From: Novipirellula galeiformis
Lineage (GTDB): Bacteria; Planctomycetota; Planctomycetia; Pirellulales; Pirellulaceae
Length of the DNA: 64,000 bases
Direction: 5' to 3'
NCBI RefSeq assembly: GCF_007860095.1
Contig: NZ_SJPT01000003.1
Location: 331,764 to 395,763, forward strand
This document shows positions 1 through 64,000 of the stretch, one piece after another. The position numbers and the translations under genes were made by a program. Below the pieces are notes generated by a model. That model was not told the DNA's origin. It saw only the letters and a list, made by a program, of their open reading frames with translations, and did not search any database. The first letter of the stretch is position 1. The number at the start of each line of letters is the position of its first letter.

Positions 1-197
1 TGAATCAAACGGTTTGCCCATGGCTCTTGGATCGCCGCGTCGGCGATCACCAACACGTGCGTCAAATCCGACATCGTGCTCAGCACGGTTTGGCTAAAGG
101 TATCGATTTGGTCAGGGCCGATTTCAATTTGGTAACTGCGGTCCCCCAGTGGAACCTCGACCGAGAGAATGTCGTTGCGGTTTGAACCCGATAGCAT
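1..197 (-). CDS. aroB: 3-dehydroquinate synthase, N-terminal fragment
   Basis: This is the first 65 codons of a gene that runs off the left edge. The product begins MLSGSNRNDILSVEVPLG and continues through SYQIEIGPDQID to a VLVIADAAI strand. This matches the start of AroB, where a V-x-V-x-L-G...Y-x-I-x-I-G block is followed by the first Rossmann strand. AroB converts DAHP to 3-dehydroquinate in the shikimate pathway in the cytoplasm, using NAD+ and a divalent metal; the catalytic part lies outside the window. An in-frame TAG four codons upstream of the ATG at 197 fixes the start. It is transcribed away from the next gene. The call rests only on the N-terminal region. Confidence 0.82.
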   Translation of the reverse strand, partial: MLSGSNRNDILSVEVPLGDRSYQIEIGPDQIDTFSQTVLSTMSDLTHVLVIADAAIQEPWANRLI

Positions 198-489
198 GGA
201 AGGACTCTAGGCGTAAGATATAGATGCGTGGCTGAACGTGGTGTCGTTTGACGGTAGTTTACAGCACGAAGCGGGTACAGCTAGTTTGAGACACAGGATG
301 CTCGCCAGAGGAGCCGAGAAATAATGTCTCGCCGATATGCGTTTCTCGCTGACAGAATCCCTTTACCTGAATCCCAAAATCAAAACGAACCACCACAACG
401 TGGCGGTGATCGGGGGAACCGATACCGCAGCGAAGCCTATCTCACCCACGCCCCCCTAGTAAACCGACCCCTCCGACGCGAGACATTTT

Positions 490-1068
490 TTGGCATCTGA
501 AATATCACACGACGACAAATACAACGACCCCCGAGCTCGGATCACTCGGCGTGGCGTGCTGCTTGGCGTTGCCGTCATCGTTCTAGCCATCATTGGTGCC
601 TACGTTAGCATCGTGGGCCGACGCACAAAGATCGAGAAAAGCACCGAATTCTGGGGCCAAGATACGATCACGGCCCTGCAAATCGGCGAACGGTTTGAGC
701 TGGTTTCGTTGGACGCCGAGCGAAATGAACCGATCAATTTAACCGCGATGCCTGGGTTGGGTTTGTTACGACAAGCCCTTTTGGACGACCGCAATTACGA
801 TTGGTCAACGAAGGCGACCGGTCCGATTGGCGAGCGGCTCGGGGCGGACGAGCAAGACGACGCGAATCGGATTCGTTTTCGCTTGACCGACCCGACTGCC
901 AAACGGGTTGGTACGGTCGAATTAGATTTTGATCTAAATAGCGGCTGGATCGGCACCGCCGACGGAGCCAAAAGCGTTCGCATGAATGAACACACTCGCC
1001 CCAAACTCAAGAATTTCCTCACGACGGTCATGCATGCCGAGCAAAAACGCTACGATTTTCGTGAATAG
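490..1068 (+). CDS. hypothetical protein with one N-terminal membrane anchor
   Basis: A 192-residue product that I do not recognise. A charged N-terminus (about residues 1-21, ending in RARITRRG) is followed by one hydrophobic segment (about 22-44) and then a soluble domain of about 145 residues rich in Asp, Arg and Thr. The arrangement suggests a single-pass protein with its C-terminal domain outside the cytoplasmic membrane. The only available start is TTG at 490; no ATG lies in frame before the membrane segment. It sits alone between divergent aroB and the radC-like gene. No catalytic motif is visible. Confidence 0.5.
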   Translation: MASEISHDDKYNDPRARITRRGVLLGVAVIVLAIIGAYVSIVGRRTKIEKSTEFWGQDTITALQIGERFELVSLDAERNEPINLTAMPGLGLLRQALLDDRNYDWSTKATGPIGERLGADEQDDANRIRFRLTDPTAKRVGTVELDFDLNSGWIGTADGAKSVRMNEHTRPKLKNFLTTVMHAEQKRYDFRE

Positions 1069-1380
1069 CGAGCCGGTTTCGTCGGTCAGCCCAAAGGGCA
1101 GGTTTTGCAAATTGCGTCTGTTTCATCACCCGACGCTTCGTTTTTCATCCCCCGAGGCGTTAGCAAGAGAATATTGCGTTTGACGGTCCCTCGTTTACGC
1201 GTCGGGTTATGGATTTGCGGGAAAAAACGGCAATTGCCCCACTTCAGAAGGGCGCCGCACGGCTGGACGAGGAGCAAACGGTGATCCTGGCCCATGCTTC
1301 CTTGTATTTCCCACCATGCCATGGGCGTCATGCTACGATAGGAATCGATCCTTTTCTGGTACCTCAGCAAGGTCGATTCT
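1069..1380. other. intergenic region without a recognisable gene
   Basis: About 310 bases between the anchored hypothetical gene and radC. Short reading frames occur on both strands, but none has a family signature. I see no clear terminator or repeat. The radC promoter probably lies in the last 100 bases, but no good -35/-10 pair stands out. Confidence 0.4.
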
Positions 1381-2325
1381 ATGTCTGCCGATCGTCGCAC
1401 CCGATTGTCGCAAGTGGTTCAGCCACTGACGTCACTCGATGAGTTTTCTGCGGATCAAGCCAAGGCTGTTTGCGAGCAAGCGAAGCCGGCCTATGTCACC
1501 TCGACACTCAAAGCGCTTGTCCGTGGAGGGATCCTTCAACAGGTTATCGTCAACGATCAGCATCGGTTTCGATGGTGTGAACCGGAACGGTTCCAACCGG
1601 AAAAGTGGATCGATCAACAGATCCATGGGGTGCAAATCACTGAAACGCCGGTCGAAGAACGGCCCCGTGAGCGATTGATTCGCGACGGGGCGGCGTCGCT
1701 CAGTAACGGCGACCTGTTGGCGATCTTGATCCGGGTGGGAATTCGCAACGAGTCGGCGATCGTCGGTGGCAATCGAATCGGCAATCGCTTTGCAGCCCGA
1801 TTAGAAAAGTTGCCTCGCTGTGACCGAGACGAACTCCGCGAGATCACTCGGACAATCAATCGAGCCAGCTATGCGCAAATCATGGCGGGCATTGAATTGG
1901 GGCGACGCGTCGCAGCAGCCGAGGGAGACAATCGACAGGATAAAATCAAAATCACCAGCACCCAATCCGCTATCGAGTACTGCACCGCCGAATTTGCCAG
2001 ATTGGCCACCGATGCGGTTCAGGAAGAATTCCACATCGTTTCCCTCGATACCAAGCACCAACCCATTCGCACGCACCAAATCACCGTGGGCACCCTCGAT
2101 GCAAGTTTAGTCCATCCACGCGAAGTGTTTCGGCCAGCGATTCGCGATGCCGCTTCGGCCGTGTTACTGGTCCACAATCACCCCAGCGGGGACCCGACGC
2201 CCAGCCGCGAAGACATCCAGGTCACCGAACGCTTGACCGAAGCGGGCAAGTTGCTCGGAATCACGGTGCTGGACCACATCATTGTGGCAAGCCAGCGATG
2301 TTTGAGCATTCGCGAAGCTAGCTAA
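1381..2325 (+). CDS. radC: RadC-family JAB/MPN domain protein with N-terminal extension
   Basis: The C-terminal part of this 314-residue protein is a RadC/UPF0758 domain. It has the entry motif RPRERLIRDGAASLSNGDLL (about 94-113), a helix-hairpin-helix-like middle, and the JAMM metal site H265-N-H267-P-S-G-D...D278 with an upstream Glu in the EEFHIVSLD segment. RadC proteins are putative metal-dependent hydrolases; the historical DNA repair role is not well supported. The first 90 or so residues are additional to the usual RadC length of about 225. They look like a small helical, possibly winged-helix, domain (LTSLDEFSADQAKAV...STLKALVRGGILQQ). The ATG at 1381 is the first in frame. The gene stands alone. 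Confidence 0.85.
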   Translation: MSADRRTRLSQVVQPLTSLDEFSADQAKAVCEQAKPAYVTSTLKALVRGGILQQVIVNDQHRFRWCEPERFQPEKWIDQQIHGVQITETPVEERPRERLIRDGAASLSNGDLLAILIRVGIRNESAIVGGNRIGNRFAARLEKLPRCDRDELREITRTINRASYAQIMAGIELGRRVAAAEGDNRQDKIKITSTQSAIEYCTAEFARLATDAVQEEFHIVSLDTKHQPIRTHQITVGTLDASLVHPREVFRPAIRDAASAVLLVHNHPSGDPTPSREDIQVTERLTEAGKLLGITVLDHIIVASQRCLSIREAS

Positions 2326-2376
2326 GCATCGAACTCTTGCGACTGTCCCCGATCGAGATTTGCGACTCGATATAGC

Positions 2377-2482
2377 GAACGGGGCTAAACCCAACGGGGC
2401 CAAACCGAACGGGGCCAAACCGAACGGCCGGCTAAACCCAACGGTCGGCTAAACCGAACGGTCGGCTAAACCGAACGGGGGC
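2377..2482. repeat. short tandem repeats, 15-17 bp units
   Basis: Six imperfect head-to-tail copies. Three are of the 15-bp type GGGGCCAAACCGAAC and three are of a 17-bp derivative GGTCGGCTAAACCGAAC. They fill the gap between radC and the phyH-like gene. There is no coding potential, and the function is unknown. Confidence 0.75.
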
Positions 2483-2620
2483 CGCTGCGATTGAGGTCCG
2501 TTGAAATTTTGCGAATTCCGACAATCAAACCTCACCGCAGCCCCTCTAGTGGGTGTCTAATTAAAGCATCCATTGCGGGCTCAAGCCTCTTTCGATCACC
2601 TTCTTTCCCTGGGTAGTTTC

Positions 2621-3421
2621 ATGGACCGACAAATTGATGCGATCCCCGATCACTTTGATTCCATTGTCAACGCCGCATGCAGCGTCGAATCGAAAATCAC
2701 GGCGGGCCAACGAGCGAGTTATGAGCGAGACGGCTTTCTCGTGCTCGAGCAAGTCATCGATAGTGCGGCGATCGATGACATTCGCCATGCGATCGCCACG
2801 TTAATCGCCAACGATTCGCTGCCCGGCGAAAACCTCTTTGACGCATGCATCCGATTGAATCGCGAGGATGACAAGGCGCTCCACAACGTCTACAAGGTCA
2901 GCCATCAAACCGCCGCGATGAACCGCTTGCGTGAGCGCTGTCGCGAGCTGGTGACCAGCTTGATCCCCCAGGATTCGGGCGTCTTGATTGATGTCGATTC
3001 GCACATCATTTTCTGTATCCCCGACTCGACGCGTTTAACTTGGGGATGGCACCAAGAGAGCACCTATGATGTCTTCGATGGCAAAGGGATCAACTTTTGC
3101 CTGCCGATCTTTGAGCGTGCGACTCGAGAAAATGGTTCGATGAGCGTTCTCAGCGGCAGCCACACCAAGGGCAAGCTTCCATTCATCAAAATGAAGAATC
3201 ACGAAAACGGCGCGACCACCTTAGTACCGCAGGGAATCGAGGCACTCGAACGCGAATTCACCGAAGTCTTGTTCGAAGCGGATCCAGGGGACCTCGTGAT
3301 GTTCGATCGCCACTTGATCCATCGTTCGAACTCCAATCGCTCGCCGCGTCCACGCGTGACCGCCGTGATTCGCTTTATGCAAATCGAAACGCTCCCCGCC
3401 TCTTTTGACAAACCCTACTAG
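2621..3421 (+). CDS. phytanoyl-CoA dioxygenase (PhyH) family protein
   Basis: A 266-residue Fe(II)/2-oxoglutarate oxygenase of the PhyH type when started at ATG 2621; a TTG 16 codons upstream would lengthen it without adding conserved sequence. The metal-binding facial triad is visible as H144-Q-E146 in the WGWHQESTYD segment and H234 in the DRHLIHRSNSN segment. An Arg a little further on (near RPRVTAVIRF) is in the place where the family binds 2-oxoglutarate. Bacterial members hydroxylate small molecules; the substrate here cannot be read from the sequence. The neighbouring genes give no pathway hint. It is convergent with typA. Confidence 0.82.
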   Translation: MDRQIDAIPDHFDSIVNAACSVESKITAGQRASYERDGFLVLEQVIDSAAIDDIRHAIATLIANDSLPGENLFDACIRLNREDDKALHNVYKVSHQTAAMNRLRERCRELVTSLIPQDSGVLIDVDSHIIFCIPDSTRLTWGWHQESTYDVFDGKGINFCLPIFERATRENGSMSVLSGSHTKGKLPFIKMKNHENGATTLVPQGIEALEREFTEVLFEADPGDLVMFDRHLIHRSNSNRSPRPRVTAVIRFMQIETLPASFDKPY

Positions 3422-3456
3422 CGATCAAACGTCCCTACGAGAATCGCAAACCTGTC

Positions 3457-3487
3457 CGGAGCGAAACTCTCGGCGAGTTTCGCTCCG
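3457..3487. terminator. hairpin between convergent genes
   Basis: A perfect 13-bp stem (left arm CGGAGCGAAACTC at 3457-3469, right arm at 3475-3487) with a 5-base loop lies between the phyH-like stop and the typA stop. It has no T-tract on either strand. It may act as a bidirectional, possibly Rho-assisted, terminator or protect mRNA 3' ends. Confidence 0.5.
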
Positions 3488-3520
3488 CAGTTGCGATGCG
3501 AGCGTCTGAGTTGCGAGTCG

Positions 3521-5329
3521 TTAGGCGCTGCGGCCTTGGCGACGTCGAGCCGATTCGGTCAGCAAGATCTTTCGCAAGCGAATGTTCTCGGGCGTGACTT
3601 CGACGAGCTCGTCTTCCTCGATGTATTCGAGTGCCGCTTCGAGCGACAGCGTTCGGGACGGTTTCAAGATAACGTTGTCGTCGCTACCGGAGGCGCGAAC
3701 GTTCGTCAATTTCTTCTCGCGGCATGGATTGACGATCATGTCGTTCTCTCGCGCGTTCTCGCCAACGATCATGCCTTCGTAAACTTCAATCCCAGCCGGC
3801 ACGATCAATTCGCTACGATCTTGCAGCAGGAACATTGCGTGTGGCATCGTTTTGCCACTCGTCATCGAGACCAAAACCCCGTTGGCACGTCGTGGAAGCT
3901 CCCCCTCGATCGGGCGATAGCTTTCAAAACGATGGTGAATGATCGCGGTGCCACGCGTGGCATTGAGCAATCGGGTGCGCAACCCGATCAAACCACGCGA
4001 TGGGATCAAAAATCGCAGCAAACTGTATTCGCCCCGCTGCTCAAGCTCTTCGAGCGTGCCGCGACGATTGCCCACCAGCTCCATCACGGGGCCCATCGAT
4101 TCGGTGGGCACTTCCACACGCAATGTTTCAAACGGCTCATGCTTTTTGCCGTTGATTTCTTTGAAGATCACGCGTGGTTTGCCCACGCTCAGTTCAAAGC
4201 CTTCGCGTCGCATCGTTTCGATCAAGACGGCCAAGTGCAAAACGCCGCGACCTTTAACGGCATACGCCTCGGCGCCTTCCACCATCTCCACTCGCAAGGC
4301 CACGTTGCGTTCGAGCTCTTTTTCGAGTCGGCTCTTCAATTGTCGCGTGGTAACGTACTTTCCTTCACGGCCCACCATCGGGGACGAGTTCACCGAGAAC
4401 ACCATTTCCAGCGTCGGTTCGTCGACGGTCAAGCGAGGCATCGCATTGTTCGCATCGACGGCCGAGATCGTATCACCGATCTCCACATCGCCGATTCCTT
4501 CAACAGCAACGATGTCTCCCGCCTCGACCGATTCGGCGGCCATACGGCCGAGCTTCTCAAACACGAAAAGCCCTCCGACTTTCTGTTTCGAGATCCCTGT
4601 TTTTTGATGCAGATCGACCGTTTGACCAGCCTTCAGTGTGCCAGCGGTAATGCGTCCTACCGCGATCCGCCCCACATACTCGCTCCAATCGAGCGTCGTC
4701 ACCATCATCTGCAGCGGCGCCTCGGGTTCGACTTCAGGCCCTGGCAACGAATCGACCAACAAATCCAACAGCGGACGCATGTCGGTGGACGGCGTATCGG
4801 GATCCGGCGTCGCAAAGCCCTCACGCGAGCTGGCGAACACGTAGGAGGCATCATCGAGCTGCTCCTCTCCCCCAAGCTCAGCAAGCAGTTCAAGCGCCTC
4901 ATCGAGCGCCTCGTGGGGACGGCCATCGGGGCGGTCGACCTTGTTGACCACCACGATCGGTCGTACGCCGGCCTGCAAGGCTTTTTCCAGAACGAAGCGT
5001 GTTTGCGGCATCGGGCCCTCGGCCGAGTCGACCAACACCAACGCACCATCGGCCATCTTCACAACCCGCTCGACTTCGCCACCAAAGTCCGCGTGACCAG
5101 GCGTGTCAATCAAATTGATTTTGACTCCACGGTAGTTCACCGTGATGTTCTTCGAGAGAATGGTGATCCCCCGCTCTCGCTCGATATCGTTCGAATCGAG
5201 GACGCGATCCACCTTTGCTTCGCTTTCGCGGTACTGACCACATTGCTGCAAGAGGCAATCAACTAGAGTTGTTTTTCCATGGTCAACGTGGGCAATAATG
5301 ACTACGTTGCGGATGTCGTTTCGGCGCAA
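3521..5329 (-). CDS. typA: translational GTPase TypA/BipA
   Basis: Ribosome-associated GTPase of the EF-G superfamily. The order is G1 AHVDHGKTT, switch I RERGIT, G3 [13 protein letters not shown]4 NKVDRPDGR, then domain II, an EF-G-like domain ([18 protein letters not shown]) and the BipA C-terminal domain ([10 protein letters not shown]...[14 protein letters not shown]). It acts in 50S assembly and stress adaptation. The frame stays open upstream to 5491, which would give 656 residues. A start at TTG 5329 gives [18 protein letters not shown] and 602 residues, close to the usual 600-610, so I prefer it. An ATG at 5461 is the alternative. The ribosome site is weak for both. Confidence 0.93.
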
Positions 5330-6068
5330 AGGATTGATCTTCGTACGTTGGTGAAAAGCGGGCAGGCGATGAGTCGTGTTCGGCTGGGATGACTTCGATT
5401 TCGGTTGGAAACAGTCATTTTCGGTTTCGCCGATCGACGCAATGTGTCTATTGCAAGGCATGCGATTGTGACCGTTGCCTCGGCTTCTCACCTGATCTAC
5501 GGCGCTCGCCCTCGGCGGAAAGCCAGGGCGTTCGTACTTATCACAATAAACACTTCTCCCCTTATCAAAACAGATGCAGGGGTGCCCCGTCGAGTGGTAA
5601 GATTCTTGCCTCCAACAGCGCCCCCTTGTGGCACAATTACGGGAAGAGCGGGCGGCGTTGTCAAAATCGCCACCGATCTCGCAGCATCTCGATCGGTATG
5701 GCGTTGCCAGTTTTCGCTCGCTGTGTAATATTTAAAGCCGCAAAAGTTCTACCATCCCCTTGGTAGCTCTGCCTGCTCGAATTATCGCTGTAGCACGACG
5801 CTTCGCACCGATCTCGCTCGCGGTTGAATCCTGTCTTCCACCGCGAGCATTGAATCGAATCTACTTTGTGAAATTTTTCACAAAGCGGTATGCGACCGAC
5901 GGTTTCGCTCTCACAGTGGTGCGTTCGGGCGATCCGACTTCGGCCATGCCGACCCGCAATCCCCCCGCAAAGGGCATCGCGTCCATGGGTCTGCGGGAGG
6001 TTTCGTTTCGAGAGGGTGAGCTATCGCATGGGGCTGATTCGTCATTCGTCATCCGCACTTCAAACACA
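5330..6068. other. divergent regulatory region between typA and the nqr operon
   Basis: About 740 bases between the preferred typA start and nqrA. An open frame extends in front of nqrA (from 5760), but it shows no NqrA-like sequence before the ATG at 6069, so I treat it as leader. The main element is the Rex-like inverted repeat at 5866-5883. No other gene is supported. Confidence 0.5.
5866..5883. promoter_or_regulatory. candidate Rex operator upstream of nqr
   Basis: The sequence TTGTGAAATTTTTCACAA is a perfect inverted repeat with half-sites TTGTGAA and TTCACAA separated by four A/T bases. It extends to 10 bp per arm at 5864-5885. This matches the known Rex repressor pattern TTGTGAA-N4-TTCACAA. 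Rex responds to the NADH/NAD+ ratio and often controls NADH-oxidising respiratory genes. The site is about 185 bases before nqrA, which encodes part of an NADH:quinone oxidoreductase. The match is seen in the sequence; Rex binding is inferred, and no rex gene is in the window. Confidence 0.65.
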
Positions 6069-7415
6069 ATGACAACGATCAAACAAGGTTTGGATCTGCC
6101 CATCACGGGCGTTCCTGAGCAACACATCGAAGTTGCCAAACACGTCCGTCACGTTGCACTCCTCGGCGACGACTATGTTGGCATGAAGCCCACGATGTTG
6201 GTCGGCGAGGGCGACATCGTTCGCCAAGGCCAACCGGTGTTCGAAGACAAAAAGACACCGGGCGTCATCTATGTCGCTCCGGCCTCGGGTAAAGTGACCC
6301 AGCTCAACCGCGGTGCCAAACGCAAGTTCGAGTCGCTGGTGATCGAAGTCGACGGAGACGAGCGAGTCGAGTACGAGGGCGTTCGCGGATCCGACCCAGC
6401 ATCGCTCGGTCGCGATCGTGTCGAAGCGCATTTGCTCGAGAGTGGTTTGTGGACCGCGCTCCGCACCCGCCCGTTTGGCAAGGTGCCTGTTCCCGGTACC
6501 AAACCGAGTTCGATTTTCGTTCAAGCGATTGATACCAATCCGCTAGCGGCTGATCCCGTTGTCGCAATCGCGAGTCGCAAAGAGCAGTTTTCGCTGGGCT
6601 TGGTTGCGTTGAAGCAATTGACCGACGGAAAAGTGTTTGTTTGCAAGGGCGAGGGCGCCGAGATTCCTGGCTCCTCGACCAACGGGGTTCAGGTGGAAAG
6701 CTTCGCAGGACCGCACCCCGCTGGGCTAGTCGGCACCCACATCCACTTTCTCGACCCCGTCGGGCCGACCAAGACGGTGTGGTACATCAATTACCAAGAC
6801 GTCTGTGCCATCGGTTCGCTCTGGCAAACCGGCACGTTGGACGTTCGCCGCGTGATCTCGTTGGCTGGACCGCTGGTCAAGCAACCTCGATTGATCGAGA
6901 CCCGCTTGGGTGCCGACGTCGCTGAATTATCCGCGGGCGAGCTCGTCGATGACGTGACACCCCGTGTGGTATCGGGTTCGGTGCTTAACGGCCGCACCGC
7001 CACAGGCACCCATGGGTACCTGGGACGCTACCACAATCAAATTTCGGTTTTGGCCGAAGGCAACCAGCGAGAGTTCCTGGGCTGGCAGGGCCCTGGACTC
7101 GACAAGTTTTCGGTCACCCGCGTCTATGCCTCGGCTGCGATGCCTGGCAAAAAGTTCGCCATGACCACCACCACTCATGGCAGCGAACGCGCCATGGTGC
7201 CATTGGGCACGTACGAGCAAGTGATGCCGCTAGATATTTTGCCAACTCAACTTTTGCGTTCGCTGATTTATCGCGACACCGATGAAGCTCAACAACTTGG
7301 TGCACTAGAGCTCGAGGAAGAAGATTTGGCGTTGTGCACCTTTGTTTGCCCCGGCAAATACGAATACAGCTCGCTTTTACGCGAAAGCTTGGCGACGATC
7401 GAGCGAGAAGGTTAA
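6069..7415 (+). CDS. nqrA: Na+-translocating NADH:quinone reductase subunit A
   Basis: First gene of the six-subunit sodium pump Na+-NQR. NqrA is the peripheral cytoplasmic subunit that takes part in quinone binding. The 448-residue product starts [18 protein letters not shown], a typical NqrA beginning. It contains the biotinyl-lipoyl-like segment ([21 protein letters not shown]...APASGKV), the [18 protein letters not shown] block and a C-terminal [19 protein letters not shown] segment. The length matches the family (about 446). The frame is open upstream to 5760, but the ATG at 6069 is the family start. nqrB follows after 128 bases. Confidence 0.95.
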
Positions 7416-7543
7416 TTCGCAGTACAGGCCGCTCAGCGCCTGTCCTGTTTCTCTCCACCGATCGGGAAACCGAGCTCACTTTATCGCGATTCGCCGACAC
7501 CCCCGTTCATTGAATTTACATCCCAACCACTGGGAACACACTT

Positions 7544-8839
7544 ATGAAAGCACTTCGAGACGCGCTTGACAAAGTCCACCCCTTGTTTGCCAAGGGTGGA
7601 GCATTGGAGATTGCGTATCCCATTTACGAAGCGTTAGATACGTTTCTGTACACGCCTGGCGAAACCGCCAAGGGCCAAACCCACGTACGTGATGCCATCG
7701 ACCTGAAACGGATGATGATCACGGTCGTGATGGCATTGGTCCCGGTGACGTTGTTCGGCATGTGGAATGTGGGTTACCAAGCAAACAGTGCCGTACAGGC
7801 GATGGCGACCGCAGGCATCGATCACGTCGGTGATTGGCACTATACGATCCATCACGCGATCGGTTTTACCAACGACCCGACGAGCCACGCAGACAATTTT
7901 GTCCTCGGTGCCATTCACTTTTTACCGATCTACATCGTTTGCATGTTTGTCGGTGGACACATCGAGATGGTGTTCAGCGTGCTACGCGGACACGAGATTA
8001 ACGAGGGTTTCCTCGTCACCGGATTATTGTTTCCCCTCACGCTGCCCCCCACGATTCCGCTCTGGCAGGTAGCGTTAGGAATTGCCTTTGGCGTCATCGT
8101 GGCCAAGGAAGTGTTCGGGGGTACCGGACGAAACTTCTTAAACGTCGCTTTGACCAGTCGCGCATTCTTGTACTTTGCCTACGCCGGTGAAATCAGCGGC
8201 GACAAAGTCTGGACCGCCGCCGATGGATTCAGCGGCGCCACGGCGCTGGGGCAAATGGCCAACGCCACGGCGGCACCCAACGCCGAAGCCGGTGCAGCGA
8301 TCGCGAATCCTGCGATCGCATCGCTAAGCCATATCCAATACAGCTGGAACGAAGAGGGGGCGATCACTTGGATGAGCGCATTCTTGGGTACCATTCAAGG
8401 CTGTGTCGGTGAAACGAGCACGCTACTGTGCATCGTCGGTGCGGCAATGCTCATCGCTGCGGGCATCGGTTCTTGGAAGGTGATGGCCGGGGTTCTTTTG
8501 GGAGTGATTGCAACCGCATCGCTACTCAACGGCGTGGCAACCGAAACCAACGCGATGATGGCAGTGCCTTTCTATTGGCATCTCGTCGTCGGAGGCTTGG
8601 CGTTCGGATTGGTCTACATGGCCACTGACCCCGTCAGTGCATCGATGACCGATAAAGGCAAGTGGATATACGGCGGATTGATTGGGTTCATGACCGTGTT
8701 AATCCGCGTGATTAACCCGGCATTCCCCGAAGGGATCATGCTGGCGATTTTGTTCGGCAACGTTTTTGCACCGTTGATCGATTACTTTGTAGTTCAAGCT
8801 AACGTCCGACGGAGGCTCGCACGCTATGCAACAACGTGA
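7544..8839 (+). CDS. nqrB: Na+-translocating NADH:quinone reductase subunit B
   Basis: Polytopic membrane subunit of 431 residues that carries a covalently bound FMN and contributes to the Na+ path. The FMN site is the DGFSGAT motif with Thr233, corresponding to Thr236 of Vibrio NqrB, and is the target of ApbE. The N-terminus ([21 protein letters not shown]) and the repeated hydrophobic segments are typical of the NqrB/RnfD family. The insertion after the FMN site (about 236-270, Ala-rich) is slightly long. The last 14 bases overlap nqrC, so translation of the two is probably coupled. Confidence 0.95.
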
Positions 8840-10247
8840 TTCAGTTTTCTACACCGTCGGCGTTGCCGCGGTCCTATGTGTCGTCTGTTCGTTGGCCGTC
8901 AGCTTTGCTGCGGTCAAGCTACGACCGTTGCAAGAAGAGAATAAGCGGCTCGATCGCCAGCGAAACATTCTCGATGCAGCCGGTCTGTCGATGGGCGAGT
9001 TCGGTAAACAGGCTAGCGAGTTGTCTCGCGAACAGGTTGCCGATCTGTACAGTCGCGTGAGCGAAAAGCTGGTCGATCTCGAAACCGGCGATTACAACAC
9101 CGACTTAGATATCGAAGCGTACGATCCTCGCGAAGCGGTTGATAAGGCCGACCAGAGCATCAAGATCGAAAACCCCCAATACGACCTTGGGGAGCAACGT
9201 CGCGAAAAAGTTGCCAAGGTTTACTTCGTCCGCAACCCAGGCGAAGAAAAGATTCGACAAGTCGTGTTGCCAGTCTACGGCAAAGGATTGTGGTCGACCC
9301 TTTATGGATACTTGGCACTCAAAAACGATTTGCAAACCATTCAAGGAGTGACCTTCTACGAGCACGGTGAAACCCCCGGTCTCGGTGGTGAGGTCGACAA
9401 CCCCAGCTGGAAAGCACAATGGCCTGGGCAACAGCTGTTTGATGAGAACGGCGTCCCCATGGCAGAGGTTTACAAAGGCCCCGCGCCCGACGGTAATCCC
9501 TACGCGGTCGATGGACTCTCCGGAGCAACCATCACCAGTCGTGGCGTCACCAACCTGATCCGTTACTGGGCCAGCGACGAAGGCTACGGCCACTTCCTGG
9601 AAAAACTAAAGAGCGAACTTGGCAATCAAGATTCCCCCCAAGCTACCCCCAGCGAAGCAGCCAAACCTCAGAAAGCGGTAACCAAGGCTGTAGAGCCCAA
9701 AGCTGCCGCAGCCGAAGAGAAGAAGCCCGAGCCAGAGATGAAGGAAGAGCCAAAGCCCGAGCCAAAGCCTGAGCCAAAGCCTGAGCCAAAGCCTGAGCCA
9801 AAGCCCGAGCCAAAGCCCGAGCCAAAGCCTGAGTCAAAGCCCGAGTCAAAGCCCGAGTCAAAGCCCGAGTCAAAGCCTGAGCCAAAGCCTGAGCCAAAGC
9901 CTGAGCCAAAGCCTGAGCCAAAGCCCGAGTCAAAGCCCGAGTCAAAGCCCGAGTCAAAGCCCGAGTCAAAGCCCGAGTCAAAGCCTGAGTCAAAGGCGGA
10001 AGCGAAGCCCGAGATGAAGGAAGAGCCGAAGAAGGCAGAGGCCGAGAAGCCTCAACCCAAAACGGACGACAAACCGAAGGCTGAAGAGAAGCCTAAGTCC
10101 GAAGACAAGCCCAAGGCCGATGATAAACCTGAGGCTGACGACAAACCGAAGGCTGAAGAGAAGCCTGAGGCCGAAGACAAGCCCGAGGCGAGTGATGAAC
10201 CAAGCCCGGAACCTAGCGTTGGCGAACCCAAAGAGGGAGACGAATAA
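8826..10247 (+). CDS. nqrC: Na+-NQR subunit C with a long Pro/Glu/Lys-rich tail
   Basis: Residues 1 to about 265 are a normal NqrC: an N-terminal membrane helix (about 8-28), then a periplasmic FMN-binding domain with [12 protein letters not shown] and the flavinylation motif DGLSGAT, whose Thr235 should carry FMN. Usual NqrC proteins end near residue 260. Here about 200 further residues follow. They include an uninterrupted run of 20 KPEP/KPES tetrapeptides (310-389, bases 9753-9992), then a less regular Lys/Glu/Pro/Asp part to residue 473. Such sequence is unfolded or rod-like and would lie in the periplasm. A good ribosome site (GGAGG at 8812) lies inside nqrB. nqrD starts two bases after the stop. 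Confidence 0.93.
9753..9992 (+). repeat. 12-bp coding tandem repeat in nqrC
   Basis: Twenty in-frame copies of a 12-bp unit (AAGCCYGAGYCA type) encode KPEP or KPES. The variants come in blocks of 6 KPEP, 4 KPES, 4 KPEP and 6 KPES, which points to expansion by duplication of blocks. Copy number is likely to vary between strains. Confidence 0.9.
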
Positions 10248-10249
10248 AG

Positions 10250-10876
10250 ATGGCATCCCCCAAAGTTAAAAACGTCCTTTTCGGACCGATCCTCGATGAC
10301 AACCCGATCGCATTACAAATCCTGGGGATTTGTAGCGCCTTGGCAGTCACGACGAAGATGGAAACATCCGTCGTGATGGCGATCGCGGTCATCGCTGTGA
10401 CCGCGTTCAGCAACGCCGCAGTCAGTGCAATCCGCCACTACATCCCCGGCAGCATCCGCATCATCGTTCAAATGACGGTGATCGCATCGCTGGTGATCGT
10501 GGTTGACCAGTTGCTCAAGGCATACATGTTTGACATCAGCAAGCAATTGTCGGTCTTCGTCGGTCTGATCATCACGAACTGTATCGTGATGGGACGTGCC
10601 GAAGGCTTTGCGATGAAGAATAAACCGGGCATCAGTTTTATCGACGGAGTCGGCAACGGACTCGGGTACGGCATGGTGCTGCTTTTCGTCGCTTTTTTCC
10701 GCGAGCTGTTTGGTAGTGGATCGATCTTCGGTTATGAGTTGATGCAATTGACTCGTAACGGCGGTTGGTACAACCCGAACAACTTGATGCTTTTACCGCC
10801 CAGTGCGTTTTTCTTGATTGGCTTTCTGATCTGGATCATCCGCGCCTGGAAGCCTGAACAAATCGAAGAGGCTTAA
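10250..10876 (+). CDS. nqrD: Na+-translocating NADH:quinone reductase subunit D
   Basis: Integral membrane subunit of 208 residues, homologous to RnfE. It has about six hydrophobic segments. The family motif [19 protein letters not shown] (about 105-123) includes the Cys that, with the one in NqrE, holds a membrane-embedded iron-sulfur centre. The N-terminus [18 protein letters not shown] is characteristic. It follows nqrC by two bases with an AGGGAGA ribosome site, and nqrE begins four bases after its stop. Confidence 0.96.
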
Positions 10877-10880
10877 TTCA

Positions 10881-11516
10881 ATGGAACATTACCTTAGCAT
10901 TCTGCTCAAATCGATTTTTGTCGAGAACCTCGCACTCGCATTCTTTCTGGGGATGTGTACGTTCTTGGCGATCAGCAAAAATGTCAAAACCGCATTGGGT
11001 CTTGGCGTTGCGGTGATTGTCATCCAGGCGATCACGGTGCCAGCGAACCAAGTGATCTACTCGTGCTTTCTGAAGAAGGGAGCTCTCGTCTGGGCGAACA
11101 GTTTGATCAGCACGTCGACGATCGATTTTTCGACGGTTGACTTGTCGTTCCTCGGATTCATCAGTTACATCGGTGTGATCGCGGCGATGGTTCAGATTCT
11201 CGAGATGACGCTCGACAAGTTCTTCCCGCCGCTCTACAACGCGTTGGGAATTTTCTTGCCTTTGATCACCGTGAACTGTGCCATTTTGGGTGCCTCGTTG
11301 TTCATGGAACAACGCAAGTACGACTTTGTCGAATCGTGCTTCTTCGGCGTCGGATGTGGCGTTGGATGGGCATTGGCGATCGCGGCGTTGGCCGGGATTC
11401 GCGAGAAGATGAAGTACAGTGATGTGCCTCCGCCGCTGCGTGGTCTTGGAATCACCTTCATTACGGTGGGCTTGATGGCGTTAGCGTTTATGTCGTTCAG
11501 CGGTATTCAGCTGTAG
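10881..11516 (+). CDS. nqrE: Na+-translocating NADH:quinone reductase subunit E
   Basis: Integral membrane subunit of 211 residues, homologous to RnfA and related to NqrD by an inverted topology. [19 protein letters not shown] starts the first helix, and [19 protein letters not shown] carries the conserved Cys for the membrane iron-sulfur centre. The C-terminal part ([18 protein letters not shown]) is typical. An intrinsic terminator follows directly, separating it from nqrF. Confidence 0.96.
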
Positions 11517-11526
11517 CGAGCCTGGT

Positions 11527-11560
11527 GCGATGGCCCCCGGATCGGCCATCGCGTTTTTTT
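11527..11560 (+). terminator. intrinsic terminator between nqrE and nqrF
   Basis: A perfect 9-bp stem (GCGATGGCC at 11527-11535 and GGCCATCGC at 11544-11552) with an 8-base loop is followed by G and seven T residues. It starts about 10 bases after the nqrE stop and ends about 35 bases before the nqrF ATG. It is therefore inside what is normally one transcript, and should cut or reduce read-through into nqrF. Confidence 0.8.
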
Positions 11561-11595
11561 AATTAAATCATCGAACTTCTGATGAGTTTGTAGTT

Positions 11596-12819
11596 ATGGA
11601 AACCGTCCTACTTGGCGTCGCGATGTTTACCGTCGTCGTCGTCGCACTTGTTTTGATCATTCTCGCAGCCAAGAGCGTGTTAGTCGCTTCAGGCCCGGTG
11701 AAGATCAGAATCAATAACCAAAAAGAAATTGAAGTCCCTGCCGGCGGCAAGCTGCTCGGGGCCCTCGCCGATGCAGGCGTGTTCGTTTCAAGCGCCTGTG
11801 GTGGCGGTGGAACGTGTGCCCAGTGCAAGGTCAAAGTCGAGTCCGGTGGCGGAGAGATTCTGGCCACCGAGAAAGGGCACATCAACAAGAAAGAAGCCGC
11901 CGAAGGCGAGCGTCTTTCTTGCCAAGTCGCTGTCAAGCAAGACATGGTTGTGGAGGTCCCTGCCGAAGCGTTCGAGACCAAGAAATGGGAATGCACCGTT
12001 CGCAGCAACAACAACGTTGCGACCTTTATCAAGGAATTGGTACTCGAATTGCCCGCCGGTGAAGAGGTCGACTTCAAAGCAGGTGGATACATTCAAATCG
12101 AATGCCCACCGCACGTGGTCAACTATAAAGACTTCGACATCGACGAACGCTTCCACGAAGACTGGGACAAGTTCAACGTTTGGCGTTATGTGTCCAAGGT
12201 CGAAGAGCCCGTCGTGCGTGCTTACTCGATGGCCAACTATCCCGGCGAACAGGGCATCATCATGCTGAACGTGCGTGTCGCATCGCCGCCACCACGCGCT
12301 CCCGAAGGTACCCCGCCCGGCCAAATGAGTAGTTACATCTTCAATTTGAAGCCAGGTGACAAGGCGACGATCAGCGGCCCGTACGGTGAGTTCTTCATCA
12401 AAGACTCCAAGGCTGAAATGATCTACATCGGGGGCGGTGCCGGAATGGCTCCGCTTCGTAGTCACATTTTCGAATTGTTCAAACGCGGTAAAACCGATCG
12501 CAAGGTATCCTATTGGTACGGCGGTCGAAGCAGTCGCGAGTTGTTCTACGTCGATCATTTCCGCAAGATCGAAGAGCAGTTCCCGAACTTCAAGTTCAAC
12601 ATCGCATTGTCCGAGCCGTTGCCCAGCGACAACTGGACGGGCTACAAAGGCTTCATCCATCAAGTGCTGCTCGAGAACTACTTGAAAGATCATCCGGCTC
12701 CGGAAGATATTGAGTACTACATCTGTGGGCCACCGATGATGAACCAAGCGGTCTTTAAGATGCTAGATGACCTTGGCGTCGAGCCGGAAAACATCGCCTA
12801 CGATGACTTCGGCGGCTAA
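11596..12819 (+). CDS. nqrF: Na+-translocating NADH:quinone reductase subunit F
   Basis: NADH-oxidising subunit of 407 residues that feeds electrons to the pump. It has one N-terminal membrane helix (about 5-25), a 2Fe-2S ferredoxin domain with C68, C74, C77 and C109, an FAD domain with the RAYSMANYP motif, and an NADH domain with [15 protein letters not shown] and a terminal [10 protein letters not shown]...[10 protein letters not shown]. All cofactor residues are present and length matches the Vibrio protein. It lies after the terminator at 11527-11560, so it may have its own promoter or depend on read-through. Confidence 0.97.
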
Positions 12820-12837
12820 GTATCCGGTGTTGGTTTA

Positions 12838-12879
12838 AGGCGGTTGGATGATCGCGAGCCTTCGCGAAACCAGCCGCCT
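12838..12879. repeat. hairpin between nqrF and the apbE fusion gene
   Basis: Arms AGGCGGTTGG (12838-12847) and CCAGCCGCCT (12870-12879) pair with one G-T, and an inner TCGCGA/TCGCGA stem extends the structure. No T-tract follows, so it is not a classical terminator. It may act as an mRNA processing or stability element between the pump genes and the maturation gene. Confidence 0.55.
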
Positions 12880-12911
12880 CTCCCGCGACAAGTTAACTGC
12901 GAACTCCCCTC

Positions 12912-14291
12912 ATGAACCGATCCACGTTCACAACGACAACGCAGCGAATGATCCCGTTCGCTGCGTTTTCTTTTGCTGCCGCTCTGCTGTGGCTCGCCGG
13001 CTCTCCCGCGGTGGCTCAGGACGGCGCCGAGATTCGCGAGTTTCGCGGCCAGACCATGGGGACAACCTACATGGTCAAAGTCTACGATCCTCCGAAACTC
13101 GCGGATGGCATCGACATCGAGATCGATGCGGAACTGCGATCGGTAAACGATCAAATGTCGACCTATTTGAAGTCGTCCGAGATCAGCCGATTCAACGCTT
13201 CGGAATCAACCGATTGGTTTGACGTCAGTGCGGAGACCGCGTTGGTCGTTGACGCCGCACTACGAATTTCCAAAGCAACCAACGGTGCGTTTGACGTCAC
13301 CGTCGGCCCGTTGGTCAATGCGTGGAGCTTCGGACCGGATGCAAAAACAAACACTGTCCCCAGTGACGAAACGATCGCGACGCTTCGTGAATCGGTCGGT
13401 TACGAAAAGCTAGCGGTGCGAATCGAACCGCCCGCATTGAAGAAATCGACGTCCTCATTGAAAGTAGACCTCTCGTCCATCGCCAAAGGACACGGCGTCG
13501 ACCGCGTCATCGCGTTGCTCGAGCGTCATGGTGCCAAAAACGTCTTTGTCGAAATCGGAGGCGAAGTGCGGGTGACGGGCAAGAAAGGCGACCAACCTTG
13601 GAAGGTCGGAATCCAGGACCCGAGGATCGAGCAATCAGGAACCAACGAGACGCCGCTGGCCGCTGCTCACCCCATCGAAAACCAAGCGATGGCGACGTCG
13701 GGTGATTACCGGATCTTTTTTGAAGTGGATGGAAAACGCTATTCCCACACCCTCGATCCGCGCAGCGGGCGTCCGATCGACCACGATCTCGCCTCCGTGT
13801 CGGTGATCGCTCCGACGTGTATGGAAGCAGACGGGTGGGCCACCGCGATCAATGTGCTCGGAGCGGAGCAAGGGGCGAAAATCGCGGCTGCTGAAGGCTT
13901 GGACATTCTATTGATCCGCCACCGTGGAAACGAATTCACGCGGCTCGGGACGGGAACGCTCGCGCAATACGCGACGGATCCGAAACTTGAACCGCATGCG
14001 GCCCAGACTCAAACCCACCAAGCCGCTCAGCCGGGCGACGCGGCACACGCCAGCGAAGAGGCGACGTTCTTTGCCAAAATGCTTCCCACCTTGATCATCA
14101 CGTTGATCGGATTTGGAATCATCTTGAGCGCGATGGCAATCGGAGTGATCTTCGGACGTAAATCGATCAGCGGTTCGTGCGGTGGCTTGGCGGGGAAGAA
14201 AAATGACGACGGCAGCGTCAGTTGTTCGCTGTGCAGCAATCCTTCGGACGCCTGCCAAGAACTCCGCGAGCAGATGAAAAAAGACGCTTAG
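12912..14291 (+). CDS. apbE: FAD:protein FMN transferase fused to an NqrM-like domain
   Basis: Maturation factor for the adjacent pump. After an N-terminal signal/anchor (about 14-37, ending SPAVAQ), residues 45-360 form an ApbE domain: QTMGTTYMVKVY, MSTYLKSSEISRFN, VDLSSIAKGHGVDRV, VEIGGEVRVTG and YSHTLDPRSGRPI. ApbE transfers FMN to Thr of NqrB and NqrC outside the membrane. After a linker of about 30 residues comes a membrane helix (about 391-413) and a Cys-rich end with ISGSCGG, VSCSLC and SDAC, i.e. four cysteines. This end closely resembles NqrM, a small protein needed for Na+-NQR assembly and usually encoded separately. The topology fits: periplasmic ApbE, one helix, cytoplasmic Cys domain. 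Confidence 0.92.
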   Translation: MNRSTFTTTTQRMIPFAAFSFAAALLWLAGSPAVAQDGAEIREFRGQTMGTTYMVKVYDPPKLADGIDIEIDAELRSVNDQMSTYLKSSEISRFNASESTDWFDVSAETALVVDAALRISKATNGAFDVTVGPLVNAWSFGPDAKTNTVPSDETIATLRESVGYEKLAVRIEPPALKKSTSSLKVDLSSIAKGHGVDRVIALLERHGAKNVFVEIGGEVRVTGKKGDQPWKVGIQDPRIEQSGTNETPLAAAHPIENQAMATSGDYRIFFEVDGKRYSHTLDPRSGRPIDHDLASVSVIAPTCMEADGWATAINVLGAEQGAKIAAAEGLDILLIRHRGNEFTRLGTGTLAQYATDPKLEPHAAQTQTHQAAQPGDAAHASEEATFFAKMLPTLIITLIGFGIILSAMAIGVIFGRKSISGSCGGLAGKKNDDGSVSCSLCSNPSDACQELREQMKKDA

Positions 14292-14415
14292 CGCGTCGCC
14301 CGGCTTCCCGCCGGTGGGGCACCAACGCGAGGAGTGCCTCGCGCGTTTTTCATCTTCGCCACGGAGGCTTTATCTTCGCCACCGAGGCAATCCTTCCTCC
14401 GTCGCCGAGGACGGA

Positions 14416-14628
14416 TCAACCGCCGCCCACCAACGTGACCACTTCCACTTCGTCCCCATCGTTGACGAGGGTCGATGGGTAGTCTTCGCGGGGCACGACG
14501 TCGGCGTTGATCTCCACAGCCAAGTAGTTTGCTGGCACCTCAACGGTGTTCAGCAAACGCTCCACACTCATCGCCGATTCGATTTCGACGCGTTCGCCGT
14601 TGACTTTAATCTGGATCATTTTACTCAT
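14416..14628 (-). CDS. thiS: sulfur carrier protein ThiS
   Basis: Ubiquitin-like protein of 70 residues (67 if the second ATG at 14619 is used). It carries sulfur as a C-terminal thiocarboxylate for thiazole synthesis in the thiamine pathway. It has the expected [10 protein letters not shown] start, the [19 protein letters not shown] core and the tail [14 protein letters not shown] ending in Gly-Gly. The ATG at 14628 overlaps the end of the upstream sugar isomerase-like gene by 8 bases, which suggests translational coupling. No thiG, thiF or thiO is nearby, so its partners are elsewhere. Confidence 0.9.
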
Positions 14629-15616
14629 CAAATGCCGCGTCAAAGGCGACGGTGCTAGGTGAAAAATCAAGTTTCTTCGTGAACGCACACGCTTCCTTGG
14701 CTCCGAAGGTTCGCTCCATTCCGGAATCTTCCCATTCAATGGAAAGTGGACCGGTGTACTCGATTTCGTTGAGGGCACGAATGATCTCTTCAAAGTTCAC
14801 GCCACCTCGGCCGGGACTGCGGAAGTCCCAACCACGTCGCGAATCGCCGAAGTTCAAATGGCTGCAATTAATGCCGCTGCGACCGTCGAGCGTCACAATC
14901 GCATCTTTGATATGCACGTGATAGATGCGGTCGGGGAACGCACGAATGAATTGAACCGGATCGATGCCCTGCCAAATCAAGTGGCTGGGATCGAAATTGA
15001 AACCAAACTCTTTGCGATGGTCGAGCGCCTCGAGTGCGCGAGCTGCGGTGTGAATATCGAAGGCAATTTCGGTCGGATGCACTTCCAAGGCGAAGTTCAC
15101 CCCACATTCAGCGAAGACATCGAGAATCGGATTGAATCGCTCGGCCAGCAATGCGAAACCGTCATCAATCATGCTCGGTGGAACGGGCGGGAAGGAATAC
15201 AGCAGATGCCAAATGCTGCTACCGGTGAACCCGTTGACGACACCGACCCCAAATTTCTGAGCGGCACGCGCGGTATTCATTAACTCTTCGGCCGCTCGCT
15301 GGTTCACGCCCGCGGGATCTCCATCACCCCAAACGTACTCAGGCAAAATCGATTTGTGACGGGCGTCGATGTTGTCCAACACCGCTTGACCGACCAAATG
15401 GCCGCTGATGGCGTGGCATTGCAGCCCCGCATCGTCGAGCAATTTGCGTTGCTTGTCACAATAGTCGTCTTCGGCGATCGCGCGGTCCACTTCGAAGTGA
15501 TCCCCCCAGCACGCTAATTCGATACCGTCGTAACCAAATTCGGCGGTCATGCGAGCCAATTCAGCAATCGGCAGGTCGGCCCATTGGCCGGTGAAAAGCG
15601 TAACGGGTCGAGCCAT
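14621..15616 (-). CDS. sugar phosphate isomerase/epimerase family TIM barrel
   Basis: A 331-residue protein of the xylose-isomerase-like AP endonuclease 2 superfamily. Metal-ligand segments of the barrel are visible: [15 protein letters not shown] (about 28-42), FALEVHPTE (about 177-185), [10 protein letters not shown] (about 204-213), YHVHIKDA (about 232-239) and [12 protein letters not shown] near the C-terminus. Members act as isomerases, epimerases or inosose-type dehydratases; the substrate cannot be told. It is followed by an overlapping thiS. There is no signal peptide, so it is cytoplasmic. Confidence 0.87.
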
Positions 15617-16193
15617 CGCGAAGATTCTCCGTAAAGAGGGGGATCAAGGTTAACGATCGTAGCGGCACTCAGGTGGAACCAACGTGTCGTCGTGATTTCG
15701 AGACCGGATTATAGAGGGATCCGGCGACCGATGGTGCGCGGTGGCGGCGGAAAACCTCAACCATTCCAAGTATTGCAGCGGCATGGGGCAATCCGTGCAA
15801 GTCAATCGACACCATGAACAAAAAACGAGGCGTCGTTGAACGCATTCCGTATCAGTGAAACAAGAGCATCAGCTGCGATTGCCCCAACGCCCCAGCCGTC
15901 TGCACCAAGTTCAACTCAGCACTCTAGCCGCGTGTTGATTTGGTCATCATCACCGTTCGCTGCTGGGCCGGCAAATGAACCGGTTGGGCATTTCATTTGT
16001 GAGCGGCAAGCCGCCAGCCCTAGGTCATCTACGTTGACACGATCCGAGTGGTGCTTGTAGCGGAGCGGCGCAATCCGCCCAGTCAATCCAGCCAGTCAAT
16101 TTCGAATGTTTTACGCGTTACAACCCGACCGCTCGTGCCGTTCCACTATCCAAATCGATGGCATTGGGCGTTCATGTGAGTAGCGGTCAGGTG
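15617..16193. other. intergenic region with degenerate repeats
   Basis: About 575 bases with no supported gene. It contains pieces such as TGAGCGGCAAGCCGCCAGCC and GTAGCGGAGCGGCGCAATCC, and a doublet CAGTCAATCCAGCCAGTCAAT. These resemble repeat fragments scattered between planctomycete genes. The promoter of the sugar isomerase-like gene (minus strand) should be near 15620-15720. Confidence 0.4.
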
Positions 16194-16625
16194 TCATTCA
16201 AACGCAAGCCGTCGAGCTTGGATCTTGAGCTCGGCTTGGATTTGCTCAATCGATCGCGTTTGCTCGGCCAAATCGGTCATCGCCGATTGCCGTTGGAATC
16301 TGAATTGCCGCTCGAGGTGCTCTTGAAACGCCGTGCGAGCATTCAATTGAGCTTCACGAGCATCGAGGTCTGCCTCCCATCGCTGCAGACGCTCAACCAA
16401 GTCAGCGGCTTGGAGCCCTAACCAGGAATTGCCAGAGTTGGTCGCGGCCGGCTCGGTGGACAGATGATGCGAAGCGTCGACGCGAACCGTCTTCTTAGCG
16501 GCGGCCCCCGGCGAGTTCAGCCTTGTAACAGGGGCGTTACACGCCGACCAATCGTGCCCCCAACCGAGACGAATCCGCTCGATGGAGCTCGGTTTCTCAA
16601 TGCGTTTGGCGCGGTACGCGGGCAT
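16194..16625 (-). CDS. hypothetical coiled-coil protein
   Basis: A 143-residue product. The first half is of low complexity with a Ser/Thr/Ala-rich stretch. The second half (about 72-140) is a heptad-patterned coiled coil (DLVERLQRWEADLDAREAQL followed by ARTAFQEHLERQFRFQRQ). Similar WE-x-L-x-x-REAQLN coiled coils occur in planctomycete hypothetical proteins. No enzyme motif is present. The start at 16625 is uncertain. The gene is isolated, and a competing plus-strand frame over it has no recognisable features. Confidence 0.5.
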   Translation of the reverse strand: MPAYRAKRIEKPSSIERIRLGWGHDWSACNAPVTRLNSPGAAAKKTVRVDASHHLSTEPAATNSGNSWLGLQAADLVERLQRWEADLDAREAQLNARTAFQEHLERQFRFQRQSAMTDLAEQTRSIEQIQAELKIQARRLAFE

Positions 16626-16939
16626 GATACATCAACGAAATCAGTGGGGTGTGGCGGAAGCGGCCCAACCGAGCTTCTCTGCGAAGCGTCGGGAAGCTTG
16701 CATTTCGGCTACAAATTTCCCTCGACGCAAACGGACTGGCACGTCCGGCGCAAAAGTTGCTTTAAGGTTGCGGTAGGGATACTTAGTGGTTCGGAAACCG
16801 TTGCGATTAAGCTCCATTGATCTGCTCTGACAAGATAAAATGAACGCACAAGTGGTGCGGTCCGTATCGGTTGTCCCGTTAGAACGGCTAATTCACACTC
16901 CCCCCAACCGCACCTCAATTTAAGGATGAGTCTCCGCTC
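16626..16939. other. intergenic region, nothing recognised
   Basis: About 310 bases between the divergent coiled-coil gene and the exported prenyltransferase-repeat gene. It must hold promoters for both, but I cannot point to convincing boxes. No repeat, hairpin or small gene stands out. Confidence 0.35.
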
Positions 16940-18049
16940 ATGATTCGTTTGCTCACGATTTTGCTTTGTTCCAGCCTGCTGGGTAGCCACGTTTCGGGGC
17001 TCGTTTTCGCTGAAACCCCACTCCAAGCGAAAATTCAGCGTTCGGCCAACCGTGGCATTGAATTCCTTAAAAACCGCGGTCAAGCGGCCGACGGTTCCTT
17101 CAGCGGCGAAACGGGAGTGGCCGTAACGGCGCTTTGCGTCAACGCGATCCTGCAACACCGCCCCCAAGCGATCAACGATCCTGGGATCCAGAAGGCGCTG
17201 GCGTATATTGAGTCAAAATTCCAAGGCGACGGTGGAATTTACGCCACCGGATCGATGTATCGCAATTATGAAACCTCGGTGGCCGTCGGCGCCTTGGTGC
17301 AAGCAAACCGCGAGGGCCGTTACGACAGCCCCCTGAAGCGAGCCGAGATGTTTTTGAAGGGGATTCAATGGGACGAAGGGGAAGGGATCGAAACCTCCGA
17401 CCCTTCCTATGGCGGTGCGGGCTATGGAAAACACAAGCGTCCGGACCTCTCGAACACCTCGTTCTTGATTGATGCGCTCCGCGACCTGGGTAATGACGAG
17501 GAGGATGAATCGCTGCAAAAAGCGTTGCAGTTCGTCGTCCGTTCTCAGAACTTGGCCCACCAGGGCAACGACACGCCGCATGCAGACCAAGTCAACGATG
17601 GCGGTTTTTATTACACGCCCGCCGCGGGCGGGGAAAGCCAAGCCGGTGCGGCCGAAGGCGGAGGGTTGCGAAGCTATGGTTCGATGACCTATGCGGGACT
17701 CAAAAGCATGATCTACGCCGGGTTATCCAAGGATGACCCGCGAGTGATGGCGGCGATGGATTTTATTGCCAAGAACTACTCGCTCGACTCCAACCCCGGG
17801 ATGGGGCAAGCCGGTTTGTACTATTACTATCACACCTTCGCCAAAGCGCTCGATGCAGCACAAGTCGAGGTGCTTGATGACGCATCGGGAACCCCACACC
17901 CGTGGCGTGAAGAGTTGACCGACCACCTGATTTCCGAACAACAAGCCGATGGATCTTGGGTCAACAAGAAGAGCGAGCGTTGGATGGAAGGGGACCGTCA
18001 ACTCGTGACCGCCTACACCTTGCTCGCGCTGGCGTACTGTCGCGACTAG
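16940..18049 (+). CDS. exported prenyltransferase/squalene-cyclase repeat protein
   Basis: A 369-residue protein with a clear signal peptide (about 1-25, cleavage after GLVFA). The mature part has alpha/alpha-toroid repeats: GIEFLKNRGQAADGSFSGET, ALAYIESKFQGDGGIYATGS, and near the end LISEQQADGSWVN. Such QxxDGSW-type repeats define the squalene-hopene cyclase and protein prenyltransferase fold. The DxDD catalytic motif of cyclases is not seen and the protein is exported, so a cyclase function is unlikely; a binding or structural role is more plausible. The family is expanded in planctomycetes. It appears monocistronic. Confidence 0.82.
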   Translation: MIRLLTILLCSSLLGSHVSGLVFAETPLQAKIQRSANRGIEFLKNRGQAADGSFSGETGVAVTALCVNAILQHRPQAINDPGIQKALAYIESKFQGDGGIYATGSMYRNYETSVAVGALVQANREGRYDSPLKRAEMFLKGIQWDEGEGIETSDPSYGGAGYGKHKRPDLSNTSFLIDALRDLGNDEEDESLQKALQFVVRSQNLAHQGNDTPHADQVNDGGFYYTPAAGGESQAGAAEGGGLRSYGSMTYAGLKSMIYAGLSKDDPRVMAAMDFIAKNYSLDSNPGMGQAGLYYYYHTFAKALDAAQVEVLDDASGTPHPWREELTDHLISEQQADGSWVNKKSERWMEGDRQLVTAYTLLALAYCRD

Positions 18050-18352
18050 ATCGTCGTCGCCCCTCTAGCCACGCCGCCGTGGAGCCAGGAAAAATCGTGA
18101 TCGACTCGGTTCCTCGCTGACGCGTCGTGTCATGATTTTATTTGGAAAACGGCATTCGCGTCACTTCAATACTGACGCGCCGGGTTTTGATTGACGGGAG
18201 AGGCAAGCTCCCAACCGCCGAGGGCGTGTCGGCAAGAACACGTTTGGCTAGACGTTTGGCTACTCGACACTCAGGATGGTTTGTTGATAATCGCGAGCTA
18301 GGTAAGCGAGTAAATCAGCTAAACTGTTTTTTGGAAAATCGAGAATAAAGCC
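18050..18352. other. intergenic region upstream of pgk
   Basis: About 300 bases without a gene. The last 60 bases are A/T-richer than the rest and probably contain the pgk promoter. A purine-rich AGAATAAAG just before the pgk ATG may serve as a weak ribosome site. Confidence 0.4.
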
Positions 18353-19546
18353 ATGGCGAAAAAGACAATCGATCAAGTCGACGTAGCGGGTAAGAATGTA
18401 TTGATGCGGGTCGACTTTAATGTCCCGCTCGATGAAAACCAGACGATCACCGATGACCGCCGCATTCGCATGGCATTGCCGAGCATCAAGAGCGTCATCG
18501 ATCGTGGCGGACGCGTGATTTTGATGAGCCATCTGGGACGTCCCGAAGGCAAGGGGGATGACGCCAAGTACAGTTTGGCACCCGCGGCGAAGCAATTGGG
18601 CGTGTTGCTGGAAAAACCAGTGGCCTTTGCCGCCGATACGGTCGGGGAGGACGCGACCGGCAAAGCCGCCGCACTCACCGACGGCGACGTGTTGGTGCTG
18701 GAAAACTTGCGTTTCAATCCCGGCGAAAAGAAGGGCGACAGCGAGTTTGCGGGCAAGCTCGCCGCCATGGCCGATGTTTATTGCAACGATGCCTTCGGTA
18801 CCTGTCACCGCAAAGACGCATCGATGGTTGCCGTCCCCGAAGCGATGGCCGGCAAGCCTCGCGTGGTCGGCCATCTGGTTGCCAAAGAGATCGCTTACTT
18901 GACCGACGCGATCAGCAACCCCAAACGTCCCTTCGTCGCGATTTTGGGCGGAGCGAAGGTCAGCGACAAGATCAACGTGATCAACAACTTGCTGGGGATT
19001 TGTGACACGATCTTGATCGGGGGCGCAATGGCATACACCTTCTCGTTGGCCAAGGGCGGCAACGTGGGAGGCAGCTTGGTCGAGAAAGACAAGGTCGACT
19101 TAGCAAAAGAACTACTGGCCAAGGGAGGCGACAAATTGCGTCTTCCTGTCGACACTCATTGTGGCGACGACTTCCGCGACATCGCCGGCTGCAACAAAAA
19201 GATCGTGGCGGCAGGTGAGATCCCTGACGACATGGAAGGCTTTGACATCGGTCCTGAAACCGCAGAACTCTACTCCGAGGTGATCAAGAACGCCAAAACG
19301 ATCGTCTGGAACGGCCCCATGGGCGTGTTTGAAAAACCACCCATGGACGCTGGCACCAAAGCGGTCGCTCAAGCGGTCGCCGACAGCGACTCGGTCAGCA
19401 TCATCGGCGGAGGAGACAGTGCCGCGGCGGTAGACCAACTCGGTTTCGCGGACCAAGTCAGTCATGTCAGCACCGGTGGCGGTGCCAGCCTAGCGATGCT
19501 CGAAGGCCAACGCTTCGCCGCCGTCGATCTGCTCGACGAAGCGTAA
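18353..19546 (+). CDS. pgk: phosphoglycerate kinase
   Basis: Glycolytic enzyme that interconverts 1,3-bisphosphoglycerate plus ADP and 3-phosphoglycerate plus ATP. The 397-residue protein has the substrate-binding [15 protein letters not shown] (about 15-29), [13 protein letters not shown], the hinge [15 protein letters not shown], and the nucleotide-binding [15 protein letters not shown] and [15 protein letters not shown] near the C-terminus, ending with [13 protein letters not shown]. All expected motifs are intact and length is normal. It is not next to gap or tpi here. A polypurine/polypyrimidine inverted repeat follows. Confidence 0.97.
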
Positions 19547-19560
19547 GCAAGGAAAGAGGG

Positions 19561-19713
19561 GGAGGTGGGGGAGAGACAAGGAGAGTGGGAGACAAGAAAA
19601 AGACAAGAGCGAGATTCCCACTCCCCACTCCCCACTCCCCACTCCTTGTCTCCTTGTCTCCTTGTCTCCTTGTCTCTCCCACTCCCCCTCTCCCCCTCTC
19701 CTCCTCTCCTCAT
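19561..19713. repeat. polypurine/polypyrimidine inverted and tandem repeats
   Basis: A purine-rich left half (to about 19615) faces a pyrimidine-rich right half made of CACTCCCC and TTGTCTCC 8-bp tandem units. A perfect 15-bp inverted repeat joins GGGAGAGACAAGGAG (19569-19583) to its complement at 19666-19680. The structure fills the gap between pgk and the glucosidase gene and could form a long hairpin in RNA or a triplex in DNA. It may act as a terminator or insulator. Confidence 0.75.
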
Positions 19714-19724
19714 AAGGCAACGGA

Positions 19725-22430
19725 ATGACAGCCGAAGACGAACGCTTGGCTCAGTCCCAACGCCGCGAGCAGAATTGGCAACGCTGGGGGCCATATTTGT
19801 CCGAGCGACAATGGGGCACCGTGCGTGAGGATTACAGCGCAGGTGGAGATGCGACGTGGAGCTATTTTCCGCATGATCATGCGCGCAGCCGAGCCTACCG
19901 CTGGGGTGAGGATGGATTGCTTGGCGTCTGCGACCGGGAATGCCGGCTTTGCTTTTCGTTGGGTCTGTGGAACGGACACGACCCGATTTTGAAAGAGCGA
20001 TTGTTTGGCGTCACCGGCCCCGAAGGCAATCACGGCGAAGATGTCAAAGAGTGCTACTACTATCTTGATAGCACCCCAACGCACAGTTACATGAAGGCGT
20101 TGTACAAGTATCCGCAAAGCCGGTTCCCCTACGAAGAGCTCGTCGACGTTTCGCGATCACGCAGCCGTCTCGAACCTGAATACGAGCTAACCGATTCATC
20201 GGCGTTTGAGGAATCACGTTACTTCGATGTTATCGCGGAATACGCTAAAAGCGATCCTGACGATTTGTTGATCCGCTTGACGATTACGAATCGCGGTCCG
20301 CAAGCGGCCGCCTTGCATCTGGTTCCACAACTGTTTTTCCGCAACACATGGACCTGGGATTGCAGCGATGAAGGTTGCACGACACGTCCTTCGATGCGTT
20401 TGGCGGGCAATGTCGTTCACACGAACCATGAATCACTCAAACAATTCTGGTTCGCCTGTGATGCGATCGATGCGAACGACGATTGGACTTGGTTGTTTAC
20501 CGACAATGAAACCAATCGAGAGCGTCATCCCGATTTACCGGGTGAGAGCGAGCATTACAAAGACGCCTTCAATGACTTCATCGTGCATGGAAACCGCGAC
20601 TCGACCAACCCAGCAAAACGCGGCACCAAGGTCGGGGCCTATGGATTGATGATGCTGCCGGCCGGGGCCACGCGTGAGATTCGCTTGCGGCTTGCGCACG
20701 TCGATTCGCCGATCGTCAAAGACGTTGCCGGCGGCGACTCGGCCACGTTTTCCAAAGTGGCGTTTGCCGATTCCTTCGACGCGTGTTTTGCCAAACGGAT
20801 CGACGAAGCGGACGCATTTTATGCCTCACGTATCCCACCGAGTTTAAGCCAAGATCGTCGCATGATCATGCGGCAAGCGTACGCGGGGTTATTGTGGACG
20901 AAACAGTTCTACCACTACTCGGTTGCCACGTGGCTTGATGGCGACCCCCAAGGTGCGCCGACCAACGAGCTTCGCAAACTCGGCCGCAACAGCGATTGGC
21001 GACACTTGTTCAATCGGGATGTGATCTCGATGCCGGACAAGTGGGAATACCCTTGGTACGCCGCTTGGGATTTGGCATTTCACATGGTGCCGATGGCTCA
21101 TTTGGATACACACTTTGCCAAAGAGCAAATGATTCTGTTTTTGCGTGAATGGTACATGCACCCCAGCGGGCAGATCCCCGCGTACGAATGGCAACTTGGC
21201 GACGTCAATCCTCCCGTGCATGCCTGGGGAGTGTGGCAAGTTTACAAGGCTTCGGGAGCCCCTCAACAACGCGACAAAGAATTCTTGGCGCGGGCCTTTC
21301 AAAAACTGCTCATCAACTTCACCTGGTGGGTCAACCGCAAGGATCCGCGAGGCAAAAACATCTTTGCCGGTGGCTTCCTTGGGCTCGACAATATCGGGGT
21401 TTTCGATCGCAGTAAACCGTTGCCTCAAGGGCATCTTGAACAAGCCGATGGCACCGCGTGGATGGCATTCTATTGTGGCACGATGTTGCGTATCGCCATC
21501 GAATTAGCCGAAGGTGACATCGCCTACGGCGACATGGCAAGCAAGTTCTTCGAGCACTATGTGGCGATCGCCGAAGCGATGAACTCGATGGACGGCAGCG
21601 GGCTGTGGGATGACGAAGATGGCTTCTATTACGACCATCTTTACGTCGACGGCAAATCGACTCCGATTCGTGTCCGCTCCCTCGTGGGACTGTTGCCCTT
21701 GATGACCGGCGTCATTCTCGAAGAACCGATCATCGAAAAGTTGCCCGGTTTCAAACGACGCATGAACTGGTTTCTTCGCAACCGTAGCGACCTGAGCCAA
21801 CACATGACCTACATGGAACGCGAGGACACGACGCTCGGGAAACCTTGCAACCGATTGTTGGCGATTCCTTCGAGTGATCGATTTCGGCGTCTGATTTCAC
21901 TGATGCTCGATGAAAACGAGTTCTTATCGCCGTTTGGAATTCGCAGCCTCTCGGCGGCCCATCACGATGCCCCGCTGGTGTTTGATTTCGGCGGCCAACG
22001 CCACGAGGTGAGCTACATGCCCGGCGAGAGTGATAGTGCGATGTTCGGCGGAAACAGCAATTGGCGAGGCCCGATTTGGTTCCCCATGAACTTCTTGCTC
22101 ATCCAAGCACTCAAACGTTATTACGTGTTCTACGGCGATGACTTTAAAGTCGAATGTCCCACCGGCAGCGGCAACATGATGTCGCTCAAGGAGGTCGCCC
22201 GCGAGTTAGAACGACGATTGATTTCGATCTTCGAAGTCGACAGGAACGGTTTCCGCCCGTCTCATGGTCGAGTCGCTCAATATGCAACCGACCCTGCCTG
22301 GAAAGACCTCGTGCTGTTCTATGAATACTTTCACGCCGACCAGGGCACCGGGCTGGGCGCAAGTCACCAAACCGGATGGACCGCGTTGATCGCAACAATC
22401 CTGCGAAGCCACGGCGCTGCAACCCATTAG
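19725..22430 (+). CDS. GH63-like glucosidase
   Basis: A 901-residue cytoplasmic protein (no signal peptide). It resembles the bacterial GH63 group annotated as glucosidase or mannosylglycerate hydrolase-like. Characteristic segments are WGPYLSERQWGTVREDYS, YFPHDHARSRAYRWGEDGL and KYPQSRFPY in the N-terminal beta domain, and PWYAAWDLAFHMVPMAHLD, PAYEWQLGDVNPPVHAWG and WRGPIWFPMNFLLI in the (alpha/alpha)6 domain. It would hydrolyse alpha-glucosidic or related bonds; the substrate may be a glycoside compatible solute or an oligosaccharide, but this is inference. It begins about 180 bases after pgk, beyond the repeat structure. Confidence 0.85.
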   Translation: MTAEDERLAQSQRREQNWQRWGPYLSERQWGTVREDYSAGGDATWSYFPHDHARSRAYRWGEDGLLGVCDRECRLCFSLGLWNGHDPILKERLFGVTGPEGNHGEDVKECYYYLDSTPTHSYMKALYKYPQSRFPYEELVDVSRSRSRLEPEYELTDSSAFEESRYFDVIAEYAKSDPDDLLIRLTITNRGPQAAALHLVPQLFFRNTWTWDCSDEGCTTRPSMRLAGNVVHTNHESLKQFWFACDAIDANDDWTWLFTDNETNRERHPDLPGESEHYKDAFNDFIVHGNRDSTNPAKRGTKVGAYGLMMLPAGATREIRLRLAHVDSPIVKDVAGGDSATFSKVAFADSFDACFAKRIDEADAFYASRIPPSLSQDRRMIMRQAYAGLLWTKQFYHYSVATWLDGDPQGAPTNELRKLGRNSDWRHLFNRDVISMPDKWEYPWYAAWDLAFHMVPMAHLDTHFAKEQMILFLREWYMHPSGQIPAYEWQLGDVNPPVHAWGVWQVYKASGAPQQRDKEFLARAFQKLLINFTWWVNRKDPRGKNIFAGGFLGLDNIGVFDRSKPLPQGHLEQADGTAWMAFYCGTMLRIAIELAEGDIAYGDMASKFFEHYVAIAEAMNSMDGSGLWDDEDGFYYDHLYVDGKSTPIRVRSLVGLLPLMTGVILEEPIIEKLPGFKRRMNWFLRNRSDLSQHMTYMEREDTTLGKPCNRLLAIPSSDRFRRLISLMLDENEFLSPFGIRSLSAAHHDAPLVFDFGGQRHEVSYMPGESDSAMFGGNSNWRGPIWFPMNFLLIQALKRYYVFYGDDFKVECPTGSGNMMSLKEVARELERRLISIFEVDRNGFRPSHGRVAQYATDPAWKDLVLFYEYFHADQGTGLGASHQTGWTALIATILRSHGAATH

Positions 22431-22620
22431 AACGCCGCTAGCAAAACGCCTCCGATGCGTTTTGTCCCCGCGTCTCAACGACCGCATGGAGAATCGACAA
22501 CCATGGGCTTAACCGTGGCGGGCTCGCTAACGGACACGAGAGGTTTCTCGCCCCGCAGCAACCCTCTGTTAACTGTCCGTTAACCTTTCCAGAGATACGG
22601 CAAACCGCATCTCCGGTCTA

Positions 22621-22674
22621 TCTTACCGCGTTGTTTCGTCTTACCGCATTGTCACGTCTTACCGCGTTGTCACG
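22621..22674. repeat. 18-bp tandem repeat, three copies
   Basis: Three head-to-tail units of the type TCTTACCGCGTTGTCACG with few differences. They lie between the convergent GH63-like gene and yjbQ. Confidence 0.8.
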
Positions 22675-22698
22675 GAGCCGATGGGACGAGCGAACGGT

Positions 22699-23121
22699 TT
22701 AGCTTGATTCGCCCATAACGGTGACGATGACATTGCGGCCTCCCGCATGGTCACGGTGCTCGCACAAGTAAATGCCTTGCCAAACGCCGAGCTGCAATCG
22801 GCCATCGGTAATCGGAATCATGACGCTTGCTCCCATCATCGAAGCTTTGACATGCGCGGGCATATCATCGGGACCTTCGAGGGTGTGAATGTAGGGAAGC
22901 GATTCGGGAACGGCATGGTTCATCGCGGTTTCGAAGTCGATGCGCACGTCGGGATCGGCGTTCTCGTTGATCGTCAACGAGGCGCTCGTGTGCTGGATAA
23001 ATACCTGCATCCACCCCACTCCAATCGAGTCGAGTTCAGGCAGATCGCGAACGATCATTTCGGTGACTAAATGGAAGCCTCGCTGCATCGCAGGAAGCCG
23101 TAGTTTTTTCTGAATCCACAT
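22699..23121 (-). CDS. yjbQ: YjbQ family protein (UPF0047)
   Basis: A 140-residue single-domain protein. Typical YjbQ/UPF0047 motifs are VFIQHTSASLTINENADPDV (about 40-59), MNHAVPES, EGPDDMPAHVKASMMG and LQLGVWQGIYLCEHRD. Members have weak thiamine-phosphate synthase activity in vitro, and the physiological role is unsettled. The conserved His and Asp/Glu residues cluster around a metal-binding site. It is cytoplasmic. The gene is isolated. Confidence 0.92.
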   Translation of the reverse strand: MWIQKKLRLPAMQRGFHLVTEMIVRDLPELDSIGVGWMQVFIQHTSASLTINENADPDVRIDFETAMNHAVPESLPYIHTLEGPDDMPAHVKASMMGASVMIPITDGRLQLGVWQGIYLCEHRDHAGGRNVIVTVMGESS

Positions 23122-23599
23122 AAACGTGACTTTCGGAAGAGGGAAAAATTGCGAGAAACCAAAATATTTTTCGCGTTTATTTTGGCTTCAAAAACGGGAT
23201 TCAATGGGTCGAAAGGCGGCTCGTTTGGGCCCCCCTGTTTGGAACTTTTAACGACCATCGGATTGAGACGCCTGTGCCTGGGGACTCCTTCGTTGATGTT
23301 CAATGTTGGAGTATCCCCCCTTGCCAGAATCGGACCCTGATGTGGGGGGAATGACGACTGGGAAAGGGAACTCAAATGGGGGCTCTGGGAGGGTCGTTTT
23401 TGTGTGTCGCAATCGAGGCCAACTTCATCCTTGCCGCTTCGATTGTTAACACAATTTTCTTGACTCCCAGGGAATCGCGTCAATAATCTTCTCGTGCAGA
23501 CAAATAAGGCCTGTTGGATTCACGGCCGAATCGAACATTGAATTGGATGCAAAACATTTATTGGAATGAATGTTTTGCACATGGAGTAGAGATCGAATA
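23122..23599. other. intergenic region with an operator-like palindrome
   Basis: About 480 bases between divergent genes. The stretch near 23145-23190 is A/T-rich and may contain the yjbQ promoter. An 11-bp-arm inverted repeat lies at 23548-23579 just before the small conserved gene. No coding sequence is supported. Confidence 0.45.
23548..23579. promoter_or_regulatory. inverted repeat 20 bases before a small gene
   Basis: Perfect 11-bp arms TGCAAAACATT (23548-23558) and AATGTTTTGCA (23569-23579) are separated by 10 bases. The position just before the ATG at 23600 suits a repressor operator or an mRNA hairpin that blocks or exposes the start. I do not recognise the motif. Confidence 0.5.
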
Positions 23600-23824
23600 A
23601 TGAGTCATTGCAAGAACGTGTTTGAGGCCATTCTGCGTTACGGACACGACGAAGACTTCGTGCCCAACAAAGACAACGACTTCGAACCGACCGACGCCCC
23701 CGCAGGCAGCCAAGAGAAGATTGAAGTCTTGCGCCGTCGCGTCGAACTAGGGCAACCCCTTTGGCACACCACGGACCGCGTTGATTACAGCGGTTTGACC
23801 GGCGCAATTCGTCCTCGCGAGTAA
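23600..23824 (+). CDS. small conserved-looking hypothetical protein
   Basis: A 74-residue acidic protein beginning MSHCKNVFEAILRYGHDEDF. It has a central acidic, Pro-containing part (KDNDFEPTDAPAGS), and a C-terminal helix plus tail (QEKIEVLRRRVELGQPLWHT, then DRVDYSGLTGAIRPRE). No membrane segment or known motif is seen. The compact design with its own palindrome upstream and a strong terminator downstream makes it a convincing independent gene. The ATG at 23600 is chosen over a TTG at 23570, which would overlap the palindrome. Confidence 0.65.
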   Translation: MSHCKNVFEAILRYGHDEDFVPNKDNDFEPTDAPAGSQEKIEVLRRRVELGQPLWHTTDRVDYSGLTGAIRPRE

Positions 23825-23875
23825 GTTCGATTGGGGGCCAAGCTCAAACGAGCGCCCCCCTCAAACACGACCCAG

Positions 23876-23920
23876 ACACCCCCGTAAGGATTCGTTCCTT
23901 TTGGGGGTGTTTTCGTTTTG
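23876..23920 (+). terminator. strong intrinsic terminator
   Basis: Outer stem ACACCCCC (23876-23883) with GGGGGTGT (23903-23910) and inner stem AAGGA/TCCTT, followed by TTTCGTTTTG. It ends transcription of the small gene at 23600-23824. Confidence 0.8.
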
Positions 23921-23947
23921 TGGGGCGTTTTCATTTTGTAACGAACC

Positions 23948-23997
23948 CCCGTGTTTGGATTGGCCCCGTGTTTGGATTGGCCCGTGTTGGGATTGGC
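23948..23997. repeat. 17-bp tandem repeat, three copies
   Basis: Three head-to-tail copies of CCCGTGTTTGGATTGGC (the second lacks one base, the third has one change) lie between the terminator at 23876-23920 and the Gfo/Idh/MocA gene. Confidence 0.8.
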
Positions 23998-24081
23998 TGC
24001 GTGGGGTCGTGCGTTTGATCGCCGTCGCAACTAAAATGACGCCAAATTGACCTCCGGATCACGGTTCAAAAGACAGGGAAT

Positions 24082-25200
24082 ATGTCAGACTCAATCTGCA
24101 GATGGGGATTTTTAGGTGCAGCGGCGATCGCGCGAAAAAACTGGAAAGCGATTCGGCTCAGTGGCAATGGACGCGTCGCTGCGGTCGCCAGCCGGTCGGT
24201 AGAGCGTGCCCAGTGCTTCATCGATGAATGTGCCGCCGAAGCACCGCAAAGCGAACCCGCCGTCGCAATGGGCTCGTACGAGGAGCTGATTCGCAGCGAT
24301 GACATCGATGCGGTCTACATTCCGCTGCCCACGGGGATTCGTAAACCATGGGTGATCGCCGCCGCCGAGGCGGGCAAGCACGTGTTGTGCGAAAAACCGG
24401 TGGGCGTTAACACGAAACAAGTTCGTGAGATGCTCGATGCCTGTCGCGCCGCCAACGTCCAATTCATGGATGGCGTGATGTTCGATCACAGCCAACGGAT
24501 CGAGGATGTTTCGCACGCCCTGCATCACGATCATGTCGTCGGAAAACTTCGCCGTATCAATACGCACTTTTCGTTCTGCGGCGATGACTCCTTTCTCGAA
24601 TCAAACATCCGTGCCAATCATGAACTCGAGCCGCATGGGTGCCTGGGTGATCTCGGCTGGTATTGCATTCGCTTCACACTCTGGGCGGCCGGACTGCAGA
24701 TGCCCGAACGCGTGTCCGCACGAACGATCACCGCGATAGGGAACCCGCAAGGCCAACCTCATGTACCGGGCGAGTTTTCTGCCGAGCTGCAATTCGGTGA
24801 AGGACTCTCGGCCACGTTCTATTGCTCCTTTTTGACAAGCAATCAACAAACCGCGGTCGTGTCGGGAGACCGAGGCCATTTGACGATTGATGACTTCGTC
24901 TTGCCGTTCTATGACTCACAAGCGCATTGGGCGACCCACGACCACGCCTTGGAAATTGAGAATTGTCGATGGAACTTCAATCGGAAGACTCAATCGCGAT
25001 CGAGCGTGGGCTACGCCTCGGGGGAACCCAACTCGCAAGAAGTGCAGATGGTTCGCCGACTCGCGACGTGCGCGCTGCACAACAAGCTCGATCTCCGCTA
25101 TCCCGAGCTGACCCTGAAGACGCAATTGATTCTTGATGCGTGTCGACGCAGCGCGATCGCAAACGGAGACTGGGTCAACGTCGATGCGGTCGCAGGCTAG
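24082..25200 (+). CDS. Gfo/Idh/MocA family oxidoreductase
   Basis: A 372-residue NAD(P)-dependent sugar or inositol-type dehydrogenase. The Rossmann fold begins WGFLGAAAIARKN (8-20), and the family signature EKPVGVN has Glu104-Lys105-Pro106, with the Lys near the active site. The C-terminal half (HFSFCGDD...GCLGDLGWYCIRF) is the GFO/IDH/MocA substrate domain. The CLGDLGWY segment resembles the D-x-G-x-Y/H motif of the family. No Tat or Sec signal is seen, so it is cytoplasmic. It is isolated, and no pathway neighbours hint at the substrate. Confidence 0.9.
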   Translation: MSDSICRWGFLGAAAIARKNWKAIRLSGNGRVAAVASRSVERAQCFIDECAAEAPQSEPAVAMGSYEELIRSDDIDAVYIPLPTGIRKPWVIAAAEAGKHVLCEKPVGVNTKQVREMLDACRAANVQFMDGVMFDHSQRIEDVSHALHHDHVVGKLRRINTHFSFCGDDSFLESNIRANHELEPHGCLGDLGWYCIRFTLWAAGLQMPERVSARTITAIGNPQGQPHVPGEFSAELQFGEGLSATFYCSFLTSNQQTAVVSGDRGHLTIDDFVLPFYDSQAHWATHDHALEIENCRWNFNRKTQSRSSVGYASGEPNSQEVQMVRRLATCALHNKLDLRYPELTLKTQLILDACRRSAIANGDWVNVDAVAG

Positions 25201-25349
25201 TCCGGTTCGCCCAAAGCGCCAGCGAGGGACCGAAGCAAGAAGGGACATTTTCTCGCTTACACCTAGTGCAGTGGCGCGTTTGCAGTGGCGCGTTTGCATT
25301 GCGGAGCAAAGCCCCGGAAGTTTGCCTAGCCCAGCTCAATGCGCCGGAG

Positions 25350-25414
25350 GCTGAGTAAACCAGCTGAGTAAACCAGCTGAGCAAACCAGCTGAGCAAACC
25401 AGCCGAGTAAACCA
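25350..25414. repeat. 13-bp tandem repeat, five copies
   Basis: Five copies of GCTGAGTAAACCA or GCTGAGCAAACCA, the last with GCCGAG. Read on the minus strand the unit contains GCTCAGCTGGTT, the consensus of a tRNA D-arm. Confidence 0.85.
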
Positions 25415-25467
25415 ATGGATTGCAAGGCCAACGGGCGGGCGGCCCGGTCGTTGGTTCGAATCCATTG
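25413..25467. repeat. long imperfect hairpin with a T-loop-like sequence
   Basis: Outer arms CAATGGATT (25413-25421) and AATCCATTG (25459-25467) and inner arms CCAACG (25428-25433) and CGTTGG (25449-25454) form a cruciform-capable structure. The right side contains GGTTCGAATCC, the tRNA T-loop consensus, but the rest does not fold as a tRNA. Confidence 0.6.
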
Positions 25468-25737
25468 ACGGCGCCTCGTAAATGGCCAAGCCCTTAGCCC
25501 GGAACCTATCCAAACGCGCAACTTCAAAGCCGACGCGGCGGGTTAAAAATCATCCGGGCTAAGGCGGCAGCGTCGGGAGTCGGTTTCCGGCGGCAAACCG
25601 TCTCTTTCTCAAAATTCAAAATTTCTTTTTCCGAGTGTGACCAGACGTGTCACAAGGGTCGCGAAGAATGGTTCTACCTGAGTGATTGATCGCTCCGGTG
25701 TTACCTGATTCGCTTCTTTCGCACAGGAATCTGTTCG

Positions 25738-25998
25738 ATGACCCAAATGATGCTTTTCGATAGCCCTGTTGTTGCCAGTCCCGTTGCCAGTCGCGCGCCG
25801 ATCGCCTTCGTTGCTCCCGCGATCGTTGCTCCCAAGGCAATCCAATCTCCATCGTCGGTCCCCCGCAACGAAGTAAGCCCAAGCCAGCTCAACGAGCCCA
25901 AGCGAGGCATCAATCACATGGGCGATTTAGCGAGACTGGTTTTGATGCGACACGACATGATGGCTGCCCGCCGCACAGCCCGACGCACTGCCCGCTAG
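25738..25998 (+). CDS. small hypothetical protein upstream of the imuA-imuB cassette
   Basis: An 86-residue product I do not recognise. The first 55 residues are Pro/Ala/Val/Ser-rich and probably unstructured, beginning MTQMMLFDSPVVASPVASRA. The end is a short amphipathic helix (GINHMGDLARLVLMRHDMMAARR) and a basic tail (TARRTAR). The ATG has a CAGGAA ribosome-site-like sequence 9-14 bases before it. It may be a small protein expressed with the mutagenesis genes downstream, but a minus-strand gene (lapA-like) lies between them, so operon membership is unproven. Confidence 0.5.
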   Translation: MTQMMLFDSPVVASPVASRAPIAFVAPAIVAPKAIQSPSSVPRNEVSPSQLNEPKRGINHMGDLARLVLMRHDMMAARRTARRTAR

Positions 25999-26111
25999 CG
26001 AACCGATTGGCAGTTGCCCTGGGGGAGAGCCGACGGCTCACCCGTGTCGCCTTTCGCTCCGCGAAAGCAGCGTCTAACGACGCCACTTTCCCAGAGTCAA
26101 AGGCGACTTTT

Positions 26112-26453
26112 CTATTCCTTCGCGTCGGCACGATCCGGAGTCAGAGCGTCGGCCCGCTCTGGCTTCGGAGCCGATGGGGAATGGCTCGCCGAGGCCGGCC
26201 CCGCCGAAACCACCTTCCCAGCGGCCGAATGCGACTTTTTCGCAGCCCCCTTTTTCGGGCGCAACATCCCATAAGTCATCATCGCGCCAAATACAAATCC
26301 CACCCCCACCGCAGTCACAATCAGCAGCAACAAGGAGACTTCGCCATGGAAGAACAACACATTCACCTCCTCGTTTCGATTGTTCTGAAAAGCGATCACC
26401 AGCGCGATCACGATTCCCAGAAGCAACAAAAACCAGCGTATTTTCTGCATCAT
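26112..26453 (-). CDS. LapA-domain (DUF1049) membrane protein
   Basis: A 113-residue protein with two membrane helices (about 5-22 and 37-60) separated by a short NNRNEEVNVLFFHGEVSL loop. This is the layout of LapA/YciS-type DUF1049 proteins, which in enterobacteria act with LapB in lipopolysaccharide assembly control. The C-terminal 50 residues are basic and Ala/Pro/Ser-rich and should be cytoplasmic. The double ATG at 26453/26450 begins MMQKIRWFLLLLG; the longer frame to 26507 adds only charged sequence. It is divergent from the imuA-like gene. Confidence 0.8.
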   Translation of the reverse strand: MMQKIRWFLLLLGIVIALVIAFQNNRNEEVNVLFFHGEVSLLLLIVTAVGVGFVFGAMMTYGMLRPKKGAAKKSHSAAGKVVSAGPASASHSPSAPKPERADALTPDRADAKE

Positions 26454-26732
26454 TAGTCTCTCTCTCGTCGATCTTTCTCTAAAGACGCTTTCCCCTGCCC
26501 TCGGCAAATGCTAGCATTCAAGGTGCGTCTGACGTGTATGGGGCGTGAATGGAGGCGATGGCGAAGTCCCCGCTCCGCAAAGACTTTGCCCCCCCGCAGC
26601 GTAGCCTAGGCTTCTCGACGGAGAAAATCCAGCAACCTCCTCGTCGGGCTGCATCACTGGGCTGCCTCACCGTGAGGTGTTTCGGTCGACCGTTTTTTTG
26701 TCGACGAGCGTTTTCTCGTTTCCTCCTCTCCA

Positions 26733-27926
26733 ATGGTCCCCAGGACACTTGCCGTGCCCCAACAAACCTTTGAGTTCATGGAAGCGTCTGCGTCCGCCCC
26801 TCCCCTGGCGTCCTCGCAACCGATTCGCTCGAAAGCAAACCGCCGATCCCAAGGGACTCCTCCGCTTCGCACGCCCCAGCGTCCTGGGCTGGCGATTGGA
26901 AAATCATCGCTACTGTTTCCGCTCGAGCCCTACGTTCGCTCGGCTCCTAAGCGCGCCGCTTCGGGTCTCTCTTCACACCTCGCCGAAGCCCCCCCCAAGA
27001 CCGCGGAAAACGCTCCCTCGTCACTTCCGAGCGAAGCCCCCCTTGCGCCGGTCCCGCCATCGGACCGTCAAACGATCCTGGAAAAGTTGCGTGCCCAAGC
27101 CAATTGCTTGAACGTGTCGTCATCGCATCCGATGGAGGCGGGCCCGACGTTAGCGAACCACGCACCGATCTTCTCAACCGGTTGCGTGGCGCTCGATCAC
27201 ACGTTGCTTCGCGGTGGTTTGCGAGGGGACGCGATTTCCGAATGGATCGCGGATGCCGAGGGTTGTGGTGCGGCGGCCCTTTCGCTGGTCGTTGCCGGCA
27301 ATGCGCTTCGCGCTCACGACCAACGACTGGGGGATTCGACCAGCCCGATCGTGATCATTGATTCGCGAAAGACTTTTTATCCCCCCGCGGCGATCGCGTT
27401 GGGCATCCCCGCAACGCGGATGATCCTGGTCCAACCTCGCAGTGGCGCCGACGCGGTTTGGGCCATCGACCAAGCGTTGCGATGCGAAGCCGTCGCGGCC
27501 GTGTGGGCGATGATCGATACCCGCTTGGATGATCGCGATGCACGACGTTTTCAATTGGCGGCTGAACAGGGACACACGCCTGGATTTTTTGTCCGGCCGG
27601 TGGCCGAACGTGGCAAGCCGAGTTTCGCCGAGGTTCGCTTGCATGTTAAAAAGGGCACCGGGTTGTCGTGGCCAACCCCTCCAAATCCGCACCACGACAC
27701 GCCATTACAAGTCACCTTGGATCGGGGGCGGGGCGGCCCACTCGGCAAAAGTGTCTGGATTCAAATGGATGACCAGGCTCAGTTGATCGAAGTCGCTGCG
27801 CCATTGAGAGTGGCGGCACCGCAAGGGACACGACATGAAACGGCTGCTGTGCATCTGGCTTCCCAATTGGCCCATCCAAAGCGTACGGCTGCGCGAAGCG
27901 TCAATCCTCAACACCGAGTCGGCTAA
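26733..27926 (+). CDS. imuA: ImuA-like RecA-fold protein
   Basis: A 397-residue protein. Its core (about 140-335) resembles ImuA/RecA-like proteins: FSTGCVALDHTLLRGGLRGD, AISEWIADAEGCGAAALSLV, VIIDSRKTFYPPAAIALGI and a later WAMIDTRLDDRDARRFQLAA segment. A full Walker A is lacking, as is usual for ImuA. ImuA works with ImuB and DnaE2 in damage-induced mutagenic repair. The first 110 residues are Pro/Ser/Arg-rich and probably disordered. An internal ATG at 26778 (MEASASAPP) is an alternative start. The 3' end overlaps imuB by 92 bases, a strong sign of coupling. Confidence 0.78.
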   Translation: MVPRTLAVPQQTFEFMEASASAPPLASSQPIRSKANRRSQGTPPLRTPQRPGLAIGKSSLLFPLEPYVRSAPKRAASGLSSHLAEAPPKTAENAPSSLPSEAPLAPVPPSDRQTILEKLRAQANCLNVSSSHPMEAGPTLANHAPIFSTGCVALDHTLLRGGLRGDAISEWIADAEGCGAAALSLVVAGNALRAHDQRLGDSTSPIVIIDSRKTFYPPAAIALGIPATRMILVQPRSGADAVWAIDQALRCEAVAAVWAMIDTRLDDRDARRFQLAAEQGHTPGFFVRPVAERGKPSFAEVRLHVKKGTGLSWPTPPNPHHDTPLQVTLDRGRGGPLGKSVWIQMDDQAQLIEVAAPLRVAAPQGTRHETAAVHLASQLAHPKRTAARSVNPQHRVG

Positions 27927-29619
27927 GGAGCGAGCGGAACCGCAGGGTTCTCGCGTCGTTGATCGCTCTGCGGTCGCACGTGATGATCGCGGAGCGCTCC
28001 ACGACATTCCCTCGCCCACCTTATTATGGGCCGATGATCCTCGCCGCGGCCGCATCGTCGCGGCTTGTTGTCGTGATGCTTCGATGCGCGGCGTCCGGAT
28101 CGGCATGCCGCTGGTTGAGACGACACCACTGCTGCGGCACTCTCCATCGCCCGCCGCGTCCCAAGCGGCGGAGCTTCGACCCGCTGAAATTCGCCGCCAC
28201 GATCCGTTCATGGATGGTGAAATGCTCAAACAGCTGGCCGCTCATATTCAACAAGCGATCACACCACGCGTCGCAATCGAATCGCTTGACGCGCAACCTT
28301 GGGCGGGATTCCCACGTCAACAACCGGAATCGTTGCTGTGCGATGTCACGGGAGTCTGGCATTTATTTGACGGCGTCCAAGGATTGATTGACGCGATTGA
28401 AAACACATTCGCGGATCACTACGCGGTGCAGCTGCATACACGCATGGCCATCGCTCCAAACATGGCCGCCGCTTGGGCGCTCGCCCACTTTGGTGACCAC
28501 GACGTGGAGATCAGCGACGAACCGACCGCGGCGATTGCCTCATTTCCGATCGAAGCCCTGCGGATTGCCCGTGACACCGCAATCACCTTGCATCGCCTTG
28601 GTGTCGAGCGAATCGATCAATTGTTACGTTTACCACGCAGCGGGTTAGCAACCCGATTAGGCAAACCGCTGGTCGATCGAATCAGTCAAGCGATTGGCGA
28701 AATCGACGAACCGCTAGTTACCGACGTGACGTCCGATGCATTGACGTACGCGCACGAACTGGAGTACCCGACTCGCGACCTGCCGATCTTGCTGCACCGC
28801 ATGGAAGGTCTGTTGCACCAAGCCAAGGCGGGGTTAGCGAGACGGAACCTCGGGGCAATCCGTTTGTTGTGCCATTTGGATATGGCGGTCCCGCCGTCGC
28901 AACACGTCGAAGTCGGCTTGTTTGCTCCCAGCGCCGATGTTGCCCATCTGCACTCGTTGATCGCGGGGCGTTTTGAAAACCTATCGCTTCGCCACGATGT
29001 GGTCCGTTTAACCCTTTCGATTGCCTTGACCGGTCCCCTGCGGACCGTACAAACGTCGCTGCTGAGCGATGGAGCCCCCGATTCGCAAAGCATGGGGGGG
29101 ACTGCGGTTTCGCGTTTTGTTGACAAACTCAGTGGTCGTCTCGGCCGCGATGCGGTGTTAGGAGTGAAGGTTCACGACGACCCGTTACCGGAGAACGCCC
29201 ATCAAACGTTTCCTATGACTGGCCAACCAATCAAAAATCGCCGCGTCGAATCGCCCCAAGGAACCTCTGGCGGAGCGATCCCAACGCGTTCCCATCCATC
29301 GGCATCGCGTTACCGATCCCCTTCGGCGACCGACGCGATGCGGCGTCCGCTGACGATCCTCGATCCTCCTCAGCCACTTGTGTCCCTCGTCCCGCAGGTC
29401 TCGAATCAGCTTCCCGAAGCATTTCGTTTGCGGGGCCGTGAGATTCGAATGGTGGGGTACTGGGAGCCCGAGCGAATCGAGACGCGGTGGTGGAGCGGGC
29501 CCACGATCCGCCGCGACTATTATCGCGTCGAGACCGATACCGGAACCTGTTGGTGGGTTTACCGCGACATCACCGCAAGCGATGCGTCAGAGTGGTTTCT
29601 ACACGGCCAATTCACCTAG
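27835..29619 (+). CDS. imuB: ImuB-like Y-family polymerase homologue (probably inactive)
   Basis: A 594-residue protein. It begins MKRLLCIWLPNWPIQSVRL, the hallmark ImuB start in which the catalytic Asp of Y-family polymerases is replaced by the LWLP-type motif. LLCDVTGVWHLFDG replaces the catalytic acidic loop. A helix-hairpin-helix region (RLGVERIDQLLRLPRSGLAT), little-finger-like domain and the ImuB C-terminal segment (RRDYYRVETDTGTCWWVYRD, then WFLHGQFT) follow. ImuB acts as a scaffold linking beta clamp, ImuA and DnaE2. A low-complexity linker lies at about 455-520. No dnaE2 follows. Confidence 0.85.
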   Translation: MKRLLCIWLPNWPIQSVRLREASILNTESAKERAEPQGSRVVDRSAVARDDRGALHDIPSPTLLWADDPRRGRIVAACCRDASMRGVRIGMPLVETTPLLRHSPSPAASQAAELRPAEIRRHDPFMDGEMLKQLAAHIQQAITPRVAIESLDAQPWAGFPRQQPESLLCDVTGVWHLFDGVQGLIDAIENTFADHYAVQLHTRMAIAPNMAAAWALAHFGDHDVEISDEPTAAIASFPIEALRIARDTAITLHRLGVERIDQLLRLPRSGLATRLGKPLVDRISQAIGEIDEPLVTDVTSDALTYAHELEYPTRDLPILLHRMEGLLHQAKAGLARRNLGAIRLLCHLDMAVPPSQHVEVGLFAPSADVAHLHSLIAGRFENLSLRHDVVRLTLSIALTGPLRTVQTSLLSDGAPDSQSMGGTAVSRFVDKLSGRLGRDAVLGVKVHDDPLPENAHQTFPMTGQPIKNRRVESPQGTSGGAIPTRSHPSASRYRSPSATDAMRRPLTILDPPQPLVSLVPQVSNQLPEAFRLRGREIRMVGYWEPERIETRWWSGPTIRRDYYRVETDTGTCWWVYRDITASDASEWFLHGQFT

Positions 29620-29731
29620 CGAATTCCGCTCGACGGCTAATCTCAAGAACGCATAACCATTGCAACCGAAGCAGCGTGCGCAATCGATACGTCTTGGTAG
29701 CGTGAACTCGCTTTTCTACAGGACTTTGCGT

Positions 29732-29783
29732 CGGAATCGTGAACGCTTTGAACCTAGATTTAGATGAGCCCCTCACGATTCCG
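29732..29783. repeat. inverted repeat upstream of lemA
   Basis: Perfect 11-bp arms CGGAATCGTGA (29732-29742) and TCACGATTCCG (29773-29783) with a 30-base loop. They lie after the imuB stop and about 110 bases before lemA. There is no T-tract, so this is an RNA hairpin or a protein site of unknown use. Confidence 0.5.
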
Positions 29784-29890
29784 CCTAGACGATTTCGTCC
29801 GCAGTTAACCATGCGCACGACCAAGCGACTTTGAGGGCCCCTCTACCTTGGTTTGCCCCACCATCGCCCCATTACGTCACGAGTGATACG

Positions 29891-30502
29891 ATGCTAAACG
29901 TTGTTGCCATCGGCCTAGCCGCCGGTTTGGTTGTTGCCATTTCGATCTTTGTTGCCCGCACCTACAACGTGTTGCTGGGCTTGTTTGAAGAAACTCGCAA
30001 CAGTTTTTCGCAAATCGAAGTGCAGCTCAAACGCCGCTACGATTTGATTCCATCGCTCGTTGAAGCAGCACGCTCCTACCTTTCGCATGAACGCGAAACG
30101 CTCGAAGCGGTTATCTCGGCTCGCCAACAAGCCTCGTCAAAACTCAATGGATTGCAAAACAATCTAACCGACGCCAGCGCGGTGCGGTCGTGGGCGGCGT
30201 CCGAAGAGGCGCTCGGGGGTGCGATCGGCCGATTGTCGATGGTGATCGAAGCGTATCCCGCACTCAAAGCAAATGAATCGATTGCTCAATTAACCGAGGA
30301 ATTGACCAGCACCGAAAATCGAATCTCCTTTGCCCGTCAACTGTACAACGACATGGCAACGCAATTTAACATTCGCCGCCAAAACTTTCCCACCGTTTTG
30401 TTCTCACCCTCGATTGGCTTTGGGGATAACATCGAATTGCTACAGTTCGATGACCACGCCGAGATTCAACACGCTCCCAAGTTCGAACTGGTTGGTGCAT
30501 AG
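29891..30502 (+). CDS. lemA: LemA family protein
   Basis: A 203-residue protein with an N-terminal membrane helix (about 2-22) followed by the LemA core: TYNVLLGLFEETRNSFSQIE, VQLKRRYDLIPSLVEAARSY and the C-terminal ENRISFARQLYNDMATQFNI. LemA proteins are helical-bundle membrane-anchored proteins of unclear function, often encoded next to M48 peptidases or TPM-domain proteins; here an M48 peptidase gene follows. The ATG at 29891 starts MLNVVAIGLAAG directly before the helix, so the longer frame from 29831 is not used. Confidence 0.92.
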   Translation: MLNVVAIGLAAGLVVAISIFVARTYNVLLGLFEETRNSFSQIEVQLKRRYDLIPSLVEAARSYLSHERETLEAVISARQQASSKLNGLQNNLTDASAVRSWAASEEALGGAIGRLSMVIEAYPALKANESIAQLTEELTSTENRISFARQLYNDMATQFNIRRQNFPTVLFSPSIGFGDNIELLQFDDHAEIQHAPKFELVGA

Positions 30503-30683
30503 GACCGTTCCTAGAGCACGTTCGGCGTCGCCCCACGCCTTCACGGTCATGCGTTCTAGCATGGCCTCGCTTCGCATTCCTTGCCCCTCAATTCGCATCA
30601 CCCACAACACGCTCGAAGAGTCGTGATCGTGGACGCGGCCCTCTTCGAATCGTGATGCACCAGCTGCAAACGAAAGACGATTG

Positions 30684-32672
30684 ATGTTTGATTTTCTATC
30701 GCGGCAAACTCGCGCGAAGAGCACTAGCTCGCGATATTACGCGCTCGTGTTAACGGCGCAGGCGTTGACGTCAATCGCAACGGGAGTTGTGATCGGTTAC
30801 TTGTTGATGTTTCCGGTCGTGTATGCATTTGCAGCTGCGGATGCCGCCAAACAACCGCCCGTGTCGGGCTACCATCAATGGAACGCCTCGAGAAATACCT
30901 CGCATCGCCATCGCAACGTCCTCGAGGTCGGCACACGGTTCCTCGACGCGTTTGCAGAACCTACCGAGCCCGACACGCGATGTGTGGATCCCACCACCGT
31001 ATTCTGGTTCACCTCGCTGTTTGGAATCTCGCTTAGCAGTTTCGGAATCCTGGCAGCGACCATTTACGAACGTCGACGCATCATGCAAGACGGCGGCTGG
31101 GCGATCGGTTTGGCGGTCGGGGGGCGACGCATTGAAAGCCATCCAGCTGCGGAGGAGCGAAAACTCGTCAACGTGGTCGAAGAGTTGGCGATCGCGTTTG
31201 CAACCAAACCGCCGGCCATTGTCGTGCTCGATCATGAACCCGGAATCAATGTGTTTGCAGCCGGGCTAACTCCCGCAGACAGCATTCTTTGCGTGACCCA
31301 CGGGGCTCTGCGTCATTTGCCTCGTGAAGAGTTACAGGGCGTAATCGCACACGAGTTCAGCCACTTGACCAATGGTGACACTCGTCTGGGGACCCAACTA
31401 ACCGCGATCCTCTATGGACTCAATTCCGTTCGCCTGATTGCTGAATCGATCTTCCGTATCGGGCGTCAAACCTGCGATTCCAACGAAGAGGGAAGCACCG
31501 CAGGATACCTGTGGATGTTCGTCGCGATGGTGATTTGGCCCTTTGGGTTGGCCGGCGCTTTGGCCGCTGCGTTCTTAACACTTGCGATCACGCGATCGCG
31601 TGAAACACTAGCCGATGCGGAAGCGGTGCAAAAAACTCGCAATCCCGCTGCGTTGGCCAAGGCGCTACGCCGCATTGTGGGGCACCCCCAACGCGGCCAA
31701 CTACTTCATCCACAAACCACGATCGTCGCCCCAATGTTGTTTGTCGATCATCACGACACCGCATGTTGGTACGCCACCCATCCTCCGATTGAAAAGCGAT
31801 TGTTTGCTCTCGACCCCCAAGGAGACGCCACTCCGATCTACAGCGACGTGGTTACAACGCCCCACCACAAAGACCAGGCGCCGAAAACCTTAGCGGCAAT
31901 GAAGTTATTGTTTGCCGACACCACGGATTTTTCCCCGTCGGCTGAGCCGGTCACGTCAAGCTCACTAACATCGCACGCTACGGCAACCCACTGGGGCGGC
32001 GGATCGGTCGCAACGCTTGCCCAGCCGGCCGCGGCAGCATTGTCGATTTTACACCCCCAAACGTTTGCAATTTCGCTTCCGTTGTTGCTGGCGTTAGAGC
32101 CCACCGGTGCGGTCACGGAGTGTGATCCGGACTGGCTAGAAATGATTCAACAGTCAGACGACGCAACCCAAACGTCATGGCTAACCCAAATCGCGCAAGG
32201 CGTCGATGGGATCTCCGCCTCCCAACGCGAACAACTTCGTTCGGAGTGCCAGCGTTGTTGGGACCAGCTGGATGACCGCGACTGGACACGACGGGCATGG
32301 TTGTGGAGGATCATGCGAGCGATCGATCCGCCTCCGCCCCCAACAACGTCTACGAACGTACCGCTGCATGACATCGCGGGATGCTCACGAATCATCCTAT
32401 CGGTCCTTAGCGTTTGTGATGGCGACGACACGATGGCGGACTACGAGTTCATGCGTGGGTGGTCGCAGTTGCGTTTTGCCGACACCTCCCGTTTGCCGGA
32501 GGAAGCGTTGTGCTGGGACGATTTCGAGTATGCCGTGCAAACGATGTCGCACGCCCCACCGCCCCATATCCAAGCGTTATTGGTTGCGATTGCAAATGTC
32601 GTCTCCAGCGATGGCCGAGTCAGCAAGGCCGAATCCGCCGTGATCGCCCTGGTCCGTGGCGTCTTGCAGTAA
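30684..32672 (+). CDS. M48-family metallopeptidase with TerB-like C-terminus
   Basis: A membrane zinc peptidase of 662 residues. Two N-terminal helices (about 20-50 and 108-125) flank a periplasmic-type loop, then the peptidase domain carries the zinc motif H223-E-F-S-H with downstream ETLADAEAVQ supplying the third ligand, and another hydrophobic segment (about 275-300). This is the HtpX/M48 layout. The last 150 residues end in ALLVAIANVVSSDGRVSKAE, which looks like a TerB/DUF533-type helical domain (D-G-x-V-x-x-x-E). LemA just upstream suggests the two act together at the membrane. ATG 30684 is preferred to TTG 30681. Confidence 0.87.
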   Translation: MFDFLSRQTRAKSTSSRYYALVLTAQALTSIATGVVIGYLLMFPVVYAFAAADAAKQPPVSGYHQWNASRNTSHRHRNVLEVGTRFLDAFAEPTEPDTRCVDPTTVFWFTSLFGISLSSFGILAATIYERRRIMQDGGWAIGLAVGGRRIESHPAAEERKLVNVVEELAIAFATKPPAIVVLDHEPGINVFAAGLTPADSILCVTHGALRHLPREELQGVIAHEFSHLTNGDTRLGTQLTAILYGLNSVRLIAESIFRIGRQTCDSNEEGSTAGYLWMFVAMVIWPFGLAGALAAAFLTLAITRSRETLADAEAVQKTRNPAALAKALRRIVGHPQRGQLLHPQTTIVAPMLFVDHHDTACWYATHPPIEKRLFALDPQGDATPIYSDVVTTPHHKDQAPKTLAAMKLLFADTTDFSPSAEPVTSSSLTSHATATHWGGGSVATLAQPAAAALSILHPQTFAISLPLLLALEPTGAVTECDPDWLEMIQQSDDATQTSWLTQIAQGVDGISASQREQLRSECQRCWDQLDDRDWTRRAWLWRIMRAIDPPPPPTTSTNVPLHDIAGCSRIILSVLSVCDGDDTMADYEFMRGWSQLRFADTSRLPEEALCWDDFEYAVQTMSHAPPPHIQALLVAIANVVSSDGRVSKAESAVIALVRGVLQ

Positions 32673-32835
32673 GGCGGAGCGAAGGGATCAGCCCTCCCGC
32701 CGGTTGCGTACCGTATCGTTTTCGGCCTCGCAGGGGTGTTTTTCCTCATCCACGGTACGCTCGAAGTGGAAACCTCAAAACCGCCGCATCGGGCAAAAAA
32801 ACGAGCCCTCTCCCACAGCACGCACTGCGATCCCG

Positions 32836-35800
32836 TTAGGGGAGCGGGACTTGAGCATGGTAGCTCAGGTACGCAATCAAGTCTTGGATTCCCGCGTCTG
32901 AAAGGGGGGCCAATAGGCCTTCGGGCATGGGCGATTTCTCCGTCATCTTTTGCAATTCAACGTCACGTTGCGGGATCGTCATGCTTTCGGTGGCAGTGTG
33001 AATCGTGATCGTTTGCGTTCCCGAATCGGTCACCACCCCATGGATCACGCGACCATCATCGAGCGCTAAAATCGTCATCCGATAGCTCTTGTCGACCACC
33101 GAACTCGGGTCGATGATATTCGACAACAAATAGTCCATGTTGCTGCGGTTGCTACCTGAAAGATCGGGGCCGACCTCGCCACCTTCGCCATACAAGCGAT
33201 GACAATTTTGGCAATGTTGTTGGAACAGTGCTCGTCCTTGACTGCGGTTCGCTTTAGCGAGCACGTCCGCCGTCAATTCATTTTTCAGCGTCTCGATCAA
33301 ACGCAGTTTGTCCTGCGATGAATCACGTACTTCGCCCCAGACTTCGGCGATCCGTTGGTCAAGCAACGGATCGCCGAAACTTTGGATTTGACGGACTTGA
33401 AACGCGGACAGATCGCGGCGAGGAATTTTGCCGCTGCCGATTGCATCGAGTAACGCCGCGGCAAAGGATTTGCGAGATGACAATAGCGAAACAATTTGCG
33501 GCTTGTCCGTGCCTCGGAATCGGTTGTAACGGGCCACCAACATTTTGGCGACTTGCGGATCATCCAGTGTGGATAATCCCTTTGCAGCCAAGACATTCAT
33601 CCGCGCGTCCGAAAGCAACGTTTCGCACACCGATCGCAATTCCTCGCTTTGACTTTGGATCAAGGTTTCCAGAGCCGCCAAGCGGATTTCAAACGAGACT
33701 TCTTCGGTGGCCCCCGTCGGCTGCTTGCCCAATGCGATTTGAGTGATCTCGTCCATGGCGCGACCATCCCCAAACACCACACTCAATTCGCGAATCGCGG
33801 GTCGAAGTTCGGCATCATCCATTAACGCAATTTGGTCCCACACCTGCGGTCGCGGTGCCCTCGCCCAGCCACGCAATCCGTCTCGGACCCCGCTTAAAAC
33901 CGCTTGTTGAAATTCAAGATCATCGCGAGAGGCCACCTGGTCCAACAACGCGTTGAGCGCCGAGGGATGATGTTCAATTTGTTCGGCCAAACAACGAGCG
34001 ATCCATTGCAACGTCTTAGCTTGTTCACATGATTGAGCAACGGTGACCAATTCGCTTGGATGATCCTTCGCCAGCGGCATCACGCCGTACCAGATCATGC
34101 ATGGAAGGTTGTGATCGTCAGCGTCCTCGCCGCGCTGCGCCAGCGATTTAGCCAACGGCGGTCGGTCCTGCAACGGCAATCGTTGCAGCGTCGAAGCTAA
34201 CGCCAACCGAACCGCAGCGGACGGATCCTGTTCCGCCATCACTGCGAAACGCGAGAGCAACTCATCAGCGTTCTGCGTCACCCGAACCGGAAGGTGTGCT
34301 TTCCACTGCGCCCCCATCACGTCATCAATTGGCCACGTTTCGGTCAATAAGCGAATCGCCCAAACACGCACGTACTCGTAAGGGTGGTCGAGTCGTTTCG
34401 TCATCGCATGCGAATCGAGTTCGCCGCAGGCGTGCAGCGTCAACAGGGCCTGAACCGCTGTCGATTCGCGTGTCTCACGGGAGTTCAAGATCTCTTTCAA
34501 ACGTATCGTCGCCGCGGAGATATCTTCGCCGCGGTGGGCTCGATCGATTAAGATCATGCGGGCTTGTCGGCGTTGCCATCGATTCCCAGGCAGATGGGTG
34601 TTGGCCAACTCGACCAGCGACCATGAGGCGAGATTTCCCGCAGGGCGTGGCGTGCGCGTTGTCGCGGCATCGTCGTAGCTGATTTTGTAAATCCGACCAC
34701 TCTCGCGATGGACGCCGGTATGTTCATGGCACTCGCCGGTATCGCTCCAGTCGATGGCGAACACGTTTCCATCCGGTCCGGTGCTAAGGTCCATCCCGCG
34801 AAACCATGGATCGCGGGCGAGAAACACATCGTCGTCGTGACGCAGCACGTAACCGCTACCATCGCGTTCGATCCGCTCTTGGTTGGCGCGCCGTCCATGA
34901 AAGTTAAATGTGAATAATTTGCCGACATACCAATCGGGCCATCGATCGCCTTGGTAGATCAAGGTGCCGCAGTGAGCATGCCCTCCGCCGTAGTCATTCG
35001 CTGCCCCGTCACGCGAATCGGCCCAGCTTTGCCCTGTATCGAAATGCCAATGATCGGCGTGCATTTCAATCTTCTCGTACGCGTGTCGATTCGGATCGAG
35101 CGTAAACGGACGGGGAAAGTGGGCTCCCGGGATCATGTGCCACAGATGGCCGTTGACCGTGTTACAGAAAAACATTTCACCGACGTCGTTCCAATCGTGT
35201 CCCCAGGGGTTGGTGGTTCCCGCAGTCAAGACTTCGACGATTTCGTACCTGGGGTGATAACGCCATATGCCCCCTTCGAGCGCCGGCCGTTGATGGCTCG
35301 GCGTGCCCGGTTTGCCAATCCGACCGGGACAGGAGCCCCCACAACGACCGTACAACCAACCGTCCGGTCCGAAGCGGATACCGTTGGCGAAGTTGTGATA
35401 GTTTTGTTGAGCAACCTCAAACCCGTCCAGCACGACTTGGCCGGGCCCATCGGGGATGTCGTCGCCATTGGCATCGGGAATGAAGATCAACTTTGGGGGA
35501 CACATCAGCCAGACGCCGCCATGGCCCACTTCGATCCCCGTTAACATCTGGACTTCATCCGTAAAAACGCTGCGGACGGGGGCCGGATCTTGGCTGGTAG
35601 CGAGAGCGGCCTCGTTTTTCGCCACCGACGCCTTTTCCAAGTGCGTGTTGTCGAAGATCACCACACGGTCACGCAAATCAAGTTGGAAGCGTTGCTCACG
35701 TTCCGCATAAGTGAAATTTTCCGCAACCCACAAACGACCACGTGCGTCCCACGTCATCGCGATCGGATTCATCACATCGGGTTCAGCGGCGAATGCCGTG

Positions 35801-35958
35801 ACGCGAAATTGGGGCGGGACGGTGAAGCGACTCGCCGCCTCGGTTGCACTCATCACCGGAGCGTCACCCTCCGGCTCGGAATTGAACAACGGCGGGAAAT
35901 CGGCTGCCGCAACCGAGGTCCACAAGGACGCGATGAGTAACAGCAAGGGGCGACACAT
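32836..35958 (-). CDS. PVC-type heme-binding cytochrome with N-terminal beta-propeller
   Basis: A 1040-residue exported protein. A signal peptide (MCRPLLLLIASLWTSVAAAD) is followed by the PVC membrane-bound dehydrogenase propeller (FRVTAFAAEPDVMNPIAMTW, then DARGRLWVAENFTY; NGIRFGPDGWLYGRCGGSC; STGPDGNVFAIDWSDTGECH). The middle is HEAT-like helical repeats, and the C-terminus is a cytochrome c domain with FQQHCQNCHRLYGEGGEVGP, where CQNCH binds heme. The final YHAQVPLP closes the domain. Such proteins are abundant in planctomycetes and are thought to oxidise sugars or other substrates in the periplasm; the true substrate is unknown. An upstream frame to 36000 only adds a short non-signal leader. 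Confidence 0.92.
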   Translation of the reverse strand: MCRPLLLLIASLWTSVAAADFPPLFNSEPEGDAPVMSATEAASRFTVPPQFRVTAFAAEPDVMNPIAMTWDARGRLWVAENFTYAEREQRFQLDLRDRVVIFDNTHLEKASVAKNEAALATSQDPAPVRSVFTDEVQMLTGIEVGHGGVWLMCPPKLIFIPDANGDDIPDGPGQVVLDGFEVAQQNYHNFANGIRFGPDGWLYGRCGGSCPGRIGKPGTPSHQRPALEGGIWRYHPRYEIVEVLTAGTTNPWGHDWNDVGEMFFCNTVNGHLWHMIPGAHFPRPFTLDPNRHAYEKIEMHADHWHFDTGQSWADSRDGAANDYGGGHAHCGTLIYQGDRWPDWYVGKLFTFNFHGRRANQERIERDGSGYVLRHDDDVFLARDPWFRGMDLSTGPDGNVFAIDWSDTGECHEHTGVHRESGRIYKISYDDAATTRTPRPAGNLASWSLVELANTHLPGNRWQRRQARMILIDRAHRGEDISAATIRLKEILNSRETRESTAVQALLTLHACGELDSHAMTKRLDHPYEYVRVWAIRLLTETWPIDDVMGAQWKAHLPVRVTQNADELLSRFAVMAEQDPSAAVRLALASTLQRLPLQDRPPLAKSLAQRGEDADDHNLPCMIWYGVMPLAKDHPSELVTVAQSCEQAKTLQWIARCLAEQIEHHPSALNALLDQVASRDDLEFQQAVLSGVRDGLRGWARAPRPQVWDQIALMDDAELRPAIRELSVVFGDGRAMDEITQIALGKQPTGATEEVSFEIRLAALETLIQSQSEELRSVCETLLSDARMNVLAAKGLSTLDDPQVAKMLVARYNRFRGTDKPQIVSLLSSRKSFAAALLDAIGSGKIPRRDLSAFQVRQIQSFGDPLLDQRIAEVWGEVRDSSQDKLRLIETLKNELTADVLAKANRSQGRALFQQHCQNCHRLYGEGGEVGPDLSGSNRSNMDYLLSNIIDPSSVVDKSYRMTILALDDGRVIHGVVTDSGTQTITIHTATESMTIPQRDVELQKMTEKSPMPEGLLAPLSDAGIQDLIAYLSYHAQVPLP

Positions 35959-36049
35959 CGGATCAAGCTCCTGGAAAGCGAGAGGCGTACCGTGTGCCAA
36001 AAGGTTCCGACTTGGTACTCACAAAGACGCACGTGCTCTCGGGACCACG

Positions 36050-37180
36050 CTAATCGATCACCGATGCCGGTTTGGGTTTAGGCGCGTTGGGATCGGGAGG
36101 GTTTTTAGGCGGAGGCGGCGGAGGCCCCAGCCGGATACCGCCATCGATATGCGAGGTGTACACCCAATCCGCATTCTGAGGCTCCCAACCGGCGAGCACG
36201 CCTTGGTCGCTGAACAATCGACGGGCCGCGACGTAGACATCAAAACTATCCGGCAGGACGTAAAAACGACCGTAGTACTTGCTGATGTCCAGTTGGCTGA
36301 GCACTTCTCGACGAAACTTTGAACGCGGGGTGGCGAGCACGGATTCGTTTGCACCGCGGCCCTCGCGAGGGATCAAGCGGATCCGCGGCCAAGTATTCGA
36401 TTGAACATAGTATTCAACATCAAAGAAATCGTCTTGGTCCTTTAATTTCTCGTACAGCGGCGTGAACTTTTCAGGATCGATGCCGGCGGCGGGATCGCGA
36501 TCGAGTCCTAAACGCTGGATAATTGCCTTGGCTTTGATCTCCGCACGTTTGCGAAAGAACTCGGCGTTCACCGGATAGACGAGATTGTTGACGCAAACAA
36601 AGGTGGCTTGCTTGGCGCCCGGCGGTGCGGGACGCGGGTTGGGGATACTGACTTGGATGTCGGGTGGGGCCTGTCGTCGGGGCGTCTTGTCCAAGATCGC
36701 CTCGAGTTCCGCTTTCCGCTCGAGCGAAGTGGTGAGCAACGCTTTCATCTTTTCGCGTTGCTCTTTGGTGTTAGCAATCTCGGCTGCATTCTTCTTTGCG
36801 ATTTCGCGATCCGATTCGATCTTGATCGCAAATTCGTTCATTTGCTGTTTGCGTTGGGCAAGGTTCTTTTTGCGTCGCTCCAGCAGTTCCTTGCTCTTTT
36901 GCAGCTCGGCTTGCTGAGCATCCGCATCGATATCGAGGGGATCGACCAGGATGCGATTGAGTTCAAACGCCTCTTGCTTTTTGGCGATCAGCTTTTTCTG
37001 TAGTTCCTCGACTTGTTCTTCATCGATGGTCGACTCGGAGGTCACGCGTGTCACCACTTCGGCGACACTCATCTGAGTCACGATCAGAACGAGCACCAAG
37101 ATTCCAACGACGTTGGTCATTGTATCGAGTAGTGAATCCAATCCACCATCGTCGTCTTCCGCGGGTGGCCGGCGTGTCAT
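36050..37180 (-). CDS. TolR/MotB-like membrane protein with coiled coil (stator gene 3)
   Basis: A 376-residue protein. Acidic cytoplasmic N-terminus (PPAEDDDGGLDS), one membrane helix (about 17-38; LLDTMTNVVGILVLVLIVTQ) with an Asp at its start as in ExbD/TolR/MotB stators, then a long coiled coil (about 45-165; EEQVEELQKKLIAKKQEAFE and similar) and an alpha/beta C-terminal domain (about 180-350), ending in a Pro-rich tail. The topology suggests a periplasmic coiled coil and C-terminal domain. Its ATG overlaps the stop of the preceding gene by 4 bases, so it is translated with it. It is the last gene of a three-gene operon with a TolQ/MotA homologue. Confidence 0.72.
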   Translation of the reverse strand: MTRRPPAEDDDGGLDSLLDTMTNVVGILVLVLIVTQMSVAEVVTRVTSESTIDEEQVEELQKKLIAKKQEAFELNRILVDPLDIDADAQQAELQKSKELLERRKKNLAQRKQQMNEFAIKIESDREIAKKNAAEIANTKEQREKMKALLTTSLERKAELEAILDKTPRRQAPPDIQVSIPNPRPAPPGAKQATFVCVNNLVYPVNAEFFRKRAEIKAKAIIQRLGLDRDPAAGIDPEKFTPLYEKLKDQDDFFDVEYYVQSNTWPRIRLIPREGRGANESVLATPRSKFRREVLSQLDISKYYGRFYVLPDSFDVYVAARRLFSDQGVLAGWEPQNADWVYTSHIDGGIRLGPPPPPPKNPPDPNAPKPKPASVID

Positions 37181-38004
37181 TTCTCACCTGTCACATTTTG
37201 GGGGTTTGCAAAGGCACTCAAGTCGATTCGGCCTTTACCGACAACGGGAATTTTTCCGTTGCGAATTTCACGATCGTCACACATTTTTTTGGCGGATCGA
37301 TAAACCGAGAGTCCGTCACTTCGCACCAAGAATACGATCGTATCGTCCTTGCCATTGAGCGTCTTTTCGAGCAGCGCGATGAAGTCGGCGTCCTTTGCCA
37401 TCTCAGCCGCGCGAATCCGTTTGGCGGGCTGCAAATGGTGCATCACGATGGCCCCTTCGGCGCACTCGACGAAATGAGGGACAAAGTTCAGCCCGCTGCC
37501 TTGAGGCAGCACCGTGACGTTTGACTGGGACGCTTCGGCACGCTCGGCAGCTTCCTTTTCAAGTTGTGCAAGTTCCTCTTGCAACGACTCCAATTCCGAC
37601 TTCATTTGCCCTGCGGTCTCGCGGTCCTTTTCATTCACCATCGGAATGACGACCTTAATTTTCTCTTGCTCCGCTAACGCTTTGTCGATTTCCTCTTGTT
37701 CTTTTAGCAGCGATTCGAGCTCCGCGAGCGTGATGTTGAGTAGTTTCTTCTCTTCACGCAATTTGAGTCCGGTGGAGTCGGAAACCTCGATTTCACGCTT
37801 CAATTCCTCGACTTCGTCCTCGAGCGCATCGAGTTCCTTTTGCGACTTCTCGAATTGTTCAATTTGAGCGATATCGGGCGTGTCGGTCTGAGCTAGCGCC
37901 AACGTCGCGATCATCATCGTCAACACGCCAATCACGCTGGCGATGATGCTCAGAAAGGGGAACAGCGAAATGTCGTCGTCCGACGTTCTCGGTCTACGCG
38001 CCAT
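37177..38004 (-). CDS. TolR/ExbD-like membrane protein with coiled coil (stator gene 2)
   Basis: A 275-residue protein. The N-terminus ARRPRTSDDDISLFPFLSII leads into one membrane helix (about 14-38). A long coiled coil (about 45-165) rich in Glu/Lys follows, and then a small C-terminal domain (about 175-265) that includes FVPHFVECAEGAIVMHH and FLVRSDGLSVYRSAKKM; the latter resembles the ExbD periplasmic fold. The helix lacks the usual Asp, though acidic residues precede it. It starts 3 bases after the TolQ-like gene ends and overlaps the next gene by 4 bases. Confidence 0.72.
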   Translation of the reverse strand: MARRPRTSDDDISLFPFLSIIASVIGVLTMMIATLALAQTDTPDIAQIEQFEKSQKELDALEDEVEELKREIEVSDSTGLKLREEKKLLNITLAELESLLKEQEEIDKALAEQEKIKVVIPMVNEKDRETAGQMKSELESLQEELAQLEKEAAERAEASQSNVTVLPQGSGLNFVPHFVECAEGAIVMHHLQPAKRIRAAEMAKDADFIALLEKTLNGKDDTIVFLVRSDGLSVYRSAKKMCDDREIRNGKIPVVGKGRIDLSAFANPQNVTGEK

Positions 38005-38006
38005 CG

Positions 38007-39659
38007 TTATGCACGTCCATTGGCACGAGACTTCTTGCTAAACCAACCGTTGCGACGGGGCTCGGGGGCCGCCGCAACTTGTTGCACCACAACCTGTTGA
38101 TCGCCAAGTTTTTCCAAAACGCCACTCAAACTCGACAATCCCGATTGAACCCCCGAGAGATGGTTCGACAACGAAGTATTCGTCTGAGAGAAGGTCTCGT
38201 TTACTTGAGTTTGCAGCGTGGCGGTTTGTGTCGAGAGCGCCGACAAGGTTTGTTGGATCTTGTCTGCGGCGTTTGCCATCTGATCCAACTGGGCCTGCAA
38301 GCGGGCTTGTTGGTCGAGTTGTTGCTCATGCAACACAGTGACATGCTTTTGCTGCTGCACTTCGATTTGTTTGTTGACCTTGTTCCAACCTTGCGCGACT
38401 TGATCCGTCAGGTGGGTACCAATGGTATCGAGCTTAGAGAGCCACTGTTCCATCTCAGCATGATGAGTTCCGAGCGCTTGCTCGACAGCTTGGCGAAAGA
38501 TATCGCTTTCCGCCCCACCACCACTCATCCCCCGTTCGGCACCTCCTTCGCGTCCGTCGTTGAGCCGACGCAGCAGATTTTCGTTACAGTATTCGTCGAC
38601 GCTTGTGATCAAATCCTCTTCGCTCTTTTGCAGCGCCGAAGCCGGGATTTTGACCAACATACTCATGATCAAGGCTAACAGCGTCGTATCGAACGCGGTC
38701 CCCAGTCCACCGAAGACGTCTTGCAGAGCGACCTTCATCGCGTCCATGCTGCCACCATCACTGAGGCTCGAGGCGAGACTCGCGACGGCCGAGCTAACCC
38801 CCATGACCGTACCGATAAAACCCAAGATCGGTAGCGACCAAATGAAGACCTTCAAGATCGTGTAGCTTCCCGCCACATTGTTCGCATCGATCGCCGATTG
38901 CGATTCCATCATCGTGACCGTTTCGGCAGCACTTTTACGTACGCGGAAATGTTCGATACCGCGCACCACTCGGTTGATCAAAAACGTATCGCTGCTCGCT
39001 CCGGGAAGCTGGTTGATGTGTTCGATGAAGCGATCGATGGACCCCACGGTGATTTCCGCAGAAACCTCCGTTGGCAAGACGTCCAATAACATCGCGTCTT
39101 TCTGTTTTTTCAAATTCAGCCACTTCAGCGCCAAGATCGCAATCGCCCAGAACATCAGAAACGTCGTGGGGAAAGGAACGGGACCACGCTGCCAAAACAA
39201 TTGCCCAAACGCAGTGTCTTGGATGGGAAAGGTGGCGGCGTACCAGACCAACGCCGCGCTGGCACCGATCAGGAAGCTGAGCACCAAACTGACGTCACTA
39301 CTGGCCGAATCGCCTCCGGAGCTGAACCAGCTTTTTTCGCGTCGGCGTGGCTTTACGACTTTCTTGGTCGGGCCGGCAACCGTAGGAGCGACAGCCGATC
39401 CGGCCGATGTCTGGATGCTAGGGGTCATCGATCCCGCAACCGACGCTGCGGTTTCGCCTGCTTTGGGACGCGATTTTGCAGAGCCCGGTGTCTCGGCGAC
39501 TTGGATCCCAGGAAACGCAGGTTCCGCTTCCGGCGGGGGCATCTCGGGAATGCGGACCGTCGCACGACAATAGGGACAGGCACGACTTTTGCCCGCTAAA
39601 CTTTCCGAGATTTTCAGCGACTTGTTGCAGCCGGGGCAAGTGATCTTAAAGAAGGACAT
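38007..39659 (-). CDS. TolQ/ExbB/MotA-type proton channel with zinc ribbon and long tail (stator gene 1)
   Basis: A 550-residue protein. It opens with a zinc ribbon (CPGCNKSL at about 9-16, CPYC about 33-36), a Pro-rich linker, two membrane helices (about 125-180), and the MotA/TolQ/ExbB core with ILGFIGTVMGVSSAVASLAS and VFGGLGTAFDTTLLALIMSM (about 275-345). A cytoplasmic tail of about 180 residues (365-550) is helical and Gln-rich, with repeated LQTQVNETF and LDQQARLQAQLDQ segments. This is a stator-like inner-membrane channel with two TolR-like partners downstream. A promoter at 39707-39735 fits it well. Confidence 0.85.
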   Translation of the reverse strand: MSFFKITCPGCNKSLKISESLAGKSRACPYCRATVRIPEMPPPEAEPAFPGIQVAETPGSAKSRPKAGETAASVAGSMTPSIQTSAGSAVAPTVAGPTKKVVKPRRREKSWFSSGGDSASSDVSLVLSFLIGASAALVWYAATFPIQDTAFGQLFWQRGPVPFPTTFLMFWAIAILALKWLNLKKQKDAMLLDVLPTEVSAEITVGSIDRFIEHINQLPGASSDTFLINRVVRGIEHFRVRKSAAETVTMMESQSAIDANNVAGSYTILKVFIWSLPILGFIGTVMGVSSAVASLASSLSDGGSMDAMKVALQDVFGGLGTAFDTTLLALIMSMLVKIPASALQKSEEDLITSVDEYCNENLLRRLNDGREGGAERGMSGGGAESDIFRQAVEQALGTHHAEMEQWLSKLDTIGTHLTDQVAQGWNKVNKQIEVQQQKHVTVLHEQQLDQQARLQAQLDQMANAADKIQQTLSALSTQTATLQTQVNETFSQTNTSLSNHLSGVQSGLSSLSGVLEKLGDQQVVVQQVAAAPEPRRNGWFSKKSRANGRA

Positions 39660-39706
39660 TCGTTTTCCGCAGTAGTGAATCGAGCAACAATAGAAGCTGT
39701 CTCAAT

Positions 39707-39735
39707 GTTATAGACGGACTTTAGCGCAGAATCAA
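39707..39735 (-). promoter_or_regulatory. sigma-70-like promoter of the stator operon
   Basis: On the minus strand TTGATT (39735-39730) and TATAAC (39712-39707) are separated by exactly 17 bases. The start codon of the TolQ-like gene is about 48 bases downstream of the -10 box. Confidence 0.55.
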
Positions 39736-39841
39736 AGCATTACCATCACGTAAGGGCGACATATTTAAGCCCAAGCGACACCCACTCCCCCCCGGCAGAA
39801 CCAGACGTCGTTTCAAACTCGCTTTGCCCCTGCGTTTCGCG

Positions 39842-40561
39842 TTACGAAACGAGATCGAGAATCCGCCGCATTTCAGCCACCGCGTCACGCATCCCGACCA
39901 TCACGGCGCGGCTGATGATCGCATGTCCGATGTTCAATTCGATCATGTTTGGCAGCGCCGCGACGGGCCGAACATTGGCGTACGTCAAACCGTGTCCGGC
40001 GTGAAGTCGCATGCCCAGGTCCGAGACGACTTTTCCAGCGGATCGCAATCGATCGAGCTCGTGAATCTGAGCAGCCCCCCGAGCCAATGCGTACGGTCCG
40101 GTATGCAATTCAACCGCTTCGACGCCGATCTCGGCGGAGGCTTTGACCTGCTCGGGTTCCGGATCAATAAACAGGCTGGTCAAAATACCTTCGCCCTTCA
40201 ACTTTTCGACTGCGGCCCGAATGCGGCCTTGGTCGCCCAGCACATTCAGTCCGCCTTCGGTCGTCACCTCTTCGCGACTCTCCGGGACCAGCAGCGCCCA
40301 TGTCGGTTTGGCTTGGCACGCGATCGCAACGACTTCATCCGCACAGGCAATTTCCAAATTCGTTTTAACGGTCACTGTTTTCATCAAGACCTCGACATCA
40401 CGGTCTTGGATATGACGGCGATCTTCCCGCAAATGGAAGGTGATACCATCGGCTCCCCCTTGTTCCGCGAGCGCCGCGGCGATCACCGGATCGGGTTCAT
40501 AGGTGCGACGTGCTTGGCGAACGGTCGCGACGTGGTCAATGTTGACGCCGAGTTCGATCAT
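39842..40561 (-). CDS. pdxJ: pyridoxine 5'-phosphate synthase
   Basis: Enzyme of the DXP-dependent vitamin B6 pathway that condenses 1-deoxyxylulose 5-phosphate and 3-amino-2-oxopropyl phosphate. The 239-residue TIM barrel has the family's [18 protein letters not shown] start, [16 protein letters not shown] (about 35-50), [22 protein letters not shown] (about 182-193) and [14 protein letters not shown] near the end, with catalytic Glu and His residues in place. It is complete. It lies 74 bases after the EboE-like gene on the same strand and may be cotranscribed. Confidence 0.96.
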
Positions 40562-40635
40562 GAGTTGCTTGGATTTTAGAGGTCAATGGGATAGTGACGG
40601 AACCGCGGCGTGCGGTTCCAAGGGGAGGTTTGTAT

Positions 40636-41811
40636 TTACATGCACTCGATCAATTCTTTGCGTAGCCAACGCAATTCCTCAGAGACGTCCTCCGCCAAAC
40701 TTCGCTTCCGCATCGCGTCGGGAAGCACCGTCCAGGCATAGGTCTCGACTTCGAGGTGACCGGTAAAGTCAATGGAGGAAGGGTTGCGAATTAAGGTTCG
40801 CAGACACTCACGCACATCATCTTGGCTTGTCGTGAGATGACCAAAACGTTCGAGGAAAATCGGAACGTGAAAATGGACAACCCAACGTTTGTCACCGCGT
40901 GCGGGATCACTCGACGCGGGAACCGGCGAAACCAGTCCGGGTAAATCTTCAGCTAATTCAAAGGAGTTGTCCCCACGGATACGACCGGTTTGATGCAAGT
41001 AACGGTCTTCGGCAAATCCGCTTAATTGTTGGATCGCTTCGTGTCGTCGACCGATGGACATGGCGTCCCAGTCGGCGACGATGGCGCTACTAACTTGCAC
41101 TTTACCGATCGTGATTCCGGCGGCGGCGTAGCGAAGCAACACCTCGGCTTGCGATTCCATCATCACGGCGCTGTGGCAAACGTCGTGGCAAACCGTCAAA
41201 TGTCGGCGATGCTTCGCATCGGGAAAACGCTTGCTAAACCACTGCACCACATCATCGGCGGTATCTAAAATACACCCCGGCTCCGGCTCGATCGCAATCA
41301 CGATGCGGCGCCCGGTTTGAGATTCCAATGCCGACAGAAACTCCGCCAACTCGCGCAGATTCGCGGCGGCGGCAGCGAGCTGATCCTCGGTAACGGCGTC
41401 CGAAGCCCAACCGATCGGCAGCGTGCTGATCGACCCCACGGATTGGGATGCGGGAAGTAATTCGCTCAGGATGACGGCGAGTTGTTTGGTGTAGACCAAG
41501 CGTTCTTGTTCCCACCACGTGGGTTCGTAAACGCGATGCTTGACGACGTCTTGATGGAAATTGTCGTACGGGAACCCGTTGATCGTGAACGCTTCAAGTC
41601 GGTTCTCGTCCAAGAATGCACGGAACCCTTTCAGCCCTCCTGCCACACATTCATTTGCCGCTTGCGCAGGCAACCAAAGCCCAACCCCAAGCGCTGTCTC
41701 GGTCGACAAATTCGAGCGTACCGGCACGGCATACTGCAGCAAATTCTCACGAATCGTCGGCAGATCCATGCCCGCATGCACGTTCGTACAATAACCAACC
41801 GTAAAACTCAT
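40636..41811 (-). CDS. EboE-like metabolite traffic TIM-barrel protein
   Basis: A 391-residue protein starting MSFTVGYCTNVHAGMDLPTI. The YCTNVH start, the segments FTINGFPYDNFH, VYEPTWWEQERL and VIAIEPEPGCILDTADDV, and the HLTVCHDVCHSAVMMES pair resemble EboE, a xylose-isomerase-like TIM barrel of the Ebo transport and metabolism cluster. No other ebo gene is next to it, so function is inferred from fold only. The frame upstream to 42096 is repeat-derived and rich in Arg/Pro; the ATG at 41811 gives the conserved start. Confidence 0.78.
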   Translation of the reverse strand: MSFTVGYCTNVHAGMDLPTIRENLLQYAVPVRSNLSTETALGVGLWLPAQAANECVAGGLKGFRAFLDENRLEAFTINGFPYDNFHQDVVKHRVYEPTWWEQERLVYTKQLAVILSELLPASQSVGSISTLPIGWASDAVTEDQLAAAAANLRELAEFLSALESQTGRRIVIAIEPEPGCILDTADDVVQWFSKRFPDAKHRRHLTVCHDVCHSAVMMESQAEVLLRYAAAGITIGKVQVSSAIVADWDAMSIGRRHEAIQQLSGFAEDRYLHQTGRIRGDNSFELAEDLPGLVSPVPASSDPARGDKRWVVHFHVPIFLERFGHLTTSQDDVRECLRTLIRNPSSIDFTGHLEVETYAWTVLPDAMRKRSLAEDVSEELRWLRKELIECM

Positions 41812-41910
41812 CGCCGTTTCCTCACTGAAAATTGAACTGGTGGGTAGATCATAGCAACTTTTGAAGCCCTGTCCGAGGCAACGTCTTGCCTTGATGGAGA
41901 GTGGGGCCCG

Positions 41911-42066
41911 AGGAATGGCACCCAAAGGAATGGCACCCAGAGGAACGGAAACATCGGATACGAACCGCGGGAGGGGGCGAAAACGATCACCCGACGGTGG
42001 CAAGCAATCCCGCGTTGCGTTGTCCTCCCAGGTGAATTTGGGCTCGCGGGTGAATTTGGGCTCGCG
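41911..42066. repeat. two short tandem doublets
   Basis: Two-and-a-half copies of AGGAATGGCACCCAR (41911-41948) and two copies of GGTGAATTTGGGCTCGCG (42031-42066), the latter almost touching the stop of the kinase gene. Both lie between convergently spaced coding ends, with no gene of their own. Confidence 0.7.
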
Positions 42067-42079
42067 GGCTACTTTAACC

Positions 42080-43633
42080 TCACGCGCTCGACGCATCCTT
42101 GACGATGGGCTTGAGTCCCAATCGCAGACGTTCCTTCTCGGGAACCAAGCGGTCGAACTGGATTACCGCTTCACGGTTGTTCGCTTCTAATTCGCGATAG
42201 GCCGCCTGCAATTGCGTGCGGATTTCGCCCAGCCCTTTCGAATCCCCCATTTGCTCCAGCACACTGCACCGCTGGGCAAGCGCCAACGTGCGATAGAGCC
42301 GATCGATTCGGGGGTCCGCACTTAAACGCTCCAATAGCGATTCCGCCTGCCCAAGTTGTTGTTCGCTCGACATGAATCGAGCCAATTGCAGCATGCTTTT
42401 GGCATAGTAGCTCGCATTCGTCGAACTGGCGTCGGGGGGGAAGTTTTCTGGGACCGCCCGCCAGCCTGCTTCGTCATTGCGAGTGACGGCGACCAAGTAC
42501 TGTTCTTGCACGGAGTCGGTTTGGGGCACTTGCTCGGGGCGCAGCAAACGACCGATGCTCTTGGCGGGTCGCGCTAGCATCGCGGTGCTGACCACCGCGG
42601 CGCACAACAGCGGCAGCAGCAAGATCGCCGCATAACGTCGCATCCGTGTGTAACGCCATTTGCGAGTTTCGTCGCTAATGCGTTGCAAACGAATCGTGGC
42701 GGCGGCGGTTCCCACGGTGGCTCCGCTGGAAAAAACGGCATCCGTCGTCTTGCCGTGGATTGATTGGAGCAGTTCGCTGGGAGATTGAAATCGATCCTGA
42801 GGACGTTTGCGCAGCAATTTCATGATGATCGCAATCAGCCATTCAGGCACGTCTCGCGATCCACGAGCTCGGTCCAGCGGTTGCGGCGTTTCATGCAAGT
42901 GCATCACAGCCAAGGCCAACGGATCATCGGCTTCAAACGGTGGTCGCCCGGCCAGCAAGTGATACATCGTCACGCCTAGCGAGTACAAATCGCTGCGGAC
43001 ATCAACGGTGTGCCCTTGCACCTGTTCGGGGCTCATGTAGCGAGGTGTGCCAAGCGTCAGCCCGGCTTGCGTCAAATCGCCGCGTGTGGCATCGACATCC
43101 AAACCAAGGCGAGCCAATCCAAAGTCGGCAACTTTGATGATGCCGTTTTCCGACCGCATGATGTTTTCGGGTTTAATGTCACGATGCGTGATCGATGCGT
43201 TGGAGGCACTTTCGAGCGCCGAGGCAACCCCCACGATGACTTCGACCGCTTCGTCGACCGAGAGCGAACCTCGCTTGGACAGGACATGACGTAGATTCTC
43301 ACCGTGGACTAACTCTTGCGCCATGAAATGAAACGAGTCCACACTCCCCACATCGTAAACCTGCACGATGTTGGGGTGGTTCAATTTCGCGGCCGCTTTA
43401 GCTTCGCGGCGAAACCGGGTGATGTAGTCTTGGTCACGCGCGTAATCACTTCGCAACACCTTGATGGCAACATCCCGGCCGAGCGTCAAATGGCGTGCGG
43501 CATAAACGTCCGCCATCCCACCGCGTCCAAGTTTACGAAGGATTTGGTACTCGCCTAAGCGATATCCAATCAATTTGGATGACGCCAACTCCGTGTCGTC
43601 CTGCGGCGCGGGGAAGGGAGTTTCCGATGTCAA
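42080..43633 (-). CDS. Hanks-type serine/threonine protein kinase
   Basis: A 517-residue membrane kinase. The kinase domain (about 28-290) is complete: LGRGGMADVY loop, VAIK with Lys58, HRDIKPEN with Asp152, DFG at 170-172, GTPRYMSPEQ and the RSDLYSLG helix. A Cys/Leu-rich membrane helix follows (about 333-354, LLLPLLCAAVVSTAML), then a helical C-terminal region with TPR-like pairs. It should be active. Translation probably starts at TTG 43633, which overlaps the larE stop (TTGA), and no ATG is available nearby, so coupling with larE is likely. The likely target is unknown. Confidence 0.92.
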   Translation of the reverse strand: MTSETPFPAPQDDTELASSKLIGYRLGEYQILRKLGRGGMADVYAARHLTLGRDVAIKVLRSDYARDQDYITRFRREAKAAAKLNHPNIVQVYDVGSVDSFHFMAQELVHGENLRHVLSKRGSLSVDEAVEVIVGVASALESASNASITHRDIKPENIMRSENGIIKVADFGLARLGLDVDATRGDLTQAGLTLGTPRYMSPEQVQGHTVDVRSDLYSLGVTMYHLLAGRPPFEADDPLALAVMHLHETPQPLDRARGSRDVPEWLIAIIMKLLRKRPQDRFQSPSELLQSIHGKTTDAVFSSGATVGTAAATIRLQRISDETRKWRYTRMRRYAAILLLPLLCAAVVSTAMLARPAKSIGRLLRPEQVPQTDSVQEQYLVAVTRNDEAGWRAVPENFPPDASSTNASYYAKSMLQLARFMSSEQQLGQAESLLERLSADPRIDRLYRTLALAQRCSVLEQMGDSKGLGEIRTQLQAAYRELEANNREAVIQFDRLVPEKERLRLGLKPIVKDASSA

Positions 43634-44463
43634 TGTTGTGCCTCCCCAATCTGCACGAGCACTCGATTCATGCTGCCCGATTCCAAGCCTTGTAAATCGA
43701 CGGTCACAAATCGGAATCCGATCGCACGTAGCGATTCGTTTAGCTCCGATGCCAACGGGGGACTCAGCAGCCGCGGAAGTTCATCGCTAGGAACCTCCAC
43801 ACGGGCGAGTTCGTCATGATGCACTCGCACCCGTCCGTCGCTGAATCCTTGTTCACGAAGCCACGTTTCGGCTTGTTCGATTCGGGATAAACGTTCGGGC
43901 GTGACTTCGACGCCGTAGGCGACACGACTCGCCAAGCAAGGGGACGCAGGTAGGTCTGCGTTTTCTAATCCAAAGAATCGGGCCAGCTCACGGACCTCTT
44001 GCTTGCCAAGCCGCAAATCGGCCAGCGGCGTTTGCACCGAGGCGTTTTTCCCGGCCTCGATCCCAGGCCGATAGTCGCCGAGGTCATCCGCATTGGTGCC
44101 CGAGACGAGGACCGTCGTAGGATCATGGTTCGCTAATTGCCCCAGCGTACGGTAAAGCGTTTCTTTGCAATAGAAACATCGTTTCGTATCGTTGCGGACG
44201 TACTCTTCGCGGTCGCCTTCGTGAGTCGGGACAACGCGCTGCGCAATCCCGATTTGGTTGGCGATTCGCGTGGCCCATTGGAGTTGCCAGCGGGGAACGC
44301 TCGGCGAATCCGCGGTAACCGCAACGAGAGCATCGAGCTTGGCACGCGTTGCCGCAGCGGCAACAACACTGCTGTCCACGCCACCGGAAAACGCAACCGT
44401 CACACGGCGAAACGAAGCGATCCGCTCGATCAAGCGTGCGGCGTTAGTAGAAACGTTATGCAT
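43630..44463 (-). CDS. larE: ATP-dependent sacrificial sulfur transferase LarE
   Basis: LarE provides the sulfur atoms for the nickel-pincer cofactor of lactate racemase and related enzymes. The 277-residue product (ATG at 44463) contains the PP-loop SGGVDSS (26-32), KRCFYCKETLY, VSGTNADDLGDYRPG and LPASPCLASRVAYG. The Cys in this last segment falls at residue 176, the number of the sacrificial Cys176 in the Lactiplantibacillus protein. A TTG at 44484 is an alternative start. larB and larC are not in the window. Upstream lie A10-G9 and a 16-bp repeat array. It overlaps the kinase gene by 4 bases. Confidence 0.92.
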   Translation of the reverse strand: MHNVSTNAARLIERIASFRRVTVAFSGGVDSSVVAAAATRAKLDALVAVTADSPSVPRWQLQWATRIANQIGIAQRVVPTHEGDREEYVRNDTKRCFYCKETLYRTLGQLANHDPTTVLVSGTNADDLGDYRPGIEAGKNASVQTPLADLRLGKQEVRELARFFGLENADLPASPCLASRVAYGVEVTPERLSRIEQAETWLREQGFSDGRVRVHHDELARVEVPSDELPRLLSPPLASELNESLRAIGFRFVTVDLQGLESGSMNRVLVQIGEAQH

Positions 44464-44486
44464 GAGAGTCGCGTTTAAGAGCAAGT

Positions 44487-44505
44487 AAAAAAAAAAGGGG
44501 GGGGG
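44487..44505. repeat. homopolymer tract A10 then G9
   Basis: Ten A residues (44487-44496) directly followed by nine G residues (44497-44505), 24 bases upstream of the larE ATG. On the larE coding strand this is C9 then T10. Slippage in such tracts often changes promoter spacing or ribosome-site spacing; sequencing error is also possible. Confidence 0.8.
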
Positions 44506-44587
44506 AAGAGATTGCCAATGACGCTTAAGCAGGCAAACCGAGCCGCTTTCCCAGAACCGATCTGAAAATCAAGACGCCCGGGTGATC

Positions 44588-44710
44588 GGCTCCGCGTGCT
44601 TGCGGCTCCGCGTGCTTACGGCTCCGCGTGCTTACGGCTCCTCGTGCTTACGGCTCCGCGTGCTTACGGCTCCGCGTGCTTACGGCTCCGCGTGCTTACG
44701 GCTCCGCATG
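44588..44710. repeat. 16-bp tandem repeat, nearly eight copies
   Basis: About 7.7 copies of GGCTCCGCGTGCTTAC, the first and fourth with single changes. They lie between larE (upstream side) and the end of the PQQ-propeller gene, both transcribed on the minus strand. No coding function is visible. Confidence 0.9.
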
Positions 44711-44767
44711 GATCCGGTGTGCTCGCAGGGGGACGCTTGGACATGCGTTTTTATGCGGCACTGGGAA

Positions 44768-46087
44768 TTACATTTTGCGGGTATCCAAACAACGAATTTC
44801 CTCACCGACTCGAAGCAACAATCGCCCCTCGGAATAGGCCGGCGTCGCGCCCGCGGGCCCCCCCAGGTCGACTTCGCCTAACTTTTCAAATGTGTCGCTG
44901 GCGCGAAAGATCGTCGCTTGGCCATCCAGGCTGATGATTAAAACTTTGTCGTCAACGATGATCGGAGACGCCCCAAAATTGCCGCCAATGCGTTCTTTCC
45001 AAAGGGTTTCGCCCGTCATCACGTTTGCACATGACGCGATCCCTTTGTCATCGATCATGAACAAATGATCGCCTTTGCGTGCGGGGGTCGGAACATAAGG
45101 CGAGCCACGGTCGATGCGATACACTTGCTCGGGCTGTTCCTGCTTTGACTTCGGAATGCGAACGGCGACGAGATGATTTCCACCGCCGCCGCTTCCCGCC
45201 GTGGCAATGGCAAGGTCGCCCACGACCAACGGAGTGCTGCAGCAACGCGCACTGAACACTGGCAAGCTCCAAAGTAACTCACCGGTTTTGGCATCCAAGC
45301 CAAACATGCCATTGCCGGTATCCGCATTAATGACTTGGGCATTGCCATTTTCGGGCTGGAAAATGGCGGGGACACCGTAACACGTTCGCGTGGTTTTCAG
45401 CGGCGTTTCCCATACCGTTTCACCGGTTTTACGGTCGACGGCGATCATCCGAGTTTGCCCAGGACTTTCTCCCTGCTTGATTTGGTCGGCCTGCTGAGAA
45501 TTGAACAGCAAGACCATCGATCCAAACAAGCGTGGTGAGGTGCCAAAGCCATGTTGACTTTGCCAGGTGCCAAAGTCGCGAGACCAAACTTCACGACCTT
45601 CAAAGTCAAAGCACTTGAGCGTCGTGTGCTGCGGGTCGCTCCATGCACAATAGATATTGGACGCGTCCGCCGTTGCGGTACTCGAAGCCGCCGTGTTACG
45701 CGAGTGAAGATGCCCCACCGCGTGAGGAAACGACTGATTCCAAACCAGGGCTCCCGTCTTCAAATCGAGTGCCCGGACCGCGATCGCTTGCTCCTTGGCG
45801 TTCGATGCCAGGAAGATGACACGGTCGTTGGCAACGATGGGGGAACCGACATTGTAAGCGCCGCTGTTGTGCCGCCAGGCATAATCGCCATCCTTCCAAC
45901 GGTCGGGAAGCGAGCCGTGCGGGGTGTACCCGTGGGCGCTAGCCCCGTGGAATTCAGACCAAGCGGCTTGGGGGGCTGCCACCCCGGTGGTGCGGAGCGG
46001 GGACTCCGCAAAGCCAATCGTCTGCAATCCCAAACCAACCAGGATCGCGATCAATGACTTGCCAATAAAACCAGCGGTGGATGTCAT
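44768..46087 (-). CDS. exported PQQ-binding-like beta-propeller protein
   Basis: A 439-residue protein with a signal peptide (about 1-28; SLIAILVGLGLQTIGFAES). Repeated blades follow with the BamB/PQQ-like W-motifs: LDLKTGALVWNQSFPHAVGH, VDRKTGETVWETPLKTTR, LDAKTGELLWSLPVF and ANVMTGETLWKERIGGNFGA. These A-x-D-x-x-T-G-x-x-x-W repeats mark seven- or eight-bladed quinoprotein-type propellers. Planctomycetes have many such proteins. It may be a binding or scaffold protein rather than a PQQ enzyme, since no clear catalytic residue set is seen. The ATG at 46087 is just before the signal; the longer frame to 46345 is not used. Confidence 0.88.
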   Translation of the reverse strand: MTSTAGFIGKSLIAILVGLGLQTIGFAESPLRTTGVAAPQAAWSEFHGASAHGYTPHGSLPDRWKDGDYAWRHNSGAYNVGSPIVANDRVIFLASNAKEQAIAVRALDLKTGALVWNQSFPHAVGHLHSRNTAASSTATADASNIYCAWSDPQHTTLKCFDFEGREVWSRDFGTWQSQHGFGTSPRLFGSMVLLFNSQQADQIKQGESPGQTRMIAVDRKTGETVWETPLKTTRTCYGVPAIFQPENGNAQVINADTGNGMFGLDAKTGELLWSLPVFSARCCSTPLVVGDLAIATAGSGGGGNHLVAVRIPKSKQEQPEQVYRIDRGSPYVPTPARKGDHLFMIDDKGIASCANVMTGETLWKERIGGNFGASPIIVDDKVLIISLDGQATIFRASDTFEKLGEVDLGGPAGATPAYSEGRLLLRVGEEIRCLDTRKM

Positions 46088-46344
46088 ATGAGTTCCAAGG
46101 CAATTTGAAAGAGGAAGGAGGAGCGTGTAGGGCGGGGCGAAACGATGTTGGGCAAATCGAGGGTGCCAGGGTACCGGATGCTTAAACCGACGCGATTGCA
46201 TCGATTGTATCGATTGCAAAACAAGTTCGTTTTTTTGCATGCTGCATTGTAAGCGAAAGCGAGCAGTTCGTCCCCGTAGTCCAATCCGGGGGGCTAGATT
46301 TTCAGGTAAATCAACATCGTTGCCCCTCCGTTGATGGCCCGTCA

Positions 46345-47493
46345 ATGCACCGCGTCGAATCTTCCAACAACGTCAACCTGCTTTTTGCCCAAGCAGACAC
46401 CTGGAACCGTCTGGCCTCGGGAGTGCCATTTCGTGAAACATTTTGGCTGAAACCGTGGTGGGATCGATTTGGCGACTCATCAGACGCCTATGTGCTGGTC
46501 GCTCGCAACGCGGCAGGCGAAATCCAAGGTTTGTTGCCGCTTTATCGAAAAGCGGGCTCGCCACGGACATTGTGCAACATGGGAGACAACAACGCGTGCA
46601 CCGATTTTGTCTCCATTTTGACTGACCCCATTCGCGATCCAGCCGAGTCGATTGCGATTGGCAACGCGATGGCCCGTTTCTTGTGCAAGCATGCCAACAG
46701 CGAAGCGGAGGGTTGGGATTTGATCGAAATCGATGGTGTGTCCGCCGACGATACGGTGATGCATCATTTTTCGAACGCACTCGGCAACGCCGGATCGATC
46801 GTGCATGCCCAATCACGGATGCACACTTGGTTTTTGAAGACCGAAGCCACGTGGGACGAAATGCTGAAAAGCTATAGCGGGCGAACACGCAAGAAAGTGA
46901 ATGGCTACCTGGCACGTCTCGCGAACACGCCCGGACTGCGAAAGGAGGTCGCGGAAACTCAAGAGCAACTCGACGAATTCCTCAATGCCATGATCGAACT
47001 CCACCAACGACGCTGGAACGCCGTGGGCGAACCGGGCACCTACGGCGACGCAAAACTGCGTGACTTCGTGATCCGTGTGGCCAACGAAATGTTCCAAGCC
47101 AAGCGTTTGTACCTGCCTGTGCTACGAATGGATGGACGCATTATTGGCGGTGAGCTGTGCTTTTTGAATGAGGATCGTTTGTATGTCTACAGCAACGGAT
47201 ACGATCTCGATGCAGCCGAACTCGAACCCGGTCGGATTTTGAGTACCGTTACGATCAAGCATGCCCATGACCAGCGTCTGCGTGGCATCGAATTCATGCG
47301 TGGCGACGAGCCATACAAGCAACGCAATGGAGCGGAGCCGACACAGCTACTTCAACTCCGCGTGGTCGCGCCACGATGGTGGGCCAAGGCTTGCCATAGT
47401 GCTTGGTCGGCACAATTTGAATTCAAACAATGGGTTCGCCGCCACACCGGGCGTGATCCAGCGAAGGTGATCGACATGACGCTGACTTCCTAA
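46345..47493 (+). CDS. CelD/FemAB-type GNAT acyltransferase
   Basis: A 382-residue protein of the BioF2-like/CelD group. Features are the FWLKPWWDRFGDSSDAYVLV start, a TWDEMLKSYSGRTRKKVNGY segment (SGRTRKKVN is typical), FLNAMIELHQRRWNA, and the second GNAT half with GGELCFLNEDRLYVYSNGYD and HDQRLRGIEFMRGDEPYKQR (about 310-329). Such proteins are thought to acylate sugars or peptides in exopolysaccharide or cell-envelope formation, but the substrate is not known. Cytoplasmic, with no membrane segments. It is divergent from the PQQ-propeller gene. Confidence 0.85.
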   Translation: MHRVESSNNVNLLFAQADTWNRLASGVPFRETFWLKPWWDRFGDSSDAYVLVARNAAGEIQGLLPLYRKAGSPRTLCNMGDNNACTDFVSILTDPIRDPAESIAIGNAMARFLCKHANSEAEGWDLIEIDGVSADDTVMHHFSNALGNAGSIVHAQSRMHTWFLKTEATWDEMLKSYSGRTRKKVNGYLARLANTPGLRKEVAETQEQLDEFLNAMIELHQRRWNAVGEPGTYGDAKLRDFVIRVANEMFQAKRLYLPVLRMDGRIIGGELCFLNEDRLYVYSNGYDLDAAELEPGRILSTVTIKHAHDQRLRGIEFMRGDEPYKQRNGAEPTQLLQLRVVAPRWWAKACHSAWSAQFEFKQWVRRHTGRDPAKVIDMTLTS

Positions 47494-47540
47494 ACACTCG
47501 ATTCACGATCGCGAGTGCCGTCATGTCGTCACGGCTTTGA

Positions 47541-49916
47541 CTACCTTTGGAGACTCGAGTACTGATCTCGCAGCGCATTATCCTTAGGCGGATTGGTTAG
47601 CAAAATGTAACGTGCACGTTGCTGTGCCTGCTGCACATCACCGAGTTGTTTGAGTGTCGTAATCGATTCTAACTTGGCTCGGTGCCAATCGTCGCTGCCC
47701 ACCGGCAATCCGGCTGCCCAACGATCCCACCACTCAATTGAAATCCGTTTTGCAGCGTCGTTGTCGCTTCTGCTAAGCAGGCTGGCTGCTTGCCGAACGA
47801 GATCTCTGGGCGCATCGGGCTCTCCTGCGAGTGCATTGATCGCGGTCGTCGCTTCCTTGATTCGCCCGAGCCAAACCAGACGTTCGGCATGCTCGAGAGA
47901 GTTTGCGGAGACCGGCGGCCAACTTTCGATTAGGGTCGCGATCGGAATTCGCAGCGTGGTGTCTTGGCGACCATCTTTCATCAGACGTGCGGCGGCCATT
48001 TCCAGCTTGTCCCCAGCGAGTTTTTGCAGCTCCGCCGCTGTGGCTCCCGAGATCCGGAATCGCAACAACGCTTCGCTCGGAGAAACCGTCGCCGCCGCGG
48101 AGGGGTCGATCGGCGGCAAATCGTCCAAGTCAACGCGGTCAAAAAAATACGTTGCGAGATGACGATAACGCTCCGCCACGCTGGGTTCGTCCATCGATTT
48201 TGCAAACGCGTGCTTTAGCCGGGGCATCATTTCAATGCGTGCGGCTTCGTCGCTTGATTGAAACGCATCTTCCCAAAGTTCAAAGGCGGTCTCGAAATCG
48301 TTCACCCCCAGCGTGGTCGCAACCTCCGCTGCATCGACGCGTCGTTGTTGCGCGGTGTATAGTTTGACCAGCCAATTCCCCGCTTGGTTCGCTTGCTCGC
48401 TGTCCGGCCAAGTGGTGATCGTGGTTTGCAGCATCGCTTCGAGTTCCGTGGCGGAAACCTTCGCTTGCGACTTCAGAATCGCAGCCTGCAAATGAGCCGC
48501 TGCGGCCCCGGAGCCCGACGGCTTCAACGTTGCCACCCCCGACAAGATGTCCGCTGCATCGCTCGGTTGCTTTGCGGCCACAAATGCGGCAGCCGATTCG
48601 AGCGAGCGTTTGATCGCACGGTCAGGAGTCGATTCGGCCATCGCCGCACTCGCGAGCAATTGAGCCGCACGAACGGGGTTGCCATCACGCAGGTATTGTC
48701 GCCCTTGGGCGGCCACGATCCCGGGATCCATGCGCAAAGGGGATTCGCCGCTAGAGGCATGGCTCGGTGCGGATCGCAACACGTCAATCGCAATCGTTTC
48801 GGCGCGGCGACGGCCATACGCTCCGTGGCGTTTGCCGATCATTTCCATCCAATCCCCGCCCTGGTTTCGATCGTCAGCATCGCGAAGCAGGAGCGACTCG
48901 AGGCGAACCAAATCCATGTCAATTGAGAGCGGAGCCTGCGAAGGAGATGGCTGGTAAAACGCATCGAGTTTCCGAAAAGCTTCATCGTGACGGTCGCTGC
49001 GCAGGTCGATCAGAATGTCTAACGCACGCATGCGAAGATCCGACGCCACGGGAACTTCGCTGACGAGTTGGTTGAATTCACGGCGTGCACGATCAAAGTC
49101 CTCGCTGCGCAAAAGCGTAATCACGCGAAGCCGTTCGACTTCGTTGCGGGCTTGGCATTCGCTCGGCAACTGTGTCAGCGCCTCGTCGGCGGCTTGCAAC
49201 GCCGCCGTCGAGGCCGCCAAGCGGTCGTCGCTACCACGCGGAAACAGCTCGGTCCCCATCAACTTCACACGCACAAGATCGACCTGGGTTTGCTGAGCCA
49301 AACGAGCCAAATCGCTTCCCATGGCCGCGGCCTCAGGCGTGGTGGGGGAGCGTGAGTCGAGCCGCGTTTTTGCTTCGAAGGTCGTCGTCGCGAGCGTTTC
49401 CAGTACCGAGGCCGCGGCCGTCAATCGGCGAAGCGCTCGCTCAGTGCGTTGTTCGTCAGCGGGATGGATCATCACCGCCAACAAATCGTGTTCGGCGGCG
49501 GCCGTTTCCACCCCAATCAACTGCGATTGAAGAAACAAGGCTCGCGGATGTTCAGGATACGAATCAAGTAATTCGCGAATCGGTTTTTGGGCGGCGAGTA
49601 TTTCTTGGTCCGAAAAGTCTTCACGCGTTCGTCGCTGGGCGGTTTCCAGCTCGCAATACCAAAGCGTCCAACGCGCGTATGCGTCGCTCATCGGCGAGGT
49701 TGATTCGAGCCCGCGGAGGATTAGGTTTTCCGCGACATCGAACTCCGTTCGGCGAATCAACTCGGCGATCAAATCCGCATCTCGATCATTGCTGGTCCTG
49801 CCGACCGCGGTGGGCTGGGCCGCGGAGGATTGGGCAAGCACCAAGCCGCACGGCAAGAACAGCGTGAATACGATTGCAATCAAGAATCGAGCGCAGGATG
49901 CGGGCATGGTAATCAT
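47541..49916 (-). CDS. exported TPR-like repeat protein downstream of two exbD genes
   Basis: A 791-residue product with a signal peptide (about 8-30; FLIAIVFTLFLPCGLVLAQS). The remainder is almost wholly alpha-helical, with segments such as DLIAELIRRTEFDVAENLIL and AAQGRQYLRDGNPVRAAQLL that look like tetratricopeptide-type repeats. The C-terminus YILLTNPPKDNALRDQYSSL is also helical. It starts 4 bases inside the end of the second exbD-like gene and is therefore translationally coupled to it. A role with the ExbD proteins in an envelope machine is likely but the details are inference. Confidence 0.68.
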   Translation of the reverse strand: MITMPASCARFLIAIVFTLFLPCGLVLAQSSAAQPTAVGRTSNDRDADLIAELIRRTEFDVAENLILRGLESTSPMSDAYARWTLWYCELETAQRRTREDFSDQEILAAQKPIRELLDSYPEHPRALFLQSQLIGVETAAAEHDLLAVMIHPADEQRTERALRRLTAAASVLETLATTTFEAKTRLDSRSPTTPEAAAMGSDLARLAQQTQVDLVRVKLMGTELFPRGSDDRLAASTAALQAADEALTQLPSECQARNEVERLRVITLLRSEDFDRARREFNQLVSEVPVASDLRMRALDILIDLRSDRHDEAFRKLDAFYQPSPSQAPLSIDMDLVRLESLLLRDADDRNQGGDWMEMIGKRHGAYGRRRAETIAIDVLRSAPSHASSGESPLRMDPGIVAAQGRQYLRDGNPVRAAQLLASAAMAESTPDRAIKRSLESAAAFVAAKQPSDAADILSGVATLKPSGSGAAAAHLQAAILKSQAKVSATELEAMLQTTITTWPDSEQANQAGNWLVKLYTAQQRRVDAAEVATTLGVNDFETAFELWEDAFQSSDEAARIEMMPRLKHAFAKSMDEPSVAERYRHLATYFFDRVDLDDLPPIDPSAAATVSPSEALLRFRISGATAAELQKLAGDKLEMAAARLMKDGRQDTTLRIPIATLIESWPPVSANSLEHAERLVWLGRIKEATTAINALAGEPDAPRDLVRQAASLLSRSDNDAAKRISIEWWDRWAAGLPVGSDDWHRAKLESITTLKQLGDVQQAQQRARYILLTNPPKDNALRDQYSSLQR

Positions 49917-50359
49917 TCGGCGTTCGCAGCGAATAGAACTCGATCGGCGCCCGCAACTCGGGCGATATCATAAACCAGAATCGCTTCGGCAATCGCGATG
50001 TTGGGCTCGGGGTCGACAATCACCGGCGGCTGAACGCCCAGCTTCAAAATCTCTTTTAATCGACTCTCCAGCTCGCCAGTATCGCGTACCGGTTGTCCAT
50101 TCAATTCGATCACATGGCCGCCTTCTCTCGCGATCATGCGAACGATGAGCTCATCAAAAATCTCGATAGGTGGCGCATCAGCCGGATCGTCGCGGGTGCC
50201 TATCGTGGGGGGCTGAGCGACTGCGCTAGGGAGGTCGAATTCAGGCTGTTCAAAGCTGCTCGTCCAAACAAAAAACACCAGCAGCAGAAAGACGACATCA
50301 ATCATCGGCGTCATTTCGACATCCAACGAGCCCTGAGAGCGTCGTAACGGAACCTTCAT
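49913..50359 (-). CDS. exbD: ExbD/TolR-type biopolymer transport protein
   Basis: A 148-residue protein: short cytoplasmic start (SQGSLDVEMTPMID), one membrane helix (about 14-36; MIDVVFLLLVFFVWTSS) with the conserved Asp that is essential for proton-driven TolR/ExbD/MotB function, and a periplasmic domain of about 110 residues. The stop of the preceding exbD is fused to its ATG (TAATG). It ends overlapping the TPR-like gene by 4 bases. No ExbB/TolQ partner is in this operon. Confidence 0.9.
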   Translation of the reverse strand: MKVPLRRSQGSLDVEMTPMIDVVFLLLVFFVWTSSFEQPEFDLPSAVAQPPTIGTRDDPADAPPIEIFDELIVRMIAREGGHVIELNGQPVRDTGELESRLKEILKLGVQPPVIVDPEPNIAIAEAILVYDIARVAGADRVLFAANAE

Positions 50360-50778
50360 TATTGGTTAGCCTCGCGAACCGAGATCGTGACATCATGGAT
50401 CCCAACGAGTGCGGCTTCGCGTAGGATCGGTTCGATGTACTGGTAGACAACCGAACCGTCGGTTCGCAATCTTAGCGACGCATTGGCGCCGCTGCGGCCA
50501 ACGTGATCGAGCAGGATCGCCTGCAATTGATCGGCGGCGATGATGTCTCCCGAGATCCGGTAGTTCGATTCAGCATCGACCGTGACGGTCAACGCAACGC
50601 GATCGGGGGAGGCGGGTAGAAAGGTGCTTGCGATCGGTAAATCGACCGGCAAATAGTTCTCCTGCCGAGCGAGGTGGCTCGAGACCAAGAAAAAAATGAT
50701 CAGCAAAAAGACAACGTCGATCATCGGCGTCATGTTCGCACCGACCGGGGAGACGTTGTTAGGATTGGGAACTCGCAT
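50359..50778 (-). CDS. exbD: ExbD/TolR-type biopolymer transport protein
   Basis: A 139-residue protein with the segment VGANMTPMIDVVFLLIIFFL (about 13-32), which contains the conserved membrane Asp, and a periplasmic domain with SLRLRTDGSVVYQYIEPILR and a terminal ALVGIHDVTISVREANQ, typical of ExbD. The ATG at 50778 is preferred over a TTG three codons upstream. It is the first gene of a tight operon with a second exbD and the TPR-like gene. Its 5' end is 73 bases from the divergent methyltransferase. Confidence 0.92.
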   Translation of the reverse strand: MRVPNPNNVSPVGANMTPMIDVVFLLIIFFLVSSHLARQENYLPVDLPIASTFLPASPDRVALTVTVDAESNYRISGDIIAADQLQAILLDHVGRSGANASLRLRTDGSVVYQYIEPILREAALVGIHDVTISVREANQ

Positions 50779-50851
50779 AGCCGTCAATGTAGCGAAGTTG
50801 TGTTGGAAAAATAATACGGCCTTTCACGTTCCCAATGAGGTGCGATACGCT

Positions 50852-51439
50852 ATGATGATGAAAGACACGCTCACTTTTTTGAAAAACTTCCTTCGTCATC
50901 CGACCCAAGTCGGGGCAATCGTGCCGAGTAGCGCCGGTTTGGTTTCCGCGATGGTCGATTGGTTCGATTGGGATTCGGCACGCAATGTCGTCGAGTTCGG
51001 ACCGGGGACAGGCGTTTTCACCGAAGGAATCATCGATCGATTGCATCCCGATGCAAAGTTTTTTGCGATCGAACGCTCCGCGGAATTGGTCGCAGCGACC
51101 CGCCAGCGTTGTCCCACCGCGACCGTTTACGAAGACAGTGTGACGAACGTGGTCGAGCTCTGCCGACGCGAATCAATGCCCCATGTCGATGCAGTGATTT
51201 GTGGGCTGCCGTGGGCATCGTTCTCCGAATCATTGCAAGCCGAGATCATGGACTCGATGCTGGAGGTGTTACGACCGGGGGGCCAATTTGCCACCTTTGC
51301 GTATTGGCAAGGCTTGGCACTGCCAGCGGGGCAACGGTTTTCACGTCGCTTGAAGCAAACCTTCCCCGAGGTGGGGCGAAGTCACACGGTGTGGCGAAAT
51401 TTGCCGCCAGCGTTCGTGTATCGATGCAGCCGAACGTGA
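50852..51439 (+). CDS. PmtA-like class I SAM-dependent methyltransferase
   Basis: A 195-residue protein. The start (MMMKDTLTFLKNFLRHPTQV), then GAIVPSSAGLVSAMVDWF and VVEFGPGTGVFTEGIIDRLH resemble bacterial phospholipid N-methyltransferases of the PmtA group. Motif I is EFGPGTGVF and the acidic loop FFAIERS binds SAM. A post-motif II AVICGLPWASF replaces the NLPY of DNA/RNA methyltransferases. It would methylate phosphatidylethanolamine or act on a related substrate. An upstream frame (50696) overlaps the exbD gene on the other strand and lacks family sequence, so the ATG at 50852 is used (ATGATGATG). Confidence 0.83.
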   Translation: MMMKDTLTFLKNFLRHPTQVGAIVPSSAGLVSAMVDWFDWDSARNVVEFGPGTGVFTEGIIDRLHPDAKFFAIERSAELVAATRQRCPTATVYEDSVTNVVELCRRESMPHVDAVICGLPWASFSESLQAEIMDSMLEVLRPGGQFATFAYWQGLALPAGQRFSRRLKQTFPEVGRSHTVWRNLPPAFVYRCSRT

Positions 51440-51482
51440 GTAGAAAAAAGCCCAAGCGATCCACGGACGGGGCGAGCTCGCT

Positions 51483-51542
51483 GGGCTAACCGACGATGGG
51501 CTAACCGACGATGGGCTAACCGACGATGGGCTAGCCGACGAT
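51483..51542. repeat. 15-bp tandem repeat, four copies
   Basis: Four copies of GGGCTAACCGACGAT, the last with one change (CTAGCC). The last copy overlaps the 3' end and stop codon of the small membrane protein gene at 51531, so its C-terminus HQIVG is partly repeat-encoded. Confidence 0.88.
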
Positions 51543-51857
51543 CTGGTGGTAGCTCCATCTACAAATTTGCCATGCCGCATAGATCAACAGCGCGGTGTAG
51601 AGCGAAACGATCAGAGCCCAGAAATAACGCTCGACATTCGAAAATGCCTTGTTCATCCACAGCAAAGGAATCCCCAACGCTCCGGTGACCAAGAACAGCG
51701 TTGCCAGCACTGCACCACGACTTTGCAATAAACGACGTTGCTGAAAAGGGGGCGTTGCCGCTGGTGACGGGGGCACCGGGACATCGCCGGCCGCCGATGG
51801 CGATGCGGAAAGCTTGGCTTCGATTGGCGACTCATCCTGGTCGGCATGCGGGTTCAT
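51531..51857 (-). CDS. small two-helix membrane protein coupled to a pseudokinase
   Basis: A 108-residue protein. A Pro/Ala/Ser-rich N-terminal half (1-45) is followed by two hydrophobic helices (about 48-66, GAVLATLFLVTGALGIPLLW; and 75-99, FWALIVSLYTALLIYAAWQI). It carries no known motif. Its ATG overlaps the stop of the upstream pseudokinase by 4 bases, which points to coordinated expression and possible interaction at the membrane. Confidence 0.7.
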   Translation of the reverse strand: MNPHADQDESPIEAKLSASPSAAGDVPVPPSPAATPPFQQRRLLQSRGAVLATLFLVTGALGIPLLWMNKAFSNVERYFWALIVSLYTALLIYAAWQICRWSYHQIVG

Positions 51858-53656
51858 TGCGAAACTTCGGGCGTGGTGGAGGCAGGTAAATTCTCTACAG
51901 GTGCATTCGCAACAGGTGCATTCGCAACAGGTGCATTCGCAACAGGTGCATTCGCAACAGGTGCATTCGCAACGGGGGCATTCGCAACGGGGGCATTGCT
52001 GTCACTCAAACGTTGTTGAGCCTTCAGCACCAACGGTCCTACGTTGCTATTGCTCGCATACAACTCAATGATTGAGTACCAGATTTGCCGTGCGGCGACC
52101 ACATTGCCGCGGCGGTGTTCTCGCTCCGCTTCATCGAGTTTTTCTTGCAGGATGATTGCGGCTTCGTCCTTGATCAAGGAGCGATTTTCAATCTGAGCGA
52201 TTTGGCGTCTGGCAAGATTGACGAACGGACGATATTTGGGATCGTCGCCGAGCAAGGTTTCCATGCTGCGGTATTTGTCCAACGCCGTCGAGGTGTCACC
52301 GAAACGTTCAAATTGCTCCGCTTCGGCATACAATCGCTCCCCTTCGTTTTTGATCGCTAGGTTACGCTTTAACTTGACCGCTAAGGCGTGCTCGGCCTGC
52401 ATCATTTCAATCCGATCGACCTGTTCTTCGGCCCAAGCGGCATGTTCGCCGTCGGGGAATTGAGCGATCATCGGGCGCAGGTAGTTGTTCTTCGCTTGAT
52501 TCATGGACGTTTGAGTTTCTTGCGAAAGGAGCGTTTCGGCGCGTTTTCGCATTTGATCTTCGTTGAGCGGCCAAGCGACATAGCCGAGCATCAACAACAT
52601 GGCGACGAGAACGCCAATCAAAACCCACGACTTGTCATGCCAAAGAGTGGCATCGGGGTGCGATTCTTTGTCGACATCAACCAATTCACGACCGAGCAAC
52701 GTGCGCGCCTCGTCTCGCTCTTTTTGGTCGGTCACGCTCAACGGACTGAATCCCGAGGAAGCATGCTCGGCAACGCCCGCGCGTGACATCGATCGACGTC
52801 GCACCTCGGCAAGGGCGAGCTGAACCGCGGGGGCGCCAAACGGACGTGCCGACGGATCTTTTTCGAGCAGTTGAGTGATTAGCTTGTCAAACCAAACCGG
52901 ACAATCCATCACCAAGGATGCAGCGGACGCAGGAATTTGTTCTCGAACATTTCGCGTCACTTCTTCGACCGTATCGCCCTGGACCGGAGGGCGTCCGGTG
53001 ATGGCGAAATAGAGCGTCGCCCCCAACGAATACAAATCGGACCGGTGGGTGATCGATGTCGGATCGTCGATCAGTTCTGGAGGACGAAAGGCAATTTCGT
53101 GAAGCGTGGGCGGACGCGATGTCTTGAAGTGCGACTGGAATCGATCGGTACGAACATCAACGAGCAGCGGGCTGAGCCCGGCGTAAACAATCTTGTCGGG
53201 GGCAAGGGCCCCGTAGGTGATCCCTTTCTCGTGCAGATAACACAGGGCCGCAATGATCGGCTCGGCAAACTCAAGCACCGATTCCCACGGCAAACGGCCA
53301 CGTCTCTCTAATTGTGCGGCCAACGTTTCCCCTTCGACCAACTCATAAGCAAGGTACGCGTCCTTGTCTTCGAAGCCACCGCCGTAGCAGCGAGCGATCG
53401 CCGGGTTTTGCAGCGTTTTGAGCGTTTCCCACTCGGCCGCGAATTGAGTGCGTGCCTCAGGGGTCGCCCCAAACGGGGACGAAAAGACCTTGACGGCAAC
53501 GGCCTTCTTCAATTGCACGTGAATGGCACGCCACACCGAACTCTGCGACGGATGGTCGCCGAGTTTGGTTTCGATGGCTAAAGGTCCAAGTCGACTGCGG
53601 GGCATGGTGACGGAGTGGGGAGAACCGAGGAGAAGAGGGGGGACAGGCGATGACAT
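51854..53656 (-). CDS. Hanks-type pseudokinase with membrane helix and repeat tail
   Basis: A 600-residue protein with a kinase-like domain (about 22-290). The catalytic signatures are altered: the Gly-rich loop reads KLGDHPSQSS, HRD is replaced by Y148-G-A, and DFG by D167-V-R. The ATP-contacting Lys56 (AVKVF), the APE-like FRPPEL and HRSDLYSLGATLYF remain. The protein should therefore bind without phosphorylating. A membrane helix is at about 345-367 (VLIGVLVAMLLMLGYVAW). The long helical C-terminal region contains a TPR-like part and seven NAPVA/NAPVE repeats near the end. It is translationally coupled to a small membrane protein. Confidence 0.85.
   Translation of the reverse strand: MSSPVPPLLLGSPHSVTMPRSRLGPLAIETKLGDHPSQSSVWRAIHVQLKKAVAVKVFSSPFGATPEARTQFAAEWETLKTLQNPAIARCYGGGFEDKDAYLAYELVEGETLAAQLERRGRLPWESVLEFAEPIIAALCYLHEKGITYGALAPDKIVYAGLSPLLVDVRTDRFQSHFKTSRPPTLHEIAFRPPELIDDPTSITHRSDLYSLGATLYFAITGRPPVQGDTVEEVTRNVREQIPASAASLVMDCPVWFDKLITQLLEKDPSARPFGAPAVQLALAEVRRRSMSRAGVAEHASSGFSPLSVTDQKERDEARTLLGRELVDVDKESHPDATLWHDKSWVLIGVLVAMLLMLGYVAWPLNEDQMRKRAETLLSQETQTSMNQAKNNYLRPMIAQFPDGEHAAWAEEQVDRIEMMQAEHALAVKLKRNLAIKNEGERLYAEAEQFERFGDTSTALDKYRSMETLLGDDPKYRPFVNLARRQIAQIENRSLIKDEAAIILQEKLDEAEREHRRGNVVAARQIWYSIIELYASNSNVGPLVLKAQQRLSDSNAPVANAPVANAPVANAPVANAPVANAPVANAPVENLPASTTPEVSQ
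51903..51997 (-). repeat. 15-bp coding repeat, NAPVA units
   Basis: Seven in-frame copies of a 15-bp unit (plus strand GCATTCGCAACAGGT type) encode NAPVA, the last being NAPVE, near the C-terminus of the pseudokinase. The copies are nearly identical, so recent expansion is likely. Confidence 0.9.
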
Positions 53657-53718
53657 TGGCCGCGTCCGCCGGGGTAGGATTCTCCCCAGTGCGGTAGGCT
53701 GCCTTCGCTAAAGCTCAC

Positions 53719-54249
53719 TTAGGTTGCATCAATTTGGTCTTTCAAGTGTGCAAAGAAGATCGCCTTGTCGGCATTGTATCGCTCGAGGTCCCCTTCGCCA
53801 CGCCGCCATCGCTTCACTTTTGCGGCTTCAAAATCGACCGCTGATTCGGCATTTTGACGCAGATAATCGCGAATGGAAACCGCCTCAACCCAAGCGGGAC
53901 TCATCGCCATCATTAAATAGACGCAGTGGGTCGGGTCAGGGGGGTCAGGGGTAACATAACGAGGTTTGCATAGCGTGATACAGGATCCTGCCCACAATGG
54001 CGATGCGACTCGGCGGTAATTCAGTCCTTCGATCAACAATGCGGCACGCTCCATCATATCGGCTTCGCTCACCCCTGCGAGCAAATCGAGGGTCGGACGG
54101 GCGATGAGCCCCGAAATCGCGGTGCTGCCGATATGAACGACATCGACCACCCGCCCTTCACATGATTGCAGGATGCTACTTCGTGTTTGCTCGAATTCTT
54201 GACGCCATCGTGGATCAAAGTGCATCAAGCGAACGGGATTGGTTTCCAT
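53719..54249 (-). CDS. GrpB family protein (UPF0157)
   Basis: A 176-residue nucleotidyltransferase-fold protein. The signature VVDVVHIGSTAISGLIARPT (about 35-54) followed by LDLLAGV corresponds to the H-I-G-S-T-x-x-x-G-L-x-A-K-P-x-I-D motif of GrpB proteins, with Arg in place of Lys. DYLRQNAESAVDFEAAKVKR near the C-terminus is typical. The family is related to minimal nucleotidyltransferases, and its substrate is unknown. It is cytoplasmic, single gene, and starts at ATG 54249. Upstream lies a perfect palindrome. Confidence 0.88.
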   Translation of the reverse strand: METNPVRLMHFDPRWRQEFEQTRSSILQSCEGRVVDVVHIGSTAISGLIARPTLDLLAGVSEADMMERAALLIEGLNYRRVASPLWAGSCITLCKPRYVTPDPPDPTHCVYLMMAMSPAWVEAVSIRDYLRQNAESAVDFEAAKVKRWRRGEGDLERYNADKAIFFAHLKDQIDAT

Positions 54250-54359
54250 CGGAAAAATGTCTTGAGGCCTCGCGAGAGAATCAGGTGGATCACTTGAATG
54301 TAACCGAAGTCGGCACGTTTTGGAGCTAGCGTGTCAATCCAGGCCCCGTCGAGTTCGCC

Positions 54360-54385
54360 GACGCGTGCGATCGATCGCACGCGTC
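54360..54385. promoter_or_regulatory. 26-bp perfect palindrome
   Basis: A perfect palindrome with half-site GACGCGTGCGATC. It lies about 110 bases before the GrpB-family start and 22 bases from the terminator at 54407-54445. No T-run follows. It may be a protein-binding operator or a cruciform site. Confidence 0.55.
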
Positions 54386-54406
54386 AGCAACCCAATAGCG
54401 GCTTGC

Positions 54407-54445
54407 AAAAAAACCGGGCCAACGAATTTCTCGTTGGCCCGGTTT
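54407..54445 (-). terminator. intrinsic terminator of the SHD1 protein gene
   Basis: A perfect 15-bp stem (AAACCGGGCCAACGA at 54411-54425 and its complement at 54431-54445) with a 5-base loop. On the minus strand it is followed by a T-rich run (the A-run at 54407-54413 on the plus strand), as expected for a terminator of the minus-strand gene ending at 54484. Confidence 0.88.
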
Positions 54446-54483
54446 GCGATTTCAGAACGAGGCTTGCACACCCAAGCGACGCA

Positions 54484-56523
54484 TTAACGGCTGGTCAGCA
54501 TCGCGACCTTCGACGATTCGATCTGGCGTTGGATCGATTCGACATAGGCGACGTCTGCGGCGCACATCCGTGACATCGGTACGGTGCACGTTTTGCCATT
54601 GGATTTCAGCAAACGAACGCTGCCCGAATTGATTTCGATCAAACGCCCATCGGTGCGGAAGCTGCCGGTGTTATCGATCCAAGTACGCGAGCGAGTGTCC
54701 GATATCGAAGTCACGCTAACCGAACTCTTTTCCGAAACGACAAGCTGGGTCGAGTCTTGAGCAGCGGTCTGTTCCGCACCGCGTAGCTCGGTAGCCCCCT
54801 TCGCCACTGGAGCGGTGGATCGCTCGACGTTGCCGAACAGATCATCGATGGAGGCTCCCGCGGTGTCCTTTTCGGTTTTGGTTTCTTCCGCTTCGGCGGG
54901 TTGGCCAAACAAGTCGTCGATCGATTCGTTCGCAGGCGCCGCTTCTTCGGCTGGGGCTGCGTTGAAAAGATCGTCGAGACTATCGGCCGGATCTGCAGGA
55001 GCCTCAGTTTTGTCCGTAGCGGCAGCAGGTTTTGCTGGTTCACCAAACAAATCGTCGAGGTTCGTATCCCCCACGGCTGGCTCAGTCGCAGGAGCTTCCA
55101 TTTCCACAGCGTCAGCAGGAGCTTCCGCGGCGGGAGCCTCTACCGCTGGGGCATCGCCACCAAACAGATCGTCGAGGTTCGTGTCGCCAACGGCGGGCTC
55201 GGTTGCAGGTGCTTCCATCGCTGGAGCTTCTGCAGCGGGAGCTTCCGCGGCGGGGGCGTCTGCCGCTGGGGCATCGCCACCAAACAGATCATCGAGGTTC
55301 GTGTCGCCAACGGCGGGCTCAGTCGCAGGAGCTTCCATTGCTGGAGCTTCTGCAGCGGGAGCTTCCGCGGCGGGGGCGTCTGCCGCTGGGGCATCGCCAC
55401 CAAACAGATCGTCGAGGTTCGTGTCGCCTACGGCGGGCTCGGTTGAAGGTGCTTCCATTGCTGGAGCTTCTGCAGCGGGAGCTTCCACGGCGGGAGCGTC
55501 TGCCGCTGGGGCATCGCCACCAAACAGATCATCAAACGCATTCGGTGCTGGCTTTTCTGCAGGAGCTGGTTTTTCCGCTGCAGGGGCATCCGCCGGAGCA
55601 GCGAAGATATCTTCGTCCATGGCGGGCTTTGCCGACTTCTCTTCACCGCTGGCTGGGGCGTCTGCACCAAAAATGTCGTCCACTGCAGGTGGCGTAGCTG
55701 GCTTCGCAGGGGTTTCCGCTGGCGCAGGATCGCCGAACAAATCGTCTGCAGGAGCTGGTTTGGGTTCTTCCGCAGGAGCTGGTTTGGGTTCTGCCGCAGG
55801 AGCAGGCTTGGGTTCTGCTGCAGGAGCAGGCTTGGGTTCTGCCGCGGGAGCTGGCTTGGGTTCTGCTGCGGGAGCTGGTTTGGGTTCTGCCGCAGGTACA
55901 ACCGGAGCTGGCTCCGCTGCTGGAGCGGGAGTCGCTGGGGCTTCCGCAGGCATGTCCGAGCTAGAGTCCACCGCATCCTGAGGTGCTGCGAAGGGTGAAT
56001 CCGAGGGAGAGCTTGTTGCTGGACCGCTTGGGATCGTTTCGATCGTATCACCCTCGATGGTGGCGCCATGCTCGAAGGGTTGTTCCATCACCGCGGGTGA
56101 TTCAACACTTCCCTCTTCGTAGACCATCGGAGCGGGCTCAACCACCACACCGGCGTCGACACCGCTGTAATCACAAACGCAACTGTTATCCACAACCTCG
56201 TAAGTAACTTCAGCACCGCAATGCACAGGCGCTGGCTCGCAACAGCCGGCTGCGGAGGAGATCACGCCATGCGTGACAACGCCGTGGTGGCCACAACCGT
56301 GGGCGACGGGCGCCGAGATGATCGGGCTGGGGTAACAAGCATCGACACAGAGGGGTGCCGAGACAATCGGTGCCGGAGCACAGAAGACAGGTTCACAGGA
56401 AGGAGCTGGTTGACAGCAGGCATTTCGAAGAAGCCACCCTGCCGAAGCAGGACTGATGCCAACGAGGCAACTCAATGTGGCAACGAGGCTCCATCGGTAA
56501 AGACGTCGGGCCGTGCGTTTCAT
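54484..56523 (-). CDS. exported Cys-rich, Ala/Pro-repeat protein with SHD1 domain
   Basis: A 679-residue protein. A signal peptide (about 1-28, ending PASAG) leads into a Cys-rich region (about 30-125; NACCQPAPSC, ACYPSP, GCGHHG, SCVCDY) that could cross-link the protein in the envelope. A long Ala/Pro/Glu-rich stretch follows. It carries about ten DD(L/I)FG-type acidic-aromatic motifs, four of them in near-identical 40-residue units encoded by 120-bp repeats. The C-terminal domain from about 611 (RSRTWIDNTGSFRTDGRLIE, then VRLLKSNGKTCTVPMSRM) is an SLA1-homology SHD1 domain, common in planctomycetes. A strong terminator follows. Likely a structural or surface protein; partners are unknown. 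Confidence 0.88.
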   Translation of the reverse strand: MKRTARRLYRWSLVATLSCLVGISPASAGWLLRNACCQPAPSCEPVFCAPAPIVSAPLCVDACYPSPIISAPVAHGCGHHGVVTHGVISSAAGCCEPAPVHCGAEVTYEVVDNSCVCDYSGVDAGVVVEPAPMVYEEGSVESPAVMEQPFEHGATIEGDTIETIPSGPATSSPSDSPFAAPQDAVDSSSDMPAEAPATPAPAAEPAPVVPAAEPKPAPAAEPKPAPAAEPKPAPAAEPKPAPAAEPKPAPAEEPKPAPADDLFGDPAPAETPAKPATPPAVDDIFGADAPASGEEKSAKPAMDEDIFAAPADAPAAEKPAPAEKPAPNAFDDLFGGDAPAADAPAVEAPAAEAPAMEAPSTEPAVGDTNLDDLFGGDAPAADAPAAEAPAAEAPAMEAPATEPAVGDTNLDDLFGGDAPAADAPAAEAPAAEAPAMEAPATEPAVGDTNLDDLFGGDAPAVEAPAAEAPADAVEMEAPATEPAVGDTNLDDLFGEPAKPAAATDKTEAPADPADSLDDLFNAAPAEEAAPANESIDDLFGQPAEAEETKTEKDTAGASIDDLFGNVERSTAPVAKGATELRGAEQTAAQDSTQLVVSEKSSVSVTSISDTRSRTWIDNTGSFRTDGRLIEINSGSVRLLKSNGKTCTVPMSRMCAADVAYVESIQRQIESSKVAMLTSR
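55041..55530 (-). repeat. 120-bp coding tandem repeat, about four copies
   Basis: Four units with a 120-base period (marker CACCAAACAGATC near 55159, 55279, 55399, 55519) encode the NLDDLFGGDAP-Ala-rich block. Copies differ at a few positions. Confidence 0.85.
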
Positions 56524-57086
56524 AGTTAGTTTTGTCTCCTCCGCACCACTGGGGGGCGGGTCGCGTGCGAGTATTAAGGCGGGATAGGAATCCGTTGGCC
56601 AGCGTTAACTCCGAGTTCCGCAACATCGTCTCGAAACATCCGCGTCAAGTTCGCGTTAAGTCCGCGTGGGCCTTCATCCACCCTCCCATGCTAGTTATCA
56701 CAAAATCAGCAGGCAAGCAGCGAATTATGGTTAAATTGAGAGCCGTAGGGCGACGGGTGGGGTTTTAAGGAACGAATCACCAGAATGAGCTAGGAGCACC
56801 GACCCGAAGGGCGTTTGCGAAACTCGCCTCCCCTGGATCGGCCGAATCCGTCACACTGTAGGTCAACCACAACTCCTTCGGCCCCCTCACGAACAGCCCC
56901 GCAGAAGGGGCAACTTATTCCGCCCCGTCCGATGATTTAGCGATCGATCGCGGTTATCGTGGTGCCGCTCAAGCGATCGAAGCCGCGGTTTCCCAACGCC
57001 GGTTTGATTGTTTGAGAGGCAAGTTTCGGGTGCCATAGCGTGTCACCTTGCTGCCTTTTTTCCTTTTACGATTGCCTCTGATTCCC
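56524..57086. other. divergent intergenic region
   Basis: About 560 bases between the SHD1 protein gene and the histidine kinase. It contains a triplet of TCCGCGT/GTTCGCGT-like pieces (56640-56670) and a small CCCGCAGAAGGGG stem. Open frames over it lack any family features. Both promoters must lie here, but I see no confident boxes. Confidence 0.4.
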
Positions 57087-58940
57087 ATGTTTCGCTTCAT
57101 CAAGAGCGTTTTCTCCTCCATGAGCCTCGAGCGGAAATGCCTGCTCTTTTTTGGCTCAGCGCTACTTGTATTGATGTGTGCCGCCTTTTTTGTGGTTCAA
57201 TTGCTGGCCAAAAGTCTGGTCACGAACACCACACGCCAGCGAGCGCGAGACTATGCGGCAGCCGAATTGATGCTCATCCACAGCGACGCTCAGTGGTCCT
57301 CCGAACTGCCCTCGGAGGTCGTCAATCGGGACAAAGAACTACTGGGCGGGTTACGTTCGGAGCTACTGAATTCCAAAATCGACTTTCAAATTCTCGCTTT
57401 GCGAGACGCGTCGCCCTACGACAATTTGCCCAGCATTGCGTTGCCTTCGTCGTCGACCACGCTTGGCGCGATGGAACTTGGCCGCTTGAAGAGTCTGCAG
57501 CCACAGTATCGCGAATGGTTAACGCGTCAGATCGCGCAAGACCGTCCCGATGTGGAACGACCGTTGGATTTAGGCGAGAACGAATCGATGAGTCGCATCG
57601 GTTTGCTTGGGACAACGGTGTTCGCCGAAGATGGCCCTGTGGGCGATCGCTACATCTATTACTCGCCCGTCTTCTTCAAACCCACCTGTGTGTTGTCGTG
57701 CCATAGTCCGACCGGCGGCGCGATCTCGACATCCCCCGATGAAGATCCGGCGACGTTGGCGTCCCAATATCCGTTTCGTGTGTTTCGGGTCAGTATGCCG
57801 TACCAGGAAACACACGAGCAAACGACTTGGATTCGCGCGATCGTCATTGCACTTGCGATGCTGATCATCGCGGTGACCCTGTTTGTTTTACACGCGATCG
57901 TTCGCTATTTGGTGCTCCAACCCCTGTATCACCTTCGTGATGTCAGCGATGCGATCACCCACGGAGATACGAATCAACGAGCCACGATTGATACCGAAGA
58001 CGAGTTTCGCGAACTGGCCGATGCCTTCAATCGAATGCTTCGCCACTTGACCGAAACTCAGGACAAGATCCAAGAGGTCAATCGCGAACTCGATGCTCGG
58101 GTGGATCAGCTTGCACAACTAAACCTGCAGCTCTATGAGGCCAACCGGCTGAAAAGCGACTTTCTGGCTAACATGAGTCACGAATTACGAACACCGCTCA
58201 ATAGCATCATCGGGTTTTCCGAGGTGCTTCAAGGCATCGATTCGCTCAATGACAAACAGCGGCGATACGCTGGGAATATCCGCAAAAGCGGTCGTTTGCT
58301 CTTGGAAATGATCAACGACATTTTGGATCTGGCAAAAGTCGAAGCGGGCAAGATGGAAGTGCGACGAACGGAATTTGATCTCTCCCGACTCGTCTCGGCC
58401 CAGTGCGACATGATTCACGCGTTGTCCGAAGAGAAGAATATTTCGCTCACCGTCGAGGTCCCCGAACATCTTCCTAAAGCGTTCCAAGATCAAAATAAAC
58501 TCGGCCAAATCATCAACAACTTGCTCAGCAACGCGATCAAGTTCACCCCCGAAGGGGGCATGATCACCGTTCATATCGAAGAGGTAAAAAACGGTCGCTT
58601 CCGGCTTTCGGTCAGCGACACCGGGGTGGGGATTGCCGAAGAGGACCAATCGATCATTTTCCAGAAGTTTCGTCAGAGCCAAAAGGTACTCAACGACGAA
58701 GGGCTAACGCGTGAGTTCTCGGGCACCGGACTGGGGCTATCGATCGTCAAGGAGTTAGCAAAACTGCTCGGCGGTGAAGTCGATTTTGAGAGCGAACTGG
58801 GGCGTGGTAGCCGATTTTGGGTCACGTTGCCGTGGCGGTTACCAGAGGTCCCTGCGATGTCCAACCGCACGCCAAGTGCACTGCCATCGGCATTACAAGA
58901 CACCGCAAGTGGTTTGACGACGGCGCCGCCTTCGCCGTAG
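57087..58940 (+). CDS. membrane sensor histidine kinase with CxxxCH sensor motif
   Basis: A 617-residue hybrid-free histidine kinase. First membrane helix (about 17-41), a periplasmic sensor domain of 200 residues, second helix (about 243-268), HAMP (LQPLYHLRDVSDAITHGDTN), a coiled coil, and HisKA with the phosphoacceptor His in FLANMSHELRTPLNSIIGFS. The ATPase domain has N-box NLLSNAIKFTPEGG, DTGVGIAEED and GTGLGLSIVKELAKL. The sensor domain contains C201-V-L-S-C205-H206-S, just after YYSPVFFKPT. This is a CX3CH spacing, near the CX2CH heme site of DUF3365/Tll0287-type sensors. The cognate regulator is not adjacent. ATG 57087 begins MFRFIKSV. Confidence 0.93.
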   Translation: MFRFIKSVFSSMSLERKCLLFFGSALLVLMCAAFFVVQLLAKSLVTNTTRQRARDYAAAELMLIHSDAQWSSELPSEVVNRDKELLGGLRSELLNSKIDFQILALRDASPYDNLPSIALPSSSTTLGAMELGRLKSLQPQYREWLTRQIAQDRPDVERPLDLGENESMSRIGLLGTTVFAEDGPVGDRYIYYSPVFFKPTCVLSCHSPTGGAISTSPDEDPATLASQYPFRVFRVSMPYQETHEQTTWIRAIVIALAMLIIAVTLFVLHAIVRYLVLQPLYHLRDVSDAITHGDTNQRATIDTEDEFRELADAFNRMLRHLTETQDKIQEVNRELDARVDQLAQLNLQLYEANRLKSDFLANMSHELRTPLNSIIGFSEVLQGIDSLNDKQRRYAGNIRKSGRLLLEMINDILDLAKVEAGKMEVRRTEFDLSRLVSAQCDMIHALSEEKNISLTVEVPEHLPKAFQDQNKLGQIINNLLSNAIKFTPEGGMITVHIEEVKNGRFRLSVSDTGVGIAEEDQSIIFQKFRQSQKVLNDEGLTREFSGTGLGLSIVKELAKLLGGEVDFESELGRGSRFWVTLPWRLPEVPAMSNRTPSALPSALQDTASGLTTAPPSP

Positions 58941-59693
58941 CCGCGTCTGCTTCGCCATAGCTATAGCCATAGCCATAGCCATCCCACTCAAACAAGCAAC
59001 TCTAAATTGGAATCCCGTCTGCGCAACCGCGCTCGGCCGGAGAAAACCCGACAAGACGAGGATGAAGCGTAAGATTGCGATTCAGAATCAAACGAAGGCA
59101 AAGCCATGCGACCGTTCGATCACGAGAAACGGTTCCGTCTTTTTACAAAATTTGAGATACGATTGTCGTTCCCCTGAATTCGCCAGTTGCACTCCAATAC
59201 ACCTGCGGCAAAACGGCATGAATGAGGAGCTCCGATCCTTTGTCTCCCAAATCCGTGCTTGTTTAAGCCCTAGCTTCGTCGGGGTTCGTGAAATTCATGC
59301 CTGTCATGACGCCGCGATCTGGACACTTGAGCCACCACCTCCGTTTTGCACCGTACGTGCGACGGCCGAGATCGGGAGACGGGGGAGATCAGGGCCGATC
59401 AGGTCGCCGCAATGCAAAAAGCGGCCTGCGCCCACCATGAGCCCCCAACATGCATGTCGAAACCCAGGGATGGCAAACAAACAATGTTCGCTGGCCTTCG
59501 CATTTGTTAGGTTATCGGCTGGGGAGGTGGCGTGATGGGGAAATCGCAAGTTTCCGCGTCGTTATGCCCCTCTTGAAAGCGAAAGTGGGGTTGGCCATCG
59601 GTTTTGCCGAAGGGACTCGTTGGATCAACTCATTGGATCAATTGCAAAGCACGAACCGCGTCTTACGAAAAGCGCAAAGCCAAATATCGAATT
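58941..59693. other. long intergenic region before rnhA
   Basis: About 750 bases. A short AGCCAT tandem run lies at 58958-58982. Reading frames on both strands (59062-59535 plus, 59304-59549 minus) lack domain features or a ribosome site. The stretch 59300-59530 could be a mobile-element remnant, but I cannot name one. The rnhA promoter should be near 59600. Confidence 0.45.
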
Positions 59694-60158
59694 ATGAAAA
59701 AAGTGGATCTATTTACCGATGGCGCCTGTAGTGGAAACCCAGGCCCCGGGGGCTGGGCGTTCATTTTACGCTGTAGCAAAACCGAAAAGGAACTCGAACG
59801 CAGTGATGGCGAACCCGAGTCGACCAACAACCGCATGGAGTTGATGGCGGTGATTCGCGGCTTAGAGTCGCTCAAGGAGCCATGCGAGGTGACGCTGCAT
59901 GCCGACAGCACCTACGTGGGTCAGGGGATGACCAGTTGGATGAAGGGCTGGAAGAGTCGCGGTTGGAAACGCAAGGATGGTTCCAAGTTAGTGCCGATCA
60001 AGAACGAAGAATTATGGCGTGAGCTCGATCGCTTGATGCAGCAGCACAAGATCATCTTTAACCATGTCAAAGGGCACGCCGGTCATCTCGAAAACGAACG
60101 CTGTGACACGTTAGCCGTCCAGGCGTACCAGAAATACTTGCCGCGATCGGCGCGCTAA
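59694..60158 (+). CDS. rnhA: ribonuclease HI
   Basis: A 154-residue enzyme that cleaves the RNA strand of RNA-DNA hybrids. The DEDD-type active site is intact: FTDGACSGNPGPGGW (Asp), NRMELMAVIRGL (Glu), HADSTYVGQG (Asp) and VKGHAGHLENERCDTLA (His and Asp). Length and motifs match E. coli RnhA. The ATG at 59694 begins MKKVDLFTDG; the upstream open frame from 59604 is not conserved. It stands alone. Confidence 0.96.
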   Translation: MKKVDLFTDGACSGNPGPGGWAFILRCSKTEKELERSDGEPESTNNRMELMAVIRGLESLKEPCEVTLHADSTYVGQGMTSWMKGWKSRGWKRKDGSKLVPIKNEELWRELDRLMQQHKIIFNHVKGHAGHLENERCDTLAVQAYQKYLPRSAR

Positions 60159-60518
60159 GCGGTCCTCGGTCCCTCAACGGCCCTTGCCGCCCTAAACGTG
60201 GCGTCCGCAGATCGATCGCTTTGAAACGCACACGCCAGTCGGGTTGCGAGCGGTCTTAATCAACGCCACCACACCCCTCGGCAATGCGAGACACTCACGG
60301 CCCCGACGAGGTATCCATCACGGCCGCAAACCGGGGTTTTCTCGATCCAGCTTTGGCAAAGTGCCAAGCCCTTTAGGAAACGTCAAAAACGCCGTAAAAA
60401 CGCCCCGTTTCGCGGAACGGAGGAGGCATCGCGGAAAGTCGCCAAAACCGTTAGAATACGTCGCAACCCGATTAACTTTTTTCGGCTACTTCCCGAGTGT
60501 TCTCGACACAGGCTTTTC
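60159..60518. other. intergenic region upstream of gyrB
   Basis: About 360 bases with no supported gene. The final 60 bases (TTTTTTCGGCTACTTCC and preceding AATACG) are A/T-richer and should contain the gyrB promoter. There are no DnaA-box clusters or tRNA genes. Confidence 0.4.
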
Positions 60519-63137
60519 ATGAGCGACGACCCACAATCGGAACCCCTCTCCGACGATGCAAATCCTTCTGTTGATGCAAACGCAACCCCCGAAGTTGAGG
60601 CAGTGACCGATGCTGCTGAGACTCAGCAAGTTGCCGCTATCCAGGTTTCGATTTCTCCCAAAGCCAACTCGGAATACACCGACAAGGATTTGCAGCACCT
60701 TTCGGACTTAGAGCATGTCCGCGAGCGTCCCGGGATGTATATCGGCGATACATCGAATCGTGGTCTGCATCACCTGGTCTACGAAGTGGTCGACAACTCG
60801 ATCGACGAAGCGATGGCTGATTTCGCCAGCGCCGTTTCGGTCACCGTCCATACCGACGGTAGCGTGACGGTCGAGGATGACGGTCGCGGTATCCCGGTCA
60901 CACGCCATGACCAACTCTCGGAGGAACTCGATCGAGAGGTCAGTACGCTTGAAGGCGTGATGACGGTACTCAAGTTTGGAGGCAAATTTGAAAAAGGCGC
61001 CTATCAAACTTCGGGCGGGTTGCACGGCGTCGGCGTCACCGTCGTCAACTTTTTGAGCCAATGGGCCGAGGTTGAGGTCAGCCGCGATGGATTTACGTGG
61101 ACCCAAGAATACGAGCGTGGTGTGCCCACCGGTCCGGTCGTGAAAGGACGTGCGACGAAACGCACCGGTACGAAGACCACCTTCAAGGCCGACAATCAGA
61201 TCTTCAGTGTTTCGAAGTACAACTTCGACACCCTCTTCAAGCGTCTGCAAGAGCTCGCGTTCTTGAATAGCGGCGTGCACATCAAATTTCATGATGAACG
61301 CAATGGCGAGGGAGGCGACTTCAAATACGAGCGTGGGATTATCGAATTCGTCGAACATCTCAATCGCGCCAGCGATGTGTTGCACAGCGACGTGATCCAA
61401 TTGCAAGGCGACAAGGACGGGACTCAGTTCGACATCGCGATGCAGTACAGTGCCGAGTACACCGAGAACGTCCAATCGTATGTGAACAACATTCACACGA
61501 TCGAAGGGGGCACGCACGTCTCGGGGTTCCGCTCCGCATTGACGCGGACGCTAAACAACTACGGCAAGAAAGAAAACTTATTCAAAGGCTCGGCCGTCCC
61601 CGGTGGCGACGATTTCCGCGAGGGGATCACCGCCGTCATTAGCGTGCGAGTCCCGCATCCGCAATTCGAAGGGCAAACAAAAACCAAGCTCGGTAATAGC
61701 GACGTCGAAAGCATCGTCAATGCGGGCGTGGGCGAGCAATTGGCAAAGTACTTTGAAGAGAACCCGCGGGTTGCCAAAACGATCGTGCGCAAAGGCTTGC
61801 TCGCTGCTGAAGCCCGTGAAGCAGCTCGGAAAGCAAAAGACCTGCTGCGGAATCGAAAAAATGCACTCGGCGGCGGCGGTTTGCCAGGCAAACTTCGCGA
61901 TTGCATCAGCAAAAAGATGGAAGAGTGCGAAGTCTATTTGGTGGAAGGTGACTCTGCGGGTGGATCGGCCGAAGGGGGGCGGATGCGGCAATACCAAGCG
62001 ATCTTGCCACTGCGAGGTAAGATCATCAACGCTTACAAGAGTCGCGAAGACAAAGTGCTTGCCAACGAGGAAGTCCAATCGATGATCCAAGCGATCGGGA
62101 TTGGCATCGGTGAAGACCAAGATTTGACCAAGCGTCGCTACAACAAAATCATCATCATGACCGACGCGGACGTGGACGGCAGCCACATTCGCACGTTGTT
62201 GCTCTGCTTCTTCTATCGTCAAATGTATCAATTGGTTGCCGCCGGACACGTTTACGTTGCCCAACCTCCTTTGTTCCGCGTTCAACACGGCAAGTCGCGC
62301 TATTACATTCAAAGCGATGAAGAGATGAAGTCTCAATTGCTTGAACGGGGTTTGAACGACACGATCTTCGAGGCCGAAGACGGTCGCCGCGCCGAAGGCG
62401 ATACGATGCGCCAATTGTGTACCACGTTGGCCTCGATGGAAGATGCGATTTTGGCGCTCGAGCGACGTGGGTTTAGTCTGCGAATTCACGCGGTACGCCA
62501 AGATCCCGTGACCGGTCGATTGCCTGCACTCTTGTTGACCTACGAAAACGAAGAGCACTGGTTCCACAACCAAGAGGAAGTGGAAACGATGCTCAACGAC
62601 AAGGGATGGCGACTCGATAGCGAGGAGAGCGAAGAAGACCAGCTCAAATTGACCTCGGATGACGCGGGCGAAAAAGCAAAAGAGGAACCGGAGACCCCCG
62701 AAGTGCTTGCTCACTTGGCCGAACTTCATGAAGTACGGACGATCAACAGCGGCTTGAAGGACCTCCTGCCGCTGCAGTTCACTTTGGAGGATTTGATTCC
62801 GATCGAACGAACCGGATCAACGACGGCGCGGTTCGAGTTGGTGCGGGGAGAAGATTTTCGGCGACCGTTGGAAGACCTTCGCGAACTGCTTCCCGAAGTC
62901 CGCGCCGCAGGTGAGAAAGGTCTGCAGGTCACCCGCTTTAAAGGGCTTGGTGAAATGAACGCGGAAGAGCTCCGCGAAACGACCCTCGACCCCGTCAACC
63001 GAACGCTTGTGAAGGTCAACATGACCGACCTCGGTGCGGCCGACGAAATGTTTCGTTTGTTGATGGGTGAAAAAGTCGAACCCCGCCGCGAATTCATCGA
63101 AAAGCACGCACTCGATGTGCGTAACTTGGACGTGTAA
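60519..63137 (+). CDS. gyrB: DNA gyrase subunit B
   Basis: ATPase subunit of the type II topoisomerase that introduces negative supercoils. The 872-residue protein has an acidic N-terminal extension of about 55 residues and the GHKL ATPase domain (RPGMYIGDTSNRGLHHLVYE, VDNSIDEAMAD, DDGRGIPV, GGLHGVGVTVVNFLS). The Toprim domain follows (YLVEGDSAGGSAEGGRMRQY, MTDADVDGSHIRTLLL), and the C-terminal segment ends EPRREFIEKHALDV. Additional acidic segments near 700-735 (SEESEEDQLKLTSDDAGEKA) make it longer than the usual 800. gyrA is not in the window. ATG 60519 is clear. Confidence 0.96.
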   Translation: MSDDPQSEPLSDDANPSVDANATPEVEAVTDAAETQQVAAIQVSISPKANSEYTDKDLQHLSDLEHVRERPGMYIGDTSNRGLHHLVYEVVDNSIDEAMADFASAVSVTVHTDGSVTVEDDGRGIPVTRHDQLSEELDREVSTLEGVMTVLKFGGKFEKGAYQTSGGLHGVGVTVVNFLSQWAEVEVSRDGFTWTQEYERGVPTGPVVKGRATKRTGTKTTFKADNQIFSVSKYNFDTLFKRLQELAFLNSGVHIKFHDERNGEGGDFKYERGIIEFVEHLNRASDVLHSDVIQLQGDKDGTQFDIAMQYSAEYTENVQSYVNNIHTIEGGTHVSGFRSALTRTLNNYGKKENLFKGSAVPGGDDFREGITAVISVRVPHPQFEGQTKTKLGNSDVESIVNAGVGEQLAKYFEENPRVAKTIVRKGLLAAEAREAARKAKDLLRNRKNALGGGGLPGKLRDCISKKMEECEVYLVEGDSAGGSAEGGRMRQYQAILPLRGKIINAYKSREDKVLANEEVQSMIQAIGIGIGEDQDLTKRRYNKIIIMTDADVDGSHIRTLLLCFFYRQMYQLVAAGHVYVAQPPLFRVQHGKSRYYIQSDEEMKSQLLERGLNDTIFEAEDGRRAEGDTMRQLCTTLASMEDAILALERRGFSLRIHAVRQDPVTGRLPALLLTYENEEHWFHNQEEVETMLNDKGWRLDSEESEEDQLKLTSDDAGEKAKEEPETPEVLAHLAELHEVRTINSGLKDLLPLQFTLEDLIPIERTGSTTARFELVRGEDFRRPLEDLRELLPEVRAAGEKGLQVTRFKGLGEMNAEELRETTLDPVNRTLVKVNMTDLGAADEMFRLLMGEKVEPRREFIEKHALDVRNLDV

Positions 63138-63521
63138 CGCTAAGGACGAGACTTAGGGCGGGGTAGGTAGCGGAAGTCGTCAAGACTTTCGGCAAATCAC
63201 GCTGCGAATCGAAACTCCCACGCGAGTTCCGCTACCCAAAATCAAATCCTGACGCTGCTATTGGTATTTGATCTCCCCTTTACCTTCGGGTTGACCGTTT
63301 ACCTTCGGGTTGACCGTTTACCTTTGGGTAGAGCGTCGTGGATGCTTGTCAAAGATCATCCGCTGCTCAGGATCTTTCACAAGCTCCACGCTCCGAAAAC
63401 CAAGCCGCGGCGGAAGCCTCTAAGCACATTAAAAATTGACATGCGAACCGGCCCTACGACCTAGCAAAAGTACTCAAGCGTCCGAGAGGCTTCGCTAAAG
63501 AACTCTCCGTGGGCCGACCGC
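63138..63521. other. repeat-rich region between gyrB and the last gene
   Basis: A long-range inverted repeat GGTAGCGGAA (about 63166-63175) with TTCCGCTACC (about 63227-63236) lies just after gyrB. Its sequence (GTAGCGGAAGTCGTCAAGAC) looks like an interspersed planctomycete repeat. A 19-bp tandem array follows at 63279-63335. No gene is supported. Confidence 0.5.
63279..63335. repeat. 19-bp tandem repeat, three copies
   Basis: Three copies of TTTACCTTCGGGTTGACCG; the third is degenerate. They lie between gyrB and the convergent oxidoreductase gene. Confidence 0.85.
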
Positions 63522-64000
63522 TTACATCGCCTTTTGCGCCTTGGCGATGGAATGGTCCATGTCACGAAACAGTTGTTCGGAACTCTCATCAAAGATCCGT
63601 CCGATCAACAAATCGGTGACACGACCTCGATGCTCGGGATGCTCTTTCATGAAGCGTCCAATACTAAACTCTTTGCGATAGAACGCGTACACGAGTTTAC
63701 GTAACCACTGCATGCCCTCGAGAAACTCGGGTGTCCATCGCCCAAGTTGTGACGCACTGAAGTCGTTTTTCTTGAATCCGTCGACCACCGCGTCTGCCGC
63801 TCGCACTCCCATCTCCAGCGCAAAGTAGACGCCCGAGGAATAGACGGGATCGAGGAAGCCGAGCGCATCACCAACCAACACCCACCCATCGCCGGCATGT
63901 TGTGTGGTCATGTACGAGAATTCTTTTGCGGTGCGGATATCGCCAAGTCGAGTCGCATTCTCCAGACGAGATTGCAAGCCGGGACAGCGCTCCATTTCCT
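63522..64000 (-). CDS. FAD-dependent oxidoreductase, C-terminal fragment
   Basis: The last 159 residues or so of a gene that continues past the right edge. The segment DGWVLVGDALGFLDPVYSSG (about 63840-63900) is the second FAD-binding motif of geranylgeranyl reductase and tryptophan halogenase-type flavoproteins (G-D-A-x-x-x-x-D-P-x-x-S-x-G). YSSGVYFALEMGVRAADAVV continues this fold. The N-terminal FAD-binding GxGxxG and any substrate-specific motifs lie outside the window, so the reaction cannot be stated. Confidence 0.82.
   Translation of the reverse strand, partial: EMERCPGLQSRLENATRLGDIRTAKEFSYMTTQHAGDGWVLVGDALGFLDPVYSSGVYFALEMGVRAADAVVDGFKKNDFSASQLGRWTPEFLEGMQWLRKLVYAFYRKEFSIGRFMKEHPEHRGRVTDLLIGRIFDESSEQLFRDMDHSIAKAQKAM

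Follow-up and report, generated by a model that had tools for sequence, protein, structure and literature searches.

Does the gene that follows the nqr operon of Novipirellula galeiformis encode two maturation factors of the Na+-NQR in one protein? The window, i.e., the whole stretch of 64,000 nucleotides of this planctomycete that was analysed, contains an apbE-nqrM gene, which the preliminary description had read as ApbE and an NqrM-like domain in a single polypeptide. Both ApbE and NqrM are reportedly required for Na+-NQR, according to the work of Kostyrko in 2016. In Vibrio, NQR maturation is served by two individual genes next to nqr, namely apbE and nqrM, as the preliminary description had also stated (PMC12174285, PMC6209661). 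The iron centre of NqrD/NqrE "seems to require" NqrM (PMC12174285), and NqrM "was predicted to deliver Fe" (PMC6209661). Judged by sequence, the product of the N. galeiformis gene is probably one bifunctional Na+-NQR maturation factor (probability about 0.78).

Domain structure and genomic context of the fused gene

The six genes nqrABCDEF are complete and are located directly upstream of the fused gene on the same strand (Table 1), and all of them score above the TIGR cut-offs. The cysteines of NqrD and NqrE listed in the table are those that we take to be the holders of the iron centre. The flavinylation motifs of NqrB and NqrC both fit the rule D-x-x-[S/T]-G-A-[S/T] (PMC12052999).

Table 1. 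Positions of the nqr genes, the fused gene, and the parts of its product within the window.
Feature	Position	Strand	Remarks
nqrA	6069..7415	+	TIGR01936 562.5 bits, over cut-off; ATG start
nqrB	7544..8839	+	TIGR01937 543.5 bits; flavinylation motif DGFSGAT at residue 227
nqrC	8826..10247	+	TIGR01938 245.4 bits; flavinylation motif DGLSGAT at residue 229
nqrD	10250..10876	+	TIGR01939 323 bits; cysteines 28 and 111
nqrE	10881..11516	+	TIGR01940 320.8 bits; cysteines include 26 and 133
nqrF	11596..12819	+	TIGR01941 667.5 bits
apbE-nqrM fusion gene	12912..14291	+	open reading frame, 459 aa; starts 92 bases past nqrF
Signal peptide, from the N-terminus to about residue 36	12912..13019	+	by eye; class by home-made rule
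ApbE domain, residues 49-332	13056..13907	+	Pfam; His279 matches V. cholerae His257
Variable linker, about residues 346-383	13947..14060	+	low model confidence at 361-384; drift in fused pairs
Membrane helix, predicted, residues 384-422	14061..14177	+	AlphaFold2 model; hydropathy, charge of fused tails
NqrM match, residues 412-457	14145..14282	+	Pfam; cysteines 423, 438, 441, 448

Both families were matched by Pfam inside one open frame, and the motifs ISGSCGG, SCSLC, and DAC named in the preliminary description are exact in the translated sequence. The order of the domains is signal peptide, ApbE, variable linker, and a single membrane helix with the four-cysteine tail of NqrM. An AlphaFold2 model of the fusion, computed with 12 sequences, has a mean pLDDT of 78.2; its confidence is low at residues 361-384 and in the cysteine tail.

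The ApbE domain was recognized with 304.7 bits (PF02424, cut-off 25.6, E 7.8e-91). The closest solved structure by sequence is the V. cholerae ApbE (6NXI), with 43% identity and a TM-score of 0.90 over the target, and the model matched ApbE structures (ranks 1-39) with TM-scores between 0.80 and 0.93, again over the target. His279 aligns with V. cholerae His257, the position that is changed to glycine in the H257G structure 6NXJ, so that both the fold and the active-site histidine of an ApbE are present. The N-terminus resembles a signal peptide and contains no cysteine, therefore the fusion has no lipobox. Domain, fold, and active-site histidine are common to the fusion and the ApbEs of V. 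cholerae (6NXI) and E. coli (4XGV), and the V. cholerae apbE gene is also located beside nqr (PMC12174285). Unlike the two proteins, the fusion lacks a lipobox and carries an additional C-terminal membrane helix with a cysteine tail.

Scanned with the whole protein, the Pfam NqrM model (PF04400) gave 20.7 bits, just below its cut-off of 22, and for this reason the last 99 residues were scanned separately; they reached 23.3 bits (E 5.5e-5). The six-frame search of the genome yielded a similar score for the fusion tail, 23.4 bits. A profile of the 87 NqrMs from the surveyed loci that were classed as not fused, one of which (L171) is possibly a frameshifted fusion, scored the tail at 74 bits (E 9.6e-22, Z=5000). 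These comparisons bear out the earlier claim that the tail is NqrM-like, and a chance origin of the match appears very unlikely. An NCBIfam scan of the fusion left NqrM unmatched and returned only weak, unrelated matches, and a search of the solved structures for relatives of NqrM gave no credible hit (best E 0.48). A second NqrM, as a separate gene, was found in the genome neither by the six-frame Pfam search nor by the search with the tail profile, and the fusion is the sole match. The genome contains a second ApbE, which has no NqrM tail.

NqrM is reported to be defined by one helix and four conserved cysteines (Kostyrko 2016). Both features were found, i.e., a predicted helix and four cysteines (C423, C438, C441, C448) that are invariant across an alignment of 12 fusions. 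With the stand-alone NqrMs (DUF539) of Proteobacteria and other planctomycetes the tail has in common the helix, the GSCGG motif, further cysteines, and the positive charge after the helix. In contrast to them it is attached to ApbE, a clear separate start is lacking, and the spacing of its later cysteines differs from the CDC-x3-C of the Alteromonas and Aeromonas NqrMs. As it is joined to ApbE and is not a stand-alone small protein, we class it as an NqrM-domain fusion and not as an ordinary NqrM.

Distribution and history of the fusion

Among 294 genomes of the phylum, Pfam matched NqrM in 15, and 39 have an NqrA at E <=1.4e-18, which we term strong. NqrM was found only together with Na+-NQR: 14 of the 15 genomes have a strong NqrA, and in the remaining one (G158) nqrCDEF lie beside nqrM. 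With the tail profile, NqrM was detected at E <=1e-5 in 32 of the 39 strong-NqrA genomes, 14 of which match by construction, since they contributed rows to the profile. Three genomes (G054, G125, G264) gave only weak matches with this profile, and four others (G024, G028, G035, G243) no convincing one. The clearest of these exceptions, the genome G024 (loci L096, L275), has nqrACDEF and an ApbE on a single contig, NqrM was undetected, and its genus code is that of two fused genomes; therefore, NQR may not always need NqrM.

In the class, 123 of 397 genomes match NqrM. The gene is fused to apbE in 54 of them and split from it in 63, and in six the fetched stretch contains no ApbE. The fused form was found in 18/39, 33/61, and 3/17 genomes of the family codes f1, f3, and f95, respectively, and in 0/6 of the others; f1 appears to correspond to the Pirellulaceae. 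It was absent from all 18 fetched loci outside the class, which suggests that the fusion is derived. When named genomes were scanned with the N. galeiformis tail, a procedure that favours relatives of this tail, and the best 80 of 117 loci were kept, fused genes were present in 12 of 13 planctomycete loci, including Rhodopirellula, Stieleria, and Roseiconus, and in none of 67 others. Of the 13 planctomycete loci, at least six seem to come from genomes already counted and are thus not independent. The 67 other loci comprise 66 from Pseudomonadota and one from a Lentisphaerales MAG (L349). The latter lies on an Alteromonas-like stretch, its NqrM does not differ from the NqrMs of several Alteromonas in the part compared, and it is probably a contamination.

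The survey makes clear that the fusion is no single oddity, and it bears on the suspicion that it might be an artefact of assembly or reading frame, or a chance cysteine tail. The whole-protein NqrM score below the cut-off and one apparent frameshift elsewhere, in L171 (G652), a locus at a contig end that was counted as split and looks like a frameshifted fusion, would be in line with such an origin. Yet the joined frame recurs in the 54 class genomes and in the 12 named loci, which partly share genomes, and the tail scores highly with a model made from NqrMs classed as not fused. An artefact is hence extremely improbable.

The history of the fusion was followed on two quick trees, in which the outgroup rows do not fall on one side of a branch, and which leave aside the six class genomes with NqrM and no fetched ApbE as well as one FAR and one LONE genome from outside the class. 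On the ApbE tree the label fused or split changes 12 times, and at least three changes are forced by starred branches. On the tree of the five NQR subunits, which is based on the 100 of 133 rows that have all five, it changes eight times, at least seven of them forced by starred branches. An AU test rejected a single fused clade weakly (p 0.032). It was performed on a thinned ApbE set of 53 rows, selected after the tree was known, that comprised all f95 rows, the N. galeiformis fusion, every third other f1 or f3 row, and four outgroup rows, long or gappy rows being dropped. The changes on the nqr tree, at least seven, may represent gains, losses, or both, and the counts would fit repeated fusion as well as fewer fusions followed by splits. 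In 51 of the 63 split class genomes the start of the NqrM match, as measured here, lies in the range from 3 bases upstream to 22 bases downstream of the apbE end, which would make an easy starting point for a fusion.

Conservation of the tail and possible anchoring of ApbE

The fused tails have retained the hallmarks of NqrM. GSCGG together with at least four cysteines is present in 51 of 54 tails (four cysteines within 45 residues from GSCGG, including that of the motif, in 48 and five in 3), and the exact GSCGG is missing from the other three. The two fused tails L251 and L252 (G522, G646) contain GSCGG and have their later cysteines rearranged. Where the helix ends, a segment of 14 residues around this point has a net positive charge in all tails with GSCGG, fused (51/51) as well as split (72/72). 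Rates of amino-acid change were compared in nine chosen pairs of fused proteins, two of which share a member and none of which includes the N. galeiformis fusion: the tail is more conserved than the ApbE domain in eight pairs (exception L196/L240), and the linker changes more in all nine. This difference argues that the fused tails are under selection and are not mere read-through.

A lipobox, the motif for a lipid anchor, was searched for with home-made regular expressions and a hydropathy filter, with three incomplete rows (one fused, two split) left out. By the strict rule it was present in 6 of 53 fused versus 51 of 77 split ApbEs, by the relaxed rule in 9/53 versus 67/77, and by an earlier rule in 7/53 versus 51/77. 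Fused ApbEs are thus mostly devoid of the motif and split ones usually have it, so that the helix might substitute for the lipid anchor. The association was not significant when only independent pairs were counted, neither for the two pairs placed on starred branches in the ApbE tree nor for seven pairs on the nqr tree (on average 1.4 pairs by the strict and 2.8 by the relaxed rule as expected, 0.5 and 0.3 opposite, the rest equal), and informative pairs are so few that 0.05 is unreachable. Fused genes also more often have no nqr gene in their stretch (11/38 versus 4/64, loci of at least 18 kb; Fisher p 0.003, uncorrected). Either pattern, the missing lipobox or the missing nqr neighbours, may reflect common descent.

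These observations raise the question of whether the tail is a mere membrane anchor for ApbE, the function of its cysteines being lost or vestigial. The scarcity of lipid-anchor motifs in fused ApbEs would be expected of such an anchor, and the genome G024 has nqr genes and no detected NqrM. A mere anchor would, however, hardly explain why motif and cysteines are kept in nearly all fused tails and why the tail is better conserved than the catalytic domain in most pairs, and in N. galeiformis another NqrM was not found. We therefore regard an anchor devoid of NqrM function as very unlikely.

Another explanation is that separate ApbE and NqrM proteins are still produced, by cleavage of the linker or by internal initiation, and that the fusion merely sets their expression. 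The linker is poorly modelled and varies in length and sequence, as might be expected of a region that is cut, yet no cleavage site conserved across the 12 aligned fusions was seen by eye. In addition, as fused ApbEs mostly have no lipobox, cutting would cost them their anchor. Start sites were counted in the rows with GSCGG (3 fused and 7 split rows being left out). Any ATG before the helix was found in 20/51 fused versus 65/72 split genes, and an ATG preceded by a Shine-Dalgarno-like motif in only 1/51 versus 43/72. The N. galeiformis fusion has an in-frame ATG before the helix, without such a motif, and also a weak site resembling a promoter immediately before the helix (14071-14098; 9 of 12 matches, 0.3 expected), therefore some separate NqrM is possible. 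Internal initiation of a free NqrM is nevertheless disfavoured by the distribution of start sites, and separate products as a whole seem unlikely.

Proposed function and relation to known systems

For a bifunctional protein we infer two activities, a topology, iron delivery, and a coupling of the two steps as follows. The signal peptide would export the ApbE domain, which would move FMN from FAD onto the threonines in the motifs of NqrB (DGFSGAT) and NqrC (DGLSGAT). The chain would span the membrane once via the NqrM helix, with the N-terminus outside and the C-terminus inside, and the cytoplasmic four-cysteine tail would, in the role of NqrM, serve the iron centre located between NqrD and NqrE. 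An orientation with ApbE outside and the cysteines inside, as proposed in the preliminary description, fits the signal peptide and the positive charge after the helix. The joining would ensure equal amounts and co-localisation of the two factors, and it would provide ApbE with a membrane anchor able to replace the lipid anchor. Attachment of FMN could in this way be linked to maturation of the iron centre in time and space. A further-reaching idea, which is tentative and in our view rather doubtful, is that planctomycetes repeatedly joined ApbE and NqrM because both act simultaneously on the same NQR assembly intermediate, and that the helix then took over the anchoring, the lipid anchor was lost, and the fused gene became free to leave the nqr operon.

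An ApbE-NqrM fusion was not found in the literature searched, a scope outside of which the original NqrM study lies. The accessible parts of PMC12174285 and PMC6209661 name both NqrM and ApbE, and the words "fusion" and "fused" do not occur in one of the two and refer only to protein tags in the other; those of PMC8238504 and PMC12052999 do not mention NqrM. As the fusion is present in many public genomes, databases may already list it. A comparable case is known from trypanosomatids, in which ApbE is fused to fumarate reductase (PMC12052999). In both cases a flavin transferase is joined to another protein of its pathway. The trypanosomatid partner is the flavinylated target, in contrast to the partner in N. 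galeiformis, which is a second maturation factor.

In our judgement, it is poorly understood when and how NQR acquires its flavins and the iron centre in the membrane. The coming and going of the fusion in related genomes predicts an encounter of both maturation factors on one and the same intermediate, and the fused protein offers a single construct with fixed stoichiometry for testing that encounter. Moreover, the fusion gives a direct prediction of the topology of NqrM, and it suggests that ApbE needs membrane anchoring and does not need a lipid as such.

Several features of the operon were observed in addition. NqrC has a long low-complexity PEPK/PESK tail (9747-10189), encoded largely by 12-base repeats, that extends 238 amino acids past the flavinylation site; of the 97 NqrCs measured, the one with the second-longest tail has 61. 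The start of the fused gene contains a hairpin of 13 pairs with a T-rich tail (12938-12967; RNA fold z-score -4.28 for 12895-12990), which might reduce the read-through that reaches the maturation gene from nqrF. A terminator-like hairpin with a T run (14326-14343) is located immediately 3' of the fused gene.
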